From Chthoniobacterales bacterium (lineage in GTDB: Bacteria > Verrucomicrobiota > Verrucomicrobiia > Chthoniobacterales > JACTMZ01), in NCBI GenBank assembly GCA_018402585.1, contig JAGYIO010000008.1, forward strand, positions 20,527 through 84,526: a stretch of DNA of 64,000 bases. The letters run 5' to 3'. The translations under genes and the position numbers were made by a program. The notes below the pieces were generated by a model. It saw only the letters and a program-made list of their open reading frames with translations, had not been told where the DNA came from and did not search any database. Positions 1 through 64,000 of the stretch are shown here, one piece after another; position 1 is the first letter of the stretch, and every line of letters begins with the position of its first letter.

Positions 1-238
1 TTGACGTCACACCGTTGAGCAGAACAGCTCGGGTGAAATCGAACGTATTGTCATCCATCTTAAAACCAGTGATATCGGCCTCGGTCGTTCCGTAGTTGGT
101 CACTTCGAACCAGTCGGCCGTCCCGCCCGTGCCGGAGGAACTCATCGCTTCGGTTATGCGCAAAACGGCCTGGGCCTGCGCCGACGCGCCGGTGCAGGCT
201 AGGAGGGATGCGATGAGGAGCAGAGGGATGGATTTCAT
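1..238 (-). CDS. Partial secreted lamin-tail-domain-like protein (runs off left edge)
   Basis: Reverse complement reads MKSIPLLLIASLLACTGASAQAQAVLRITEAMSSSGTGGTADWFEVTNYGTTEADITGFKMDDNTFDFTRAVLLNGVTS: signal peptide plus LTD-like start. Missing from the ORF track because it is open at the edge; start codon 7 nt after the pilin stop. Confidence 0.72.
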   Translation of the reverse strand, partial: MKSIPLLLIASLLACTGASAQAQAVLRITEAMSSSGTGGTADWFEVTNYGTTEADITGFKMDDNTFDFTRAVLLNGVTS

Positions 239-245
239 GGGGTTT

Positions 246-959
246 TCAGTTGTTGGCGAAGCGCCAGATGACGACATTGGTGTCGAAGACTTGGTCTTTG
301 GGCACGATCTTGGCATGGCCGTCGGCGAAACCGATGATGCCGGCGTTGCCGTAGCGGCCGACAAAACGTTCGTCGCGCACTTTGGGCTGTCCGAGACTGT
401 CGGAAGCGCCACCGGGCGGCAGCAGATGCTTCTCGTCGGGCAAGGCCGCCTCGGCGAAAAGCGCGGTGCGCGAGGGGTGGGGCAGCAGGGCGAGGTTGAC
501 GCGGATCCCGCCGGGCTGGTTGGCCATCCCGTGGTCGATCTGCGAATTGATGCCGAAGGCGAAGTAGGCACTATTCAGCTTCTGCTTCGGGTACGCAGCG
601 GCTTTGACATAAAACACGCTGCCTTTCTCATAAAAAGAGGCGGGATTGGCGCGGTAGTTGCTTGCTGCCGTCAGGCCGGCGAGTGGCGGGAGGACATTAT
701 ACCAGGCATTGGTCTGGGTGCGCAGGACGGAGAAGGACTGCACGCCGTCGCCACCCTCGGCCGGCAGACGGTAATTATTGTCCGCCGCGTAGGCGACGGC
801 CAGTGTGCTGATTTGCTTGATGCTATTGAGCGTGGAGACTTTCTGCGACGAGTTCATCGCGTTGCCCACCGCGGGCACGGCCAAGGCCGCCAGAATGGCG
901 AGGATGGCGATGACCACGAGGAGTTCAATCAGGGTGAAGGCGGACGGTGGTTTTTTCAT
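246..959 (-). CDS. Type II secretion/pilin-like protein (prepilin N-terminal methylation motif, H-X9-DG-like C-terminus)
   Basis: MKKPPSAFTLIELLVVIAILAILAALAVPAVG prepilin motif; C-term GNAGIIGFADGHAKIV. Tracked ORF 246..1193 is over-extended at the N-terminus. Confidence 0.85.
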   Translation of the reverse strand: MKKPPSAFTLIELLVVIAILAILAALAVPAVGNAMNSSQKVSTLNSIKQISTLAVAYAADNNYRLPAEGGDGVQSFSVLRTQTNAWYNVLPPLAGLTAASNYRANPASFYEKGSVFYVKAAAYPKQKLNSAYFAFGINSQIDHGMANQPGGIRVNLALLPHPSRTALFAEAALPDEKHLLPPGGASDSLGQPKVRDERFVGRYGNAGIIGFADGHAKIVPKDQVFDTNVVIWRFANN

Positions 960-2260
960 GCCGTGCGGTGGATGGATGGGTTGGCGCTCCGGGAAGCGGA
1001 AGGCGGCGGCAGGGGGGTTTCCACTTCGATGATCCAAGTGTCCTGCGCCTGCTCGGCGCGCGGGAACGGGACCGGCGACGGCGGTCCTTCGCCCGAGCGG
1101 AGCAGGAGGGTGGACGCGAGGAAGTCGTTGTCGGAGGACATGAGGAGGCGCAGGCGGCCGTCTTCGACCCCGGCCACGGCGAGGCCTTCCCATTTGGCCG
1201 GCAGCGCTTCGCGCGGGAGACCGACGGAGGCGGTGTCGAGTTCGGCCAGGTTGAAGAGCACAGTGCGGGCCACCGGCACGGCATCGGCCACCTCGTCGCG
1301 GCCGAGAATGTCGTCTGCGCCGGCCGGGTCGAGGAGCACCACGGCTTTCCAGCGCGCCGGATCCGGAGCAGCCGATCCGTCGGCCCCGTGGTTGTCACGC
1401 TCGAGGGCGAGCAGGCGTCCGTCGGGCAGCGTGGCTAGCGCGCTATAGACGAGGTGTGACGCTTTGAGCAGCGCACCGGGCGGGGCGGTCGCGTCGAGTT
1501 CGGCGGCTGGCGGAAAGGCCACGCGGTAGGCCGCTACTGCGGCGCCATCGCGGCCGTCGAAAAGAAAGAGCCGCGCAAACCCGGCCTGACGGCCACCATC
1601 CTGGGCCAACCCGCTCTGCAGGATGGCGGCGAGACGCCCGTCGGGCAGGAGGGTCAGCCCCTCAAACCCGCGGTTGGGGTCGCGGCCGGAGACGGCCTGC
1701 TTGCGGCTGGCGTTGACGAAGTCGCGGCCTTGCGTGGTGGACGGCAGTACTTCGGGCGGCACGGCGAAGCGCCGCACAAAGCGGCCGTCGGGCCTGAATT
1801 CGCGGATGGACGGCATGTATTCCTCGGAGACGAAAAAATTCCCGCCGGGCGCGAGGGCCAGTCCCTCGGGATCGAGGCACATGCGCCCGTCGGCGCGTTG
1901 CGGCGGCTCGGTCGCGGGTAAATCGGGGAAAAGCCCGGTGAAGGCACGGCCTTCGGAATCGCGCAGCACCGCGGTGCGGACCAGCTGCAGGTCGAGGCTC
2001 GACCCGTCGCGGGTTATAGTGAAAAATTGCAAGCGGGGACGGTAATCGATCGTGCCGTCCCCCGCCCCGCGGTCGCTGAGCATGACGATTTCCCCCGAGG
2101 GCAGAACTTCGATGGCGGACCCAATCCCGCCGATCGTCTCGCCCTCGGCGTCGCACGCATCGGCCGCGATCCGCCCCGCGGCAAGCAGAAGGGTAGAGGG
2201 TTCCACCCCGGACACAGTGACCGCCGCCGCGAGAATCAGAATGGCGCAGAGACGTTTCAC
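956..2260 (-). CDS. Esterase-like activity of phytase family protein (secreted)
   Basis: Motifs GIGSAIEVLPSGEIVMLSDRG, CLDPEGLALAPGGNFFVSEEYMPSIREFRPDG, NRGFEGLTLLPDG; likely GTG start near VKRLCAILILAAAVTVSG; 4-nt overlap with the pilin start. Confidence 0.75.
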   Translation of the reverse strand: MKRLCAILILAAAVTVSGVEPSTLLLAAGRIAADACDAEGETIGGIGSAIEVLPSGEIVMLSDRGAGDGTIDYRPRLQFFTITRDGSSLDLQLVRTAVLRDSEGRAFTGLFPDLPATEPPQRADGRMCLDPEGLALAPGGNFFVSEEYMPSIREFRPDGRFVRRFAVPPEVLPSTTQGRDFVNASRKQAVSGRDPNRGFEGLTLLPDGRLAAILQSGLAQDGGRQAGFARLFLFDGRDGAAVAAYRVAFPPAAELDATAPPGALLKASHLVYSALATLPDGRLLALERDNHGADGSAAPDPARWKAVVLLDPAGADDILGRDEVADAVPVARTVLFNLAELDTASVGLPREALPAKWEGLAVAGVEDGRLRLLMSSDNDFLASTLLLRSGEGPPSPVPFPRAEQAQDTWIIEVETPLPPPSASRSANPSIHRTA

Positions 2261-2619
2261 AGCGGAGCCATTTATGAGTCCGCTCCCGCACCCGCGCAAA
2301 GGCAGCAGATGTGAATTTTCTGTCACAACCCGGCGCGCGCCGCCGGTCACACCATGACGGCCGAGCAGAAACCAACAAAAGAGGGCAGGATTGCTCCCGC
2401 CCTCCAAAATCGACCCTTCTTTGGTGCTGCGACGCCAGCACCATCGGCCGGTCAATCTCCGACCATGGCAACAAAACCGGCCGCCATGCTCGCGAGGCCC
2501 GCGGCGCCACCTTTACCCAACCAGCCCGGGACACCGCGCTGCGGCCAGCGAAAAATAGACACCATTGGTCCGCACTTGGTAGCTCACTACCCGCCACCAC
2601 GTTGCCGGTGTCGGTAGTG

Positions 2620-4659
2620 TCAATACCACCAGTCGCGCTCGCCGGATTTTTTAGCCGGCTTGGGCGGGATGGTTCGGGGGGATTCGTCGGCCCCGGGCTT
2701 TTCCAACAAGTGGGCCGGAATTTCGGCGAGGAAACGCGAGCGGCGTTGGAAGGGCTCGCCGTAGCCGCCGCCGAGGCGGATTTGCGGGTAGCACAAATGC
2801 AGGTGATCGCGTCCGCGCGTGATGGCCACGTAGAAGAGACGGCGTTCTTCTTCCAGGGCGTCGGGTTTTTCCAGCGAGCGGGAGCCGGGGAACATGCCTT
2901 CGCTCAGCCAGATGACGAAGACCGCGCGCCATTCGAGGCCTTTGGCTTGGTGCACGGAGGAAAGCACGACGCGGTCGGTCTCGGTGTCCCGGCGCGATCC
3001 GGCGCCGTCGACATTAGTCAGGAGAGCGAGCTGCGCGAGAAATTCGTCGGTCGAGGTGAATTGCCGCGCGTATCCGGCCAGGGTGCGCAGGTCCTCGCGG
3101 CGGTTTTCGAAATTGGCGAATTCCGCCTTCAGGTAATCCTCGTAAAAGGCCTCCATGATCGACTCGATAGCTCGATCCGGCGCGATGGGCTTACGTTCCG
3201 GCGCGATTTCGTCGAGCGTGGCGGCGAGCTGCTCCCAGATTTTTTCGGCCCGCGCCGGCGGCTTGGCCCTGCGGAGAATTTGGCCGAAGGGTGCGGGCGA
3301 TTCGACCCCGGCCCGGACCACCGACCACAGGGTGTCGGCGGTTTTCTCCCCCACCCCGGGGAGCAAACGAACCATGCGGCGGAAGGCGGTTTCGTCGGTC
3401 GGGTTGACCGCGAATTTCAAAAAGGCGGCGACGTCTTTGACGTGCGCCTGCTCGAAAAAGCGCAGACCGCTGGTCACTTCAAAGGGAATCCCGCGACGGG
3501 TCAGCTCAAGCTGGATTTCCATGGAGTGAAAATGCGCGCGGTAGAGCACGGCCATCTCGCGGAACTCGAGGCCCTCGCGGTTGAGTTCGAGGATCTGCTG
3601 CGCAAGGTAAGCGGCCTGGTCGTTGTTGGTCGGCAACTCGGCGAGCACGGGGCGTCCGCCCGCCTTGCGCCAGGCGACGAGGTTTTTTTCAAATTGCTTC
3701 AGGTTGCCGCGGATGGCGGCATTGGCCACTTCGAGGATGCCGGGCACGCTGCGGTAATTCGTCTCGATCCGGTAGGTCTGCGCACCGTGGTGGCGCTTGG
3801 GGAAATTGAGGATATTTTCGAAGTTGGCCCCGCGCCACGAATAGATCGATTGTGCGTCGTCGCCGACCACCATGACATTGCCGTGTTTCGAGCCGAGCAG
3901 ATCGACGAGGTCGGCCTGCACAAGGTTGGTGTCCTGGTATTCGTCGACCAGCACGTGGCGGAATTGATGGCGGTAATGTTCGCCCACTTCCGCATGGTCG
4001 CGCAGCAGGTGGTTGGTGCGGATGAGGAGATCGTCGAAGTCCATCGCATTGGCCGAGACTTTGCGCCGTTCGTAAGCGGCGCGGACGGAGGCCAGGGTCT
4101 CGGCCACACCGTCAAAGTAACCGAAGCGGTCGTGCACGATCTGCTCGAGCGGTTGGCCCGTATTCGCCGAGAGGGAAAACAATTCGGCGAGCACATCAGG
4201 TTTGGGAAAACGTTTGTCGCGGGGCAGGCCGGCATCCCTGACCACGCTTTTGAGCAAGTCGGATTGGTCCTCGCGGTCGAGAATGCTGAAGCCGGGGCGG
4301 AAACCGATCGTCTCGGCATGGCGGCGCAGGATGCGGTTGCCGATCGAGTGGAAAGTACCGCCCCAGATGCCGTCCGCATCCGGGCCGAGCAGTTCGGTGA
4401 CCCGGCCGGTCATCTCCCGCGCCGCTTTGTTCGTGAATGTGAGGAGGAGAATTTCCCAAGGTTTGATCCCGTTCTCAAGCAGCCAGGCCACCCGGTAAAT
4501 CAGGGTGCGGGTCTTGCCGCTGCCCGCCCCGGCGATGACGAGGGCAGCTCCGCCCGGCGAAGTCACGGCGGCAAGTTGCTGCTCGTTCAACTCGGTCGTA
4601 TAATCGATGCGCGTGCCGGAGGACGGCGCGATATTCCGGTTCACAATCGCAGCCCCCAT
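2620..4659 (-). CDS. UvrD/PcrA/Rep-type ATP-dependent DNA helicase
   Basis: LNEQQLAAVTSPGGAALVIAGAGSGKTRTL (Walker A), LVDEYQDTN, VVGDDAQSIYSWRGA, ETNYRS, SSVHQAKGLEWRAVFV, VAITRGRD. Confidence 0.93.
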   Translation of the reverse strand: MGAAIVNRNIAPSSGTRIDYTTELNEQQLAAVTSPGGAALVIAGAGSGKTRTLIYRVAWLLENGIKPWEILLLTFTNKAAREMTGRVTELLGPDADGIWGGTFHSIGNRILRRHAETIGFRPGFSILDREDQSDLLKSVVRDAGLPRDKRFPKPDVLAELFSLSANTGQPLEQIVHDRFGYFDGVAETLASVRAAYERRKVSANAMDFDDLLIRTNHLLRDHAEVGEHYRHQFRHVLVDEYQDTNLVQADLVDLLGSKHGNVMVVGDDAQSIYSWRGANFENILNFPKRHHGAQTYRIETNYRSVPGILEVANAAIRGNLKQFEKNLVAWRKAGGRPVLAELPTNNDQAAYLAQQILELNREGLEFREMAVLYRAHFHSMEIQLELTRRGIPFEVTSGLRFFEQAHVKDVAAFLKFAVNPTDETAFRRMVRLLPGVGEKTADTLWSVVRAGVESPAPFGQILRRAKPPARAEKIWEQLAATLDEIAPERKPIAPDRAIESIMEAFYEDYLKAEFANFENRREDLRTLAGYARQFTSTDEFLAQLALLTNVDGAGSRRDTETDRVVLSSVHQAKGLEWRAVFVIWLSEGMFPGSRSLEKPDALEEERRLFYVAITRGRDHLHLCYPQIRLGGGYGEPFQRRSRFLAEIPAHLLEKPGADESPRTIPPKPAKKSGERDWWY

Positions 4660-5474
4660 TGCAAGAGCCGCTTCGAGTCGCTGAAGACATTGGCTTTGTT
4701 GCTGCCGAGGATGACCGCGATAATATCGCGCCCGTTGTTTTGTCCGCTCGAGACCAGGCAGTGCCCGGCGGCATTGGTGTAGCCGGTCTTCATCCCGGTG
4801 CACCAGGGAGCTTGGTGGAGAATGCGGTTGGTGTTGACCAACTGGCGCACGCGACCGTCCGCATAGCGGAATTCGGCCCGCGGGATGGCCACGATTTTGC
4901 GGATGACCGGGTTGGCGTAAGCGTTGCGGGCAATGATCGCGATGTCACGCGCGGTGGAGAATTGTCCTTCGGCCGGCAGACCATTCGGGTTCATGAAGCG
5001 CGAGGTTCGGGCACCCATGGCACGAGCCCGGCGGTTCATCTTGGCCACGAATTCCTCGGCGCTGCCGGCATTGTCGCGGGCCAGGGCGAGGGCGACATCA
5101 TTCGGGCTTCTCACCAGCAGGGCCTCGAGCAATTCGTAGCGCGAGTAGGTCTGGCCAGCCTTGAGGTAAAGCTTGGTCGGTGCGGCGGCGGTGTCCTCGG
5201 GCTTGATCGTAACCGTTTCCTCAAGGTTGCCCTCCTCGGCGATGAGCAAGGCCGTGAGGAGTTTCTGCGTGCTGGCCACGGCGCGGGGTTCGCGCGAGTT
5301 GCGGTGGCCGAGGACACGACCAGTCTTGACATCGACCACGATGAAGGCCTTGCCATGGACCGGCGGCGGATTGGCCGTGGCCTGGACCGTCTGGCCGCAG
5401 AGGCAGGCGATGGCACAGGCAAGGAGGAAACGCATGGGACCGGACACCATGCCCTTTTTCCGCGGGCAAATCAA
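4641..5474 (-). CDS. D-alanyl-D-alanine carboxypeptidase (penicillin-binding S11-like)
   Basis: ASTQKLLTALL (SxxK), SPNDVALALA (SxN), KTGYTNAAG (KTG); N-terminal signal sequence. Confidence 0.9.
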   Translation of the reverse strand: MICPRKKGMVSGPMRFLLACAIACLCGQTVQATANPPPVHGKAFIVVDVKTGRVLGHRNSREPRAVASTQKLLTALLIAEEGNLEETVTIKPEDTAAAPTKLYLKAGQTYSRYELLEALLVRSPNDVALALARDNAGSAEEFVAKMNRRARAMGARTSRFMNPNGLPAEGQFSTARDIAIIARNAYANPVIRKIVAIPRAEFRYADGRVRQLVNTNRILHQAPWCTGMKTGYTNAAGHCLVSSGQNNGRDIIAVILGSNKANVFSDSKRLLQWGLRL

Positions 5475-5505
5475 CCGGCAGACCGCGTGGACCGCGGGAC
5501 CGGTC

Positions 5506-6264
5506 TCATTTCAGAGCTTTCTCGAGAAGCGGATCCGGAGCGGCGCCGAGTTCGAGGGCTTTCTCGTAGTGGCGCCGCGCTAATTCGACCGCCGGCGGGC
5601 TGCGCTCCAGACAGAAGACAGCCAGGTTGAAATGTGCATCGGCGTAGTCGGGTTGCAGCTCGACGGCGCGGCGCAGTTCCGATTCTGCAGCATCAAACCA
5701 GCGGTTACGGCCCGCCGCCACCCCGAGGTAGTTGCGGGTCACCGCGTCGTTGGGGTCTTGCGCCACGGCCTGCGCGATGGCGGCGAGGGAGCGCATCGGT
5801 TCATCGCGCTCAAGATAGATGATGCCGAGGTTGAGCCAGGCGGTCGGGTTGTCGGGCTTGATCTGCAGCGAGCGGCGGAGGAGACGTTCACCTTCTGCGC
5901 TGTTGCCAAGTTGATATTCGCTCGAACCGAGATTGACCAAAGCGGGCAGGTTGTCGGGTTCGATTTTGAGCACGCGCAGGTAAGCCTCGCGCGCACCGGC
6001 ATAATTGCCGGACCGGAACGCGGCAATTCCTTCGGACCCGATCTTTTCCGCGATCGCAGTCTGCACGGGAGGCCTCGCCTCGTCGGGCACAGTGACCGGC
6101 ACAAGGGCGGGGACCGGGGCATTGACCAGCGCACCGCCCGATCCGCGGTCGGTTAAGCGCCCGGTCTCCGCAGTTTCCCCGGCGAGGGAGAAAGCCGCCA
6201 GCGCCAGAGCGAGGGCGGAGAGCAGGGCGTATTTACTCTTCCGCATCGCCACCGCCCAATTCAC
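5506..6264 (-). CDS. Tetratricopeptide repeat protein, secreted
   Basis: Repeated TPR motifs (NLGSSEYQLGNSAEGERLLRRSLQIKPDNPTAWLNLGIIYLERDE), signal peptide. Confidence 0.8.
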   Translation of the reverse strand: MNWAVAMRKSKYALLSALALALAAFSLAGETAETGRLTDRGSGGALVNAPVPALVPVTVPDEARPPVQTAIAEKIGSEGIAAFRSGNYAGAREAYLRVLKIEPDNLPALVNLGSSEYQLGNSAEGERLLRRSLQIKPDNPTAWLNLGIIYLERDEPMRSLAAIAQAVAQDPNDAVTRNYLGVAAGRNRWFDAAESELRRAVELQPDYADAHFNLAVFCLERSPPAVELARRHYEKALELGAAPDPLLEKALK

Positions 6265-7045
6265 GCGCCCGCAGGGTGGCCGCGCGCACCGCGTCCATCA
6301 CCGCGACCCGCAGACCGCCGCGCTCCAGCTCGGCCAGACCGGCAATCGTGGTCCCCCCGGGACTGGTCACCATTTCGCGCAGGAGAGCGGGGTGCATCAT
6401 GGTTTCCGCGGCCATCCCCGCAGCGCCGGCCACGGTTTGCACCGCTAATTTGGTCGCAAGATCGCGGGGTAAACCCATCTGCACCCCGCCGTCGGAGAGC
6501 GCCTCGATAAAAAGATAAACGTAGGCCGGGCCGCTGCCGCTCAGACCAGTGACGGCATCAAGCAGGGGTTCCTGGACCGGGAAAGCACGGCCGACCGCAG
6601 TGAAAATTTCCTCCACCGACGCCACATCCCGTTCCGTGACCCCGGCGCCGGTCGCGTAAGCAGAGGCGCCTTTCTGCACGAGGGCCGCGGTGTTGGGCAT
6701 AACGCGCACCACTCGGCACTGTGGTCCGGCCGCTTGCTGCAGCGAATCGATGGTCAGACCGGCCACGATAGAGACGAGTAGCTTGCCCGACAAATCCGCC
6801 GAGGCCGCGGCCAGGGCGGGCAAGGCGTCCTCGGGTTTGACGCAGAGAAGGATGACCTCGGAAGCCGCCGCCACCTCGTGATTATCCCGGGCCACGCGAA
6901 TTCCGCTCTCCGTGCCGAGCACTTCAGCCGGTTCGGAGTGCTTGTCGTGCACGACCACTTCCGCGGGTGCGCAGACCTTGGCCGCCAAAACGCCTTGGAT
7001 CAGAGCGGAGGCCATTTTCCCGCAACCGATGAAACCGATCTGCAT
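6233..7045 (-). CDS. proC: Pyrroline-5-carboxylate reductase
   Basis: MQIGFIGCGKMASALIQGV, VRVMPNTAALVQKGASAY, TGLSGSGPAYVYLFIEALSDGGVQMGL, TSPGGTTIAGLAELE. Confidence 0.93.
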   Translation of the reverse strand: MQIGFIGCGKMASALIQGVLAAKVCAPAEVVVHDKHSEPAEVLGTESGIRVARDNHEVAAASEVILLCVKPEDALPALAAASADLSGKLLVSIVAGLTIDSLQQAAGPQCRVVRVMPNTAALVQKGASAYATGAGVTERDVASVEEIFTAVGRAFPVQEPLLDAVTGLSGSGPAYVYLFIEALSDGGVQMGLPRDLATKLAVQTVAGAAGMAAETMMHPALLREMVTSPGGTTIAGLAELERGGLRVAVMDAVRAATLRARELGGGDAEE

Positions 7046-7211
7046 AGGAGTAAACGTAGGAGAGCCCACCGCTCGGGCAAGCGGAAAGAAGCCTCTGGGC
7101 CGCGTGGCCGCTGCGGGTAGGCCCAGTTCAAGGCGAACCAAGGCCAGCCCGATTTGCCATTCGAAGCCGCCGACCTGACCTGACTCGCCTCGGGGCGGGA
7201 AACCAGTTATT

Positions 7212-8105
7212 TTGGCGGAAATTTTGCATTCCTACCTCCTTTTGCCGCTCGCCGCAGCCGTTCTCTACGCCGCTGCTGCCCTCTGCCTGAAGATCGCGCT
7301 CGGACGCGGCGTCACCACTTGGTCGGTCCTCTTCTACAGCAATATCGTCCTCGGCCTCTTTTTTGCCCCCCTCCTTCTGGCCGGTCCATCCGGATGGAAT
7401 CCCGGCGCTGCCGTCTGGGCTCTCGCCTCGGGGGTGCTCTTTTTTCTCGGGCAAATCGGGACCTTCCGGTCGCTGCAAAGCGGCGATGTCTCGGTGGCCA
7501 CGCCGGCCCTCGCCTCCAAGGTGGTCTTCGTCGCGCTGCTCAGTCTGCTCGTGCCCGGCAACCAGGCCGATCCCGACCTCTGGCTGGCGGTGGTCCTGAC
7601 CATGGCCGGGATGATGCTGCTCCATCGCGGACCGAAAATCAGCTCCTCGCGTCCGCTCCTCACCTTGGCCTGGGCGCTGTTTGCCGCGCTAAGTTTCGCC
7701 GCGGCCGACATTGTAGTCCAAGTCGGCGCGCCCGTGGCCGGCTTCACCCTCTTCATGCCCGTGATGTTCGGCACGGTGGCCTTGCTTTCCCTCCCCTTGT
7801 TGTGGCCGCATATCCTGGGTCCGCCGCGGCGCACCGTGGCTCGGGGTGCCCTCGGCTGGTTGGCGGTCGGCGTGCTTTTGCTCGGACTGCAGGCCACGGG
7901 GATGGCCTCGGCAATCGGACTCTTCGGCGACGCCACGGCGGCCAATGTGGTCTACAGTTCGCGCGGACTGTGGAGTTTGCTCCTCCTTGCCCTCGTGGCC
8001 CGTCGTTTGGGTATCACGGATAGCGTGTTCGACCGCCGCACGCTGGCCCTGCGGATCGTCGGATGCGTGCTCATCCTCGGAGCGGTCACCTTGGTTTTGT
8101 TCTGA
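7212..8105 (+). CDS. EamA/DMT-type membrane transporter
   Basis: About ten hydrophobic segments; ALASKVVFVALLSLLVPG and C-terminal LRIVGCVLILGAVTLVLF typical of EamA proteins. Confidence 0.72.
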   Translation: MAEILHSYLLLPLAAAVLYAAAALCLKIALGRGVTTWSVLFYSNIVLGLFFAPLLLAGPSGWNPGAAVWALASGVLFFLGQIGTFRSLQSGDVSVATPALASKVVFVALLSLLVPGNQADPDLWLAVVLTMAGMMLLHRGPKISSSRPLLTLAWALFAALSFAAADIVVQVGAPVAGFTLFMPVMFGTVALLSLPLLWPHILGPPRRTVARGALGWLAVGVLLLGLQATGMASAIGLFGDATAANVVYSSRGLWSLLLLALVARRLGITDSVFDRRTLALRIVGCVLILGAVTLVLF

Positions 8106-8250
8106 GCCCTGACGGGGCAACAGCTGTGGCCTTTGCAATGCTTTGGCCGAGGGGAAAGTATTTTCAGGGCGACCCACTTTTTGGTGAACATTTTCGCCCG
8201 TGCCCCCTGGAGAAACCAAGCCCGGCCGCCTTCGGAGAAGACGATCCACC

Positions 8251-9150
8251 TTACTCAGCCGCCCGCCGGGCCAACCGGGCGACCGACCCCGCCGACCACC
8301 AGACCGGTAAGGCACGGCCCAGCCACTGCCGCAGCTCGCGACGCGGAACTTTGGCCGGCGTGATCACGGAAGCCGGCTGAGCTTCGGTCAAAAGCAAAGT
8401 GCGCCAACCAAGCAGAGCCGGCAGCAGGGTGGCATAACGGAGCCGTCCGGAACGCAAGGCGGCAGAGTAGTCCGCACCATCCTGCAACCACCGGCGCGCC
8501 TGCTCCGTCCAAGGTCCGACCTCTCCCGGCGAGAGATAGACCCGGCCGAGCGCCGCATCCATGCGCTGGTCACGCAGGATGTTGACCAGCTGCAGGCCCT
8601 GACCGTAGTGGCGCGCGCGCACCCGCATGACTTCCACCGGCTCGTAAGCAAACTGGCCCAAGCGCGCCGCGCACAGATCGGTCCAGAATTCCCCCACGCT
8701 CCCCGCCACGAGGTAGGTGTAGCGCTCGAGTTCCTCGGCGGTCAGCGCTGCAGCCTCCGGGGCAAATCTTTCCAGGTCGAAGATCTGCCCTTCCAAAATA
8801 GAACCCAGCACCGCGATGACCGGCCGGCGCGCTGCTGCCTCGCCCTCTCCCATCCGCCGCCACAAGTCCGGCAGAGCGAGGAGCAAGTTCCGCTCGGCGC
8901 CGTCGCGGTGTCGCCCGGCCCAGGCCGGCGCAGCGTAGCCGGGGATCTCCGCCCGACCCAAAGATTCGCGCGCTGCACGCAGCAAGTGCCGCCTTTCGTC
9001 CTCCGGCGCCGTTGCCGTGTCGGCTATGGTGTCTGTGGCCCGGGCCAGCAGATAGGCCAGAGCAATGTCATCACGCACCGCCCGCGGCAGGAGACAAATG
9101 GTCAGGTGGAAGGAACGCGCAGTGCGGCGGAGGATTTCCTTCTCGTTCAT
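8251..9150 (-). CDS. Squalene/phytoene synthase family protein
   Basis: RTARSFHLTICLLPRAVRDDIALAYLLARATDTIADT, YLVAGSVGEFWTDLCAARLG, GQGLQLVNILRDQRMDAALGRVYLSP. Confidence 0.87.
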   Translation of the reverse strand: MNEKEILRRTARSFHLTICLLPRAVRDDIALAYLLARATDTIADTATAPEDERRHLLRAARESLGRAEIPGYAAPAWAGRHRDGAERNLLLALPDLWRRMGEGEAAARRPVIAVLGSILEGQIFDLERFAPEAAALTAEELERYTYLVAGSVGEFWTDLCAARLGQFAYEPVEVMRVRARHYGQGLQLVNILRDQRMDAALGRVYLSPGEVGPWTEQARRWLQDGADYSAALRSGRLRYATLLPALLGWRTLLLTEAQPASVITPAKVPRRELRQWLGRALPVWWSAGSVARLARRAAE

Positions 9151-10184
9151 AAACGGGGACCGACCCGGATCACGCTGATCCGTTCACGCGCGGCCGTGCC
9201 AAGGCCGAGCACTTCGGCCGAAGTTATCCAATGGACGTCTTTACCCAGCGGCGGCAAACCGCCTTTGCTCCGAAAGCGATCGAGCAGCTCAAGGCCCAGC
9301 GCATCGAGGGCCACTGGGTCGCGTGACGCATAAATCGCACCGTGGTGCACCTGATATTGCGGCTGGGGAAATGGACCGCCTCCATACTGCGGACGGAGCG
9401 CATCGAGGATGGTCAGCACGACTTTGCCGCCAATCCGCTCATCGGCGTAAATCTCGGGAAGGAACGGATCTCCGAAGTGGGGAGGACGGGCCAAGCGCCG
9501 CCAATTGTCCAGGTTGTCCAAGACCATCCCGGAAAGCGCGCCATTCACCCCGGAAGACAAGTGGTCGGTCAGGGCTGGCAAATGAACCACCTTGTCGACC
9601 GTGCCCAGCACGACGGAAAGATAGCTCTTGCTCGCGGTCTGTCCGCTGGAAGGAGACGGATTGAAATCGCGGTCGCCAATGATCAGCTGGCCCATGACCG
9701 CTGCCGTGACTCTCTGCTCGGGATCATAACCACCGACCCGGTCGGTCGCCACGACCTTGAAGCGTTGTCCCAGAACCCCGTAGCCGGCGCGCTTCATATC
9801 CTCCCACTCGCGGTCCCAAATGATGATCCGCGAAGGCGCGACCCCCGCCGCGACCAATCCCTCGGCCACCGCGGCCACCACCGCCGGGTGGGTCGAAGAA
9901 ACCGGGGCGCCGGAGGCCGAAACCTTCAGGCCGACCCGGTCCTGCGGCCGGACAAAGACGCGCCACGCCTCGCCGATTGTCTCACGGCCGGCGGCCGCCA
10001 TGACCAAGCTGTTCACCATGCTGCGCACGGCCGCAGCTTCAAACTTTCCCCCGTGGGTCTCCCGCGGGTCTTCGGCCAGAAAGACGGGGGCCGGACGCGG
10101 CAAGGGGGCCGGCAGGATCACTTCCTCGCCGCGCAATTCCGCCGCAGCAGCCAGCCCTGCAGCCATGAGAAAAAGAATTTTCAC
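9147..10184 (-). CDS. DUF362 domain-containing protein (secreted)
   Basis: DRVGLKVSASGAPVSSTHPAVVAAVAEGLVAAGVAPSRIIIWDRE, LSSGVNGALSGMVLDNLDNWRRLARPPHFGDPFLPEIYA, YASRDPVALDALG; GTG start with 4-nt overlap upstream. Confidence 0.78.
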   Translation of the reverse strand: MKILFLMAAGLAAAAELRGEEVILPAPLPRPAPVFLAEDPRETHGGKFEAAAVRSMVNSLVMAAAGRETIGEAWRVFVRPQDRVGLKVSASGAPVSSTHPAVVAAVAEGLVAAGVAPSRIIIWDREWEDMKRAGYGVLGQRFKVVATDRVGGYDPEQRVTAAVMGQLIIGDRDFNPSPSSGQTASKSYLSVVLGTVDKVVHLPALTDHLSSGVNGALSGMVLDNLDNWRRLARPPHFGDPFLPEIYADERIGGKVVLTILDALRPQYGGGPFPQPQYQVHHGAIYASRDPVALDALGLELLDRFRSKGGLPPLGKDVHWITSAEVLGLGTAARERISVIRVGPRL

Positions 10185-11437
10185 CAGGCGACCACGGCCA
10201 TCGATCCTTGCGAAATGGCGGCCGCTTCTTCTTCCGTAATCCAGCGCTCCGCGTAGTCCGGGCCCCACGAGTCGGAGAGGGCGATTTCCCCGGTTTCCGC
10301 GTTGAAGCCACTGATGAGACAGACGTGGCCCTCGTCGGCACCGCGGGCCAGTTGACGGGCGGCACGACGCGCCCCCCGCAGCGATTCCTTCCATTGCCCC
10401 CAGTCGTCAACCTTAAGCCGTTCGCGCGTGCGCTGGTTGATCAATTGGTTGACCGGCCCGGATGTGTCGATCGCCCACAAAACCGGAACACCGGATTCGA
10501 TCCAGGAAGCGACCGTCGAGCCGGCCGGCCGGCCCGCAACCGTGACCACGCGGCGTCCGTGCCGCTGCGCGGCTTGACGGACGGCGGCAACCACACCGGC
10601 CACCGTTGTGCCTCCGCCCGGTCCGGTATTGGCGGCCATGGCGAGGAGATACATATCCGCGGGAATTCCGAGATGTCGGAGCATGCGCTCCATGGTGGCC
10701 GGAACGCAGAAGCCCTTCGGTCCCTGGTTCACCATGGGAATATCACGGATGACCACATCGCCATTCGGGCGGCGCTCGACCCGCTCCGCCAGCCGGGTCC
10801 GCAATTCCCGGTTTGTCACCCGCTCGGCGCGTGCGTTCTCTCCCACCACGGTCGGAGGCACGAGACGCAGGGCGACATACTCCTGGCGCACCGAGACGAG
10901 CTGCAGGGCGTGGCCCTGCCAATCGCGCCGCCGGCTCCGTTCCTGCAGCTGGCCGCCGGCGCCGGTTTTTTCCGCGGTGGCCGGACCAAGCAATGCCTCG
11001 AGCACCGCATCAAGCGCCTCGTCATCGGCCGCGATAGCCTGGCCGTAGTCGCGGAGGATTTTCGCCGCGGGGGGCGGTCGTTCACCCGGTACGGTGCGGC
11101 CGAATTGACCGACCGAATCGCCCTTGTTGGCAAAGATGATGTTGAGGGCCACCGGCTGACCCTCCCGCGCGGAGAGGGAGACCGAATGCGGACGACAACC
11201 GAAAAGGCGCGCGTCGTCCGGCGGATAAAGCCGGTAACTTGCGTCAGCGGGGGTGCGCGATTCGACCGGCAGACCCAAACGCTCCGCCACGGCCCCGGCT
11301 TCTTCGTCCCATAACGTTCCGGCTGCGGGAAAAAGCGGGACGCCAGCCGCTCTGTTCAGCTGGTCGGCCGAAGGTGGTTCGGCCTGCGCGGGCAGGAGGC
11401 TGGCGAGCAGCGCGCCGATCAGGCCGGCACATCTCAT
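10181..11437 (-). CDS. C39-like/papain-fold peptidase domain protein, secreted
   Basis: IPMVNQGPKGFCVPATMERMLRHLG (Cys region), GHVCLISGFNAETGEIALSDSWGPDYAERWI (His and Asn/Asp region); signal peptide. Confidence 0.7.
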   Translation of the reverse strand: MRCAGLIGALLASLLPAQAEPPSADQLNRAAGVPLFPAAGTLWDEEAGAVAERLGLPVESRTPADASYRLYPPDDARLFGCRPHSVSLSAREGQPVALNIIFANKGDSVGQFGRTVPGERPPPAAKILRDYGQAIAADDEALDAVLEALLGPATAEKTGAGGQLQERSRRRDWQGHALQLVSVRQEYVALRLVPPTVVGENARAERVTNRELRTRLAERVERRPNGDVVIRDIPMVNQGPKGFCVPATMERMLRHLGIPADMYLLAMAANTGPGGGTTVAGVVAAVRQAAQRHGRRVVTVAGRPAGSTVASWIESGVPVLWAIDTSGPVNQLINQRTRERLKVDDWGQWKESLRGARRAARQLARGADEGHVCLISGFNAETGEIALSDSWGPDYAERWITEEEAAAISQGSMAVVAW

Positions 11438-12462
11438 ACCCCGGCCGCGGGCCCCAGTGGCGCGACAAGGCGGACATTGAGGGGCTTGACCTTGTCATAA
11501 ATGCGTGCCGCCACGGTCGGTCCGCCTTCGTAGCCGCGGGAGAGCATCTCGAGCTTGGCGTCGAGGTTGTCGATGTAATGCAGCGCAATGGCTTCGGGGG
11601 TCTTGGGTTGCACCGGCGAACCGAAGGCCAGTTCACCGTGGTGCGCAGCGACGAGGTGCAACAAATGCAGGCGCACGTCCTCGTTGTCCGGTTGGAGATT
11701 TTTCCACTCGTCGAGGGGGAGTGTCTTCCACAAGGAATTGACCAGTTCGATCCCGATATTGATGTGACCGAGCAACTCTCCCCGTTCGTCGAACGGCATG
11801 GCGAAACCGCCTTCCTCGATGCAGTTTTCCCAGAGCTTGCCGCAATCATGAAAGAGCACCCCCGATTGCAGCAGGTCGCGGTGCAGGGACGGGTTGGCGG
11901 CACAAATGGCCTCCGCGTAACGCATCATTTGCGCCACATGCTCGACCAGTCCGCCGCGCCGCGCGTGGTGGAAAAAGCGGGCGGCCGCGCTGCGGCGGAA
12001 GCGCGGGCCGAATTTTTCGAGGAAGGCTTGACCCAACCCTTTGAGCCTCGGGTCCCGCAGCGCCGCGACGGCCGACTCGAGGAACTTATAATCCTCTTCC
12101 TGCCGGGCCCGCAGGTCGGCCGGACCAGCGAGGAACTCCTCTTGCTCCGCAACGGTCAGCGGCGCGAAACTCCAACCCTTGGCTTCGAGACCGAATTGCG
12201 CATGCACCACAAATTCGCCTTCCAGCTTGAGGCAGGCGCCGGTCGCCAACTCCCGCGCCGCGCTGAATTGCCCGTTGTCCGACCAGACCCGGAGGACAAA
12301 ACGATCACGCGCATCGACCAATTGCACTTCGAGGAACGGCTTGCCGTCCTTGGAGGCTTTTTCCGTCACCGTCTCGACCAGGACGGGCAAGACAGCCCGG
12401 GCGCGCCCTGCACGGGCGGCCAGGCGGAGCGAAGCGATGTCGGTCAAGTCGGACATTGTCAC
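11434..12462 (-). CDS. OB-fold plus HD-domain 3'-5' exoribonuclease, YhaM-like
   Basis: N-terminal OB-like region; HHARRGGLVEHVAQMM, LLQSGVLFHDCGKLWE (HD), LLHLVAAHHGELAFGSPVQPKTPEAIALHYIDNLDAKLEM. Confidence 0.83.
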   Translation of the reverse strand: MTMSDLTDIASLRLAARAGRARAVLPVLVETVTEKASKDGKPFLEVQLVDARDRFVLRVWSDNGQFSAARELATGACLKLEGEFVVHAQFGLEAKGWSFAPLTVAEQEEFLAGPADLRARQEEDYKFLESAVAALRDPRLKGLGQAFLEKFGPRFRRSAAARFFHHARRGGLVEHVAQMMRYAEAICAANPSLHRDLLQSGVLFHDCGKLWENCIEEGGFAMPFDERGELLGHINIGIELVNSLWKTLPLDEWKNLQPDNEDVRLHLLHLVAAHHGELAFGSPVQPKTPEAIALHYIDNLDAKLEMLSRGYEGGPTVAARIYDKVKPLNVRLVAPLGPAAGV

Positions 12463-13419
12463 TCAGGCTTTGGCCAGGGCTTCCCAGGCGGCACGCTGCG
12501 CGTCGGACAACACCGCGGGCAATTCCACGTCGACGACGGCAAAGAAATCCCCGCGCGTGCCGCCGCGTTGCGGCATGCCCCGGCTCGGGATGCGGAACTT
12601 GCGGCCATTCTGGGTGAGGGGCGGAATCTTCAACTTGGCCCGTCCGTCCAAGGTGGGAATCATGACCTCGCCCCCGAGCACGACCTGGGCAACGGGCAAT
12701 TCGACTTCGTGAATGATGTCCGCTCCCTCCACCGTGAATTCCGGATGACGTTCGAAGCGCACGCGCAGGTAGAGATCGCCGGCCGGACCGCCCCCACTGC
12801 CCTCGCCACCGATGCCGGCCAGGCGGATGCGCTGCCCTTCGGCCACTCCCTTCGGGATTTTCACGGTGTAGGTCTCGACTTTGCCGGAACGACCGCGGGT
12901 GAAGGAAATTTGCCGGGTCGATCCATGCAAGGCTTCCTCCAACGTGACCATGATGTCGGCCTCCGCATCCTGCCCGCGCAGCGCGGCATCCCCGCCGGGA
13001 AAGGCGCTGCCACGGCGGCCCCCGCGCGCTTGGCGTCCGAAAAATGCCTCGAAGAAATCGCTGAACCCCGTGCCGCCGAATTGGAATTCCTCCTCGCCCG
13101 CGCCGGCGCCATAGCCGCCATAGCCGCCAGGGAAACCGCCGCCGCCCGGAGGCGGACGGAAACCGCCGCCGGGTTGCTGCCAATTCGGGCCGAGCTCGTC
13201 GTATTTTTTGCGCTTCTCCGTATCGCTGAGCACCTCGTAAGCCTCGTTGATCTCTTTAAACTTTTCCTCGGCCGTTTTTTTGTCCTTGGCCAGATCGGGA
13301 TGGTGCTGGCGGGCCAGCTTGCGGAAGGCCTTTTTGATTTCCTCAGCCGTGGCCGTTTTGGCCACCCCGATGGTTTTGTAGTAGTCGCGGAATTCCACAG
13401 GCAGAAAAATTTCCTCCAA
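12463..13419 (-). CDS. DnaJ-class molecular chaperone (CbpA-like)
   Basis: [56 protein letters not shown]-domain; G/F-rich linker; C-terminal DnaJ substrate-binding domain; no zinc finger. Confidence 0.92.
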
Positions 13420-13500
13420 CTATAGGTTCCCTTTCCCTCACCCGGCGAACAGATTCCGCCGCTTGGCGGAGGAAGGCCGCCGCGCTACGCTGCCCCGACC

Positions 13501-14769
13501 ATGTTGGATATCCGCCGCCTCCGGGAAACCCCGGAAACCGTCAAAGCCCTCCTCGCCCGGCGCGGTCCGGGCCTCGAAACCCTGGTCGACGCAGTGCTCG
13601 CCACCGACCTCGAACGCCGCACCAACGAGACCCGCTGGCAGCATCTGCAATCCGGGCGCAAACAGCTGAGCAAAGAGATCGGCGCCCTTCGCGCGAAAAA
13701 GGAGGAGAGCACGGCCCTCGAGGCCGAATCGAAAAAGATGGGCGCGGAAATGGAGGCCCTGCAACTCGCCTCGACCGCGGCCGAGGAAAAACAACGCGAA
13801 TTGCTTCTTTCCCTCCCCAACCTGCCGCATGACGAAATCCCGCCGGGCCACGACGCCGCGGCCAACCCCGTCCTCCGCACCTGGGGTGCTCCGCCCGACA
13901 TCGCCGACCCGCAGGACCACATGGCGATCGGCACGCGGCTCGGGCTCTTCGATCTGGAGCGTGCGGCAAAAATCAGCGGGAGCGGATTCATTTGCTACAC
14001 CGGGCCAGGCGCGCGGCTCGAACGGGCCCTCCTTTCCTTCCTCCTCGACCTGCACACCCGCGACCACGGCTACACCGAAATGAGTCCGCCCCTGCTCGTC
14101 AATCGCGCGACCATGACCGGCACGGGACAATTGCCCAAGTTCGAGGCGGATCTCTTCGCGGTGACCGCCGGCGACCTCTTCCTCATTCCCACGGCCGAAG
14201 TCCCGGTGACAAATTTCCACCGCGGAGAAATCCTCCCCGCAGAAAAACTCCCGCTGAAATACGCGGCCTACACCCCCTGCTTCCGCCGCGAGGCCGGCTC
14301 GACCGGCCGCGAGACGCGCGGCCTCATCCGCCTGCACCAGTTCGACAAAGTCGAGCTGGTCAAAATCACCTTGCCGGAACAGGCCGCGGCCGAACTCGAG
14401 TCCCTCACGGCCGACGCCGAACGCGTCCTGCAATTGCTCGGACTCCCCTACCGCGTGATCGAGCTGTGCGGCGGCGACCTCGGGTTCAGTGCGCTCCGCA
14501 CCTATGACATCGAGGTCTGGGCCCCCGGCCACCGCGGCTGGCTCGAGGTTTCCAGTTGCTCGGGATTCGGCGACTACCAGGCCCGCCGCATGGGCCTGCG
14601 TTACAAAGGGGCGGACGGCAAAAACCATTTCTGCCACACCCTGAACGGTTCCGGCACCGCGCTGGCCCGGCTTTACGTCGCGCTGCTCGAGAACGGTCAG
14701 CAACCCGACGGCTCCGTGCACCTTCCGGAAATTCTCCACCCTTATTTCGGCGCGGCAAAACTTTCCTGA
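13501..14769 (+). CDS. serS: Seryl-tRNA synthetase
   Basis: MLDIRRLRETPETVKALLARRG, PTAEVPVTNFHRGEIL, CFRREAGSTGRETRGLIRLHQFDKVELVK, NGSGTALARLYVALLEN. Confidence 0.97.
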   Translation: MLDIRRLRETPETVKALLARRGPGLETLVDAVLATDLERRTNETRWQHLQSGRKQLSKEIGALRAKKEESTALEAESKKMGAEMEALQLASTAAEEKQRELLLSLPNLPHDEIPPGHDAAANPVLRTWGAPPDIADPQDHMAIGTRLGLFDLERAAKISGSGFICYTGPGARLERALLSFLLDLHTRDHGYTEMSPPLLVNRATMTGTGQLPKFEADLFAVTAGDLFLIPTAEVPVTNFHRGEILPAEKLPLKYAAYTPCFRREAGSTGRETRGLIRLHQFDKVELVKITLPEQAAAELESLTADAERVLQLLGLPYRVIELCGGDLGFSALRTYDIEVWAPGHRGWLEVSSCSGFGDYQARRMGLRYKGADGKNHFCHTLNGSGTALARLYVALLENGQQPDGSVHLPEILHPYFGAAKLS

Positions 14770-14772
14770 CCC

Positions 14773-15750
14773 GTGAAAAAAGCGGCCGAACTCCTGCCGC
14801 GCTTCCTCCGCCGGATCGGAACGGTCCCTCCCGCACAGTGCGCCTTGGTCGGTGTCTCCGGAGGCATCGACTCGGTCGTCCTCCTCGACCTTTTGCAGCG
14901 GGCCGGTTTCCCTCAACTCGTCGTGGCCCACTTCCACCACGGTCTGCGCGGGAAAGCCGCCGACCGCGATGAGCAATTTGTGCGCGAACTGGCCGCTTCG
15001 GCCGGCGCCCGGTTCGTCTGCCGCCGCGGCCAGACCCGCGCGCGGGCCGCGCGGAAGAAAGAATCACTGGAGGAAGCCGCCCGGGAATTACGGCGGAACT
15101 TCTTCGCCCGGGCGGCGACCCAACACGGGGCCTGTACGGTTTTCCTCGGTCACCAAGCCGGCGACGCCGCGGAAACCCTCCTCTTTCACCTCGCCCGGGG
15201 GGCCGGACGCCGCGGGCTGGGCAGTCTGCAGGGGGAGGCACCGTTGGAAAAAAGCCCGGCAATCATCGTGCGTCCTTTGCTCGGCTTCACCCGGGCCGAA
15301 ATCACGGCCTATGCCCGCGCACGCCAACTCACCTGGCGCGAGGACAACTCAAACACCTCGCGGGCCTTCACCCGCAATCGCCTGCGCCACGACGTCCTGC
15401 CCGCCCTGGCCCGGGCCGTGGGTTTCGACCCCGTACCCGCCCTGGCCCGCAGTGCGGAAATTTTCGCCGCGGAGGAAACGTGGATGGAAAGCCTCGTCGG
15501 GCCCGAGGCGGAGAGCAGGCAACTCGACCTCCGCACCTTGCGGGGTAAACCGCTTGCCGAGCAGCGCCGCCTGCTCCGCACCTGGCTGGGCGCCCGCACC
15601 GCGACCAGCGTGGATTTCGCCACCATCGAGGCCGCCCGCCAGCTGGCGCTTTCCGGGGGCCCGCCGGCCAAACTCAATCTGCCGCGCGGGCACCACCTGC
15701 GCCGGCGGGCCGGAAAGTTGTTCGTCCAGGGGGCGAAGGGACCGAAATGA
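14773..15750 (+). CDS. tilS: tRNA(Ile)-lysidine synthetase
   Basis: ALVGVSGGIDSVVLLDLL PP-loop, FHHGLRGKAADRDEQFV, GHQAGDAAETLLFHLARG, RNRLRHDVLPAL. Confidence 0.92.
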   Translation: MKKAAELLPRFLRRIGTVPPAQCALVGVSGGIDSVVLLDLLQRAGFPQLVVAHFHHGLRGKAADRDEQFVRELAASAGARFVCRRGQTRARAARKKESLEEAARELRRNFFARAATQHGACTVFLGHQAGDAAETLLFHLARGAGRRGLGSLQGEAPLEKSPAIIVRPLLGFTRAEITAYARARQLTWREDNSNTSRAFTRNRLRHDVLPALARAVGFDPVPALARSAEIFAAEETWMESLVGPEAESRQLDLRTLRGKPLAEQRRLLRTWLGARTATSVDFATIEAARQLALSGGPPAKLNLPRGHHLRRRAGKLFVQGAKGPK

Positions 15751-15753
15751 CAA

Positions 15754-15864
15754 GCGCCACGGCAGGTAAACCCACCGTGGCGCCGCTCACTACGCCAACA
15801 GACCGGGCATTTCGCCCTCACGGGTGCCCGATACACATCTGCGTTCGTCGGGCTTGCGCCCGAC
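15754..15864. terminator. Two intergenic hairpins downstream of tilS (possible terminator/processing structures)
   Basis: GCGCCACGG(N12)CCGTGGCGC at 15754-15783 and GTCGGGC-TTGC-GCCCGAC at 15847-15864; no clear U-tract. Confidence 0.35.
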
Positions 15865-16092
15865 AACCAACAAAGAACCAGCCAAGCACCCGCCTGACCG
15901 CCCCTATTTTGCCGCGCCAAATCGGGGGACGGGACCACGGCGGGACGAACGGCAGGGGAAATGTGATGAGTGGTCGCTGTGCCTTGTTAAGTTCTTATTC
16001 CAAAGGTCTTAACTCAATTGACGATTCGGGACGCGGGGAGCAAATATCATTGGCCATTGACCATCCCCCCGTAGTTTTGGTCTGACCAACCT

Positions 16093-17901
16093 GTGCAATC
16101 AACCCCGGCAACCTGGCTCGCGGCAGCGGACCCACTTCACGACCTCCAGCGGCCGCAGGTCTGGGTGCACTTGGTCTTCACCACCCTGACCTGTTTGATT
16201 GCCGGCTTTGCCGGGATCATCTTCACCCGCGATGAGGTTTTTTTTAGCCCGTTCTGGCCGCTCTCCGGGGTGGCGGCCGGATGCGTCCTCTTGGGCGGAC
16301 CCTGGATGGCGCTTGGCGTTTACGCGGGGCTCGTCTTGCACAACGCCCTGTGGGGACTGCCGGCCTTGCTCACTTGGGCCGGACCGGTCGGTCTTGCTTT
16401 GGAGTCATTGGCCGCTTACGCCATTGCGTCTTTTTTTCTCGGGCCGCGCCCGCGCTTGACCGACCTGCGCGGGTGCCTTGTCTTTCTGCTCGCCCTTCCG
16501 TGGTTACCCGCTGCGCTCAATGGGCTCTACGCCTCCGGCTTGATCTTCCGCGACGAAACCATCCTCGGGCCGCAGTTCGGTCGCGAATTGACCACCTTTA
16601 TTCTGGCCAACGGCAGCGGCCTCGCCCTCCTCGCGCCCGCCTTCGCGGTTTGGACCCAGGCTCCCGATCCCGCCTGGTGGCGCCGCCTCCTGATTCTCGG
16701 GCCGCTCTGCCTCGGCACGGCCTGGCTGGTCTTTTTCACCCCATGGGGTCTGCCGCTTTACCTTCTTTTCCTCCCGCTGCTCGCGGCCGCCGTGGTGCTC
16801 GGGCTACGGGGCGCGGCCCCGCTCATCAGTCTGGTCTCGCTTTTCTTCGCATTTTCCATCCTGCACAATCTCGGTCCTTTCCTTGGCGCGGCCCACGGGT
16901 CCGGGGTTTACGCAGCGATGTATCTCTTCCTCGGCGTCACCTCGTTTTGCATTTTGGGCATCGCGGCGATTGTCGATCACTACCGCCGCCGGCTCGACCT
17001 GGCCGCGCGCGGCGCGGCCAGTGCCGGGCTCATCGTCTGGGAATGGGACGGCGCCGCTGGTCTGCGTTTCGACCGTATCGGCCAACAGTGCCTCCTCGCC
17101 GCGGGGCCCGTCTCGCCGCTCGCCCCGGAAACCCTGTTCCACCCGGAGAAAGACCGCGGCACGCGCGAGACGAAAATCGACGGACGGCCCGTCTTGTCTT
17201 TCTGGGAAGTCTCGCGGCGACTGCCTTCCGGCCAAGCCGATGCGGCGAGCGGTCTCATTCTCGACCTTTCCGAACGCCTCTCGCTCGAACAAGCGCAGCG
17301 CCAAGCGTGGCAGTCGGACCTCGAATTGCGCAATCTGCGGGCCAGCCTCGCCCCGCACCTGCTCTTCAATTGCCTCGCCGCAGTCCGCGGCATCGTGCGC
17401 TCCGATCCCGAGCGCGCCCGCGCCTTCATCGACCACCTCGCGCGCTTCCTGCGCGATAGCACCAATGCGCAATCTCGCGAGACCATCCCCCTGCGCGACG
17501 AATGGCAACTCTGCGAAGATTTTCTCGCCCTTCAAGCTATGCGCTTCGAACGCGAACTGCCCCGGTTGGTCGAAATCGAAGGCGCGGCCTATCATGCCCG
17601 CCTCCCCCCCATGATCCTCCTCAACCTGGTGGAAAACGCGGTCAAACACGGCGAAGTCAACCAACGCCACCCGCTCCTTGTTTCCGCGCGCCTTAAAGGC
17701 GGACGCCTTGATGCTTTGGTCCGGAGTCATGGCGCGCTCGGACCCCAACCCTCCGACCGCCCGGGCGGCCTCGGTATGGCGCGCGCACGGTTGCTCGCCG
17801 TCTACGGTGCCGCGGCCTCGCTCGAGATTTCGGGAGCCGGCGGCGAAGTCACCGCCTCCCTGCACCTGCCTGCGGAGCCTCCGCCCGACCGGAACCGTTG
17901 A
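16093..17901 (+). CDS. MASE1-like membrane sensor with LytS/YehU-type histidine kinase
   Basis: Multi-TM N-terminus (FTRDEVFFSPFWPLSGVAAGCVLLGG...), kinase LRASLAPHLLFNCLAAVRGIV and PPMILLNLVENAVKHG; overlaps LytTR regulator start. Confidence 0.85.
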   Translation: MQSTPATWLAAADPLHDLQRPQVWVHLVFTTLTCLIAGFAGIIFTRDEVFFSPFWPLSGVAAGCVLLGGPWMALGVYAGLVLHNALWGLPALLTWAGPVGLALESLAAYAIASFFLGPRPRLTDLRGCLVFLLALPWLPAALNGLYASGLIFRDETILGPQFGRELTTFILANGSGLALLAPAFAVWTQAPDPAWWRRLLILGPLCLGTAWLVFFTPWGLPLYLLFLPLLAAAVVLGLRGAAPLISLVSLFFAFSILHNLGPFLGAAHGSGVYAAMYLFLGVTSFCILGIAAIVDHYRRRLDLAARGAASAGLIVWEWDGAAGLRFDRIGQQCLLAAGPVSPLAPETLFHPEKDRGTRETKIDGRPVLSFWEVSRRLPSGQADAASGLILDLSERLSLEQAQRQAWQSDLELRNLRASLAPHLLFNCLAAVRGIVRSDPERARAFIDHLARFLRDSTNAQSRETIPLRDEWQLCEDFLALQAMRFERELPRLVEIEGAAYHARLPPMILLNLVENAVKHGEVNQRHPLLVSARLKGGRLDALVRSHGALGPQPSDRPGGLGMARARLLAVYGAAASLEISGAGGEVTASLHLPAEPPPDRNR

Positions 17902-18635
17902 CCATGAAAACGCTCACCGCCCTCATCGTCGACGACGAACCCGCGGCCCGCCGCGACCTGCTCGAGGTGCTCGCCTCTATCGGGCAGGTCGACGTCGTGG
18001 CGCAAGCTTCTGATGCCGCTGCGGCGCAACTGCTCGCGCGCCGCCATCGGCCGAACCTCGTCTTCTTGGATATCCAGCTGCCGGGAGCCAACGGATTTGC
18101 CGCCTTGGAGGGGATCGATGCCTCGCGCAGTTGCGTCATTTTCACCACGGCTTACGCGCAATTTGCCCTCCGCGCCTTCGAAGTCGGGGCCACGGACTAC
18201 CTGCTCAAACCGGTCGAGGAGGAGCGTTGCCGGCGGGCCATCGAACGGGCCCGGGAAATCCTCCAACGGGCCCAAGGCGAGACCCCAAGCGGCACGTTGG
18301 AAATCGAGGAACGGGGACGCCACGTGCGCGTGGCCATGGATTCCGTCCGCCTGCTCAAGGCGGAGGGCAACTACCTTGAAGTCGTCCATGACCAGGGCCG
18401 CGGGCTGGTCCGCCGCACCCTCGAAGGTCTGCTCGCCGATCTGCCGGCGGGCCAGTTGGTCCGCCTCAACCGCCACCAAGCGGTGGACCCGTCCACGGTG
18501 CAAGCCTGGAGCGGCAGCGGACAGCGCGGTCTCCGCCTTGTCCTGCGGGACGGCACCGAATTGTCCGTCTCGCGCCGCCGCAGCACCGAGGTCGTAAACC
18601 GGATCCGCCGGACCGCCACGATGCGGGTCAAGTAG
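17898..18635 (+). CDS. LytTR-family response regulator
   Basis: LIVDDEPAARRDLLEVL, NLVFLDIQLPGANGF, VIFTTAYAQFALRAFEVGATDYLLKP; C-term MDSVRLLKAEGNYLEVVHDQG, LVRLNRHQAVD, LSVSRRRSTEV. Confidence 0.92.
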   Translation: MTMKTLTALIVDDEPAARRDLLEVLASIGQVDVVAQASDAAAAQLLARRHRPNLVFLDIQLPGANGFAALEGIDASRSCVIFTTAYAQFALRAFEVGATDYLLKPVEEERCRRAIERAREILQRAQGETPSGTLEIEERGRHVRVAMDSVRLLKAEGNYLEVVHDQGRGLVRRTLEGLLADLPAGQLVRLNRHQAVDPSTVQAWSGSGQRGLRLVLRDGTELSVSRRRSTEVVNRIRRTATMRVK

Positions 18636-18723
18636 AGAGGTTATTCTTGCCGCCCGCCGCCGCTTGGTGACAATCGTTCCGGTTTGCGGCGCGGGTCAGG
18701 AGCCTTCGTCCCGACCAATCATT

Positions 18724-19992
18724 ATGGCAAATACAATCCTTGTCGGCGCCCAGTGGGGTGACGAAGGCAAAGGGAAAATCATCGATTACCTGACCGACGG
18801 AGCCGATGCCGTCGTGCGCACCCAGGGCGGCAACAACGCCGGCCACACCATCGTGCACGGCAAGCGGAAATTCGTTCTCCACCTCATCCCCAGCGGCATC
18901 CTCCGGCCCGGCAAAACTTGCGTGATGGCCAACGGCGTGGTGGTCGACCCGCTCGCCCTCGTCGCCGAAATCTCCGGCCTGCGCAAGAAAGGCATTCCGG
19001 TAGGCAAAAACCTCCTGCTCAGCGATGGCGCCCACCTCGTTATGCCCTGGCACCGCGCGCTGGACGAAGCCCGCGAACAGCGCAAAGGGAAAAACAAAAT
19101 CGGCACGACCAAGCGGGGCATCGGCCCGGCTTACGGCGACAAAGCCGCCCGCACCGGACTGCGCGTCGGCGATCTCCTCGACCCCGCGGAGTTCGCCGGA
19201 AAATTCAAAGCGCGCCTGCGGGAGAACAATGCCGTCCTGCGCTCGCTCGGCGCGAAACCCGTCCCGCTGCAACCTGCCCTCCGGCAATACCTCGCCGCGG
19301 CCAAAACCCTGCGTCCCTTCATCACCAACACGGTGGTCTGGCTCCATGGCGTCATGGCCCGCGGACGCGGCCTCCTTTTCGAGGGGGCCCAAGGCACTTA
19401 CCTCGACCTCGACCACGGCACGTATCCCTTCGTGACCAGCTCAAACACCACGGCCGGGGGCGCCTGCACCGGATCCGGGGTGCCGCCGCACCGGATGGAC
19501 AAGGTCATCGGGGTGATCAAAGCCTACACCACACGCGTCGGGGAAGGACCCTTTCCGACCGAGGACGAAGAGATCTCGTACCTCCTCCACGGCATGGGCC
19601 GCGAATACGGTGCCACCACGGGACGCGCCCGGCGCTGCGGGTGGTTCGACGCCGTGGCCACGCGTTATGCCGCGATGATCAACGGGATTGATGAACTGGC
19701 CATCACCAACCTCGACGGGCTCGACCACGTTCCCCTGATCAAGGTCTGCACGGCCTACAAACTCGGCGGCAAAACGCTGAAACACCCGCCGACCAGCGCA
19801 GCCGACTGGGCCCTTTGCCGTCCGGTCTACCGCACCTTCCGCGGTTGGATGCAGGATACTTGCAAAGCCCGCCGCTTCGGCCAATTGCCCCCCGCCGCCC
19901 GGGTCTACGCCAAGGCCCTCGCGGAATTGACCGGGGCAAAACTTTCCATTGTCAGTATCGGCGCCGCGCACGACGAAACCATCCGGCTGTGA
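18724..19992 (+). CDS. purA: Adenylosuccinate synthetase
   Basis: MANTILVGAQWGDEGKGKIIDYLTDGADAVVRTQGGNNAGHTI, FEGAQGTYLDLDHGTYPFVTSSNTTAGGACTGSG. Confidence 0.97.
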   Translation: MANTILVGAQWGDEGKGKIIDYLTDGADAVVRTQGGNNAGHTIVHGKRKFVLHLIPSGILRPGKTCVMANGVVVDPLALVAEISGLRKKGIPVGKNLLLSDGAHLVMPWHRALDEAREQRKGKNKIGTTKRGIGPAYGDKAARTGLRVGDLLDPAEFAGKFKARLRENNAVLRSLGAKPVPLQPALRQYLAAAKTLRPFITNTVVWLHGVMARGRGLLFEGAQGTYLDLDHGTYPFVTSSNTTAGGACTGSGVPPHRMDKVIGVIKAYTTRVGEGPFPTEDEEISYLLHGMGREYGATTGRARRCGWFDAVATRYAAMINGIDELAITNLDGLDHVPLIKVCTAYKLGGKTLKHPPTSAADWALCRPVYRTFRGWMQDTCKARRFGQLPPAARVYAKALAELTGAKLSIVSIGAAHDETIRL

Positions 19993-20714
19993 GCAACCCC
20001 GCCGGAGTCGCCGCCGAGAGAATCCCGCGCCACATCGCGATCATCATGGACGGCAATGGCCGCTGGGCCCGCGAGCGCGGGTTGCCCCGCATCGAGGGGC
20101 ACCGCCGCGGCTCCGAAGCGGTACGGGCCTGCACCGCCGCCTGCATCAAAGCCGGCGTCTCGCACCTCACCCTCTACGCCTTCAGCAAGGAGAACTGGCA
20201 ACGTCCGCCCGACGAGGTCAAGGCCCTCATGAACCTGCTCGACCGCTTCCTCGCCGAACGCACGACCGAAATCATGAAGCGCAATATCCGCCTGCATGCC
20301 ATCGGCCACCTCGACGATTTGCCGGCCAACACCCGGCGACGACTCGATTCCGTGAGGGAGAAGTCGGCCGGAAATACCGCCCTGACCCTCACCCTCGCCC
20401 TGAGCTACGGCGCGCGCACCGAAATCACCGATGCGGCCCGCGCCATCGCCCGCGCAGTGCGCGACGGGGACCTCGATCCGGATGCCCTGAGCGAAGAGAC
20501 CATCGCCTCCCGCCTTTACACCGCCGGACTCCCCGACCCCGACCTCCTCATCCGCACCTCCGGGGAAATGCGGGTTTCCAATTTCCTCCTCTGGCAGATC
20601 AGCTACGCCGAAATCGTGGTCACGGCGAAACTTTGGCCGGAATTCGGGGAAGAGGATCTTTTCGCCGCGATCCGGGAATATGCTGGACGGCACCGGCGTT
20701 ACGGAGGCATCTGA
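19989..20714 (+). CDS. uppS: Isoprenyl transferase (undecaprenyl diphosphate synthase)
   Basis: RIPRHIAIIMDGNGRWARERGLPRIEGHRRGSEAVR, LTLYAFSKENWQRP, DLLIRTSGEMRVSNFLLWQISYAE; GTG start overlaps the purA stop. Confidence 0.95.
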   Translation: MSNPAGVAAERIPRHIAIIMDGNGRWARERGLPRIEGHRRGSEAVRACTAACIKAGVSHLTLYAFSKENWQRPPDEVKALMNLLDRFLAERTTEIMKRNIRLHAIGHLDDLPANTRRRLDSVREKSAGNTALTLTLALSYGARTEITDAARAIARAVRDGDLDPDALSEETIASRLYTAGLPDPDLLIRTSGEMRVSNFLLWQISYAEIVVTAKLWPEFGEEDLFAAIREYAGRHRRYGGI

Positions 20715-20725
20715 CAACTTTGTCC

Positions 20726-22150
20726 ATGACCGCGCAGCAGACCGTTCTTGTCGTCGATCCCGATCCCGATTTTCTCGCTTGGGCCCGGAGCCAACTTGCC
20801 GCCGGTGATGTCCGCGTCCTCACCGCGGAAGGCTCCGAGGAGGCTTTCAAACTTTTCTGCGCGGAGGATCCCCTCATGGTCATCACCGAAATGCGGCTCG
20901 GCACCCACAGCGGCTTGGAATTGCTCGCCCGCCTGCGCAAGCGTGATCCCAACGCCCTGGTCATCATCACCGGCGCACTCGGCACGACGCAAAGCGTGAT
21001 CGAATCGATGCGCCTCGGCGCCTTCGACTTCGTGCGCAAGGAACAGCTGCCCTTCAATCTGAAAATTGTGGTCGACGCGGCACTCAAAGCCGCCGCCGAA
21101 ATGCGCCTGGCCAAACCTTTCGAATCCACCCTCAGCCTCGAGCAGCACCAGGACAGCATCGTCGGTCAATCCGCGGCCATGCAGGAGGTCTTCAAAATGG
21201 TCGGGCGCATTTCGCACAGCGATGCCGCCGTCATGATCACGGGCGAAAGCGGCTCGGGGAAGGAACTTGTCGCCCGGGCCATCCACCAATACAGCGCCCG
21301 GCACGACCGTCCCTTCCTCGCCATCAATTGCGCGGCTATTCCGGAAAATCTGCTCGAAAGCGAACTCTTCGGTCACGAAAAAGGTTCCTTCACCGGGGCC
21401 AGCGCCCAACGTATCGGCCGCTTCGAACAATGCGATGGCGGCACCCTCTTCCTCGACGAGATCGGCGACATGCCGCTCTCCCTCCAGAGCAAACTCCTGC
21501 GCGTCTTGCAGGACGGCACGTTCTCCCGCGTCGGGGGCAACCAGACCATCCAGACCGATGTGCGCATCGTGGCCGCGACGAACAAAAACCTCGAGGCCGA
21601 GGTGGCCGGAAAAAAATTCCGCGAGGACCTTTTTTACCGGCTCAACGTGGTCCGCCTCCACCTCCCGCCGCTGCGCAGCCGCAAGGAGGACATCCGTCTC
21701 CTCGCCGAATATTTCCTCAAACGCATCGCGACCCAAAAACTGAAACCGCAACTCCAGCTGAGCAAGGAGTCGGTCGAGCTGCTCGAGAACCATCCTTGGC
21801 CGGGTAACGTCCGCGAATTGGAAAACACCATCCAACGGGCCGCCGTCCTCTCGACCAGCGACGTCCTCCTGCCCAAGGATCTTCCCCTCGGACTGGCCGC
21901 CAGTGCGCCACCCGGCGCAGCGGCCTCGGCCGCCCCCGCACCGGCCAACCTCGACCAGGCCGCCCGCCTCCTTTTCGCAGCCGCCGCCGCGCAACCCGGG
22001 CTCGAACTGCTCCCCTGGCTCGAGCAGGAATTCACCCGCCGCGCCATGGAATCCACCGGGAACAACCAATTGCGCGCGGCCAAGCTGCTCGGCATCACCC
22101 GCGCCACCCTGCGCAAACGCCTCGAGCATTTGCGTGGCACCCTCGCGTGA
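20726..22150 (+). CDS. Sigma-54-dependent NtrC-family response regulator
   Basis: REC-like N-term, GESGSGKELVARAIHQYSAR, ELFGHEKGSFTGASAQRIGRFEQCDGGTLFLDEIGDM, C-terminal Fis-type HTH (NQLRAAKLLGITRATLRKRLEHL). Confidence 0.93.
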   Translation: MTAQQTVLVVDPDPDFLAWARSQLAAGDVRVLTAEGSEEAFKLFCAEDPLMVITEMRLGTHSGLELLARLRKRDPNALVIITGALGTTQSVIESMRLGAFDFVRKEQLPFNLKIVVDAALKAAAEMRLAKPFESTLSLEQHQDSIVGQSAAMQEVFKMVGRISHSDAAVMITGESGSGKELVARAIHQYSARHDRPFLAINCAAIPENLLESELFGHEKGSFTGASAQRIGRFEQCDGGTLFLDEIGDMPLSLQSKLLRVLQDGTFSRVGGNQTIQTDVRIVAATNKNLEAEVAGKKFREDLFYRLNVVRLHLPPLRSRKEDIRLLAEYFLKRIATQKLKPQLQLSKESVELLENHPWPGNVRELENTIQRAAVLSTSDVLLPKDLPLGLAASAPPGAAASAAPAPANLDQAARLLFAAAAAQPGLELLPWLEQEFTRRAMESTGNNQLRAAKLLGITRATLRKRLEHLRGTLA

Positions 22151-22929
22151 AAAGCGCCCCGCGCGCTTGGCTCCACCGCAACGGCTCATGGCAGCCGGAG
22201 GCCGCCCTTCCCCTCACCGACCGCGGCGCGCGCTACGGCATGTCCGTCTTTGAAACCATCGGCATTCGCCAGGGCCAACCCCTCCTTCTGGCTGAACATC
22301 TCGCCCTGCTCGCCGCGGGCGCAGACCTCTTGCTCTCGACCAACCTGCCCGACCTCCAGTTGCCTGTCTTGGCCCCCGGGGCCACCGGTGTCCTCCGCCT
22401 CTACCTCACGGCCGGGGACGGGGCCCCCAGCGCACCAGTCTGTGACCCGCGGCTCTTCGCCCTTTTCGAGCCGCATGAGTCCGCCGGCGTGCCGGACGAA
22501 CAATCCGCGCGTTTGCACCCCGCACCAGTCACCCCGTTTGCGTCCGGACAAAAAACAGCGAACTACTGGCCGAATTGCGCCGCACAGACCGCGGCCCAGA
22601 AGGCCGGGTACGATCATGCCCTCCTCGCCGATCACGACGGGAACCTCCTTTCCGCCGCCTTCGGCAACCTCTTCTTCGTCCTCGACGGCCAACTCTGCAC
22701 CCCGTCTCTCGCCCTCGCGGTCCGCGCCGGGGTCATCCGTGCCCGCCTGATGCAAAGTCATGCCGTGCGCGAAGTGGAATTTCCCGCCGCCCGCCTCCCC
22801 GCCGCGAGCGAACTCTTCCTGACCAACAGCCGGCTCGGCGTCATGCCCCTGCAATACGCGGCGATCGCCCCCGGACCCCTCGGCCGCGCTTTACGCGCGA
22901 CCCTCCTCCGCGAAAATCTCGTGCCGTGA
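22147..22929 (+). CDS. Aminotransferase class IV (4-amino-4-deoxychorismate lyase-like)
   Basis: LTDRGARYGMSVFETIGI, ANYWPNCAAQTAAQKAGYDHALLADHDGNLLSAAFGNLFFVLDG. Confidence 0.8.
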   Translation: MKSAPRAWLHRNGSWQPEAALPLTDRGARYGMSVFETIGIRQGQPLLLAEHLALLAAGADLLLSTNLPDLQLPVLAPGATGVLRLYLTAGDGAPSAPVCDPRLFALFEPHESAGVPDEQSARLHPAPVTPFASGQKTANYWPNCAAQTAAQKAGYDHALLADHDGNLLSAAFGNLFFVLDGQLCTPSLALAVRAGVIRARLMQSHAVREVEFPAARLPAASELFLTNSRLGVMPLQYAAIAPGPLGRALRATLLRENLVP

Positions 22930-25900
22930 ACCACGAACTTCTTTCCGCCGGCGAGGCCAGCGCCGCCGCGCGGGCCTGGCTCGAGGCCATCCGCCGCGCC
23001 GCCCCCGCCGTGGCCGGCGGCGCCGCCGCCCCGGCCCAGCCCTTCCTTGTTGCTTGGCTGGCCGCTCATCTGCAGCGGCCGGTCTGCGTGATCTGTGCCG
23101 ACGTCAAAGGCCAGGAAGAATTCCACCACGACCTGCAATTCTGGAACCAACGCGCCCTCTTCGTGCCGGACCTCGAACTGGCCGCCGCCGGCGTAGGCAA
23201 CCCGGACCCCGAACTGGCCGCCGCCCGCCTCGCCGCGCTGCGCGAACTCGACACCAACCCGCCGCCGCTCACCGTGGTCACCGCAGCCGGCCTCGATCAT
23301 CCCGCACCCTCGCGGGAAAAGCTGGCCGGCGATATCCTCACCCTCCGGCGGGGAGAAGCACTTCCACTCGCGGGCTTGCTCGCCCGCTTGGAGCAGACCG
23401 GCTTCATCCGCGTGCCCACCGCGGCGCAACGCGGCCACTACGCGGTGCGCGGCGGCATCGTCGATGTCTTCCCCTGGCAGACCATCCTCCCCCTGCGCCT
23501 CGAATTTTTCGGCGACGAGATTGAATCCATCCGCTCCTACGATCCCGATTCCCAACGCTCGGTCGAAACACTGGAGAGCGGTGAGCTTGGCCTCGGGGAC
23601 GGCGGCGGGGCGGACGACGCCACCTTGCGGGCACATTTTGCGCCCGACACCCTGTTCCTCTCGATCGAAGACGCCGCCCCCGACGCGCCGGCCCGGCTGC
23701 ATTCCGGCCCCGTCTTGGCCGACGACGAGGACCTCGACATCCTCGCCACCGATCACCCGCTCGGGGATTTCGCCGCCGGGGACATCGTTCTGCTTGAACA
23801 ACGCCGCCGCGATCTTTTCCGCCAGATCGCGCAATGGCAGGCCGACGGATGGACCGTGCGTATCGTCTGCGCCAACGAAGGCGAGGCCACCCGGTTGCGC
23901 GAGTTGGCTGCTTCGGGCGAGACCACCCCGCGCGATCTTCCCGTCCTCTTCGGCACCCTGACCCGCGGATTCACCCTGCCGGATGCCAAACTGGCCCTCC
24001 TCACCGATGCCGAACTTTTCGGCCGGGCCGCCAGCCTGGAACAACGCCGGGGTGGCTGGGCCCGCGCCCGCGCCGCCCTCTCGCGCCAGACTTTGCGCTT
24101 CGATGATTTCGAGACGGACGACCTCGTGGTCCACCTCGACTACGGGATCGCGCGCTACCGCGGGCTGCAGGTCTTGCCCGGACAAGAGGACGCCGGGGAA
24201 GTCCTCACCCTCGAATTTGCCCGCGGGTCGAAACTCTACGTGCCGCTCGAACAGGGGTGGAAAGTTTCCCGTTATGTCGGGGTCGGACGGAAAAATCCCG
24301 CGCTGAGCGAACTCGGGGACGGCCGCTGGCAACGCGCGCGGAGCAAGGCGGAAAAATCTGTCCTGGTCTACGCCGAAAAACTCCTCCGCGTGCAGGCCGA
24401 GCGGGAACTGGAGACCGGCGTGGTCTTTCCCCCGGACAATACTTGGCAACGCGAATTCGAAGATTCCTTCCCCTTCGAGGAAACCCCCGACCAACTCCGC
24501 GCCATCATCGATGCCAAAAAGGACATGGAATCAACCAAGCCGATGGACCGCCTCATCTGCGGCGACGTCGGCTTCGGGAAAACCGAAGTCGCCATCCGCG
24601 CCGCCTTCAAAGCCGTCATGGGCGGCCGGCAAGTCGCCCTGCTCGCCCCCACCACGGTGCTCGCCCAGCAGCACTGGCAGACCCTGCGCGAGCGGATGTC
24701 CGACTACCCCGTCACGGTGGGATTGCTCAGCCGCTTCCGCACGGTCAAAGAGCAAAAATTGACCCTGGCCGGACTGCGCGACGGCAGTGTCGACATCGTG
24801 GTCGGCACCCACCGCCTGCTCGGCAAAGATGTCGCCTTCAAAAATCTCGGCCTTGTCGTGGTCGACGAGGAGCAACGGTTCGGCGTGCTGCACAAGGAAC
24901 GGCTCAAGGAAAACTTCCGCGCTGTCGACGTCCTCACCCTCTCGGCCACCCCCATCCCGCGCACCCTCTATCTTTCGCTCCTCGGGGCGCGCGACATGAG
25001 CACGATCGAGACGCCCCCGGCCAACCGCGTTCCGATCGAGACCGTCATCTGCGGCTATGACGAACGCCTCATCCGCGACGCCATCCAACGCGAGCTGACC
25101 CGCGGTGGTCAGGTCTATTTCCTGCACAACCGGGTCAAATCGATCGGCCTCCTCGAGAAGCGCCTGAAGGAACTCCTGCCCCGCGCGCGGATCCTGACCG
25201 GACACGGACAAATGCCCGAAGAGGAGCTTGAAGACATCATGGCCACCTTTGTCGCCGGCCGGGCCGACATCCTGCTCTGCACCACGATCATTGAAAGCGG
25301 CCTCGATATTCCCAACGCCAACACCATCATCATCGACCGGGCCGACCGCTTCGGCCTGGCCGACCTTTACCAATTGCGCGGACGCGTCGGACGCTCCAAC
25401 CACAAGGCCTACGCGTATCTCCTCCTGCCGCGCGACCTGATGGGCGCGGGCGAGGCACGCCAGCGCATCGCGGCCATCCGGCAGTATTCCAGCCTCGGGG
25501 CCGGATTCCGCGTCGCCATGCGCGACCTCGAAATCCGCGGCGCGGGCAACATCCTCGGCACGGAGCAGAGCGGACACATCCTGGCCATCGGTTTCGAATT
25601 TTACTGCCGCCTGCTCAAAGCCGCGGTGGCCAAGCTGAAAGGGGAAAGGGCCCCCGGCCGGCCGGACATCAAGGTCGACCTCGACTTCATCGCGCCAGAC
25701 CCCGCGACGGCCCGCAGCGGACAACTTCCCGCTTGGATCCCGCCCGGCTACATCGCCGAACCGAAGGAACGCATTGCCGCCCACCGCGCCCTGGCCGAGA
25801 CCGAAACCCTCGCCGGGCTTGACCAGCTGAAGAACCAGTGGCGCGACCGCTACGGGCGCCTCCCGGCCCCCGCCCGGAATCTCCTCAAGACCGCCGCCGC

Positions 25901-26072
25901 CCGTCTCCGCGCCGCCGGGGCAAACATCGACCTGGTCGAAACCGAGGGAAAAGTCCTCCGCCTCCGCCGGGGCGGAGATTTCATCATGATCGGCCACCGC
26001 CACCCCCGGCTCGACTCCGAAGATCCCGCCTTGAAATTGCGCCAGATTCTTACACTCTTGCAGCAGCTGTGA
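22926..26072 (+). CDS. mfd: Transcription-repair coupling factor
   Basis: CarD-like RID (VHLDYGIARYRGLQVL), DRLICGDVGFGKTEVAIRAAFKAV, DEEQRFGVLHKERLK, TLSATPIPRTLYLSLLGARDMSTIETPP, TRP motif RGAGNILGTEQSGHI. Confidence 0.97.
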   Translation: MNHELLSAGEASAAARAWLEAIRRAAPAVAGGAAAPAQPFLVAWLAAHLQRPVCVICADVKGQEEFHHDLQFWNQRALFVPDLELAAAGVGNPDPELAAARLAALRELDTNPPPLTVVTAAGLDHPAPSREKLAGDILTLRRGEALPLAGLLARLEQTGFIRVPTAAQRGHYAVRGGIVDVFPWQTILPLRLEFFGDEIESIRSYDPDSQRSVETLESGELGLGDGGGADDATLRAHFAPDTLFLSIEDAAPDAPARLHSGPVLADDEDLDILATDHPLGDFAAGDIVLLEQRRRDLFRQIAQWQADGWTVRIVCANEGEATRLRELAASGETTPRDLPVLFGTLTRGFTLPDAKLALLTDAELFGRAASLEQRRGGWARARAALSRQTLRFDDFETDDLVVHLDYGIARYRGLQVLPGQEDAGEVLTLEFARGSKLYVPLEQGWKVSRYVGVGRKNPALSELGDGRWQRARSKAEKSVLVYAEKLLRVQAERELETGVVFPPDNTWQREFEDSFPFEETPDQLRAIIDAKKDMESTKPMDRLICGDVGFGKTEVAIRAAFKAVMGGRQVALLAPTTVLAQQHWQTLRERMSDYPVTVGLLSRFRTVKEQKLTLAGLRDGSVDIVVGTHRLLGKDVAFKNLGLVVVDEEQRFGVLHKERLKENFRAVDVLTLSATPIPRTLYLSLLGARDMSTIETPPANRVPIETVICGYDERLIRDAIQRELTRGGQVYFLHNRVKSIGLLEKRLKELLPRARILTGHGQMPEEELEDIMATFVAGRADILLCTTIIESGLDIPNANTIIIDRADRFGLADLYQLRGRVGRSNHKAYAYLLLPRDLMGAGEARQRIAAIRQYSSLGAGFRVAMRDLEIRGAGNILGTEQSGHILAIGFEFYCRLLKAAVAKLKGERAPGRPDIKVDLDFIAPDPATARSGQLPAWIPPGYIAEPKERIAAHRALAETETLAGLDQLKNQWRDRYGRLPAPARNLLKTAAARLRAAGANIDLVETEGKVLRLRRGGDFIMIGHRHPRLDSEDPALKLRQILTLLQQL

Positions 26073-27055
26073 TCACCGTCCTCCGCTTCTCCCCGGGCGC
26101 CCTGGCCCTTGCCCTCGTTCTGCTCCCGCTCACCGCCCCGGGCCAGGAGCGCGACCGGCTGGTCGACGGCATTGCCGCAGTGGTCAATTCCAATGCCATC
26201 ACCTTCGGTCAAGTCCGCGAACTTCTCATGTTCCGCCAGCGGTCCCTCTCCGAAATGTACCAAGGCGACGAATTGCGCGACAAGATGAAGGAGTCGCAGG
26301 ACGCCGCGCTCAAAGACCTCATCGACCGCCAACTCATCATCGACTACTTCAAAAGCGAGGGTTTCCAAATTCCGGCCCACGTGGTCGAAGACCGGGTGAA
26401 CACGATTATCCGCGAGGAATTCGGCGGCGATCGCCAAGCCTTTGTGCGCACGCTCAAAGCCCAGGGCTTCAGCCTCGGGCGCTTCCGCGAAATCGAACGC
26501 GACAAAATCGTGGTCCAAGCCATGCGCCAGCGCGCCGTGCAGTCCGACTTCATCATTTCACCCGACAAGGTCGACACCTACTACCGCAAGAACCGCAAAC
26601 AGTATTCCACCCAGGCGGAAATCAAACTCAACATGATCGTCCTGCGGCCCGAGTTCGACGGTTCGGACAACCCGGTCGAAGCCAAACGCGCCATGGCCAA
26701 GGAAATCCGCGCCAAGCTGGCCGGCGGCGGGGATTTCGCCAGCATGGCCCAGATGTATTCGGATGACAGCACGGCCGACTTCGGTGGCGACTGGGGATGG
26801 ATCGACGAGAACACGCTGACCGGGTCGCTCAACGAAATCGCCTTCTCTCTCCCACCCGGCACGCTGAGCGAGACGGTCCAAGTCGGAGACACCTTCTACC
26901 TCATGCGGGTCGAAGCCAAGAAGCCGGCCGTGGTCCAGCCCCTGGCCGAAGTCCGCGAGGAAATCAGTAAAAAGCTCGTCGAGGAAGAACGCATCCGCAT
27001 GCAGGACCGCTGGATCGGCACTCTTCGCGAAAAGGCTTACGTCAAAATCTTCTGA
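26069..27055 (+). CDS. SurA-like parvulin peptidyl-prolyl isomerase
   Basis: DGIAAVVNSNAITFGQVRELL; parvulin core ADFGGDWGWIDENTLTGSLNEIAFSLPPGTLSETVQVGDTFYLMRVEAKK; signal peptide. Confidence 0.88.
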   Translation: MITVLRFSPGALALALVLLPLTAPGQERDRLVDGIAAVVNSNAITFGQVRELLMFRQRSLSEMYQGDELRDKMKESQDAALKDLIDRQLIIDYFKSEGFQIPAHVVEDRVNTIIREEFGGDRQAFVRTLKAQGFSLGRFREIERDKIVVQAMRQRAVQSDFIISPDKVDTYYRKNRKQYSTQAEIKLNMIVLRPEFDGSDNPVEAKRAMAKEIRAKLAGGGDFASMAQMYSDDSTADFGGDWGWIDENTLTGSLNEIAFSLPPGTLSETVQVGDTFYLMRVEAKKPAVVQPLAEVREEISKKLVEEERIRMQDRWIGTLREKAYVKIF

Positions 27056-27057
27056 GC

Positions 27058-27918
27058 GTGCCCGCCCGTCCCATCCTCGGACTCACCACCGGCGATCCGG
27101 CCGGAATCGGACCGGAACTCATCACCCGCTGCCTCGCCGCTCCCGGACTGCCCGACGGCGTCGACTTCCGTCTCATCGGCCACGCCGGCGGGCCTGCCCC
27201 CGGAAAGCCCAGCCCCGCCTCCGCGCAGGTCGCGTGGGACGCGCTGGAGGAAGCAGCCCGGCTTTTGCAGGCCGGCGCCATCCAGGCCGTGGTCACCGGC
27301 CCCGTGCACAAAGCGTCGCTCCACGCCCTCGGCTTTCCTTTTCCGGGGCAAACTGAATTTTTCGCCGCCCGGGCCGGGGTCGGGAATTTTGCCATGTGTC
27401 TGACCGGCGGACCGCTCACCGTGGCCCTCGCCACCGCGCACCTCCCCCTGCGCGAGGTGCCGTCCTCGCTCCGCACGGAAGAAATCGTCCGCATCGGGAA
27501 ACTGCTCCACGCCTTCCTCCAGCGGCGCCTCGGCCGCGCACCGCGCATCGCGGTGGCCGGACTCAATCCCCACGCCGGTGAAAACGGGCAATTCGGTCAG
27601 GAGGAAAAAACCCTCATCGCGCCCGCCATCGCCCAACTCGCCCGCGAGGGCGACTTCAGCGGCCCGCACCCCCCCGACACCGTCTTCCATCGCGCTGCCC
27701 ACGGAGCGTTTGACGGCGTCCTTTGCATGTATCACGACCAAGGCCTCATCCCGCTCAAACTCCTCGCCTTCGAGACCGGAGTGAACGTGACCCTGGGTCT
27801 GCCCCACCCGCGGACCAGCCCCGACCACGGCACCGCCTTCGACCTGGCCGGCACCGGTCGCGCCAACCACCAAAGCATGCTCGCCGCGATCCATCTCGCG
27901 GCCGACCTGCTGCGGTAG
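27058..27918 (+). CDS. pdxA: 4-hydroxythreonine-4-phosphate dehydrogenase
   Basis: LGLTTGDPAGIGPEL, VVTGPVHKASLHALGFPFPGQTEFFA, AGLNPHAGENGQFGQEE, MYHDQGLIPLKLLAFETGVNVTLGLPHPRTSPDHGTAFDLAGTG. Confidence 0.95.
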   Translation: MPARPILGLTTGDPAGIGPELITRCLAAPGLPDGVDFRLIGHAGGPAPGKPSPASAQVAWDALEEAARLLQAGAIQAVVTGPVHKASLHALGFPFPGQTEFFAARAGVGNFAMCLTGGPLTVALATAHLPLREVPSSLRTEEIVRIGKLLHAFLQRRLGRAPRIAVAGLNPHAGENGQFGQEEKTLIAPAIAQLAREGDFSGPHPPDTVFHRAAHGAFDGVLCMYHDQGLIPLKLLAFETGVNVTLGLPHPRTSPDHGTAFDLAGTGRANHQSMLAAIHLAADLLR

Positions 27919-27970
27919 ACGTCCTTGTCGCCGCAGGATTGCTCAAGGTGGATTACGATCCACCAACTCC

Positions 27971-28012
27971 CTCAACCCTCAACGCTCAACGCTCAACGCT
28001 CAACCCTCAACT
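27971..28012. repeat. Heptanucleotide tandem repeat (CTCAACS)x6
   Basis: ctcaacc-ctcaacg-ctcaacg-ctcaacg-ctcaacc-ctcaact read directly, between convergent pdxA and cysH. Confidence 0.9.
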
Positions 28013-28014
28013 TT

Positions 28015-28752
28015 TCAAATCATATATTCCGGCCCGCCCGCCTGCTCATGCAGACCGCACTCGCGCTTCAGCCCGCTGAAACGCGTGTCCTCCACCTTCA
28101 TCCCGTCGGCAAAGCGGATCGTACTGTGCGTGTCGCCGATGCTGATGTAGCCCTGCTCCCAAAGTGGATGGTAAGGCAGGTCGTGCTTGCGCAAATATTC
28201 GCCCACTTGCCGGTCGGACCAATCGACAATCGGGTGAATTTTGAGCACCCGATTCTGGCGTTTGATCACGGGCAAATCCTCGCGGGTCGCGGCATGCTCA
28301 CGGCGCAGTCCGGCGAACCACACGCTGGCCCCGAGGTCCTGCAGCGCCCGGTTCATCGGCTCAACCTTGTTCAGCCGTCCGTATTTCTCCAGCCCCTCGA
28401 CCCCCTGTTCCCAAAGTTTTCCGTAAAGCGCCTCCTGGCGCGCCGCGGTCAGCAAGGGCGCATAGACCTGCAAATTCAGCCCCAGCTTTTCGGTCAGCTC
28501 CCCGGCGAAGCGGTAGGTCTCGGCAAAAAGGTAACCGGTATCGACCAAGACCACGGGAATCTGCGGGTCGACCCGTGTGACGAGATGGAGCATGACGGCC
28601 GCCTGCACCCCGAAACTCGTGCTTAGCACAACATGGCCGCGGAACTCCTCGTGCGCCCAGCGCACCCGCTCCGTGGCGGACCGTGCCCCAAGCTCGAGAT
28701 TCCAAGCCGCGACTTGGGCGGGGTCAAATTCGGGCTGGAGCGGCTTGGTCAT
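28015..28752 (-). CDS. cysH: Phosphoadenosine phosphosulfate reductase (CysH family)
   Basis: [73 protein letters not shown]; tracked ORF 28015..30468 is over-extended. Confidence 0.92.
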
Positions 28753-28857
28753 CAAAAAAAGGCCTTGCCGAATACGCCTCCCGGGCCCCCGCGGCAAGCA
28801 GCAAATCAGCGGAAATTCCATGGACCACCGCCGTCCAGACGCGGCATAAAACATCCC

Positions 28858-30987
28858 GTGCCCCGCCGCTTCATCCTGCCGCTCGCCCTCGGCCTCCTCC
28901 TTTTCCCCGCCGGTTGCGGGAAAAAGGGGCCTCCCATCCTGGCCGAAAAAGACGACCCCTGGGCCGTTTGCGCTTTTGCCCGCCATATTCCGGCCTCGAG
29001 TGAAGGCTTTTTCTGGTGCCGTCACCCCGCCGAAAGCTGGCGGGACCTCGCGGGCCGCGCGGCACCCCTGCTCGAGCCACCCGGTTTGCCCCGTTCCTGG
29101 CAAGGCACCTCCCCGGGACGGATCTTCCAAGCCTGGCTCGAAGCACCGCGCACCCCGGAAATCCTCACCGCGCTCGGTCCGGTCGACCAAGGGGAAATCT
29201 TCCTCGCCCTCGGGGCCGGCAGCGGATCGCAACTGGCCGCCCTGCAGCAAGTCAAACGACTCTTCGCAGTCGCGCGCCTGCGCAACCTCTTCACTCCGCT
29301 GCCGGCCGAAGAGGCCCCGCCGGAGGAAATTATCCCCCTTGAAGCCCTGCCGGAGGACCTCGCTGCGGCCGCCTTCACCGAGGTGATCACACCGCTCGCG
29401 CCCGCCATGCAGGAGGCCCTGGAAAAATTTGTCCGCGAGGCCGTTGTCCCGCCCCTCCTCCTCGGCGCCAAACTGCCCCCCGACTCCCCCCTGCCGGGAC
29501 TGCTCGAAACATGGGCCGCCAGCCTTCCCGAAAAAATCCCGCGCGACCGCGTCGAGGCCGGTGAGCACGGAGAATTCACCCGTCTGCGGCTTCCCCTCAC
29601 CCTCCTCGTGCCGACCAATGTCGCGGTGCGCACCCGCGACATCCTCGCGGCCAACCTCGGCGACCCTTACGCCGCCACCTACCTCGTGCGCGACCTGCTG
29701 GCCAAGGTCACCACGCTCGGATTCGGACAGATGCACGGCTATTTCGTCATTTCGATCGGCACGGACTCCGGCCGGCCAACCTTGGCCGCCGGGCCGGCCG
29801 ACGCCTTGCCCTCCACCCCCGTCATGCAACGCCTCGAACCCTTGCTCACCGCGGGGGCCGACACCGTCTTCTATGCCGACCCACTGGTCGTCAGCCTCGC
29901 CGCCGCTCCCCCTCCGGTGACCGAATATCTCGAGGCCGCCCTCGAAGCGGCCTTGGAATTCGCGCCGGCCGAAACCATCGATCCCCTCCGGGCCCAAGCC
30001 GCCCCGCTCCGCATGCAGGCGGCGGACCTTTTCCGGCCGCGGGTCTCCGCGGTCGGAGGCCTCGCCCGATACGAGGCAAATACCTGGCGGGCCGAAATCT
30101 TCGGCGGCTCCCTCGCGCCGCGCCTCGCCCTCGCTAACGCCGCCCCCTTGCTCAGGCCGGAGACCGGCGTGGATCTTTTCTGGACCGAAAATTGGGAGGC
30201 CGGCTACGTGCGGCGATTGACCGATTTCAGCGCAGGGCTGGCCACCTTTGCCGCCGCGTGGACCAAAGCGCTCGGGCCGGTTTTCCTCGACGAACAAGGC
30301 CAGGCCACGGTCAAAGCTTTTCTGCACCTCGCCGCCGGACCGTTGGAACAACTCAAATCCCAGGCCGGGCCGCTCCTCGAGGCCGCGCTCGGAACCCAGG
30401 TCGCCCTCGCCGTTGCCTTCGCTGGCTCCATGCCTCCCCCTCCGCTGCTGCCGCCCGCCGCCGCGCAAGCCAGCTTGCCGCGCGTCGCCCTAGCCGCCGC
30501 CCTGCGGGATCGCGCGGCGCTCAGCCGTGGTTGGGAGGCAGTGACCCAGGCGGGTGAGACCGCGCGCTGGCCGGCCCCCGTGGCCTGGCCCGAGTTGGGC
30601 GGGGCCGTGACCTACGCCTATCCCTTGCCCCTCGGCGGACCCGACCTCGGCCTGGCTGTCACCATCGATGGCAACCGCTGGCTCCTCGGCAACTCCCGGG
30701 CCTTCAACCTGCAGGTTGCCGCGTCGCCGCCCGCGGCAGCCGGCCGCGATGCGGTTCAGGCCGGGGAATTCCAGACCGCACCGCTGGCCACCTTCGCCGC
30801 GGCCTGGGCCACGGCCTTGGACGAGGATCCCTCGCTCGCCGGGATGACCGCCGGACTCATCCCTTCCGATCCGCAGATTCTCTCCGCCGCGGCTGAGGTG
30901 CTGAAAACACCGCGCCGCTTCCGTTACGAAGCCCGCTGGGAGCAGGAGATGCTCCACCGCGTGCTCGAGCTCGCGCCGGTTCCCTGA
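28858..30987 (+). CDS. Hypothetical large lipoprotein
   Basis: GTG start, signal peptide and lipobox ([20 protein letters not shown]); no domain recognised. Confidence 0.65.
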
Positions 30988-31033
30988 TTTGACCTTGTGA
31001 CCCCGCACCGCGTCTCCTAATTTTTACCTTCCC

Positions 31034-31978
31034 ATGTCCGTTCTCATTGTTGGTTCCATCGCGCTCGACGACGTCAAAACTCCGGTCGAGGAACGTTTCG
31101 CTCTTCTCGGCGGCTCCGCGTCCTACGCTGCGGTCGCTGCCGGTTACTTTTCCCCGGTCAATCTTGTGGCCATCGTGGGCCACGATTTCCCGGCCGATCA
31201 CTGGAACTTCCTCCAAGCGCGCGGGATCAACCTTGAAGGCGTGCAGCGGGCCCCGGGGAAAACCTTCCGCTGGTCCGGCGAATACATGTCGGACATGAAC
31301 ACCCGCGAAACCCGCTCAGTCGCCCTCAACGTCTTCGAGACCTTCGCCCCGAAGCTTCCGACCCACTTCAAATCGAACGACTTCGTCCTCCTGGCCAACA
31401 TCGCACCCGACTTGCAACTGCAGGTGCTCGACCAGATGGAAAAACCGAAATTCGTCATCGCCGACACGATGGACCTCTGGATCAACATCGCCCGACCCGC
31501 CCTGCTCGACCTGCTCAAGCGGGTCGACCTGCTCATCCTCAACGACAGCGAAGCACGCGAACTGACCAAGGAAACCAGCCTGATCAAAGCGGGCAAAAAA
31601 ATCCAGTCCCTCGGACCCCGCATCGTCGCGGTGAAAAAAGGCGAACACGGCTGTCTGCTCTTCGGCCAGGACAACGACTTCTTCAGCTGCCCGGCCTACC
31701 CGCTCGAGGATATCCACGATCCGACCGGGGCGGGCGACACCTTCGCCGGCGGCCTCACCGGCTACCTGGCGAGCCGCGGGAACCATGATGTCGGCTTCAA
31801 GGCGCTCAAGACCGCCGTGGTCGTCGGCAGCGTCTTGGCCAGCTACAACGTCGAAGCCTTCAGCCTGGAACGCCTGCGCTCGGTCGAAGAAAAGGACATC
31901 TTCTCCCGCTTCACCGAATTCCAAGACCTCGCCCACTTCGACGCCGACCTGCCCTCGCCGCACTTGGACCAAAGCTGA
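31034..31978 (+). CDS. PfkB-family carbohydrate kinase
   Basis: MSVLIVGSIALDDVKTP; DPTGAGDTFAGGLTGYLA PfkB signature. Confidence 0.9.
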   Translation: MSVLIVGSIALDDVKTPVEERFALLGGSASYAAVAAGYFSPVNLVAIVGHDFPADHWNFLQARGINLEGVQRAPGKTFRWSGEYMSDMNTRETRSVALNVFETFAPKLPTHFKSNDFVLLANIAPDLQLQVLDQMEKPKFVIADTMDLWINIARPALLDLLKRVDLLILNDSEARELTKETSLIKAGKKIQSLGPRIVAVKKGEHGCLLFGQDNDFFSCPAYPLEDIHDPTGAGDTFAGGLTGYLASRGNHDVGFKALKTAVVVGSVLASYNVEAFSLERLRSVEEKDIFSRFTEFQDLAHFDADLPSPHLDQS

Positions 31979-32032
31979 CCGCCGACCATTCCGGCCTTCG
32001 TTCCCTTTGTTACCTTCTGTTCAAAAAATTCC

Positions 32033-32473
32033 CTACCCGGCCAACTGCGCCGACGGGAACCAGATGTAGAGCATGAGGTAAACGATCACTCCGGTCACCG
32101 AGACATAAAGCCAGAGCGGCAAGGTGATCCGGGCCCACTTTTTGTGACGGTCAAAGCGCGCGCGCAGCGCGGGAATCACCGTGATCACGACGAGCGGCAC
32201 AATGGCCGCGGCCAGAATCACGTGGGTGATCAGGATGCAAAAGTAGAGCGGACGAATAAACGCGTGCTCATAGGTGAAACGCACCGATCCGACATGGTAA
32301 TGATAGATGAGGTAGCTGGTCAGGAAGAGGGCGGAGACGGTCAGCGCGGAGACCATGCAGATAATGTGCTGGCCTTTGCGCTCGTGCCGGATGAACCACC
32401 ATCCGGCGAGGAGGAGGAGAGTGCAGAGGGAGTTGAGCGTGGCGTTGACCGCCGGAAGATCCGTGACGCTCAT
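32033..32473 (-). CDS. DUF420 family membrane protein (cytochrome oxidase assembly-associated)
   Basis: LPAVNATLNSLCTLLLLAGWWFIRHERKGQHIICM, YHYHVGSVRF, RPLYFCILITHVILAAAIVPLV. Confidence 0.85.
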   Translation of the reverse strand: MSVTDLPAVNATLNSLCTLLLLAGWWFIRHERKGQHIICMVSALTVSALFLTSYLIYHYHVGSVRFTYEHAFIRPLYFCILITHVILAAAIVPLVVITVIPALRARFDRHKKWARITLPLWLYVSVTGVIVYLMLYIWFPSAQLAG

Positions 32474-32706
32474 CGCGCGGACCCATGCCCGGCATCAACC
32501 GCCTTGATCGTCTTCATGACGAACCAGCCCAATCCGCTGCAAAGCGCGAAAAGGAAGACCAACATGACTACCACGCCCGAGGAAAAGGCCGCGCCGGCCA
32601 TGACCGTGGTGGCTTCGGAATCCTTGGTCATCACGCGGCATCCGGCGCAAGCCCACGCAGGGGCGTTGAGCAGAAGGATGACCATCAATGTGGCGAGAGA
32701 TCTCAT
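32470..32706 (-). CDS. Small membrane protein of respiratory operon
   Basis: MRSLATLMVILLLNAPAWACAGCRVMTKDSEATTVMAGAAFSSGVVVMLVFLFALCSGLGWFVMKTIK; 4-nt overlap with DUF420 gene. Confidence 0.65.
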   Translation of the reverse strand: MRSLATLMVILLLNAPAWACAGCRVMTKDSEATTVMAGAAFSSGVVVMLVFLFALCSGLGWFVMKTIKAVDAGHGSAR

Positions 32707-32830
32707 GCCCGAAAGATAACCTCTGCCGCTCGCCCCTTCAAGCCCTGCGCACAAGATTGTCTCTCGGCGGGAGAGCGTCCCCGCAAGCCACCCCTGATCC
32801 CGCGGCGGCCCGGGACGGCCGCCCTCCAAT

Positions 32831-33475
32831 TCAGTTTGCCCCCTGCTCCCGCAGCAAATTCCCGGTGTCCGTCAGGATTTTCGGGATCAACTCGGGGTCC
32901 TCCAGCATCCGCGCGCTCCGCACCATGCCGTTGCCGTCGACCATGAGGAACATGGTCCCATGGACCGGTTCCCCGCCTTCCTCCGAGAGATGTTGCATGA
33001 AGCCCTCGGTGACCAATTTTTCGATCACCGCTTGGTCCCCGGTCAAAAATTTCCAGCGCTCCGGGTCGGCGAAGTTGGCTTCGGCATAAGCGTTGAGCAC
33101 TTCCGGCGTGTCGTAGGCCGGATCGACCGTCACCGAGACCAATTTTACCTCAGGGGTTTTGACCAGCGCTTTCTGCATTTCAAGCATGCGCGCGGTCATG
33201 AGCGGACAGGGTCCCGCACACCGCGTAAAAATGAAGTCGGCGATCCAAATCTTGCCCTCCAGATCGGCATTGGTCACCGTCTCGCCGTTCTGGTCGGTGA
33301 GCGAAAATTGGGGGACGGCACGGATGACCGGTAATTGTTCGACCTCACGCCGCACCGAGCCCTGCCACATGGAATAGCCCAGGACGACGACCAGGACGAA
33401 ACCGAGGAAGGCTCCGGCCCAGCCCAATTGGCGCATCCGTCCGGGAATGGGGTCTGCTTGCTCGGGCTCGTTCAT
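32831..33475 (-). CDS. SCO1/SenC copper chaperone
   Basis: FSLTDQNGETVTNADLEGKIWIADFIFTRCAGPCPLMTARM; TRCAGPCP carries the CxxxC copper site. Confidence 0.9.
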   Translation of the reverse strand: MNEPEQADPIPGRMRQLGWAGAFLGFVLVVVLGYSMWQGSVRREVEQLPVIRAVPQFSLTDQNGETVTNADLEGKIWIADFIFTRCAGPCPLMTARMLEMQKALVKTPEVKLVSVTVDPAYDTPEVLNAYAEANFADPERWKFLTGDQAVIEKLVTEGFMQHLSEEGGEPVHGTMFLMVDGNGMVRSARMLEDPELIPKILTDTGNLLREQGAN

Positions 33476-33503
33476 GGCATGCGGCGGCGGCGCCTAATGC
33501 AGT

Positions 33504-34103
33504 TCAGACCAAATACAGCACGGAGTAAAGAAACAGCCAAACCACATCGACAAAGTGCCAATACATGCCGGCAAGGATCAGATAGGTGTGGCTCTGCGCG
33601 GTGTAAGCGCCACCCAGCTGACGGATCAGCGCCCAGGCAATCATGAGCACGCCGATGATTACGTGCAGTCCGTGAAACCCGGTCAGCACAAAGAAGGTCG
33701 CCCCATAGGCCCCGCCTTGGTTGAACCAGAGGCCTTCATGGTGCATGTGATACCACTCGTAGGCCTGCACCCCGACGAAGAGGCTGCCGAGTAGCACGGT
33801 GACCAAAAGCCAGGCGACGCCGCTTTTCCCTTTCTTCACCGCAACTTCCGCGGCGTGGAAAGCGAAACTGCTGGCAATGAGGAAGACCGTGTTGATCCCG
33901 GTGAGCAGGACGGGAAGCTTTGGCAAATCCGGCGAGGGTGGCCAAGCCGGCGAACTCAGACGCAGCACGATGTAACCCGCGATCAACCCCGCGAAGAGCA
34001 TGGCTTCGGAGGCAAGGAAGATGGTCATGCCGAAGACCGCCGTGCGCTGCGAGGCGCGGTGATCGGGTGAATCGTCGTGGGCGGTCAGGGCGGCGGTGCT
34101 CAT
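33504..34103 (-). CDS. ctaE: Cytochrome c oxidase subunit III
   Basis: GMTIFLASEAMLFAGLIAGYIVLR, FFVLTGFHGLHVIIGVLMI, YWHFVDVVWLFLYSVLYLV. Confidence 0.93.
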   Translation of the reverse strand: MSTAALTAHDDSPDHRASQRTAVFGMTIFLASEAMLFAGLIAGYIVLRLSSPAWPPSPDLPKLPVLLTGINTVFLIASSFAFHAAEVAVKKGKSGVAWLLVTVLLGSLFVGVQAYEWYHMHHEGLWFNQGGAYGATFFVLTGFHGLHVIIGVLMIAWALIRQLGGAYTAQSHTYLILAGMYWHFVDVVWLFLYSVLYLV

Positions 34104-34114
34104 GGACGGTTATT

Positions 34115-34231
34115 TCAGGTGAAAAAAGTTTTCCAGACAACGACCAGCAGCCCGAGAAAAAGAGCAAAGACCGCGATCCCGGCGAAGAGCCGCCGGTTGG
34201 CCTTTCGGATCTGGACATCCGGCGGGTTCAT
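34115..34231 (-). CDS. 38-aa single-TM microprotein between ctaB and ctaE
   Basis: Reverse complement reads MNPPDVQIRKANRRLFAGIAVFALFLGLLVVVWKTFFT*; fills the ctaB-ctaE gap; below the ORF-track length cutoff. Confidence 0.6.
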   Translation of the reverse strand: MNPPDVQIRKANRRLFAGIAVFALFLGLLVVVWKTFFT

Positions 34232-35119
34232 TCATCGGGCCAGCACCATGAGGGCGAGAAGAAACGGCAGGTAAGCAATCGAGGCGAGAAAAAGCCAGCG
34301 GGCCGCCGGGACCGACCCGCCGCTCACCGCGAAATTGGCCGCCACCGAGGCAAAGCCGGCACCCAAAAGGAGCGCACCGTAAAAATAGACAGCCGAGTAA
34401 GCGAAGAAAACGGAGGGTAACAAACTCACGGCCAAAAGCGCGAGGGCGTAAAGGAAAGCCTGACGTCCGGTAGCCGCACCACTCTCGTCATTTTCAGAGA
34501 TCATGCGAAAACCCGCCTGCGCATAGTCCGCCCGGTAAAGCCAGGCAATGGCCAGAAAATGCGGCATCTGCCAGAGGAAAAGGAGGGCAAAGAGGGTGAC
34601 GCCCTCCGCATTGATCGAACCGCGCGCCGCCGTCCATCCGATGAGCGGGGGCAGGGCACCGGGCACCGCCCCGACAATCGTGTTCAGGGTGGTGACGCGC
34701 TTGAGCGGAGTGTAGATGAAAATATAAAGAATAATCGTGGCGGCAGCCAAACCCGCCGCCAGCAGATTCGCGAAAAGGGCGAGGCAAAGGACGCCGCTGA
34801 GCGAGAGTCCCACGCCCGTGAGCAACGCGTCCGAGGCCGCCATCCTTCCGGCCGGCAAAGGACGTTCGCGCGTGCGCTTCATCCGCGCGTCGTAGGCCCG
34901 CTCCCACCACTGGTTGAGGGCCGCGGCGCCGGCGGCGCTCAGGGCCGTCCCGGTAATCGTGGCGGCGAGCAGCAGCCAGCTCCATGCATCTTTGACCCCG
35001 AGGGTGAAACCCGCCATGGCCGTGACCACGGTGAGCAAGCTGAGCCGGGCTTTGACCAAATCCGCCAGATCGGACAGGGCAGAGGTCGTGCGCGGGGAGG
35101 ACTGGACGGCGGCTTTCAT
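34232..35119 (-). CDS. ctaB: Protoheme IX farnesyltransferase (heme O synthase)
   Basis: LADLVKARLSLLTVVTAMAGFTLG, NQWWERAYDARMKRTRERPLPAGRM, FLWQMPHFLAIAWLYRADYAQAGFRMI. Confidence 0.95.
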   Translation of the reverse strand: MKAAVQSSPRTTSALSDLADLVKARLSLLTVVTAMAGFTLGVKDAWSWLLLAATITGTALSAAGAAALNQWWERAYDARMKRTRERPLPAGRMAASDALLTGVGLSLSGVLCLALFANLLAAGLAAATIILYIFIYTPLKRVTTLNTIVGAVPGALPPLIGWTAARGSINAEGVTLFALLFLWQMPHFLAIAWLYRADYAQAGFRMISENDESGAATGRQAFLYALALLAVSLLPSVFFAYSAVYFYGALLLGAGFASVAANFAVSGGSVPAARWLFLASIAYLPFLLALMVLAR

Positions 35120-36135
35120 CAGGCGGGGACAAGCTGGGCCTTCTCGCGCTTGAGCTGGGCCGCCCGGGGCGAGAAGGCTCCCAGAAGAAAACACTGCGCC
35201 ACGCCGAAAAACAAGATCAGGGCCCCGACCGCCACATGGGCGGTGGTCACGTCGGCCGCTTTGTTCGACCACACAGTCCAGGCGCCCAGCGTGACCTGGA
35301 CAATGAGGAGGGCCAACCACCAACGGGAAGCCAGCCGCACCCCCACCGCGGCGCGCCGGGCTTTCCAAACATAGACCAAAAAGAGCGCGGTTAAGACCAC
35401 GGCCATCGTGCGATGGACCATTTGCAGGTGGATCTGGCCGACCGTGGTCGGCACTTCGCCCGCGGCAATGCGTGCTCCATTGATCACGGCCAGTTGCTCC
35501 GCAGTGACCATCGGCCAGACCTCACCATAGGCCAGCGGGAAGTCATGGATGGAGAGCCCGGCGTGCTCGTGACGAATGGTCGCGCCGAGGGCGAGTTGCA
35601 GGTAGACTAATCCAGTCAGAGCGAGGGCCCACCGCATCAAGCCGGGGGCATGCCAACGCCAACGCGCCCCGCCGGTGGCAAAGGCTTTGCTCGTGGCCAC
35701 CGCAATCACGATCAAAAGCGAAATGTAAGCCTGGGCCAACATGCCGTGAAAGATACCGAGTTCATCGAGGATCATGGTCACCCGCAAACCCCCGAGCACC
35801 CCCTGCACGATGACCGCCGCCACCGCGAAGTAACCCAGGACACGCACCCACTTGCGCGGCTCGGCCATCCAGAGCGCGAGGGCGAGAAAGATGGTCATCA
35901 GGCCGACGCCGGAAGCGATCAGGCGATGAACGTGTTCGTAAAAAATCCCGCCGACCCAGCGCGAGAGGGGAAAAAGAAACATGTTGTAGCCGTAACTGTT
36001 CGGCCAGTCGGGCACGGTCATGCCCAAGCCTTTCGAAGTGACCAGCCCGCCGCTCAGGAGGAGGACAAAGGCCACCGACACGGTGAGCACCGCGTAAGCA
36101 AAGACCAGCGTGCGAGCCGTGCCGTAGTGATTCAT
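35119..36135 (-). CDS. ctaA: Heme A synthase (COX15/CtaA)
   Basis: GGLVTSKGLGMTVPDWPNSYGYNMFLFP, YEHVHRLIASGVGLMTI, LGGLRVTMILDELGIFHGMLAQAYI, HRTMAVVLTALFLVYV. Confidence 0.93.
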   Translation of the reverse strand: MNHYGTARTLVFAYAVLTVSVAFVLLLSGGLVTSKGLGMTVPDWPNSYGYNMFLFPLSRWVGGIFYEHVHRLIASGVGLMTIFLALALWMAEPRKWVRVLGYFAVAAVIVQGVLGGLRVTMILDELGIFHGMLAQAYISLLIVIAVATSKAFATGGARWRWHAPGLMRWALALTGLVYLQLALGATIRHEHAGLSIHDFPLAYGEVWPMVTAEQLAVINGARIAAGEVPTTVGQIHLQMVHRTMAVVLTALFLVYVWKARRAAVGVRLASRWWLALLIVQVTLGAWTVWSNKAADVTTAHVAVGALILFFGVAQCFLLGAFSPRAAQLKREKAQLVPA

Positions 36136-36210
36136 AAGGTAGGAACGAGCGGACGACTGGGCCCGCCACCCCCGCGAAAAGAAGAAAATGCCCCGTAATT
36201 CATAAGACGC

Positions 36211-37992
36211 TCAATGCACCTCCAACCGTGCACCCTCCGGTGCCCTTTCGTTCTGGGGCAGGAAATCTTTCGCCATGCCCGGCACACTGTATTCATAGGG
36301 GCCGTTGTAAACCGTCGGCGTGGTCTCGAAGTTGCCGTGCCCGGGAGGCGAGGGAACCGTCCATTCCAAGGTGGTCGCCTTCCAGGGATTTTTCCCCGCC
36401 ACCTTGCCGTGACGCAGGCTCCAGATAAAATTCCAGAGGAAGATAAAGGTGGCCAGACCCATGCCGAAGGCGGCCCAAGTGACGAAGACGTTGATCGGTT
36501 GCAGGGCGCGCAAATGCTCGTAGACCGTGGGGTCCGCAATGCGACGCATCATTCCGCCCAACCCGAGATTGTGCATCGGGAAAAAAGTCAGGTTGAAAAA
36601 GATGAAAGTGGCAAAGAAATGAATCTTGCCCAGGGTCTCGTTCATCATCCGTCCGAACATTTTCGGATACCAAAAATAGATCGCGGCGAAAGCGCCGAAG
36701 AGACTGCCGCCGAAGAGCACATAGTGGATGTGGGCCACGATGAAATAGGAATTGTGGACAAAGAGATCGACCGGGGTGGAAGCCATGAAAATACCGCTCA
36801 AGCCGCCGATGACAAACATGGAGACAAAGGCCAGGGCGAAAAGCATCGGCGTGGTGAACTCGATCGACCCGCGCCAGACCGTGCCCATCCAGTTGAAGGT
36901 CTTGATCGCCGAGGGCACGGCAATGATCATGGTCGAGACGGAGAAGGCCGCCCCCAGGGTGAGGTTCATCCCGCTGACAAACATGTGGTGGCCCCAGACG
37001 ATGAAGCCGAGGAACCCGATGGCCACCATGGCCCAGACCATCGCCTTGTAACCGAAGATCGGCTTGCGCGCGAAGACCGGAAGGATTTCCGAGACCAACC
37101 CCATGGCGGGCAGGATCATGATGTAAACCTCCGGGTGCCCGAAGAACCAGAAAAGGTGCTGCCAGAGAAGCGGCTGACCGCCCTGCGCGGCAAAGAAAGT
37201 CGTGCCCAGGTTCAGGTCGGCAAAAAGCATCGCGGCCGCGGCCGAAAGTACCGGCACGGCGAGAATGAGCAGCCACGCAGTGAGATAGAGCGACCAGACC
37301 GAGAGCGGCAGGCGGAACATGGTCATACCCGGCGCGCGCATGTTCGTGATCGTCGTGATGTAGTTGGTCGCGCCGGCAATGGAGGACAACCCGTTGACGA
37401 ACAACCCGACACACCAAAGGCTCTGCCCCATCTGCGTGTTGTTCATGTAGGCCGGGGTGGAACTCAAGGGCGCGTAGGCCGTCCAACCCGATTGGGCCGC
37501 CCCGCCATCGACAAAGAAACTGGCCAGGATGATCACGCCGGAAAGGACGTAGAGCCAATAACTCATCGCGTTGAGGGTCGGAAAGGCCATGTCCCCCGCC
37601 CCGATTTTCAGCGGGATCAGGTAGTTGCCGAAGCCGCCGATGAGGAGCGGCATGACCACGAGGAAGACCATGACCGTGGCGTGCATGGTGAAGAGCATGT
37701 TGTAGCCGCCGGGCAGAATGACGCCGTCGATCGCGATGGTGGAGGGCAAGAGCGCGCCGATCAGCGGCACCGGCATGCCCGGGTAGGCCAATTGGAAGCG
37801 GATGCCCATGGCGAGCAGTCCGCCGAGGAGCAGAAAGAAGAAACTGGTCCAGAGGTATTGCAGGCCGATCATCTTGTGATCGAGCGACCAGATGTATTTG
37901 GAAAAGAAGCTCTGCTTCTGCTCGTCGTGCCCGTGCTCGACGGCGGCCGCTTGGCCGGACTCCGGGATGAAGGTCGTGGCGCTCGTACTCAT
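36211..37992 (-). CDS. ctaD: Cytochrome c oxidase subunit I (aa3-type)
   Basis: FTMHATVMVFLVVMPLLIGGFGNYLIPL, WQHLFWFFGHPEVYIMILPAMGLVSEI, WGHHMFVSGM, HNSYFIVAHIHYVLFGGSLFGAFAAIYFWYPKMFGR. Confidence 0.97.
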   Translation of the reverse strand: MSTSATTFIPESGQAAAVEHGHDEQKQSFFSKYIWSLDHKMIGLQYLWTSFFFLLLGGLLAMGIRFQLAYPGMPVPLIGALLPSTIAIDGVILPGGYNMLFTMHATVMVFLVVMPLLIGGFGNYLIPLKIGAGDMAFPTLNAMSYWLYVLSGVIILASFFVDGGAAQSGWTAYAPLSSTPAYMNNTQMGQSLWCVGLFVNGLSSIAGATNYITTITNMRAPGMTMFRLPLSVWSLYLTAWLLILAVPVLSAAAAMLFADLNLGTTFFAAQGGQPLLWQHLFWFFGHPEVYIMILPAMGLVSEILPVFARKPIFGYKAMVWAMVAIGFLGFIVWGHHMFVSGMNLTLGAAFSVSTMIIAVPSAIKTFNWMGTVWRGSIEFTTPMLFALAFVSMFVIGGLSGIFMASTPVDLFVHNSYFIVAHIHYVLFGGSLFGAFAAIYFWYPKMFGRMMNETLGKIHFFATFIFFNLTFFPMHNLGLGGMMRRIADPTVYEHLRALQPINVFVTWAAFGMGLATFIFLWNFIWSLRHGKVAGKNPWKATTLEWTVPSPPGHGNFETTPTVYNGPYEYSVPGMAKDFLPQNERAPEGARLEVH

Positions 37993-38903
37993 AGTTTGCT
38001 TTTTTGGTTACGCGGGATGGAGCCCGCTGGATCGTTTGCCGCGGTCGAAGTGCGCAGGGCGCGCGCCGCGGTGGCGGCCTTTGCTTCTTCGGCCTTGGCC
38101 GCAATCTTGCCGGCTTGCCATTTGGCGAATTCCTCCTGCGAGACCACGCGGATCGGGGCTTTCATGTTGTAGTGACCCGAACCGCAAATCTGGCTGCAGG
38201 CCAGTTCAAAATTTCCCGTTCGGGTCGGCTCGAACCAGACCCAGGCAATGGTCCGGCCCGGCACCGCCGCCTGGTAAAGACGGAACTCGGGGACGTAGAA
38301 GGAATGAATCACGTCGCGCGAGTGCAGGTAAATGTGGACCGGTTTGTTCACCGGAATGACCAGTTCCGTGCTGGCAAAATCGTCGTCGCCGGCCGGATCG
38401 TCGGGGAGGAGACCGAATTTGTTCTCCACCGAATAACTGTGCACATCGACCTGACCGAGTTCTCCGTCCGCCCCCGCATAGCGCATGTCCCAGCCGAACT
38501 GGTAGCTGACCACATCGATCCGCACCGAGTCTTCCGGCGCGGGGCTGTGCAACTCGGCCCAGAGGCGGTTGCTGTAGATGACCAGGCCGAGAAAGATCGC
38601 GGTGGGAATGGCCGTCCAGATCAGCTCGAGCTTGTTGTTCCCGTGGCTGTAGTAAGCCTTCGACCCGGGGCGGCGGCGGTATTTGATCAGGTAGTAAATG
38701 TAAACAGACTGGGTGAGGACAAAGACCGTGGCGGTGAGGTAAAAGATGAAGTTGAGCAGGGTGTCGACTTTCTTCGCGCCGACCGTGGCCGCTTCCGGCG
38801 CCCAATAAAGGTTGCGCTCGCGCACTTCCGCGCCCGCGTCGAAAGTGACCGCCAAAAAGATCCCCACGGCGCAGAGGAGCAGTTTGGTCAGACGGTTTGT
38901 CAT
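37989..38903 (-). CDS. ctaC: Cytochrome c oxidase subunit II
   Basis: NNKLELIWTAIPTAIFLGLVIYSNRLWAEL, DVVSYQFGWDMRYAG, IPVNKPVHIYLHSRDVIHSFYVPEFRLYQAAVPGR, CSQICGSGHYNM (CuA). Confidence 0.94.
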   Translation of the reverse strand: MTNRLTKLLLCAVGIFLAVTFDAGAEVRERNLYWAPEAATVGAKKVDTLLNFIFYLTATVFVLTQSVYIYYLIKYRRRPGSKAYYSHGNNKLELIWTAIPTAIFLGLVIYSNRLWAELHSPAPEDSVRIDVVSYQFGWDMRYAGADGELGQVDVHSYSVENKFGLLPDDPAGDDDFASTELVIPVNKPVHIYLHSRDVIHSFYVPEFRLYQAAVPGRTIAWVWFEPTRTGNFELACSQICGSGHYNMKAPIRVVSQEEFAKWQAGKIAAKAEEAKAATAARALRTSTAANDPAGSIPRNQKSKL

Positions 38904-38905
38904 GG

Positions 38906-39697
38906 TCAGGCCGCGGCAGGGTTGGTGACGGGTTGGGCTTCGCGCGGCGCACCGGGCGGCGTGGCGCCTTCGGCCGGGGCGGCCCCACCCTCCGGCGCGG
39001 GCGGGGCGGCGGATTCGAAGATCACCGCGGGGATGGCCTGCAGCTGCGACTGCGTCCACGGTTCGGTCTGGCCGGCATGTTCCTCCCGGATCTTGGCCAC
39101 CTGCTCGGCCACGATGGGCGGGGCGCTGTTGCCCCATTCGTTGCGGATGTAAGTAAGGATCAAAGCGATTTGCTCGTCCTTGAGTTGTTTCCACGGCGGC
39201 ATGGCACCGTTGTAGGTCTCGCCTTTGACTTGGATCGCACCCTGCAGGCCGTGCAGGAGGATTTTGACCAGATGGTTGTCGCCATGCCAGTCGCCGCTCA
39301 GCACCCACTCACTACCGACCAAGGTGGGGAACTGTCCGGCCACCCCCTGACCGGTCGGCTGGTGGCAGGCCACACAGTTGGCGGTGTAAAGGCGTTTGCC
39401 CACCACCATGGGATCGGGCGGACCTTTGGCCACCGCACCGCCCCCGGCCCAGGAAACTTGGACCGGATCAAAGACGTTCGACTGGAACCCCCCGCTGTAA
39501 AAGGACAGGTAGGCCCCGGCCCAGAAAACGAGCGCCATGAAAATGGAGACCAACCAGAGCGGGATCGGCTCGTAGCCGTCGCGCGGGTCGTCCTTCTCGC
39601 GCAGGATCGCCCCGTGCACGTCGCGCACGTTGAGCCCCTCCCCCTCCAGGCGGGCCTGCAGTTCGTCGGAACCGGCTTTGTGCGGGTCGTCGATCAT
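38906..39697 (-). CDS. Membrane-anchored mono-heme cytochrome c, CcoP-like
   Basis: RDGYEPIPLWLVSIFMALVFWAGAYLSFYSGGF anchor; one heme motif, NCVACHQPTGQGVAGQFPTLVGS; AMPPWKQLKDEQIALILTYIRNEWG. Confidence 0.85.
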   Translation of the reverse strand: MIDDPHKAGSDELQARLEGEGLNVRDVHGAILREKDDPRDGYEPIPLWLVSIFMALVFWAGAYLSFYSGGFQSNVFDPVQVSWAGGGAVAKGPPDPMVVGKRLYTANCVACHQPTGQGVAGQFPTLVGSEWVLSGDWHGDNHLVKILLHGLQGAIQVKGETYNGAMPPWKQLKDEQIALILTYIRNEWGNSAPPIVAEQVAKIREEHAGQTEPWTQSQLQAIPAVIFESAAPPAPEGGAAPAEGATPPGAPREAQPVTNPAAA

Positions 39698-40317
39698 TGC
39701 GGCGGTTCCGGAGCCTCCGGTAAAGGGTAGTTGCGATTGAGCGAGAGCAGGTAGGCAATGAGGGCCTCTGCTTCCTGAGTGGGCACCACCTCAAAACCCT
39801 CCGGCGGGTTATCTGGCGGCAACAAAACGATCGCCTCGGCCGAAGGCTGGCCCTCGATCTTGCGCGTTGCGTAAAGGTAACGAAAACTGGGCATGATCGA
39901 GCCGGGACTGACCACCGCCGGTTGATAAAGATGCTGATGGTGCCACATCTCGGAGGGTTGTCGCGCGCCGATGTTGGTCAGATCGGGTCCGGTCCGCATC
40001 GTGCCGAGAAAAACCGGGCTTTCCCGCATGTAATCTCGGGCCACGGTGGGACGTGATCCCCAACCGCGCTCCAGGTCGCTCCCGTAGCCGACTTGGCGGA
40101 CTTGCTGGCTATGACAATAGATGCAGCCGGAGGAGGCATAAATTTGCTGGCCGCGCTCGGCCAGACCCGAGAGCGCGGGTGGATTGATCTCCCCCGTTTC
40201 CTCGTCGACCACCGGGGTGTAGCGCGCCAGATTGAAATAAGGATAGGCGACCAACCCCAGCCAGGAGCTGAGGAAGGTCAGAAAAACCCCGATCACGATG
40301 ACCGTCATCCGGTTCAT
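39694..40317 (-). CDS. ccoO: cbb3-type cytochrome oxidase subunit II
   Basis: RGQQIYASSGCIYCHSQQVRQVGYGSDLERGWGSRPTVARDYMRESPVFLGTMRTGPDLTNIGAR. Confidence 0.93.
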   Translation of the reverse strand: MNRMTVIVIGVFLTFLSSWLGLVAYPYFNLARYTPVVDEETGEINPPALSGLAERGQQIYASSGCIYCHSQQVRQVGYGSDLERGWGSRPTVARDYMRESPVFLGTMRTGPDLTNIGARQPSEMWHHQHLYQPAVVSPGSIMPSFRYLYATRKIEGQPSAEAIVLLPPDNPPEGFEVVPTQEAEALIAYLLSLNRNYPLPEAPEPPQ

Positions 40318-41813
40318 GCCCTGATCGGCTCCGGTTGGCGGTCCTGCTCGCTCATGAACAATGTCGGCTCGCTGCGGGTTGCCCCGACTTTGAGCAAGAG
40401 CAGGGTGAAACTGACCGCAAAAATGATGTGCCCCGCGGTGAGGAGCAGACCCGAAATGCTGCGCAGGAAAAGCCACGGCTTGGTGTAGTCAAGGGTGGCC
40501 ATGAAGGTGATTTCCGGGTCGAGCAAGGCCAGACCTTGCAGGAGCCCGCCCAGGCTGAGGACCACGACCATCATGCCGATCCCGATCGCGACCAGCCAGA
40601 AATGCCAGCGGATAAGGCGGGCCGAGGGCCACTCCCAGCCCACCACCCGGGGCAGGATGTAATACATCGCGCCGAACATGATCATGGTGAAAAACGCGTA
40701 AAGCCCGAGGTGCGCATGGCCGACCGTGTAATGCGTGAAGTGCGTCACCACGTTGAGCGACGGGATGGCCATGGAGATACCCTGCAGGCTGGCCAGGGTG
40801 TAACACATCGCGCCAAAGACCGTGAATCGCAGGGTCGGGCTCCATTTCAGCGCTTCGAAATTGCCCGCCACCGTCATGTGGTGGTTGATCGCTGTGGTGA
40901 TGACCGGAATGAACATCATCACGCTGGCCACCACGCTGGCGCTGATCAACCACGCGGGGAAGGGCCCGCCGATCAGGTGATGCATTCCGTTCCAACTGTA
41001 GAAAAGCGCGAGCGACCAAAATCCCAGAATGCTCAAATAGTAACTGTGGATCGGACGGCCGAGAACTTTCGGAATAAGGTAGTAGGCGGTGGCCAGCCCG
41101 ATCGGGGTGAACCAAAGTCCCAGCGTGTTGTGGGCATACCACCAATTGACCGCCCCCTGCGCGCCGCCTTGGATCGGCTGGAAATTGAGCAGGATGTTCG
41201 CCGTGGAATAAAGCCAGGGGAACCAGAGAAAGGCGGCGAGCAAATACCACTGGCTCACGTAAATGTGCCCGGGTTCACGGAAGCGGAACATGAGGATGGC
41301 CCAGACCGCAATCAATCCGAAGGCGACAAAAAGCATGAAGCTGGCGTAGTTCGGGAATTCCAGCCACTCAATCGAGCGGCCGTCGCCGGAGAGAATCCCG
41401 AGGACCCCGAGGGTGACCCCGAGGTTCCAGAAAATGGCCGCGCCGATCAGCAGCTTGCTGTGCCGCAGAGGCGTGCGGCAAAGCCGGGCCATCAGCCAAA
41501 GCGCCGTGCCGATCCCGGCGGCCGAAGCCCAGCCGTAAACCACCGCGTTGAGATGCGCCGGCCGCACCCGGCCGAAGGTCAGCCAACCCCACTGGTTGAG
41601 CAAACCCGGGTCGTTCAACTTGAAGGAGGCCACCAGCGCAAGGAGCGAACCAATGAGGAGCCAGAAAATGGCCGACCCGTAAAAGAGAATGACCGGCAAA
41701 CGCGTTGACGCGTCAATCACGGCCCGCTGCGTCTTTTCCATTTCCGGCGTCACCGTGGCGGGATGGTCGAGGCTCGCGGCCAGCGGGGCGGGATAATCAA
41801 GGGTTGCGTTCAT
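40314..41813 (-). CDS. ccoN: cbb3-type cytochrome oxidase subunit I
   Basis: LTFGRVRPAHLNAVVYGWASAAGIGTALWLMARL, INHHMTVAGNFEALKWSPTLRFTVFGAMCYTLASLQG, THFTHYTVGHAHLGLYAFFTMIMFGAMYYILPR. Confidence 0.95.
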   Translation of the reverse strand: MNATLDYPAPLAASLDHPATVTPEMEKTQRAVIDASTRLPVILFYGSAIFWLLIGSLLALVASFKLNDPGLLNQWGWLTFGRVRPAHLNAVVYGWASAAGIGTALWLMARLCRTPLRHSKLLIGAAIFWNLGVTLGVLGILSGDGRSIEWLEFPNYASFMLFVAFGLIAVWAILMFRFREPGHIYVSQWYLLAAFLWFPWLYSTANILLNFQPIQGGAQGAVNWWYAHNTLGLWFTPIGLATAYYLIPKVLGRPIHSYYLSILGFWSLALFYSWNGMHHLIGGPFPAWLISASVVASVMMFIPVITTAINHHMTVAGNFEALKWSPTLRFTVFGAMCYTLASLQGISMAIPSLNVVTHFTHYTVGHAHLGLYAFFTMIMFGAMYYILPRVVGWEWPSARLIRWHFWLVAIGIGMMVVVLSLGGLLQGLALLDPEITFMATLDYTKPWLFLRSISGLLLTAGHIIFAVSFTLLLLKVGATRSEPTLFMSEQDRQPEPIRA

Positions 41814-42037
41814 GGTTGCAGAGAATCCGCGCCGCGCCGCAGCGGGCGGTCGGCCGTCTTGTCGCTGAAGGCGTCGGTCGCCGTGCCCACCGGCTCGTCC
41901 GCATCAAAAATAGATTTCGACCCGTCCTCCAGCTTGCGGAATTGCCCGCTCCTTGCCGCCCAATAAAAGGCGGCCAAAGTCGACCCGCCGAAAAAGACGA
42001 GACCGACGGCAAGAAGGATGATCACGATTGTGCTCAT
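41810..42037 (-). CDS. ccoS: cbb3-type oxidase assembly protein CcoS-like
   Basis: MSTIVIILLAVGLVFFGGSTLAAFYWAARSGQFRKLEDGSKSIFDADEP; 4-nt overlap with ccoN. Confidence 0.75.
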   Translation of the reverse strand: MSTIVIILLAVGLVFFGGSTLAAFYWAARSGQFRKLEDGSKSIFDADEPVGTATDAFSDKTADRPLRRGADSLQP

Positions 42038-42528
42038 GGGGTGGACGGTATCGCCGCCGGGGCAGCCGGAACGGACGACAGAGGAACCGGTTCGGCGGCG
42101 GGCGGTTCGGTCGCCGACGCCTTGAAAGGTGGCGGGGTCGGCTGGGCCGCGGCAAAACCGCCGGGCTTCACCGCGGAACCAAGCGGCAGATTCGGATCGA
42201 TCGGATTGGCCGGGCGGGGCTCGCTTTGTGCCGACAACTTAACCACCGCCATTTCCAGGGCGCGGTCGAGCGGGATGCGCACCGTGCCTTTGGCCTGGTC
42301 GACCCAACCGTATCCGCTGGTCAGATTCCGGTTTTCCTCCTGCACCTTGGCCAGAATATCATAGCGCTCCGTGGCGCGGATCGCTTCCTCGTCGAACGAG
42401 GCGACGTCACCGGAGCGCAACATCCAGAACACAAACCCGGCGAAAAGCGCGAAAAGCAAGAAGGTGCCGGTGAACATCGGCCAGATGCTTTTTTCGCGCG
42501 GGCCCGTATTGTGCGTTGCCGGATTCAT
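42034..42528 (-). CDS. Hypothetical membrane-anchored protein in ACIII/cbb3 operon
   Basis: One TM (SIWPMFTGTFLLFALFAGFVFWML), then periplasmic segment YGWVDQAKGTVRIPLDRALEMAV. Confidence 0.65.
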   Translation of the reverse strand: MNPATHNTGPREKSIWPMFTGTFLLFALFAGFVFWMLRSGDVASFDEEAIRATERYDILAKVQEENRNLTSGYGWVDQAKGTVRIPLDRALEMAVVKLSAQSEPRPANPIDPNLPLGSAVKPGGFAAAQPTPPPFKASATEPPAAEPVPLSSVPAAPAAIPSTP

Positions 42529-43724
42529 TAATTGCGCAGTTTCAGCGAGTTGCCCAGCCTCGGATCCTTCACCGGCCAGAGGGCCGCATCACCGAGGCGT
42601 TTCAAGAAAATAGCGACCAGTGTCGCGCCGATCGCGAGCAGGCAGACCAAGTCGAGCCAGTGGGGCGAAGCACCAGCCTTATGGTAAGTCGGCAAGACGA
42701 CGATGTAAAGATCGAGAATGTGCATGAGCAAGATCCACCCCGCCACCGCGCAAAGGAGCAGCGGTTTTTTCTTCGTCGCTTGGAAAAGAAGAACCACGAA
42801 GGGCAGGAAGAAATGGCCGAGGACCAGGATGATATTCAGGGTGTTCCAACTGCCGGTGTTGCGGCGGAGGAAGTAAATCGTCTCTTCCGGAATGTTCGCA
42901 TACCAGATGAGCATGTACTGGCTGAAGCCGATGTAGGCCCAGAACACGGTGAAGGCCAGCATCAGCTTGCCCATGATGTGGTAGTGCTCGATTGTCACCA
43001 CGCCCCGGAGATAACCCGCACTGCGCAAGGCCGTGACCAGCAAAACCAGCACGCAGAGCGAGCTGAGCGCCGACCCCGCGAAGATATAAACCCCCCACAT
43101 GGTGGAGAACCAGTGGAAGTCGAGGCCCATCAGCCAGTCGAAGGCCCCGAAAGTGAGGGACAAGGCGAAAAAGGGCAACATGGGGAAGACCATTTTGCGC
43201 GAGGACCAGGTATAACGCGGGTCGCCGTCCTTGTCCTGCCGCACCGAATTGCGGCGGAGCAGAAAGGTCGCCAGGATAAAAAAGAGAAAATAAAACCCGG
43301 CCCGGGCCCAAAAGAACGGTTCGTTCAAATAGGCTGCTTTGCCGTCAAGCAAGACGTCCTCGCCCGGGGCGATCTTCATCCATTTGAAAAGGGTGGGCGC
43401 GCTGAAAATGATCGGAATAAAAAGGACGGCCAGGACCGGAAAGAGCCAGGCCATATTTTCCAGCTGCCGCCGCACCACCACGCTCCAATCCGCATCGACC
43501 GCGTGATGGACCAGGATCCAAAAAAGCGCGCCGGTCAGGATGGTGAAGAAGAAGCTGAAAGCGAAAAGCCAGGAGAAGGCAAACTGCTTGGGCGCAAGGA
43601 ACCCCCCCCACGCGGCCAGCGCGAGCGAGACGGCAGCCAGCGCCACGGTGAAAAGCAATTTTCCACCGAACCCCTGGTAATCGAAATACTCCCTCGAGCT
43701 CACCGCGCTTTCGGTTGCATTCAT
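42528..43724 (-). CDS. actF: Alternative Complex III membrane subunit ActF
   Basis: Multi-TM; LENMAWLFPVLAVLFIPIIF, FYFLFFILATFLLRRNSVRQDKDGD, FDWLMGLDFHWFSTMWGVYIFAG; located after actE. Confidence 0.88.
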   Translation of the reverse strand: MNATESAVSSREYFDYQGFGGKLLFTVALAAVSLALAAWGGFLAPKQFAFSWLFAFSFFFTILTGALFWILVHHAVDADWSVVVRRQLENMAWLFPVLAVLFIPIIFSAPTLFKWMKIAPGEDVLLDGKAAYLNEPFFWARAGFYFLFFILATFLLRRNSVRQDKDGDPRYTWSSRKMVFPMLPFFALSLTFGAFDWLMGLDFHWFSTMWGVYIFAGSALSSLCVLVLLVTALRSAGYLRGVVTIEHYHIMGKLMLAFTVFWAYIGFSQYMLIWYANIPEETIYFLRRNTGSWNTLNIILVLGHFFLPFVVLLFQATKKKPLLLCAVAGWILLMHILDLYIVVLPTYHKAGASPHWLDLVCLLAIGATLVAIFLKRLGDAALWPVKDPRLGNSLKLRN

Positions 43725-44407
43725 GGTTGGGGCGGCACCTCCAGTTTGGCCCGTTCGTCCGTCGGCACATCATTGATCGTCGCGGTCTGGGCCATCTGCA
43801 GGGCCCGCACATAGGACACGATGGCCCAACGGTCATCGACCGGGATCTTTGCCGCGTAACCGACCATCGTGTTCTTGCCGTGCGCGATCGTGTTGTAAAT
43901 CTCCCCGTCGGCCATCTCGCGCAGGCGCTCCTGGTGAAAGCTGGCGATGGCCACCAGTCCGTATTGACCCGCCACCCCGTTGCCGCCGCCGCTCGCCCCG
44001 TGGCAGACGCCGCAATAAATGGTGTAACGCTCTTGCCCCCGTTGGAGCAGCTTCGCCGTGACCGGCAGGGGAAAACCCGTGCCCCACTGGTCGCCGAAGC
44101 GGCCCGTATTCAGGTAGTCCGTGCCGGAAGCATAGCGCACCATGCGGTATTTGCCTTCGTCGGGAAAGGGGTTCTCCTTGGAAACCGGCGCCTCGTAGCC
44201 AATCGGCACCGTGCCGGCCACCGGCAGACGGTTGCCCCGGTCGTCGGCAAAAAAGTTGCTCGGCACCTGGGCCTTCACCTTCGGCTGATGGTCCATGTCC
44301 GGAAAAATCTCGATCGGCGGCTTGCCGCTTTTCTGGCCGCGGAAGCCGGCCACCGCGGCAAGCATCACGAGAAAGAGCCCGAGGGCGATGAAGAAGTAGC
44401 GCAACAT
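43721..44407 (-). CDS. actE: Alternative Complex III cytochrome c subunit ActE
   Basis: GQERYTIYCGVCHGASGGGNGVAGQYG CXXCH; MDHQPKVKAQVPSNFFADDRGNRLPVAGTVP. Confidence 0.9.
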   Translation of the reverse strand: MLRYFFIALGLFLVMLAAVAGFRGQKSGKPPIEIFPDMDHQPKVKAQVPSNFFADDRGNRLPVAGTVPIGYEAPVSKENPFPDEGKYRMVRYASGTDYLNTGRFGDQWGTGFPLPVTAKLLQRGQERYTIYCGVCHGASGGGNGVAGQYGLVAIASFHQERLREMADGEIYNTIAHGKNTMVGYAAKIPVDDRWAIVSYVRALQMAQTATINDVPTDERAKLEVPPQP

Positions 44408-44408
44408 A

Positions 44409-44969
44409 TCAGTCCCCGTAAATCAGCGTGATGTGCTTCGCCCCGACACTCTCCAGCATGGCGCGGGTCGACTCTTCGTCGAACTTCGGATCGGTCGACT
44501 CGATGGCGAGAAAGAAGCCGTCATTGCTTACCTTCTTGAAAAGATCCCAGTTGAAAATCGGATGGTTCCACCGCGGCAACCCGTTCAAGGCGAGCATCCC
44601 GAAGGTCGCAGTGAAGGCCGAAAGCAGGATGGTCAACTCGAACATGATCGGAAAGAAGGCCGGCACGGTGAAAAAGTCCGTCGGCTTCCCCGCCACGACG
44701 AGCGGATACTCGATCGAGGACGGATAAAACTGCAGGGCCGCCGCGATGGTCAACCCGGTGATGCCGGCGATGAAGACCAGCGCGCTCAACCACGATTTTT
44801 TCAGCCCCATGGCCCGGTCCATCCCGTGGATCGGAAAGGGCGAGTAAACATCCCACCGCGAATAACCCGCGTCGCGCACCCTCTCCGCGGCCTGGTAAAG
44901 GGCGGAGGCCGTGGGCACTTCGGCCCCCATGCCGAAGAGTTGCGCCTGCGTATTGCCGTTGATCGTCAT
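44409..44969 (-). CDS. actD: Alternative Complex III subunit ActD (DUF3341)
   Basis: AAERVRDAGYSRWDVYSPFPIHGMDRAMGLKKSWLSALVFIAGITGL. Confidence 0.92.
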   Translation of the reverse strand: MTINGNTQAQLFGMGAEVPTASALYQAAERVRDAGYSRWDVYSPFPIHGMDRAMGLKKSWLSALVFIAGITGLTIAAALQFYPSSIEYPLVVAGKPTDFFTVPAFFPIMFELTILLSAFTATFGMLALNGLPRWNHPIFNWDLFKKVSNDGFFLAIESTDPKFDEESTRAMLESVGAKHITLIYGD

Positions 44970-44970
44970 T

Positions 44971-46410
44971 TTAGTGTGCGACCTCCTTCAGCGCGCCGAC
45001 CGGGGCGTGCGCCTGGTCGTCGTGCCCATGGTGCGGATCGGCCTCGGGCAGCACGGCCTTCACTTCGAAAATACAAATCATGGGGAGCCAGCGGATGAAG
45101 AGCAGGAAGAGGGCGAAGAAAATGCCGAAGGTGCCGACAAAGGTCCAGATGTCCACCCAGGTCGGATAGAACATGTTCCAGCTCGAAGGCAGGAAGTCGC
45201 GGTGCAGCGAGGTCACGATGATGACAAAGCGCTCGAACCACATGCCGGTGTTGACGAACATGCAGACGATGAAAACCGAGAGCACGTGGCGGCGGAAGAA
45301 ACGGAACCAGAACAGCTGCGGCGCGACCACGTTGCAGAAAATCATGGTCCAATAAGCCCACCAGTACGGACCCGTGGCCCGGTTGATGAAGGCGTATTGC
45401 TCGTACATGTTGCCGCCATACCACGCGATGAAGAACTCCATGGCGTAGGCGTAACCGACAATCGAACCGGTCAGCAGGATGATCTTGCACATCTTGTCCA
45501 CGTGGTCGTCGGTGATCATGTCGTGCAGCCCGAAAATGGCGCGGGCCGGCAACATGATGGTCAGCACCATGGCGAAACCGCCGAAAATGGCCCCGGCCAC
45601 GAAATAAGGCGGGAAAATCGTGGTGTGCCAACCCGGAATGACCGAGGTGGCAAAGTCGAAGGAAACCACCGAGTGGACCGAAAGGACCAGCGGGGTGCTC
45701 AGGCCGGCCAGGATGAGGTAGGCCATCTCGTAGTGCTTCCATTGCCGGTTCCCGCCGCGCCAACCCAAGGCCCCGATGCCGTAGAAAAATTTGCGGAACT
45801 TGTTCGTCGCGCGGTCCCGCAAGGTCGCCAGGTCGGGAATCAGGCCGGTGTACCAGAAGAGCACGGAAACTGTGAAATAGGTCGAGACGGCGAAGACGTC
45901 CCAAAGCAACGGACTGCGGAAATTCTGCCAGATGGCATTCGAATTCGGCACCGGGGCGAGGAACCAGACCATCCAGATGCGGCCGACGTGGACCGCCGGG
46001 AAAATGCCCGCGCAGACCACGGCAAAGAGGGTCATGGCCTCGGCCGCCCGGTTGATCGAGGTGCGCCACTTCTGGCGGGTGAGGAACAAGATGGCGGAAA
46101 TCAGCGTGCCGGCGTGACCGATGCCGATCCAGAAAACGAAGTTTGTGATGTCCCAGGCCCAGCCGACCGGATGGTTCAGGCCCCACACCCCGACGCCGGT
46201 CGAAATGAGGTAGCCGATACAAAAGACGCTGACCAAAGCGAGCGAGGAACTCAGGGTGAAAGCAATCCACCACCAAGTCGGTGCGGGTTTCTCGGTGCAC
46301 GAGGCCACGTGGTTGGTGATCCACGACATCGAGCGGTTGTTCGTCACGAGCGGCGCGCGTTTCAAGCGCTCCGCCGCGGCTTCGCGACTCTGCATGATTG
46401 CGTCGGCCAT
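44971..46410 (-). CDS. actC: Alternative Complex III NrfD-like subunit ActC
   Basis: [110 protein letters not shown]. Confidence 0.95.
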
Positions 46411-46412
46411 AA

Positions 46413-49400
46413 TCAGGTTCCTTGCGCCTCCGTCGCCGGGGCGGCTTCCTCACCATGGTGGCCGTAGCCGTTGGCCCGGCCGACCTTCTCCGCGCCGGGC
46501 ATGGCCATGTTCGGGTTCTTGATCCGCGCCAGGTAGGTCGTGCGCGGGCTCACGTTGAGATACTTCAGCATTTCGTAATTGCGCGGCTCGGTCTTCAGCT
46601 CGGCCACGCGGCTCTTCGGATCCTTGATGTTGCCGAAAACGATCGATTCCGAGGGACACGCCTGCTGGCAGGCGCTCTTCACCGCGGGGAAGGGCACGAG
46701 CAATTTGTCCGACGCGCCCGCCCGCACCGTCTGCGTGATGCGCGCTTCCTCGATCCGCTGGATGCAATAAGTGCACTTCTCCATCACGCCGCGCATGCGC
46801 ACCGTGACATTCGGGTTTTTCGACATCTGCAGGCTGTCCGCCATGCCCTTCTTGGCAAATGGCCCGAGATAAAGCTGGTCGAGCGGACGCTGGTTGTAGT
46901 CGAAGAAATTGAAGCGCCGGACCTTCCACGGGCAGTTGTTCGCGCAATACCGCGTGCCGATGCAGCGGTTGTAGGCCATCAGATTGAGGCCGTCCTCGCT
47001 GTGCACCGTGGCATTGACCGGGCAAACCGTCTCGCACGGCGCGTTTTCGCAGTGCTGGCACATGATGGCCTGCGAGAGCATTTCCGGGTCGTTCTCGTCG
47101 CCGGCAAAATAACGGTCCATGCGGATCCACGCCATGTTGCGGCCGCGCGAGACCTGGTCTTTGCCCACGATGGGCACGTTGTTCTCCGCCTGGCAGGCGA
47201 CCACACACGCGTTGCAACCCATGCAGGTGCTCAGGTCGACCGTCATGCCCCACTGCTCGGGCGAGGTGAAGGGCGGATGGGTGAAGAGCGAAATGTTCGG
47301 CGGGATGTGTCCGTCCATCCCCATGGTCCGGGCAAACGTGGGCTCCGCGGCGTAACGCTCGGCCGTGGCCTCGCGCACCAAATCACGGCCTTCCATGCTC
47401 TGATGCGTCTGCGCTTCGGCAAATTTGTATTCTCCCCCGGTGCGCTTGAGCACCGCATTCGAAACGTGGGTCATCCCGCGCGTGGTGCGCAGCGGGTAGG
47501 CATTGAAACCCGCTTTCTCCGCCACAGGTGTGGCCTTTTCCCGCCCGTAACCAAGCGCAATGCTTACCGCGCCGTCCGCCTGACCAGGTGCAATCAAGGC
47601 GGCAGCCTCGATCGAGCGGTCGCCGGCCGAAAGTTGCACCAGGTCGCCGCTCGCCACGCCGAGTACCTCCGCGGTGGCAGGACTGATCAGCGCCGCATTG
47701 TCCCAGGTGATCTTCGTGGCGAAATCCGGCGTCTCCTGCAGCCAGCCGTTGTTGGCGTAACGCCCGTCGTCCAATGTGCTGCTCGGCATGAACTCGATAT
47801 CCAGGCCGCCGCCCGCTGGTTCGTATTGCGCGGCAAGCGCCGCGGCGGCACCGGCCTTGAAGGCCAAGGGGGCTTCGGGCCACGCGGTGTCGGGGAGGAA
47901 ACCCTGACGCAAAAACTCGGTCCACTTCGCCTCGAGGTCGCCGCCGCCCGCCATCCGGGCAAAAGTTTCCCGCACCAATTGCGGGCCGATCGGCTCTTCG
48001 TTCCCGGCCAGACGATTCAAAATTTCCACTTCCGCCACCCCGTCCCACAGCGGGAGAATCATCGGTTGCACCGCACCGATCGTGCCGTCCGCACTGCGCG
48101 CATCGCCCCAACTCTCAAGGTAATGGGCCTGCGGCACATGCCACTGGCAGACCGCGGAAGTTTCGTCTTCGTAAAATCCGAGACGCACGCTGACCGGCAC
48201 GCCGGAAAGCAGCTCGCCGAAACGCAAATCGGCCGGTGCATTGTACACCGGGTTGCCGCCCAGGATGAACAGATTTTGCACCCGGCCGGCCTGCATCGCG
48301 GCGGCCAGTTCCCCGATCGTGGCAGCCGGCGGGGCTTCGGTCCGCATCCCGCGCAAAGTCTGACCCGGCGCCCCGAGCGCCTGGTTGATCGCCAAACCAA
48401 GCGCCTGCACCGCGGCGGGCTGCTGGTCGCCGACCACGATGACGCTTTTGCCCGCCGAAGCGGCAAGGTCCTTCGCGCACTCGGCGATCCACTGGGGATC
48501 GGTGGCCAGCGGACTCTCGGGGAAAGCAGCCACCACCGCCGCCAAATCCCCGTGGCCGGTCAAGGCGGCGACCTGCGCCCCGAGCGCCCGGAGGAGCGGG
48601 GCAATCTCGGAGGGCTTGAGGCGCAGCCGGTGATCGGCCAGGCCGCCAGTCGAAGAATAATGCGTCTCCGCGACGTAGAGCCGGTTCATGGCCTGGCCCG
48701 GCTCGCTGATCCGGCGGCGCGCCATGAAGCCGCGCACCTGATCCAGACCGCTGAACGAGGCATTGAGAAAATCGCTGTCCACCGCGAGCACTTTGTCCGC
48801 GCGGCTGAAGTCGGGGCGAATATTGATGCCCCCCCCGAAGCAGGCCGCCGTGGCCGCCGCAGTCTCGCTCGTACCGAGCGGCTCGTATTCGGCCCAAAGC
48901 AGGTTGGGGAACTTCTCCCGCAGCTGCCCAAGCAACCGGTCACGCGTGGGGGAATCAACCCGCTCGACCAGGAAGGCCAGGCCGGCCCCGCCCCGGGCGG
49001 CCGCCGCGATCTCGTCCAGCTTGGCCCCCAGCGCGGCGGCATCCGTCTTCACCCCCTCAGCCTTGATCGTTTTCGCACGGTTCGGATCGTAAAGGTCGAG
49101 CACCGAGGCCTGGGCAAAGGTGTCCGTCGCGCCATTGCTCATCGGATGCAGCGGGTTGCCCTCCAGCTTGGTCGGACGTCCATCACTCGTCGTGGCGATG
49201 AGCGGCATGGCGCCGTTGCGGCGCGGCATGGTCGTCGCGTAATAAAGGAATTTCCCCGGAATGGTCCACTCCGCGCCCTGCGTGAAAGCCACCAGATAGG
49301 CTTCGGGACGCCGGCAACCGGTCAGACCGATCCCGGCCAGCGCCATCGATCCGCCCATCAGTTGGAGAAAATTGCGGCGCGACAACTCGCCGCCCTTCCA

Positions 49401-49529
49401 CTCGGAGGCCCCTTGCGGGAATTCGCGCTCGAGCTTGGCCGCGAAATCGGGCGAGGAGGACAATTCGTCGAGACTACGCCACAAGGTGGGCTTCGCTTCG
49501 CGGGCAGGATGGGTCAGGACGCGTTTCAT
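46413..49529 (-). CDS. actB: Alternative Complex III subunit ActB (molybdopterin-like plus Fe-S protein, Tat-like N-terminus)
   Basis: [24 protein letters not shown]; Fe-S motifs [57 protein letters not shown]. Confidence 0.95.
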
Positions 49530-49530
49530 C

Positions 49531-50184
49531 TCAACGATGGCAACCTCCGCAGCCGACGGGCGGGTTGACCTTCCATTCTTTCTTGTATTGCGCCCCCATG
49601 GCGAGCTGGTCCTGCGCCGAGGCCGGACGCCAACTTAGGTTGTAGATTTCAGAAGGAGGACGGAGGAACTTTTCCGGCTCGCGGTGGCACTCGAGACACC
49701 AGGCCATGCTCAGCGGCTCGGCCTGATAGACCACGGGCATTTCGTTGATCTGACCATGACAGCTGTAACAGCTGATCCCGCGGTTCACGTGCACCGCATG
49801 ATTGAAATAGACGTAGTCCGGCGCCTTGTGGATCCGCACCCACTCGACCGGTGTGCCCTTTTCCCAACTGGCCCGCACCGCGGCAAGTTTCGGGCTGAGC
49901 GCTTTGATCTGGGAGTGACAAGCCATGCAGGTCTGCGTATCGGGCACATTCGAGTGGGCCGCGACTTCGACGTGGCTGTGGCAGTAACGGCAATCCATCC
50001 CGAGCTGTTCCGCATGGATGGCATGGGAAAACGGCACCGGCTGTTCCGGCATGTAACCCACATTGGTGTACTTCGGGGTGAAATAATACCAGATGCCACC
50101 CGTGACCACCGCGCCGAGAACGGACGCGATGACGAGCAGCTTTAAAGGGAGCCAATTGGCCCAGCTTGGGAAAAAGTTTGCCAT
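49531..50184 (-). CDS. actA: Alternative Complex III pentaheme cytochrome c ActA
   Basis: Five CXXCH motifs: CRYCH, CMACH, CYSCH, CLECH, CGGCH; N-terminal TM. Confidence 0.95.
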   Translation of the reverse strand: MANFFPSWANWLPLKLLVIASVLGAVVTGGIWYYFTPKYTNVGYMPEQPVPFSHAIHAEQLGMDCRYCHSHVEVAAHSNVPDTQTCMACHSQIKALSPKLAAVRASWEKGTPVEWVRIHKAPDYVYFNHAVHVNRGISCYSCHGQINEMPVVYQAEPLSMAWCLECHREPEKFLRPPSEIYNLSWRPASAQDQLAMGAQYKKEWKVNPPVGCGGCHR

Positions 50185-50281
50185 CCAATTAACGACGGAA
50201 TCGCCTTTAAGCGAAAACCAAAAATAAGCGTACTATTAACGCAGCTTATAGCAATCCAGATTCGACCCTGACTAAAAAAAT

Positions 50282-50848
50282 GTGTTCCTCCGGCCCGCAT
50301 GCGCTATTTCTTCGCTTATGGCCGTTCCGCCCCCCACCTCCCCCACCTCCTCCGCCTCCCGCGCCCCCCTCGGCAAACCCCGGGCTCTCCTCGCGCTCGC
50401 CCTCCTCGCCGGCCTTCAATTTTGCCCCCGCCCCGCCCCGGCCGACACCCCGCGGCAAGACCCCTTGCCCACCATCACGCTCCAGATCGGAACCAGCACG
50501 GTCCAGGCAGAAGTGGCCGACGAACCTGACGAACGGATCACCGGGCTGATGGGGCGGACTCACCTCGCCGAAGGCGCCGGCATGCTCTTTGTCTTCCGCG
50601 AGCCCCGACCGCTCGGCTTTTGGATGGCGGGTACCCTCATCCCGCTCTCGATCGCTTACATCAACGCCTCCGGCGTCATTCGCGAGATCCACGACCTCCA
50701 ACCCTTGGACAAAAACCCCGCCCGCAGCACCTTCCCGGATCTGAGCTACGCTCTCGAGGTCCCCCAAGGCTGGTTCCAACGGAACAAAATCCTCGCCGGC
50801 GACCGCATCCTCGGCCTCCCCGCCCCCCAAACCGCCCAGCCCGATTAA
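50282..50848 (+). CDS. DUF192 family exported protein
   Basis: VEVADEPDERITGLMGRTHLAEGAGMLFVF-like core, FWMAGTLIPLSIAYINASGVIREI, ALEVPQGWFQRNKILAGDRI. Start uncertain; a downstream ATG is possible. Confidence 0.85.
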   Translation: MFLRPACAISSLMAVPPPTSPTSSASRAPLGKPRALLALALLAGLQFCPRPAPADTPRQDPLPTITLQIGTSTVQAEVADEPDERITGLMGRTHLAEGAGMLFVFREPRPLGFWMAGTLIPLSIAYINASGVIREIHDLQPLDKNPARSTFPDLSYALEVPQGWFQRNKILAGDRILGLPAPQTAQPD

Positions 50849-51029
50849 CCCCCGGAAAAAATCGCCAAATCCCCCCCCAAGCTCAACACATCCGCTCAAG
50901 GTAAACCATTTGCCCCCAATTATTAAAGAGATACTATCTAACATTCTGCAGAATATCAGACAATAACCCACACCTGCACACTCAGGCCTCAAATTTCAAG
51001 CTTGGTGGCTGCGACACCCTATTTGCCTT

Positions 51030-51200
51030 CCGACCAACTCGCGTTACGGCGGACCCGCCAGGCGAGTCGACTTCTGCTTTGGGCAGGGGGCACGGGCGTC
51101 CCGCCCGTCACGATCCGACAACACGGCCGGGACGGCCGTGCCCCCTGGACAAACCGAGCCAAGCCGCGCTTTTATTGCGTCTTCAACGGCATGAAGACGG
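51030..51200. repeat. Diverged copy A of CTTAG-flanked MITE-like family
   Basis: Shares GGGGGCACGGGCGTCCCGCCCGTCACGA..ACGGCCGGGACGGCCGTGCCCCCTGGACAAACCGAGCCAAGCCGCGCTTTTATTGCGTCTTCAA; termini degenerate. Confidence 0.75.
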
Positions 51201-51427
51201 CTTAGCCGTAACCATGCAAAACATTCTGCCATTTCTGGCACGGCAACAGAGTCGCGTCTGGGCGAGAGTTGACTAACTATTTGGTGAGCGAGGTGGCACG
51301 TCGCCAAGGGGGCACGGGCGTCCCGCCCGTCACGACCCGACAACACGGCCGGGACGGCCGTGCCCCCTGGACAAACCGAACCAAGCCGCGCTTTTATTGC
51401 GTCTTCAATTGCATGGTTACGGCTTAG
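51201..51427. mobile_element. MITE-like element copy B (217 bp core 51206-51422, CTTAG on both sides)
   Basis: CTTAG-CCGTAACCATGCAA ... TTGCATGGTTACGG-CTTAG; 14-bp perfect inverted termini; near-identical to copies D and E. Confidence 0.85.
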
Positions 51428-51448
51428 GGCCATCCACACTTTGTTCCG

Positions 51449-51515
51449 GTATCAGTTGATCGCTAACGCGACCTATTTGCCTAAAGGCTATTTGGTCGCC
51501 GCAGCGACCTATCTG
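51449..51515. repeat. Two members of a short interspersed palindrome family (TCGCnnnnGCGACCTAT)
   Basis: GTATCAGTTGATCGCTAACGCGACCTATTTGCC and TATTTGGTCGCCGCAGCGACCTATCTGCG. Confidence 0.6.
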
Positions 51516-51679
51516 CGCTGCGCTGCGATTCACCAAGCCTCGGTTGCGGCTTCGCCTCCAGTTCCACTCACTCAACATTAAACATTCATATTTCAAAATT
51601 TACCCGCCCCCCTTGTCACGCCAGCACGCCCCGCCCTCCAGAAACACAAGCCAGAGCAACGCGAAGGCGAGTCTCCTCA

Positions 51680-51878
51680 AGCGCAACCATGCAAAACATT
51701 CCGCCATTTCCGGCACTGCCCCAAAGGTGCGCCTGAGCGAAAGTTGACTAACGTATTGGGCGACCGAGTTGGCACGTGGCCAGAGGGGCAAGGGCAGCCT
51801 GCCCGCCGCGCCCCCGGGACAAACCGAGCCAAGCCGCGCTTTCATTGCCTCTCCCACTGCATGGATCCGGGGGCTAAG
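51680..51878. repeat. Diverged copy C of CTTAG-flanked MITE-like family
   Basis: GCAACCATGCAAAACATTCCGCCATTTCCGGCACTGCC ... CCCCCGGGACAAACCGAGCCAAGCCGCGCTTTCATTGCCTCTCCCACTGCATGG. Confidence 0.7.
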
Positions 51879-51964
51879 CCCTCCGCGCTCCCCATCTCTC
51901 CGTGAGAGCCACTCCCCCCAGTTTGTGTAAGCGCTGAAGCGACCTACTGGCCAAAAGACTATCT

Positions 51965-52130
51965 CACCCCCATTCAAAATCCAAAATCCAACATCGCGGC
52001 CTCCGGCTCGCTCCGCTCGGCTCCCACCTTCCCACCTTCCCACTTTCACACTTTCAAACCTTCCTACCGCGGCCTCTGGCCGCCTCATTCAAAATCCAAA
52101 ATTAAACATTCAACATTCACCATCTCCCCC
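51965..52130. repeat. Low-complexity intergenic repeats (CCTTCCCACn, CATTCAAAATCCAAAATTAAACATTCAACATT)
   Basis: Direct reading; similar strings recur at ~57420-57475, 58380-58510, 59235-59340, 62745-62775 and 63750-63860. Confidence 0.75.
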
Positions 52131-52196
52131 CCGCTCTTCCCCACCCCTTCCTTTCGCCTTCTCAACTCCAGATCTCCGCGCCACAATCCTGGCGCC

Positions 52197-53792
52197 ATGC
52201 CCGAGAGCGCCCCCGCCGAGCAAGTCACGCCCGCCCCCCCACCACTTTCGCGGGCCGTGATCATCGCCGCCGTCGTTACCTCGCTCCTGGTCGGCGGCCT
52301 CGCCATCAGCACGCAGAGCTATTGGATCGACGAAGCCCTCTCTCTCATTGTCGCCATGGCGCCGGATCCCGCCGAAGCGTGGCGTTACGCCCAAGCCGTC
52401 AGCGGATCCACCCTGCAGATGCCTCTCTACCAAGTGTATCTCTACGGCTGGCATAAATTTTTTGGCGGCGACGAATGGGTCATGCGTGCTTCGAATCTCC
52501 CTTGGTTCGTGCTCAGCCAACTCGCCTTCCTCCTGCTCCTCCGCCACCGCGCGCAGCTCGCTCTCCTCGTCTGCCTGCTCGCGGTAGTCTGTCCCATCCT
52601 CTGGGTCTACTTGGACGAAACTCGCCCCTACCTCATGCAGTATGCAGCGGCTTGCTGGCTCACCGCCGCCTTGGTGCGACTCACCGCCAATCCACCCGCA
52701 TCCCCGCTGAATGGCGCATCGCTGGGCTTAACCCCGCACCCTCTTCCCTCCAAATCCATCCTGGCCGTCCTCGCCGCTGCCACCTTGGTCCTGCTGGCTT
52801 CCAGTCTCCTTGGGGTCATCTGGGCCGGGGCCTTCGTCTTGGCCTTGGCCCTCTTGGTTCTACCCGGCCGAGGCAGGCCACCGGCCAAACAGCCCGCCCT
52901 CTGGCTCGCCGGCACTGTCACCCTGGTTCTCTTCCTCGCCTTCGCCGCTTACTACATCCTCACTTGGCAAGCGGCCGGCCGCGGACATTTCCGCGCCGGT
53001 CTCACGCTGCTCAGCCTCCCCTTCCTGGCCTACGAATTTCTCGGCTTCTCCGGGTTCGGACCCGGCAAACTGCAACTTCGCGCCGACCCCACGGGTTCCC
53101 TTTGGCGCAGTGTGCCCGCCTTGCTCCCGCTGGCCGCCATCCTCGCCGCCCTTGGCTTCTTCGCCTTGCGGCAACTCCGTCCCCGCGCCTGGTCCAAGCA
53201 GGCCGTCATCGCTTGGGCACTGGCCCTCGGACTCCCCACCCTCGCCATCTTCGCCGCGATGTTCCTCTCCGACCACCGCGCCCTGCCTCGCCATTTCATC
53301 CCCGCGCTGCCCGCGTTGCTCCTCGTCTTGGCCGCTTCGCTGCAGCAGGCCTTCCGGCAAAAATCCGTCTTCTGGAGGGCCGTCGCCTTGCTCCTGCCCC
53401 TCCTCTGGCTGGCTTCGGCCTTCAATCTCCGCTGGCGGCCGTCCCACGCCAAAGACGATTACCGCACCGCCTCCAAGGTGGCCGCCGCTGCGCTCGCTGC
53501 AAACAAGGAAGTCTGGTGGGCCGCCGATGCTGCTGCCGCCTACATTTACCTCACCCCGGTCGCTCTGGAGGAAGTCCCCGGCCGTGCTTGGGCCATGCAA
53601 GCCCCGGCCTGGAACGACATCCGCTTCAAATTCCCGCCCCGGGTCATTGTCATGAGCAAACCCGACATCTACGACCCGCAAAGAGCCGTCGCCCGCTACG
53701 CCTCCGAAAACCGCTTTGTCCCCGCCCTCGAACTCCAAGCCTTCACCATTTTCACCCGCGAAGGCGAGGAGCTCCCCGCGGTCCAACCCTGA
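52197..53792 (+). CDS. Membrane glycosyltransferase (ArnT/PMT GT39-like)
   Basis: QSYWIDEALSLIVAMAPDPAEAWRYAQAVSGSTLQMPLYQVYLYGWHKFFGGDEWVMRASNLPW; many TM segments. Confidence 0.8.
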   Translation: MPESAPAEQVTPAPPPLSRAVIIAAVVTSLLVGGLAISTQSYWIDEALSLIVAMAPDPAEAWRYAQAVSGSTLQMPLYQVYLYGWHKFFGGDEWVMRASNLPWFVLSQLAFLLLLRHRAQLALLVCLLAVVCPILWVYLDETRPYLMQYAAACWLTAALVRLTANPPASPLNGASLGLTPHPLPSKSILAVLAAATLVLLASSLLGVIWAGAFVLALALLVLPGRGRPPAKQPALWLAGTVTLVLFLAFAAYYILTWQAAGRGHFRAGLTLLSLPFLAYEFLGFSGFGPGKLQLRADPTGSLWRSVPALLPLAAILAALGFFALRQLRPRAWSKQAVIAWALALGLPTLAIFAAMFLSDHRALPRHFIPALPALLLVLAASLQQAFRQKSVFWRAVALLLPLLWLASAFNLRWRPSHAKDDYRTASKVAAAALAANKEVWWAADAAAAYIYLTPVALEEVPGRAWAMQAPAWNDIRFKFPPRVIVMSKPDIYDPQRAVARYASENRFVPALELQAFTIFTREGEELPAVQP

Positions 53793-53852
53793 TCCCCGTT
53801 TCTCCGTGCCCACGCCAGCACTCACCATGCAAGGTCCCGCCTCAGCCTCGAG

Positions 53853-54407
53853 ATGAATCTGCAACACTACCTGGCCGAATATTCGCGCCTCCTCGCAGAT
53901 CCGGCAATCCCGGCCCTGCTCCGCCGGCTCGAAGCCCGCGTCGTCGTCGCACGCGCGGCGGGAAGCAAAATCCTCCTCGCCGGCAACGGGGCCAGCGCCT
54001 CCATCGCCAGCCACCTCGCCACCGATTTTTCCAAACAAGGCGGGGTCCGTGCCATGGCCTTCAACGACGCCAACCTCATCACCGCCCTCGGCAACGACTG
54101 CGGTTACGAACATTGGATCGCCCGCGCCCTCGACCTCTACGCCGACCAGAATGATGTCCTCATCCTGATCAGCAGCAGCGGCCAGTCCCCCAACGTGGTC
54201 AACGCCGCACGGCACGCGAAACAACTCGGGCTCTACGTCGCGGCCTTCACCGGCTTCGCCCGGGACAACCCGCTCGGCGCCGCCGCCGACCTCAACCTCT
54301 GGGTCGAGAGCCACTCCTACAACATCGTCGAATGCACCCACATGATCTGGCTCACCGCTGTGGTCGACCTCCTCCGCGCCCCCACAGACCTCGACCCATC
54401 CGCCTAA
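53853..54407 (+). CDS. SIS-domain phosphosugar isomerase (GmhA-like)
   Basis: SKILLAGNGASASIASHLATDFSKQGGVRAMAFND, NDVLILISSSGQSPNVVNAARHAKQLGLYVAAFTGF. Confidence 0.88.
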   Translation: MNLQHYLAEYSRLLADPAIPALLRRLEARVVVARAAGSKILLAGNGASASIASHLATDFSKQGGVRAMAFNDANLITALGNDCGYEHWIARALDLYADQNDVLILISSSGQSPNVVNAARHAKQLGLYVAAFTGFARDNPLGAAADLNLWVESHSYNIVECTHMIWLTAVVDLLRAPTDLDPSA

Positions 54408-54591
54408 ACCCGATCCACGGCCAAAAACCTCCGCCCGGCTCTCACTTTGATCGCGCCCCCCGGCGACCTGTCTACGCTTCGATCCAGTCTGTTTGATCGT
54501 TAAAGCGACCTGTCTGCACCTCCTTGCGGTTCGCTCCGCGGCCTCCAGCCGCCCATGCAAAATTCAAAACCTCCGCCCGCCCCCCTTCCGG

Positions 54592-54733
54592 CCTTGGTTA
54601 ACTTCGTTACCTTCTGTTAGAAAAACCTCCGCTCACGCCCCCTTCACGACCTTCGGACCCATGCACTTCTAACTGCGGTCTCTGGCCGCTCCCCTCCGCC
54701 CTTGGTTAACTTCGTTACCTTCTGTTTAAAAAA
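54592..54733. repeat. Two copies of GTTAACTTCGTTACCTTCTGTT(A/T)nAAAAACC repeat
   Basis: 54592-54630 and 54700-54733; related strings at 59501-59533, 59548-59586 and, degenerate, 31994-32027. Confidence 0.7.
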
Positions 54734-54748
54734 CCCGCGCCAGCCCTC

Positions 54749-55768
54749 ATGAAATTCTCCGTCGTCATCCCCTGCCACAACGAAGAAGACTCCATCGGCC
54801 TCTTACTCGACACCCTCGCGCCACTACTCATCGCGCAATTCGGGGAAGACTGGGAAGTTATTCTCGTCGATGACGGCAGCCGCGATGCCACCCGAGATCT
54901 TATCCAGGCAGCCAGCGACCTCGACTCCCGCATCAAAGGCGTTTTCCTGAGTAGAGCCTTCGGTCACCAGCCCGCCATATTTGCCGGCCTCGGCTATGCC
55001 ACCGGCGCCCACGTCGGAGTGATCGATGTCGACCTGCAGGATCCTCCCTCCGTCTTGCTCCAGTGCCTCGAGAAAGCCACCGCCGAGAAATTGGACGTCG
55101 TTTATGCCGTCCGCAAAAATCGCCAATCCAGCCACAGCTTGAAGCTCTGCTATTGGTTCTTTTACCGCCTCATGGGCCTCCTCTCGTCCCACTCTTGGCC
55201 GCTCGATGCCGGCGACTTCTCCGTCATGTCCCACCGCGCCGTCTCGCTTCTCCTCGCGCTGCCCGAGCGCGTCCGTGTTCTGCGCGGCTTGCGGTCCTGG
55301 ATTGGTCTCCGCCACGGATACGTCGAATACGATCGCCCCGAACGCGCCCGCGGCGAATCAAAATACGGCTTTTTGAAACTCCTGGCCCTCGCCTTGAATT
55401 CCCTCTTCAGCTTCAGCCACATCCCCTTGCGCCTGGCCAGCTTGATCGGACTGCTCATGACCGGCCTTTCGCTCCTCGCCGCCCTCCTCCTCCTCGCCAA
55501 CCGCCTCATCCCCCAGTTTACCTTCTTCGGCTACTACATCGGAGCCAACCCCGGAACGGCCACCATCGCCCTGCTCCTCCTCTTCCTCGGCAGCCTGCTC
55601 TTTCTCTGTCTCGGCATCATCGGCGAGTATCTGCGCATCTTAGTCGACGAAACCAAACGCCGCCCCGTCGCCATTGTCGAGGCCCGGGCCGGCTTGCCCA
55701 CCCGCGCCGCACCCCACGACCTCATCCTCGAAGCCGTCCCCCCCGGCGCAGGTTCAGGACATAGGTAA
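54749..55768 (+). CDS. Glycosyltransferase family 2 with C-terminal TM helices; 3' end fused to IS terminus
   Basis: MKFSVVIPCHNEEDSIGLLLDTL, VILVDDGSRDATRDLI, GVIDVDLQDPPSVLLQCL; stop TAA (55766-55768) lies within the IS left terminal repeat. Confidence 0.88.
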   Translation: MKFSVVIPCHNEEDSIGLLLDTLAPLLIAQFGEDWEVILVDDGSRDATRDLIQAASDLDSRIKGVFLSRAFGHQPAIFAGLGYATGAHVGVIDVDLQDPPSVLLQCLEKATAEKLDVVYAVRKNRQSSHSLKLCYWFFYRLMGLLSSHSWPLDAGDFSVMSHRAVSLLLALPERVRVLRGLRSWIGLRHGYVEYDRPERARGESKYGFLKLLALALNSLFSFSHIPLRLASLIGLLMTGLSLLAALLLLANRLIPQFTFFGYYIGANPGTATIALLLLFLGSLLFLCLGIIGEYLRILVDETKRRPVAIVEARAGLPTRAAPHDLILEAVPPGAGSGHR

Positions 55769-55770
55769 CA

Positions 55771-55997
55771 CTTAGCCGTAACCATGCAAAACATTCTGCC
55801 GTTTCTGGCACGGCAACAGAGTCGCGTCTGGGCGAGAGTTGACTAACTATTTGGTGAGCGAGGTGGCACGTCGCTAAGGGGGCACGGGCGTCCCGCCCGT
55901 CACGACCCGACAACACGGCCGGGACGGCCGTGCCCCCTGGACAAACCGAACCAAGCCGCGCTTTTATTGCGTCTTCAATTGCATGGTTACGGCTTAG
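55771..55997. mobile_element. MITE-like element copy D (core 55776-55992) nested between IS left end and transposase
   Basis: CTTAG-CCGTAACCATGCAA...TTGCATGGTTACGG-CTTAG; 217 bp; about two differences from copy B by eye. Confidence 0.85.
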
Positions 55998-56022
55998 GGC
56001 GCTCTGGCAGAGTGAGCGGTCT

Positions 56023-57378
56023 ATGCCGTGGCAAGAGATTAAACCTACGGAAAAGAGACCGGAATTTGCGTTCCGAGCGCAGCGTTGCGAGAACTTCCGA
56101 GCCCTGTGCCGGGAGTATGGGATCAGCCCGCGGGTGAGCTACAAATGGCCGAAGCGACTGCTGGAGGAAGGGAGGTGGCAGTAAGCCGCGAAGAGCCGGC
56201 GGCCGCAGAAGAGCCCCCAGCAACTCGGGGAAGTTGAGGTCTGCCGATTGGTGCAACTGCGCCAACGGCCTCCGTCCTGGAGTGCGCGCAAGCTGCAAGA
56301 CATCTACCAGCGGGCCTACGGGAAGGGGCCAAGCGAGAGCACCATCAAGCGGATCTTGGAGCGCTGTGGGTTGGTCAAAAAGCGGCGCAAGCGCCGGGCC
56401 AGCCTCGGTGGACAACTCGGTGGTCAGCAGGTGGCCGCGGCCTGCCACGACATCTGGACGGTGGACTTCAAGGGCTGGTGGCACGATGCCGAAGGTCGCT
56501 GCGAGCCGTTGACGGTGCGAGACGAATGCAGCCGCTACGTGCTCGAAGCCAGAGCCCTGGCCGACGCCAAGACCGAAAGCGTTCAAGCCAGCTTCAAGCG
56601 GCTCTTTGAGTTGCACGGATTGCCTCTGGCCATCGGCAGCGACAACGGGTCGCCCTTCGCCAACAGCGCCAGTCCCTTGGGGCTTTCCCGGCTCTCGGCT
56701 TGGTGGGTCTCCCTGGGCATCAACCTGCTGCGCAGTCGTCCGGGCCGACCCGGCGACAACAGCCATCACGAGCGCCTGCATCGCGACCTCTGCGCCGAAG
56801 TCCAGGGCCTCGATTACACCCAGAGGCAAGCCGCCCTCGACCATTGGCCTAAAGAGTTCAATGCAGAGCGGCCCCACGAGGCGTTGGGCATGAAGCGGCC
56901 AGCCGAAGTCTACACCACCAGCGTGCGCCGCTGGGAGGGCAGACCCGCGCAAATCGACTACGAAGGGCTCATGACCCGACGCGTACAGAAACGTGGCACC
57001 ATTCGCTTCGAGGACCAGATTTACTTCATCTCCACCGCCCTGGCCGGCTGGGACGTGGGCCTCAAACTGCGGGCCGACGAAACCTGCGAAGTCTACTTTG
57101 CCAAGCTCTTGGTCGGCCATTTGGAGCTGGCCACCGCCAGCTTCCTGCCCGTTGTCCGCGGCCCAAGCCAACCAACGCCATGCCGCCTGACCCCCTCGGC
57201 GCCCGCCGCGCCCTGCGCTCCGGGGACTCGGCCTGCTCGGCTCCGCCTCGCAAGCCAGCGTCCCCTCCGCTTCGGGCGCGGCGGCTGCATTCCTCCACCT
57301 CTCTGCCTGCCATTGAGCAACCACAACCAACACATCAACACCACCAACAAATCACGGCAGGTGTTACCCATGTCTTGA
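56023..57378 (+). pseudogene. IS481-family transposase interrupted by in-frame TAA (56182-56184)
   Basis: N-part MPWQEIKPTEKRPEFAFRAQRCENFRALCREYGISPRVSYKWPKRLLEEGRWQ*, same-frame continuation AAKSRRPQKSPQQLGEVEVCRLVQLRQRPPSWSARKL... with DDE core WTVDFKGWW, SDNGSPF, HERLHRDL. C-terminus of ORF 56248..57378 probably over-extended. Confidence 0.82.
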
Positions 57379-57526
57379 ACCTAAAGTGTTACCTATGTCC
57401 TGACCGCGCCCTCCGGCCGCCTCATTCATCATTCTTCATTCTGCATTCATCATTCATTATTTCCCCAGCCCCCTCCGGCCGCTCCGCCCTCCTCTTCGTC
57501 TTTTAATTCCCCAAACCCCCTTGACT

Positions 57527-57557
57527 TAGCCATATTTATAGCCATCTTAAAAGCCAT
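57527..57557 (+). promoter_or_regulatory. Three 12-bp-phased direct repeats (TAGCCAT) at antitoxin start
   Basis: TAGCCATATTTA-TAGCCATCTTAA-AAGCCATgatcc; third repeat overlaps the antitoxin ATG (57556). Confidence 0.6.
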
Positions 57558-57807
57558 GATCCACACGGTCAACATTGCGGTCTTGAAGAACGGCCTGAGC
57601 GAGTTCCTTGGCAAGGTGCAGTCTGGGGATTCCATCTTGGTTTGCTCGCGCAACAAACCGGTCGCGAAAATCACTCCGCTCGCCTCGCACCCGAACCGCT
57701 CGACAAAGGGATTTGATCCCGCCGTCAAAATCTTTGCCGACCTTGAAGGCCCCGCGATTCCGCCGGCGGACTGGGGCATCTTGGCCGGGGCTGATGGCGC
57801 CCGATGA
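57556..57807 (+). CDS. Phd/YefM-family antitoxin
   Basis: MIHTVNIAVLKNGLSEFLGKVQSGDSILVCSRNKPVAKITPL; ATGA overlap with PIN gene. Confidence 0.85.
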   Translation: MIHTVNIAVLKNGLSEFLGKVQSGDSILVCSRNKPVAKITPLASHPNRSTKGFDPAVKIFADLEGPAIPPADWGILAGADGAR

Positions 57808-58193
57808 TCCTGCTCGATACTTGCGCGCTGCTCTATCTCGCTGCGGCGCCCGAACGACTCAGCTCCGAGGCCTTGGAACTGGTTGCTTCACCCGATCAAC
57901 TCGTCCACTGCAGTCCCATCGTCGCAGCCGAACTCGCCTGCTTGCAGGAACGGCAAAGAATTCATCTTCCGCAGCACTGGAAAAAATGGTTTCGCACCCA
58001 AGCCGACCGGAACGGATGGAACATCATTCCCATCTCCCTCGAAATCATCGAGGAAGCTTACTCCTTGCCCGATCCCGTCCATCGTGATCCCGCAGACCGC
58101 CTCATCATCGCCACAGCGCGCCTCGAAAATCTGACCATCATCACGACCGACCGCCTCATCCTCGACTACCCTCACGTAAAGTCTCTTGGCTGA
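57804..58193 (+). CDS. PIN-domain VapC-like toxin
   Basis: MILLDTCALLYLAAAPERLS, SPIVAAELACLQ, RDPADRLIIATARLENLTIITTDRLI; conserved acidic residues present. Confidence 0.88.
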   Translation: MILLDTCALLYLAAAPERLSSEALELVASPDQLVHCSPIVAAELACLQERQRIHLPQHWKKWFRTQADRNGWNIIPISLEIIEEAYSLPDPVHRDPADRLIIATARLENLTIITTDRLILDYPHVKSLG

Positions 58194-58572
58194 CTCCAAT
58201 TTCAATCAGCCACCGATAAAAGAAGATAAACAGCTAGGATAAAATTCAGAAAACTCTTTGCTGCTGCAGCAAAAACATCTTCCCCCATCTTCTTCAATTT
58301 GCCTATGGGCCATCTACGGCCTCCGGCCTTCGGTTGTGGCCTGCCTTTACCCCCCGCCCCCTCCTCCCTCCGCTCCCCCTCATCCAAAATCCAACATTCA
58401 ACATTTCCCCTCCCCCCCTCCCCGGTAATTTAGTCGCCGTGGCGACCGGCCTCCGGCCGTCCCGTCCGCTTCCCTCCGTCATTCACAATTCATCATTAAA
58501 CATCACAGCCTCCGGCCGCCCCGCCCTCCGAGCCGTAAACAAATTAACTTGCCCGCCAACTCGTCGCGATGA

Positions 58573-59219
58573 ATGGTGACCGACATGACGACCGACCGCG
58601 AAACCTTGTTGGAATTGATCCGCAAGCAGCCGCCCATGAGCTCCGAGCAATTCTGGCAGCAGGTGGAAAAGGCGAGGGAATTGTCGCCCAACTTGGAGCC
58701 CTCAACTCTTGGGCAGATAAAACCGGTCGAAGAATCCCTGCAGACTACGACCTGAGTCAGGCCAGGCTCGGCGGCTGGGAACACTACGTCTGGAAGGACA
58801 GCTCCGAGAGCATTGTCCGAAAATTCACTTACGGGGGGTCATTTGGTCGAACCGTTCGAAGCATAGGGCAAGGACTCGTTCCCGCCACGCCGCTCGAATA
58901 TTTGGTTCGCTGGGCAAATCACAATGCCCTCTTTCCGCCCATCACCCGCATCAATGGTTTACTTGAGGCAAATCGTGACGGATTGGCGATCCTCATCGAA
59001 CAGGAAGCTTTGCTCGGCGACCTTCCATCCATGTCCGACGTCGAAGAATTTCTGCGCAGCGCCTGCTACACGCCGCTGGCCTCCCATCCTTACGCATGGG
59101 AAAACAGAGAAGCCGGCTTTGCACTTTTTGACGCACGCCCCGCAAATTTTGTCAAAGTTGCCGGCGTGCCGATACCATTCGATCTGATCGTTGTCCCTCT
59201 CGAGAACCTCCGCAGGTAG
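58573..59219 (+). pseudogene. Putative kinase-like protein resembling the Ser/Thr/Tyr kinase domain of polyvalent proteins; apparent frameshift near 58.70 kb
   Basis: Frame 1 N-term MTTDRETLLELIRKQPPMSSEQFWQQVEKARELSPNLEP; frame 3 C-part LNSWADKTGRRIPADYDLSQARLGGWEHYVWKDSSESIVRKFTYGG...PATPLEYLVRWANHNALFPPITRINGLLE...FALFDARPANFVKVAGVPIPFDLI. Confidence 0.5.
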
Positions 59220-59372
59220 AACCATCTCGCCGCTCAGTCACAATTCATCATCCAAAATTCAAAATTAAACATTAAACATCGTCCGTCCCAGACCCCCTCC
59301 GCTCCGCTCCCCCATCCAAAATTCAACATCCAACATTTCCACTCCTCCCCTCCCCCCCTCCCCGGTAGTTTA

Positions 59373-59431
59373 GTCGCCGTGGCGCCCCCCCCTCGCTCCC
59401 CTTCGTTCTGCAGTTTAGTCGCCGCGGCGAC
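59373..59431. repeat. Palindromic GTCGCCGYGGCGAC repeats (two copies)
   Basis: GTCGCCGTGGCG at 59373-59384 and GTCGCCGCGGCGAC at 59418-59431; further copies at 58433, 62799, 63616, 63706, 63893. Confidence 0.75.
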
Positions 59432-59500
59432 ACTCGCTCGCTCCTGCTCATCTCGCCTGCGGTGGCCTGCGGCCATCTGCCCCGAGCGACCTCGCGCTCC

Positions 59501-59586
59501 GTTAACTTCGTTATCTTCTGTTAAAGAACCTCCGGCCTCCCCCTCCGCCCTTCGTTAACTTCGTTACCTTTTGTTAAAAAACCTCT
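59501..59586. repeat. Two copies of GTTAACTTCGTTAYCTTYTGTTAAARAACC repeat
   Basis: Direct reading at 59501-59533 and 59548-59586. Confidence 0.7.
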
Positions 59587-59657
59587 GGCGCCCATCCGGT
59601 GCTGGGGACCTTCTGTAGAAAATCCCGCCCCTATTTTTCAAAATAAATTGAATATCT

Positions 59658-59683
59658 GCCATATTACGGCAATATTGGCCGTA
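59658..59683. promoter_or_regulatory. Dyad-symmetric candidate operator overlapping GbsR/MarR-like start
   Basis: GCCATATTACGGCAATATTGGCCGTAtg: TACGGC-N7-GCCGTA dyad (59665-59683). Confidence 0.5.
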
Positions 59684-60240
59684 TGCGTTCCTCCCCACCT
59701 TCCAACCTTCCCACCTTGCTACCTTCCCACCCTTTACCGCAGCCTCCGGCTGCTTCCCCTGCCCCCGCCGAGCAATTTAGCGACGGCCTGGCTGAGGTCT
59801 TCTCCGACCTGGCCGACCTCTTCGGCAACCCCCGCTCCGTCGGCGCCATCTACGGACTCCTCTTCGCCTCGGCAGAACCCCTCACCATGGATGCCATCGC
59901 CACCCGCCTCGGCCTCAGCATGGGCTCGGTCAGCCAAGGCCTGCGCACCCTCGAAGACTTCGGTGCCATCGAACGCCACGGGCAAAACGGCGATCGCACC
60001 GCCCGCACCTACCGGGCCAAACACATGCTCAAGCCCCTCATCGCCGGCTTTGTCGGCCAACGCCTCGTGCCCCGCTTGGAGGCCACCAACCAGCGCCTCA
60101 TGGGCCTCGAAGCCCTGCTCGAGCAAATGCCCCAGGACCAAGCCCGAGAAGCCGCTTGGCGCTTGGAACGCGTTGTCCAATGGCACGACAAAGCCCGCAC
60201 CTTCCTTCCCCTCGCCCGCAAAATCCTCGGCGCCGGCTAA
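59683..60240 (+). CDS. GbsR/MarR-like transcriptional regulator
   Basis: FSDLADLFGNPRSVGAIYGLLFASAEPLTMDAIATRLGLSMGSVSQGLRTLEDFGAIERHGQNGDRTARTYRA wHTH; first ~30 codons lie in low-complexity repeat, so the start is uncertain. Confidence 0.82.
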   Translation: MRSSPPSNLPTLLPSHPLPQPPAASPAPAEQFSDGLAEVFSDLADLFGNPRSVGAIYGLLFASAEPLTMDAIATRLGLSMGSVSQGLRTLEDFGAIERHGQNGDRTARTYRAKHMLKPLIAGFVGQRLVPRLEATNQRLMGLEALLEQMPQDQAREAAWRLERVVQWHDKARTFLPLARKILGAG

Positions 60241-60456
60241 AAAACTTTCCCATCTGTTTCCAATGACCGCCAAGCAACTGAACCCCAGTTTGCGAGATGG
60301 CCCTTAGGCAACACTGAACCCAACTGAACACTGTAAACTCCTTCCTTCCAGGAAGGTCCGCCCGGTCCCACGCCATCTGGCGCCACGACCAAGGGCGGCA
60401 GCTTGCCAAAATCTAATTTTCTCCCCCCCGGTAGTTTAGTCGCCGCCCCCCTCCCC

Positions 60457-60684
60457 CTTAGCCGTAACCATGCAAAACATTCTGCCATTTCTGGCACGGC
60501 AACAGAGTCGCGTCTGGGCGAAGAGTTGACTAACTATTTGGTGAGCGAGGTGGCACGTCGCCAAGGGGGCACGGGCGTCCCGCCCGTCACGACCCGACAA
60601 CACGGCCGGGACGGCCGTGCCCCCTGGACAAACCGAACCAAGCCGCGCTTTTATTGCGTCTTCAATTGCATGGTTACGGCTTAG
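60457..60684. mobile_element. MITE-like element copy E (218 bp core 60462-60679, CTTAG on both sides)
   Basis: Same 14-bp termini as copies B and D; one extra base in the interior (GGGCGAAGAGTTGAC vs GGGCGAGAGTTGAC). Confidence 0.85.
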
Positions 60685-60775
60685 GCGGCTGCGGTCCGCA
60701 GCCGGCAAAACATCTTCTTCAATCATCCCCCATCCGTGGCCTGCCTTTCCCTCCGCGCCCTCCGCGTGAGCCGTA
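60685..60775. repeat. Intergenic repeat GCGGTCCGCAGCCGGCAAAACATCYTCTTC...CCGTGGCCTGCCTTTCCCTCCGCGCCCTCCGCGTGAG
   Basis: Recurs at ~61711-61793, 62544-62639 and 62651-62728 with minor variation; partial at 61888-61920. Confidence 0.8.
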
Positions 60776-60803
60776 AGACAGGCGCTAGCCAAAACTACCA
60801 AGA

Positions 60804-61440
60804 ATGAACCTTGCCGCATTTAGAGGCCTGCAGCTTCCGAACGGCTTTACTTTGCTCAAGATCGAACTTGTGGCGCCCCATGAGCGACGCCATCGGGCGG
60901 CCTGCCTTGGCCCGGGCAGTGGTCGAAGGCGACACCGTTTCCATCGATCTGGTTGCCGATCAAACGTCAGACGAATTGTCCGTCTCTGTTTACCATGAAC
61001 TCCTTGAAGCATTGACCGTGGGCGTTCCGTCGCCACCGCAGGCGGTTTGCGATCTGAATGAAGCAGGATTTGAAAAAGCGGCCCAAGATGCACACCACCG
61101 ACACGGCTTGGCAAACCCGCACAACGTGCTAGAACCTATCCCAGAACCTGACGGGGTGGCGTTGCGGATAATTTTCGTCTGCCGCAAGGAGCAAGCGAAG
61201 AGGTTGTATCCTCTGCGATACTGTCCCGAGCGCCGTGACGCCGCGGCCGGCGAAAGGCGCCGCAACCCCCTCGGGCAAAGTCTTGGCGAGTCGTCTGGCG
61301 GCGTTGCTTCGTCGGTCACGATGCGCAGAGGCATCGCTCCCTCCTCGCGCCTGGCCAACCGACCCGCCAAGACCCTGCGCCACCTCGTGAGGTTGTGGGA
61401 TAGGTTCTAACTTCCTCCATGAATTCGGCTTTACAGAATA
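60804..61440 (+). pseudogene. Decayed conserved-hypothetical gene: frameshift plus 280-bp inverted-repeat element insertion
   Basis: Frame 3 MNLAAFRGLQLPNGFTLLKIELVAPHERRH; frame 1 GRPALARAVVEGDTVSIDLVADQTSDELSVSVYHELLEALTVGVPSPPQAVCDLNEAGFEKAAQDAHHRHGLANPHNVL; after the element NFLHEFGFTE* in another frame. Confidence 0.55.
61130..61409. mobile_element. 280-bp non-autonomous element with 13-bp perfect terminal inverted repeats
   Basis: TAGAACCTATCCC (61130-61142) ... GGGATAGGTTCTA (61397-61409). Confidence 0.7.
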
Positions 61441-61631
61441 AAGAATTCACACCACGCATCGAGTCTATCCAGCTTGCCGATGGGCGACGCGTCTTCCGAG
61501 TTCTCGACACGCTGACCGGTCTTTGCCTGGAGCGATTTGCCGACCCGTCCAAGCCCGTTCGACAACAGACCGATAAACTCAGTGAGGCCCTGCGAGCTCT
61601 TCGGTCAATGCCCGTGTGCACGGCAGCCTGA
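61419..61631 (+). CDS. Small conserved-hypothetical-like protein
   Basis: MNSALQNKEFTPRIESIQLADGRRVFRVLDTLTGLCLERFADPSKPVRQQTDKLSEALRALRSMPVCTAA; overlaps the end of the upstream decayed gene. Confidence 0.5.
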   Translation: MNSALQNKEFTPRIESIQLADGRRVFRVLDTLTGLCLERFADPSKPVRQQTDKLSEALRALRSMPVCTAA

Positions 61632-61930
61632 TCCTCTCCGGTCTCAGGTTTCCGGTCTCCGCTTTCCCCCCTCCCCCCTCCCACCGCGCTGGCCCCCACC
61701 TTTGCTGCGCCGTGTCACGTCGCAGCAAAAACATCCTCTTCCATCTTCCCCCATCGGTGGCCTGCCTTTACCCTCCGCGCCCTCCGCGTGAGCCCTTTCC
61801 TCCCGCTGAGCCAGAGACCAGGCCCTAGCCAAAACTGAACACTGATACACCGGGCTATAAGCCAACTCGTGGCCCCTCAGCCCCATCCTCTTCCATCATC
61901 CCCCATCCGTGGCCTGCCTTAGCCCGGTAT

Positions 61931-62010
61931 CAGTTGATCGCCCTGGCGACCTATCTCGCAGACTCGGTGTCAGTTGATCGCCATGGCGATCTATCTCGCA
62001 GACTCGGTTG
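61931..62010. repeat. Tandem duplication, 40-bp period, of palindrome-containing unit
   Basis: CAGTTGATCGCCCTGGCGACCTATCTCGCAGACTCGGTGT followed by CAGTTGATCGCCATGGCGATCTATCTCGCAGACTCGGTTG. Confidence 0.85.
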
Positions 62011-62132
62011 TATCCTGCCTTTTCAATCTTCAACCACAGCGAAGCCAAGAAGGAGATTAGCCACTGATAAAAGAGGATAAACGACGAGGATAAAAGCTTA
62101 GCTGGTGGACACGCCGCAAGCTCAATAGCGCC

Positions 62133-62531
62133 ATGAAAGAAACGCTGCCCTATGGTAATATCACCGAAGCGGTCATCGGCGGCGCCTTTGAAGTGCATCG
62201 CATCCTCGGCTATGGATTTCTCGAAGCCGTTTATCGTAATGCCATGGCCGTGGAGTTGCGCCACCGAGGGTTTCGCGCCGAGATGGAGAAGCGTCTCGAG
62301 GTGCATTACAAGTCGGAGCCGGTGGGGCTATACATAGCCGATCTGCTCATTGATGACTCCGTGCTCGTCGAACTCAAAGTCGCTGAGGCCTACCGGTCTG
62401 TCGATGAAGCGCAGTTGCTCAATGAATTGGCAGCGACACAAAAGCCAGTCGGACTGCTCATCAACTTCGGTCGCCGCAAAGTTGAGTTCAAAAGGCTTGC
62501 GTGGAACCTGGGTGAGACGATCGATTTTTAG
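62133..62531 (+). CDS. GxxExxY protein
   Basis: ITEAVIGGAFEVHRILGYGFLEAVYRNAMAVELRHRGF (GFLEAVY), YIADLLIDDSVLVELKV, LINFGRRKVEFKRL. Confidence 0.9.
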   Translation: MKETLPYGNITEAVIGGAFEVHRILGYGFLEAVYRNAMAVELRHRGFRAEMEKRLEVHYKSEPVGLYIADLLIDDSVLVELKVAEAYRSVDEAQLLNELAATQKPVGLLINFGRRKVEFKRLAWNLGETIDF

Positions 62532-62543
62532 TTTCCACCGTTG

Positions 62544-62728
62544 CCGGCTGCGGTCCGCAACCGGAAAAACATCCTCTTCCATCTTCCCCCATCGGTGGCT
62601 CGCCTTTCCCTCCGCGCCCTCCGCGCCCTCCGCGTGAGCTTCCTCCTCCCCCTTAGGCGGCTGCGGTCCGCAGCCGGCAAAACATCCTCTTCCATCTTCC
62701 CCCATCGGTGGCTCGCCTTTCTCCTCCC
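62544..62728. repeat. Two adjacent copies of the GCGGTCCGCARCCGG-AAAACATCCTCTTCCATCTTCCCCCATCGGTGG repeat
   Basis: 62544-62639 and 62651-62728, separated by CTTCCTCCTCCCCCTTAG; the second provides an empty site for element E. Confidence 0.8.
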
Positions 62729-62798
62729 TCCACTTCGCTCCGACATCCACCATTCAACATTAAACATTTCCACTACCCCCCCCTTCCTCGTCAGTTTA

Positions 62799-62812
62799 GT
62801 CGCCGCGGCGAC
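62799..62812. repeat. Perfect 14-bp palindrome GTCGCCGCGGCGAC
   Basis: Direct reading; family member. Confidence 0.8.
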
Positions 62813-62869
62813 CGGCCTCCGCCCCCCAGCTTGCCACCCCATCTTGAGGCCACTATTCATACCTACGTC

Positions 62870-63190
62870 ATGGCTCCACAAATCCAGAACGCTCTAGAAA
62901 CGAACGAGCCCCGTGTCGTTGGCCTTTGCCAAAAACTCTCGGTTCGCGAACTCCGGCTTTTTGGATCAGCCGCCACCGGGTCATACAACCCTGAAACGAG
63001 CGACGTGGATATCGTTGTCACCTTCCATGACCACGACCAGCCGGGTATTGCCGAGAGATACATGACCCTCGCCGAAGGATTGGAAGACATCTTCCATCGA
63101 CCCGTCGACCTCTTGACCGACCGCTCCATTCGCAACCCGATCTTTCGTCGGATCATCGACCAAACCAGCCGCCAAATTTATGCTGCCTGA
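62870..63190 (+). CDS. MntA-like minimal nucleotidyltransferase
   Basis: ELRLFGSAATGSYNPETSDVDIVVTFHDHD (GSx10DxD); overlaps HepT-like ORF. Confidence 0.88.
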   Translation: MAPQIQNALETNEPRVVGLCQKLSVRELRLFGSAATGSYNPETSDVDIVVTFHDHDQPGIAERYMTLAEGLEDIFHRPVDLLTDRSIRNPIFRRIIDQTSRQIYAA

Positions 63191-63515
63191 AAGCAGCAAG
63201 TTACTCCTCGACATCCAGCAAGCGCTGCAGGACATCTCCCGCTTTACCCGGGGAAAAGATTTAGTGTCCTACCAAGCCGACGCCATGTGTCGTGCCGCCG
63301 TGGAAAGAAAATTCGAGATCATTGGTGAAGCATGTGTCCGGCTGCGCGAACGTTTCCCCGAGACCTACGAAAAACTGCCCGATGCGCCTCGTATCGTGGG
63401 ATTTCGCAACCGCATCATTCATGGATACGACGACGTGGACGACGCCATTGTTTGAGATGTTGTCACCGGCAAGCTTCCTGATTTATCGGCGCAAGTAGAC
63501 CTGCTGTTGCCATAA
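63180..63515 (+). pseudogene. HepT-like (DUF86) protein with TGA at the expected Trp of the IVWDVV motif
   Basis: MLPESSKLLLDIQQALQDISRF...IVGFRNRIIHGYDDVDDAIV*DVVTGKLPDLSAQVDLLLP*; TGA 63453-63455, in-frame tail of 19 codons to TAA 63513-63515. Confidence 0.78.
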
Positions 63516-63615
63516 ACACTCATCCTCCCGCGCCCTCCGCGTGAGACCCTTCTGATTCTAGCTTCGTTACGTTGCCTCGCTCGCGCCCCGCGTGCTCTCC
63601 AACCTTCATGATTTA

Positions 63616-63906
63616 GTCGCCGTGGCGACCCTTCCCACCTTCCCACGTTGATCTCGCCCGCTGGCGAGCCCGCTTCGCGGCTGTCGCTTCGCTCCAGTCT
63701 GTTTGGTCGCCGCGGCGACCTATCTCCGGCTTCGCCTCCGGTTCGCTCCGCTCGGCTCCCACTTTTTAACCTTCCCACTTTTTACCGCAGCGCCCGACTC
63801 CGACTCCCACCTTCATACCTTCCCACTTTTTAACCTTCCCACTTTTGTACCGCAGGCATGGCCCGCTCTCCCACGTTGCCCTCGTCAGTTTAGTCGCCGC
63901 GGCGAC
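63616..63906. repeat. Cluster of three GTCGCCGYGGCGAC palindromes with CCTTCCCAC low-complexity repeats
   Basis: 63616-63629, 63706-63719 and 63893-63906; interleaved (CCTTCCCACTTT)n. Confidence 0.75.
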
Positions 63907-64000
63907 CCTCACGCTGTTTGCCTTAGGGCCATCTACACTTTGTTCCGGTTCCGGCCTTCGGCCTCCGACTCCCACCTTCATACCTTCGCACCTTCATACC

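Follow-up and report, generated by a model that had tools for sequence, protein, structure and literature searches.

The repeats described here form a family of miniature inverted-repeat transposable elements (MITEs) with a 5-bp CTNAG duplication, a reading that sequence comparison supports very well, and we put at roughly 87% the probability that they are moved in trans by an IS1380-family transposase that recognizes ends of the CCGTAAC-ATGCA type and inserts at CTNAG with duplication of 5 bp. The kind of element, a MITE with a standard mechanism, is already known. The window, i.e. the whole 64-kb stretch of DNA that was analysed (G000:C34:20527-84526), belongs to a 2.46-Mb genome in 35 contigs, whose assembly is about 90% complete.

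The MITE family in the window and the genome

An initial annotation of the window had reported three full copies with cores of 217, 217 and 218 bp, 14-bp inverted termini and CTTAG at the outer edges, all of which was confirmed to the base (Table 1). The inverted ends (CCGTAACCATGCAA/TTGCATGGTTACGG) are perfect in all three copies, whose flanks are mutually unrelated, with similarity stopping at CTTAG. Three is indeed the number of full copies in the window, to which a truncated and an old degenerate copy have to be added. No transposase is encoded within the MITE, the ORFs that cross it being mechanical open frames only, and its description as a MITE-like element devoid of transposase was upheld.

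Table 1. Coordinates of the elements discussed; positions are those of the window unless a contig is named.
Feature	Position	Strand	Remarks
Truncated MITE copy, right-hand part	51078..51205	+	head-to-tail with copy 1, common CTTAG at 51201-51205
CTTAG left of MITE copy 1	51201..51205	.	target-site copy common to the truncated left neighbour
MITE copy 1	51206..51422	+	217 bp, termini CCGTAACCATGCAA...TTGCATGGTTACGG
Internal G+C-rich imperfect palindrome, REP-like	51308..51367	+	strong hairpin; also in copies 2 and 3
CTTAG right of MITE copy 1	51423..51427	.	target-site duplication
Old degenerate MITE copy	about 51672-51876	+	about 80-85% similar where aligned
IS481-like element hosting copy 2	55754..57403	+	integrase-like ORF at 56248-57378
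MITE copy 2 with CTTAG edges	55771..55997	+	core 55776-55992 (217 bp), 17 bp inside the left end of the IS481-like element
MITE copy 3 with CTTAG edges	60457..60684	+	core 60462-60679, 218 bp
Type B copies	C1:464940-465130, C12:26017-26207, C23:20441-20631, C23:334468-334658, C30:39331-39521, C30:72918-73108, C31:6028-6218		

The whole element is predicted to fold strongly (-103 kcal/mol, z = -5.6), its central G+C-rich palindrome giving a strong hairpin and the inverted ends themselves contributing part of the fold strength. Partial matches to the REP-like palindrome alone (GGGCGTCCCGCCCGT...ACGGCCGGGACGGCC, window 51307-51370) occur in several genomes of the order.

A BLAST search of the genome, as the initial annotation had proposed, recovered 51 full and 2 partial copies. 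Counted with both pentamers, the copies mostly measure 227 bp, variants having 223-226, 228, 236-237 and 256 bp, and their identity to the consensus has a median of 96.5% and reaches at least 95% in 38 copies; together with the unrelated flanks, this bears out the recent mobility claimed earlier. The pattern CTNAG+CCGTAACNATGCA, with one mismatch allowed, matches 123 times in this genome versus 0 for a reversed-pattern control, and only 0-4 times per genome elsewhere in the genus. The MITE expansion is therefore species-specific among the genus genomes compared, and close relatives contain partial MITE matches only. Spread by segmental duplication or recombination instead of transposition would account for two pairs of copies with common flanks, C12:16828/27197 and C30:195701/196320, which are duplications, but the other copies have unrelated flanks and at one locus the empty site is exact (see below), so that for the family as a whole this explanation is contradicted and has a negligible probability.

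CTNAG as target and duplication

The pentamer at the copy edges reads CTNAG, N being one of T, A and C except for a G at a single edge. The two sides carry an identical N in 19 of 21 clean single copies, against a mean of 8.2 after shuffling (p ~5e-6), the 21 having been chosen by hand as copies with CTNAG on both sides, no neighbouring element and only one representative per duplicated pair. Among the 19, N is T in 10, A in 7 and C in 2 and is not fixed relative to the orientation of the element, as one is led to expect of a near-palindromic target. A few copies have non-matching pentamers, namely CTAAG/CTCAG, CTGAG/CTTAG and TTAAG/CTAAG. Comparison of occupied and empty alleles, likewise called for by the initial annotation, yielded an exact empty site for the copy at C12:470323: in the congener G006 the locus reads ...AAGGCGCCTAAGATGGTCG... 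and contains CTAAG once, whereas the present genome has CTAAG-element-CTAAG; up to the pentamer, the flanks are 89% and 97% identical. The same locus is empty in three further congeners, with CTAAA or CTAAC as the pentamer. A second empty site is provided by IS481 paralogues, one of which reads ACCTAAGTG and the other ACCTAAG-element-CTAAGTG; for an array on C30, the empty-site reading is inexact at the junction.

The matched N and the empty sites together show CTNAG to be both the palindromic site that the element prefers and the 5 bp of target that are duplicated on insertion. Among the three possibilities initially considered for CTTAG, those of a duplication and of a favoured target are thus retained, the latter in the wider form CTNAG, whereas a fixed CTTAG belonging to the element is ruled out. 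Flanks lacking CTTAG, which had been named as an observation against a mobile family, do exist, CTTAG not being universal among the copies, but the CTAAG and CTCAG found in its place are matched on both sides; similarity extending past CTTAG, the other such observation, is limited to the two duplicated pairs.

The target duplication with its empty site and the terminal inverted repeats are also what sets the family apart from REP/REPIN-type repeats moved by a RAYT (Y1 transposase). Although the central REP-like palindrome matches dispersed repeats in relatives, it is an internal part and not the mobile unit, and the REPIN reading, contradicted by the CTNAG duplication, can be given next to no weight.

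Copy 2 lies within an IS481-like element. The ends of these IS481-like elements contain CACTTAG, or CTAAGTG when read in the opposite orientation, and the left end of the one in the window appears to have carried the CTTAG that copy 2 entered. A paralogue on another contig (C23:306129-307618, L056) bears another MITE copy close to its right end; two IS481 paralogues have each been struck by a MITE copy at this built-in CTNAG. As a mobilizer, the IS481-like element was rejected: its termini differ from those of the MITE, as had correctly been noted, and it is a host only.

Candidate transposases

The initial annotation had left the mobilizing enzyme unnamed; the comparisons below point to an IS1380-family transposase as the most likely one. 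A DDE_Tnp_1 (PF01609) profile search of this genome returned three genes, two of them copies of an IS4 gene and the third an IS1380 gene. The latter lies in a 1537-bp element (C32:114565-116101, L129) with CTAAG on both sides, and its product scores 79.6 bits with PF13701, above the cut-off, and 141 bits with NF033539, below the 180-bit cut-off, the frame being truncated. The right end of the element (CCGTATCCATGCAAAAC) matches the left end of the MITE (CCGTAACCATGCAAAAC) at 16 of 17 bases; its left end (CCGTAAAAATTCAG) is asymmetric, and there CCGTAAAAATTCAGAATTGAAG resembles the MITE right end CCGTAACCATGCAATTGAAG with partial similarity only. Relative to an intact 481-aa copy in G084 (G084:C2:1-1520, L182), with which it shares 99.8% identity, the gene has a frameshift that falls between residues 353 and 354; in G084, the contig stops a few bases short of the right end of the element. 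The identity of more than 99% between the G084 and C32 genes spans genomes placed in different families, which suggests recent horizontal transfer or a mis-binned contig.

Two further IS1380 elements of the order have ends of the form CCGTAAC(G/A)ATGCAG, of the same class as the MITE terminus CCGTAACCATGCAA. The relative in G127 is 1509 bp long, has ends CCGTAACGATGCAGTTGAAG...CTGCATCGTTACGG bordered by CTAAG on the left and CTGAA on the right, and shows 50-57% identity in the two main segments; the right end of one MITE copy (C12:100056) is the same CCGTAACGATGCAGTTGAA as the end of the G127 element. In G125, a multi-copy element shows CTNAG next to CCGTAACAATGCAGTTGG at 7/7 contig-edge junctions, N being T, A, A, C, T, T and G (single-sided), and the longest junctions extend into IS1380 transposase sequence, that of the N-terminus at one end of the element and that of the C-terminus at its opposite end, with 52% identity over 58 aa for the C-terminus. 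More distant IS1380 relatives have ends starting with CC and 5-bp duplications of TTGAA, TTTAA and TTCAT, and a scan for ends and duplications in two Aliarcobacter IS1380 elements gave one possible duplication, ATAAA. Identity between the transposase of the present group and annotated IS1380 transposases is 33%. For IS1247, a member of the IS1380 family, a DR of 5 bp and an IR of 16/13 are recorded (PMC3281130 Table 2).

We infer from these shared ends and targets that an IS1380 transposase acts on the MITE, and does so in trans, and regard the assignment to IS1380 as strong. The DDE transposase would recognize the CCGTAAC-ATGCA type ends of the MITE and insert it at the palindromic pentamer CTNAG, leaving the 5-bp duplication. 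The full-length transposon with MITE termini that the initial annotation had proposed to look for was found in part, as IS1380 elements with related ends; an intact transposase with exact CCGTAACCATGCAA ends was not found in this ~90% complete assembly, nor did the PF01609 search of it reveal an intact IS1380 transposase, the sole IS1380 copy being the frameshifted one; an element can, however, be a MITE irrespective of whether its own genome encodes such an enzyme. Among the IS1380 elements found, none has an interior from which that of the MITE could stem by internal deletion; the ends alone are common.

A transposase of another family, for instance an IS5-like one making a 3-bp TNA duplication within CTNAG, seems unlikely. 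At perfect sites such a duplication, read as C-TNA-GCCG...CGGC-TNA-G, would be indistinguishable from a 5-bp CTNAG duplication, the single TTAAG/CTAAG copy fits it without any mutation, and the assembly is incomplete. Yet three IS1380 elements of the order share with the MITE its class of ends and its target, and the PF01609 search of this genome brought up, for that profile, IS4 gene copies and the IS1380 gene only.

The IS4-type gene raises the alternative, in our view highly improbable, that the parent is an IS4-family element at C30:37836-39325 (L121) and the MITE its deletion derivative. This ~1.49-kb element between CTAAG sites has full MITE ends around the gene, comprising ~120 bp of the left and 110 bp of the right end, and the gene is bordered by a 16-bp direct repeat, GTCCCGCCCGTCACGA, so that a simple deletion would yield the MITE. 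Against this, 1221 of the 1222 bp of the gene stretch recur at C1:376996 (L127) with entirely different flanks, the gene is frame-broken in both copies, and its relatives across bacteria and archaea follow other rules: many have ends of the CATAAGCGCTAACTTA type, several show apparent duplications of ~10-12 bp in REP-like palindromes, and in none of the scanned IS4-gene relatives were CCGTAAC ends at CTNAG seen. Since the relatives carry CATAAGCG... ends and longer duplications, derivation of the MITE from IS4 was rejected. The presence of the gene elsewhere with other flanks, and the relatives' own ends, favour nesting, and the most plausible account of the C30 element is insertion of an IS4 relative into the palindrome of a MITE.

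Tandem arrays and comparison with known systems

At ten places in the genome, two to four copies of the main MITE (type A) are joined in arrays by a single CTNAG, these arrays including one truncated type A copy and one copy carrying the IS4 gene. All 13 of the 13 A-A junctions are head-to-tail. Unit types vary within arrays, e.g. 226 beside 217 bp, so the arrays are not simple local tandem duplications. Because each insertion leaves CTNAG on both edges, new elements could land beside existing ones, which would generate tandem arrays with one common CTNAG. In four arrays (C23:40250, C23:355085, C32:104186 and C35:12032) the outer pentamers agree and at least one inner pentamer differs; this pattern is compatible with transposition of a whole array, or with gene conversion in which an array takes the place of a single copy, and the data do not separate the two. 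It is a possible but doubtful proposition that the CTNAG-specific IS1380 group of the order moves both single MITEs and head-to-tail arrays as units. ISPme1 and ISEcp1, of the IS1380 family, are described as mobilizing adjacent DNA via terminal misrecognition (PMC9330008), which provides a precedent of sorts for the use of outer ends. Possibly, A-A neighbours are exclusively direct because long inverted repeats form unstable palindromes and are lost.

Besides type A there is a type B element, ~191 bp long and CTNAG-flanked, with ends CCGTGTCCATTCAATTGAACCACG...CCGGAACGAGGCAGAACC, which is often joined to type A via a common CTNAG, in both relative orientations (2 versus 4 junctions). G087, which belongs to a different family of the order, contains an independent group of ~191-bp CTNAG-flanked elements with ends CCGGAACGATGCA, and N matched in the four that were read at both ends (L256, L257, L259 and L260).

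In the literature searched, no earlier account came up of CTNAG in connection with IS4, of MITEs linked to IS1380 or of tandem MITEs bordered by CTTAG; the IS1380 group with CTNAG specificity appears to be undescribed there, as do its MITEs and the arrays sharing a target. What was an anonymous repeat has become a defined system made up of a MITE, the rule for its target and a candidate transposase amenable to direct testing. In the arrays, nested insertions have left a natural record; the invariably direct orientation of same-type neighbours is a testable pattern. For piggyBac, with its well-known specificity for TTAA, an IS1380 group that targets a specific 5-bp sequence is also a useful point of comparison, and if an IS1380 group does move the arrays, the strict palindromic target would be a prokaryotic parallel to that specificity.

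With the IS1380 insertion sequences IS1247, ISPme1 and ISEcp1, the system shares transposase homology, ends starting with CC and a 5-bp duplication (for IS1247, PMC3281130), but here the duplication is the specific palindrome CTNAG, whereas distant IS1380 relatives duplicate other pentamers. Like other bacterial MITEs (Correia/NEMIS, RUP, Nezha and TIMEs), the elements are short, gene-less, multi-copy and foldable, with inverted ends and a target duplication; they differ in their link to IS1380, in the CTNAG target and in forming tandem arrays with one common target copy. The central G+C-rich palindrome recalls REP/REPIN sequences, from which the MITE is distinguished by its target duplication and terminal inverted repeats. 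IS1380 transposases serve as the outgroup for piggyBac trees (PMC10813416). The likeness to the eukaryotic piggyBac elements is by analogy only: both have a sequence-specific palindromic target that is duplicated, TTAA in one case and CTNAG in the other, but the targets differ in sequence and length.
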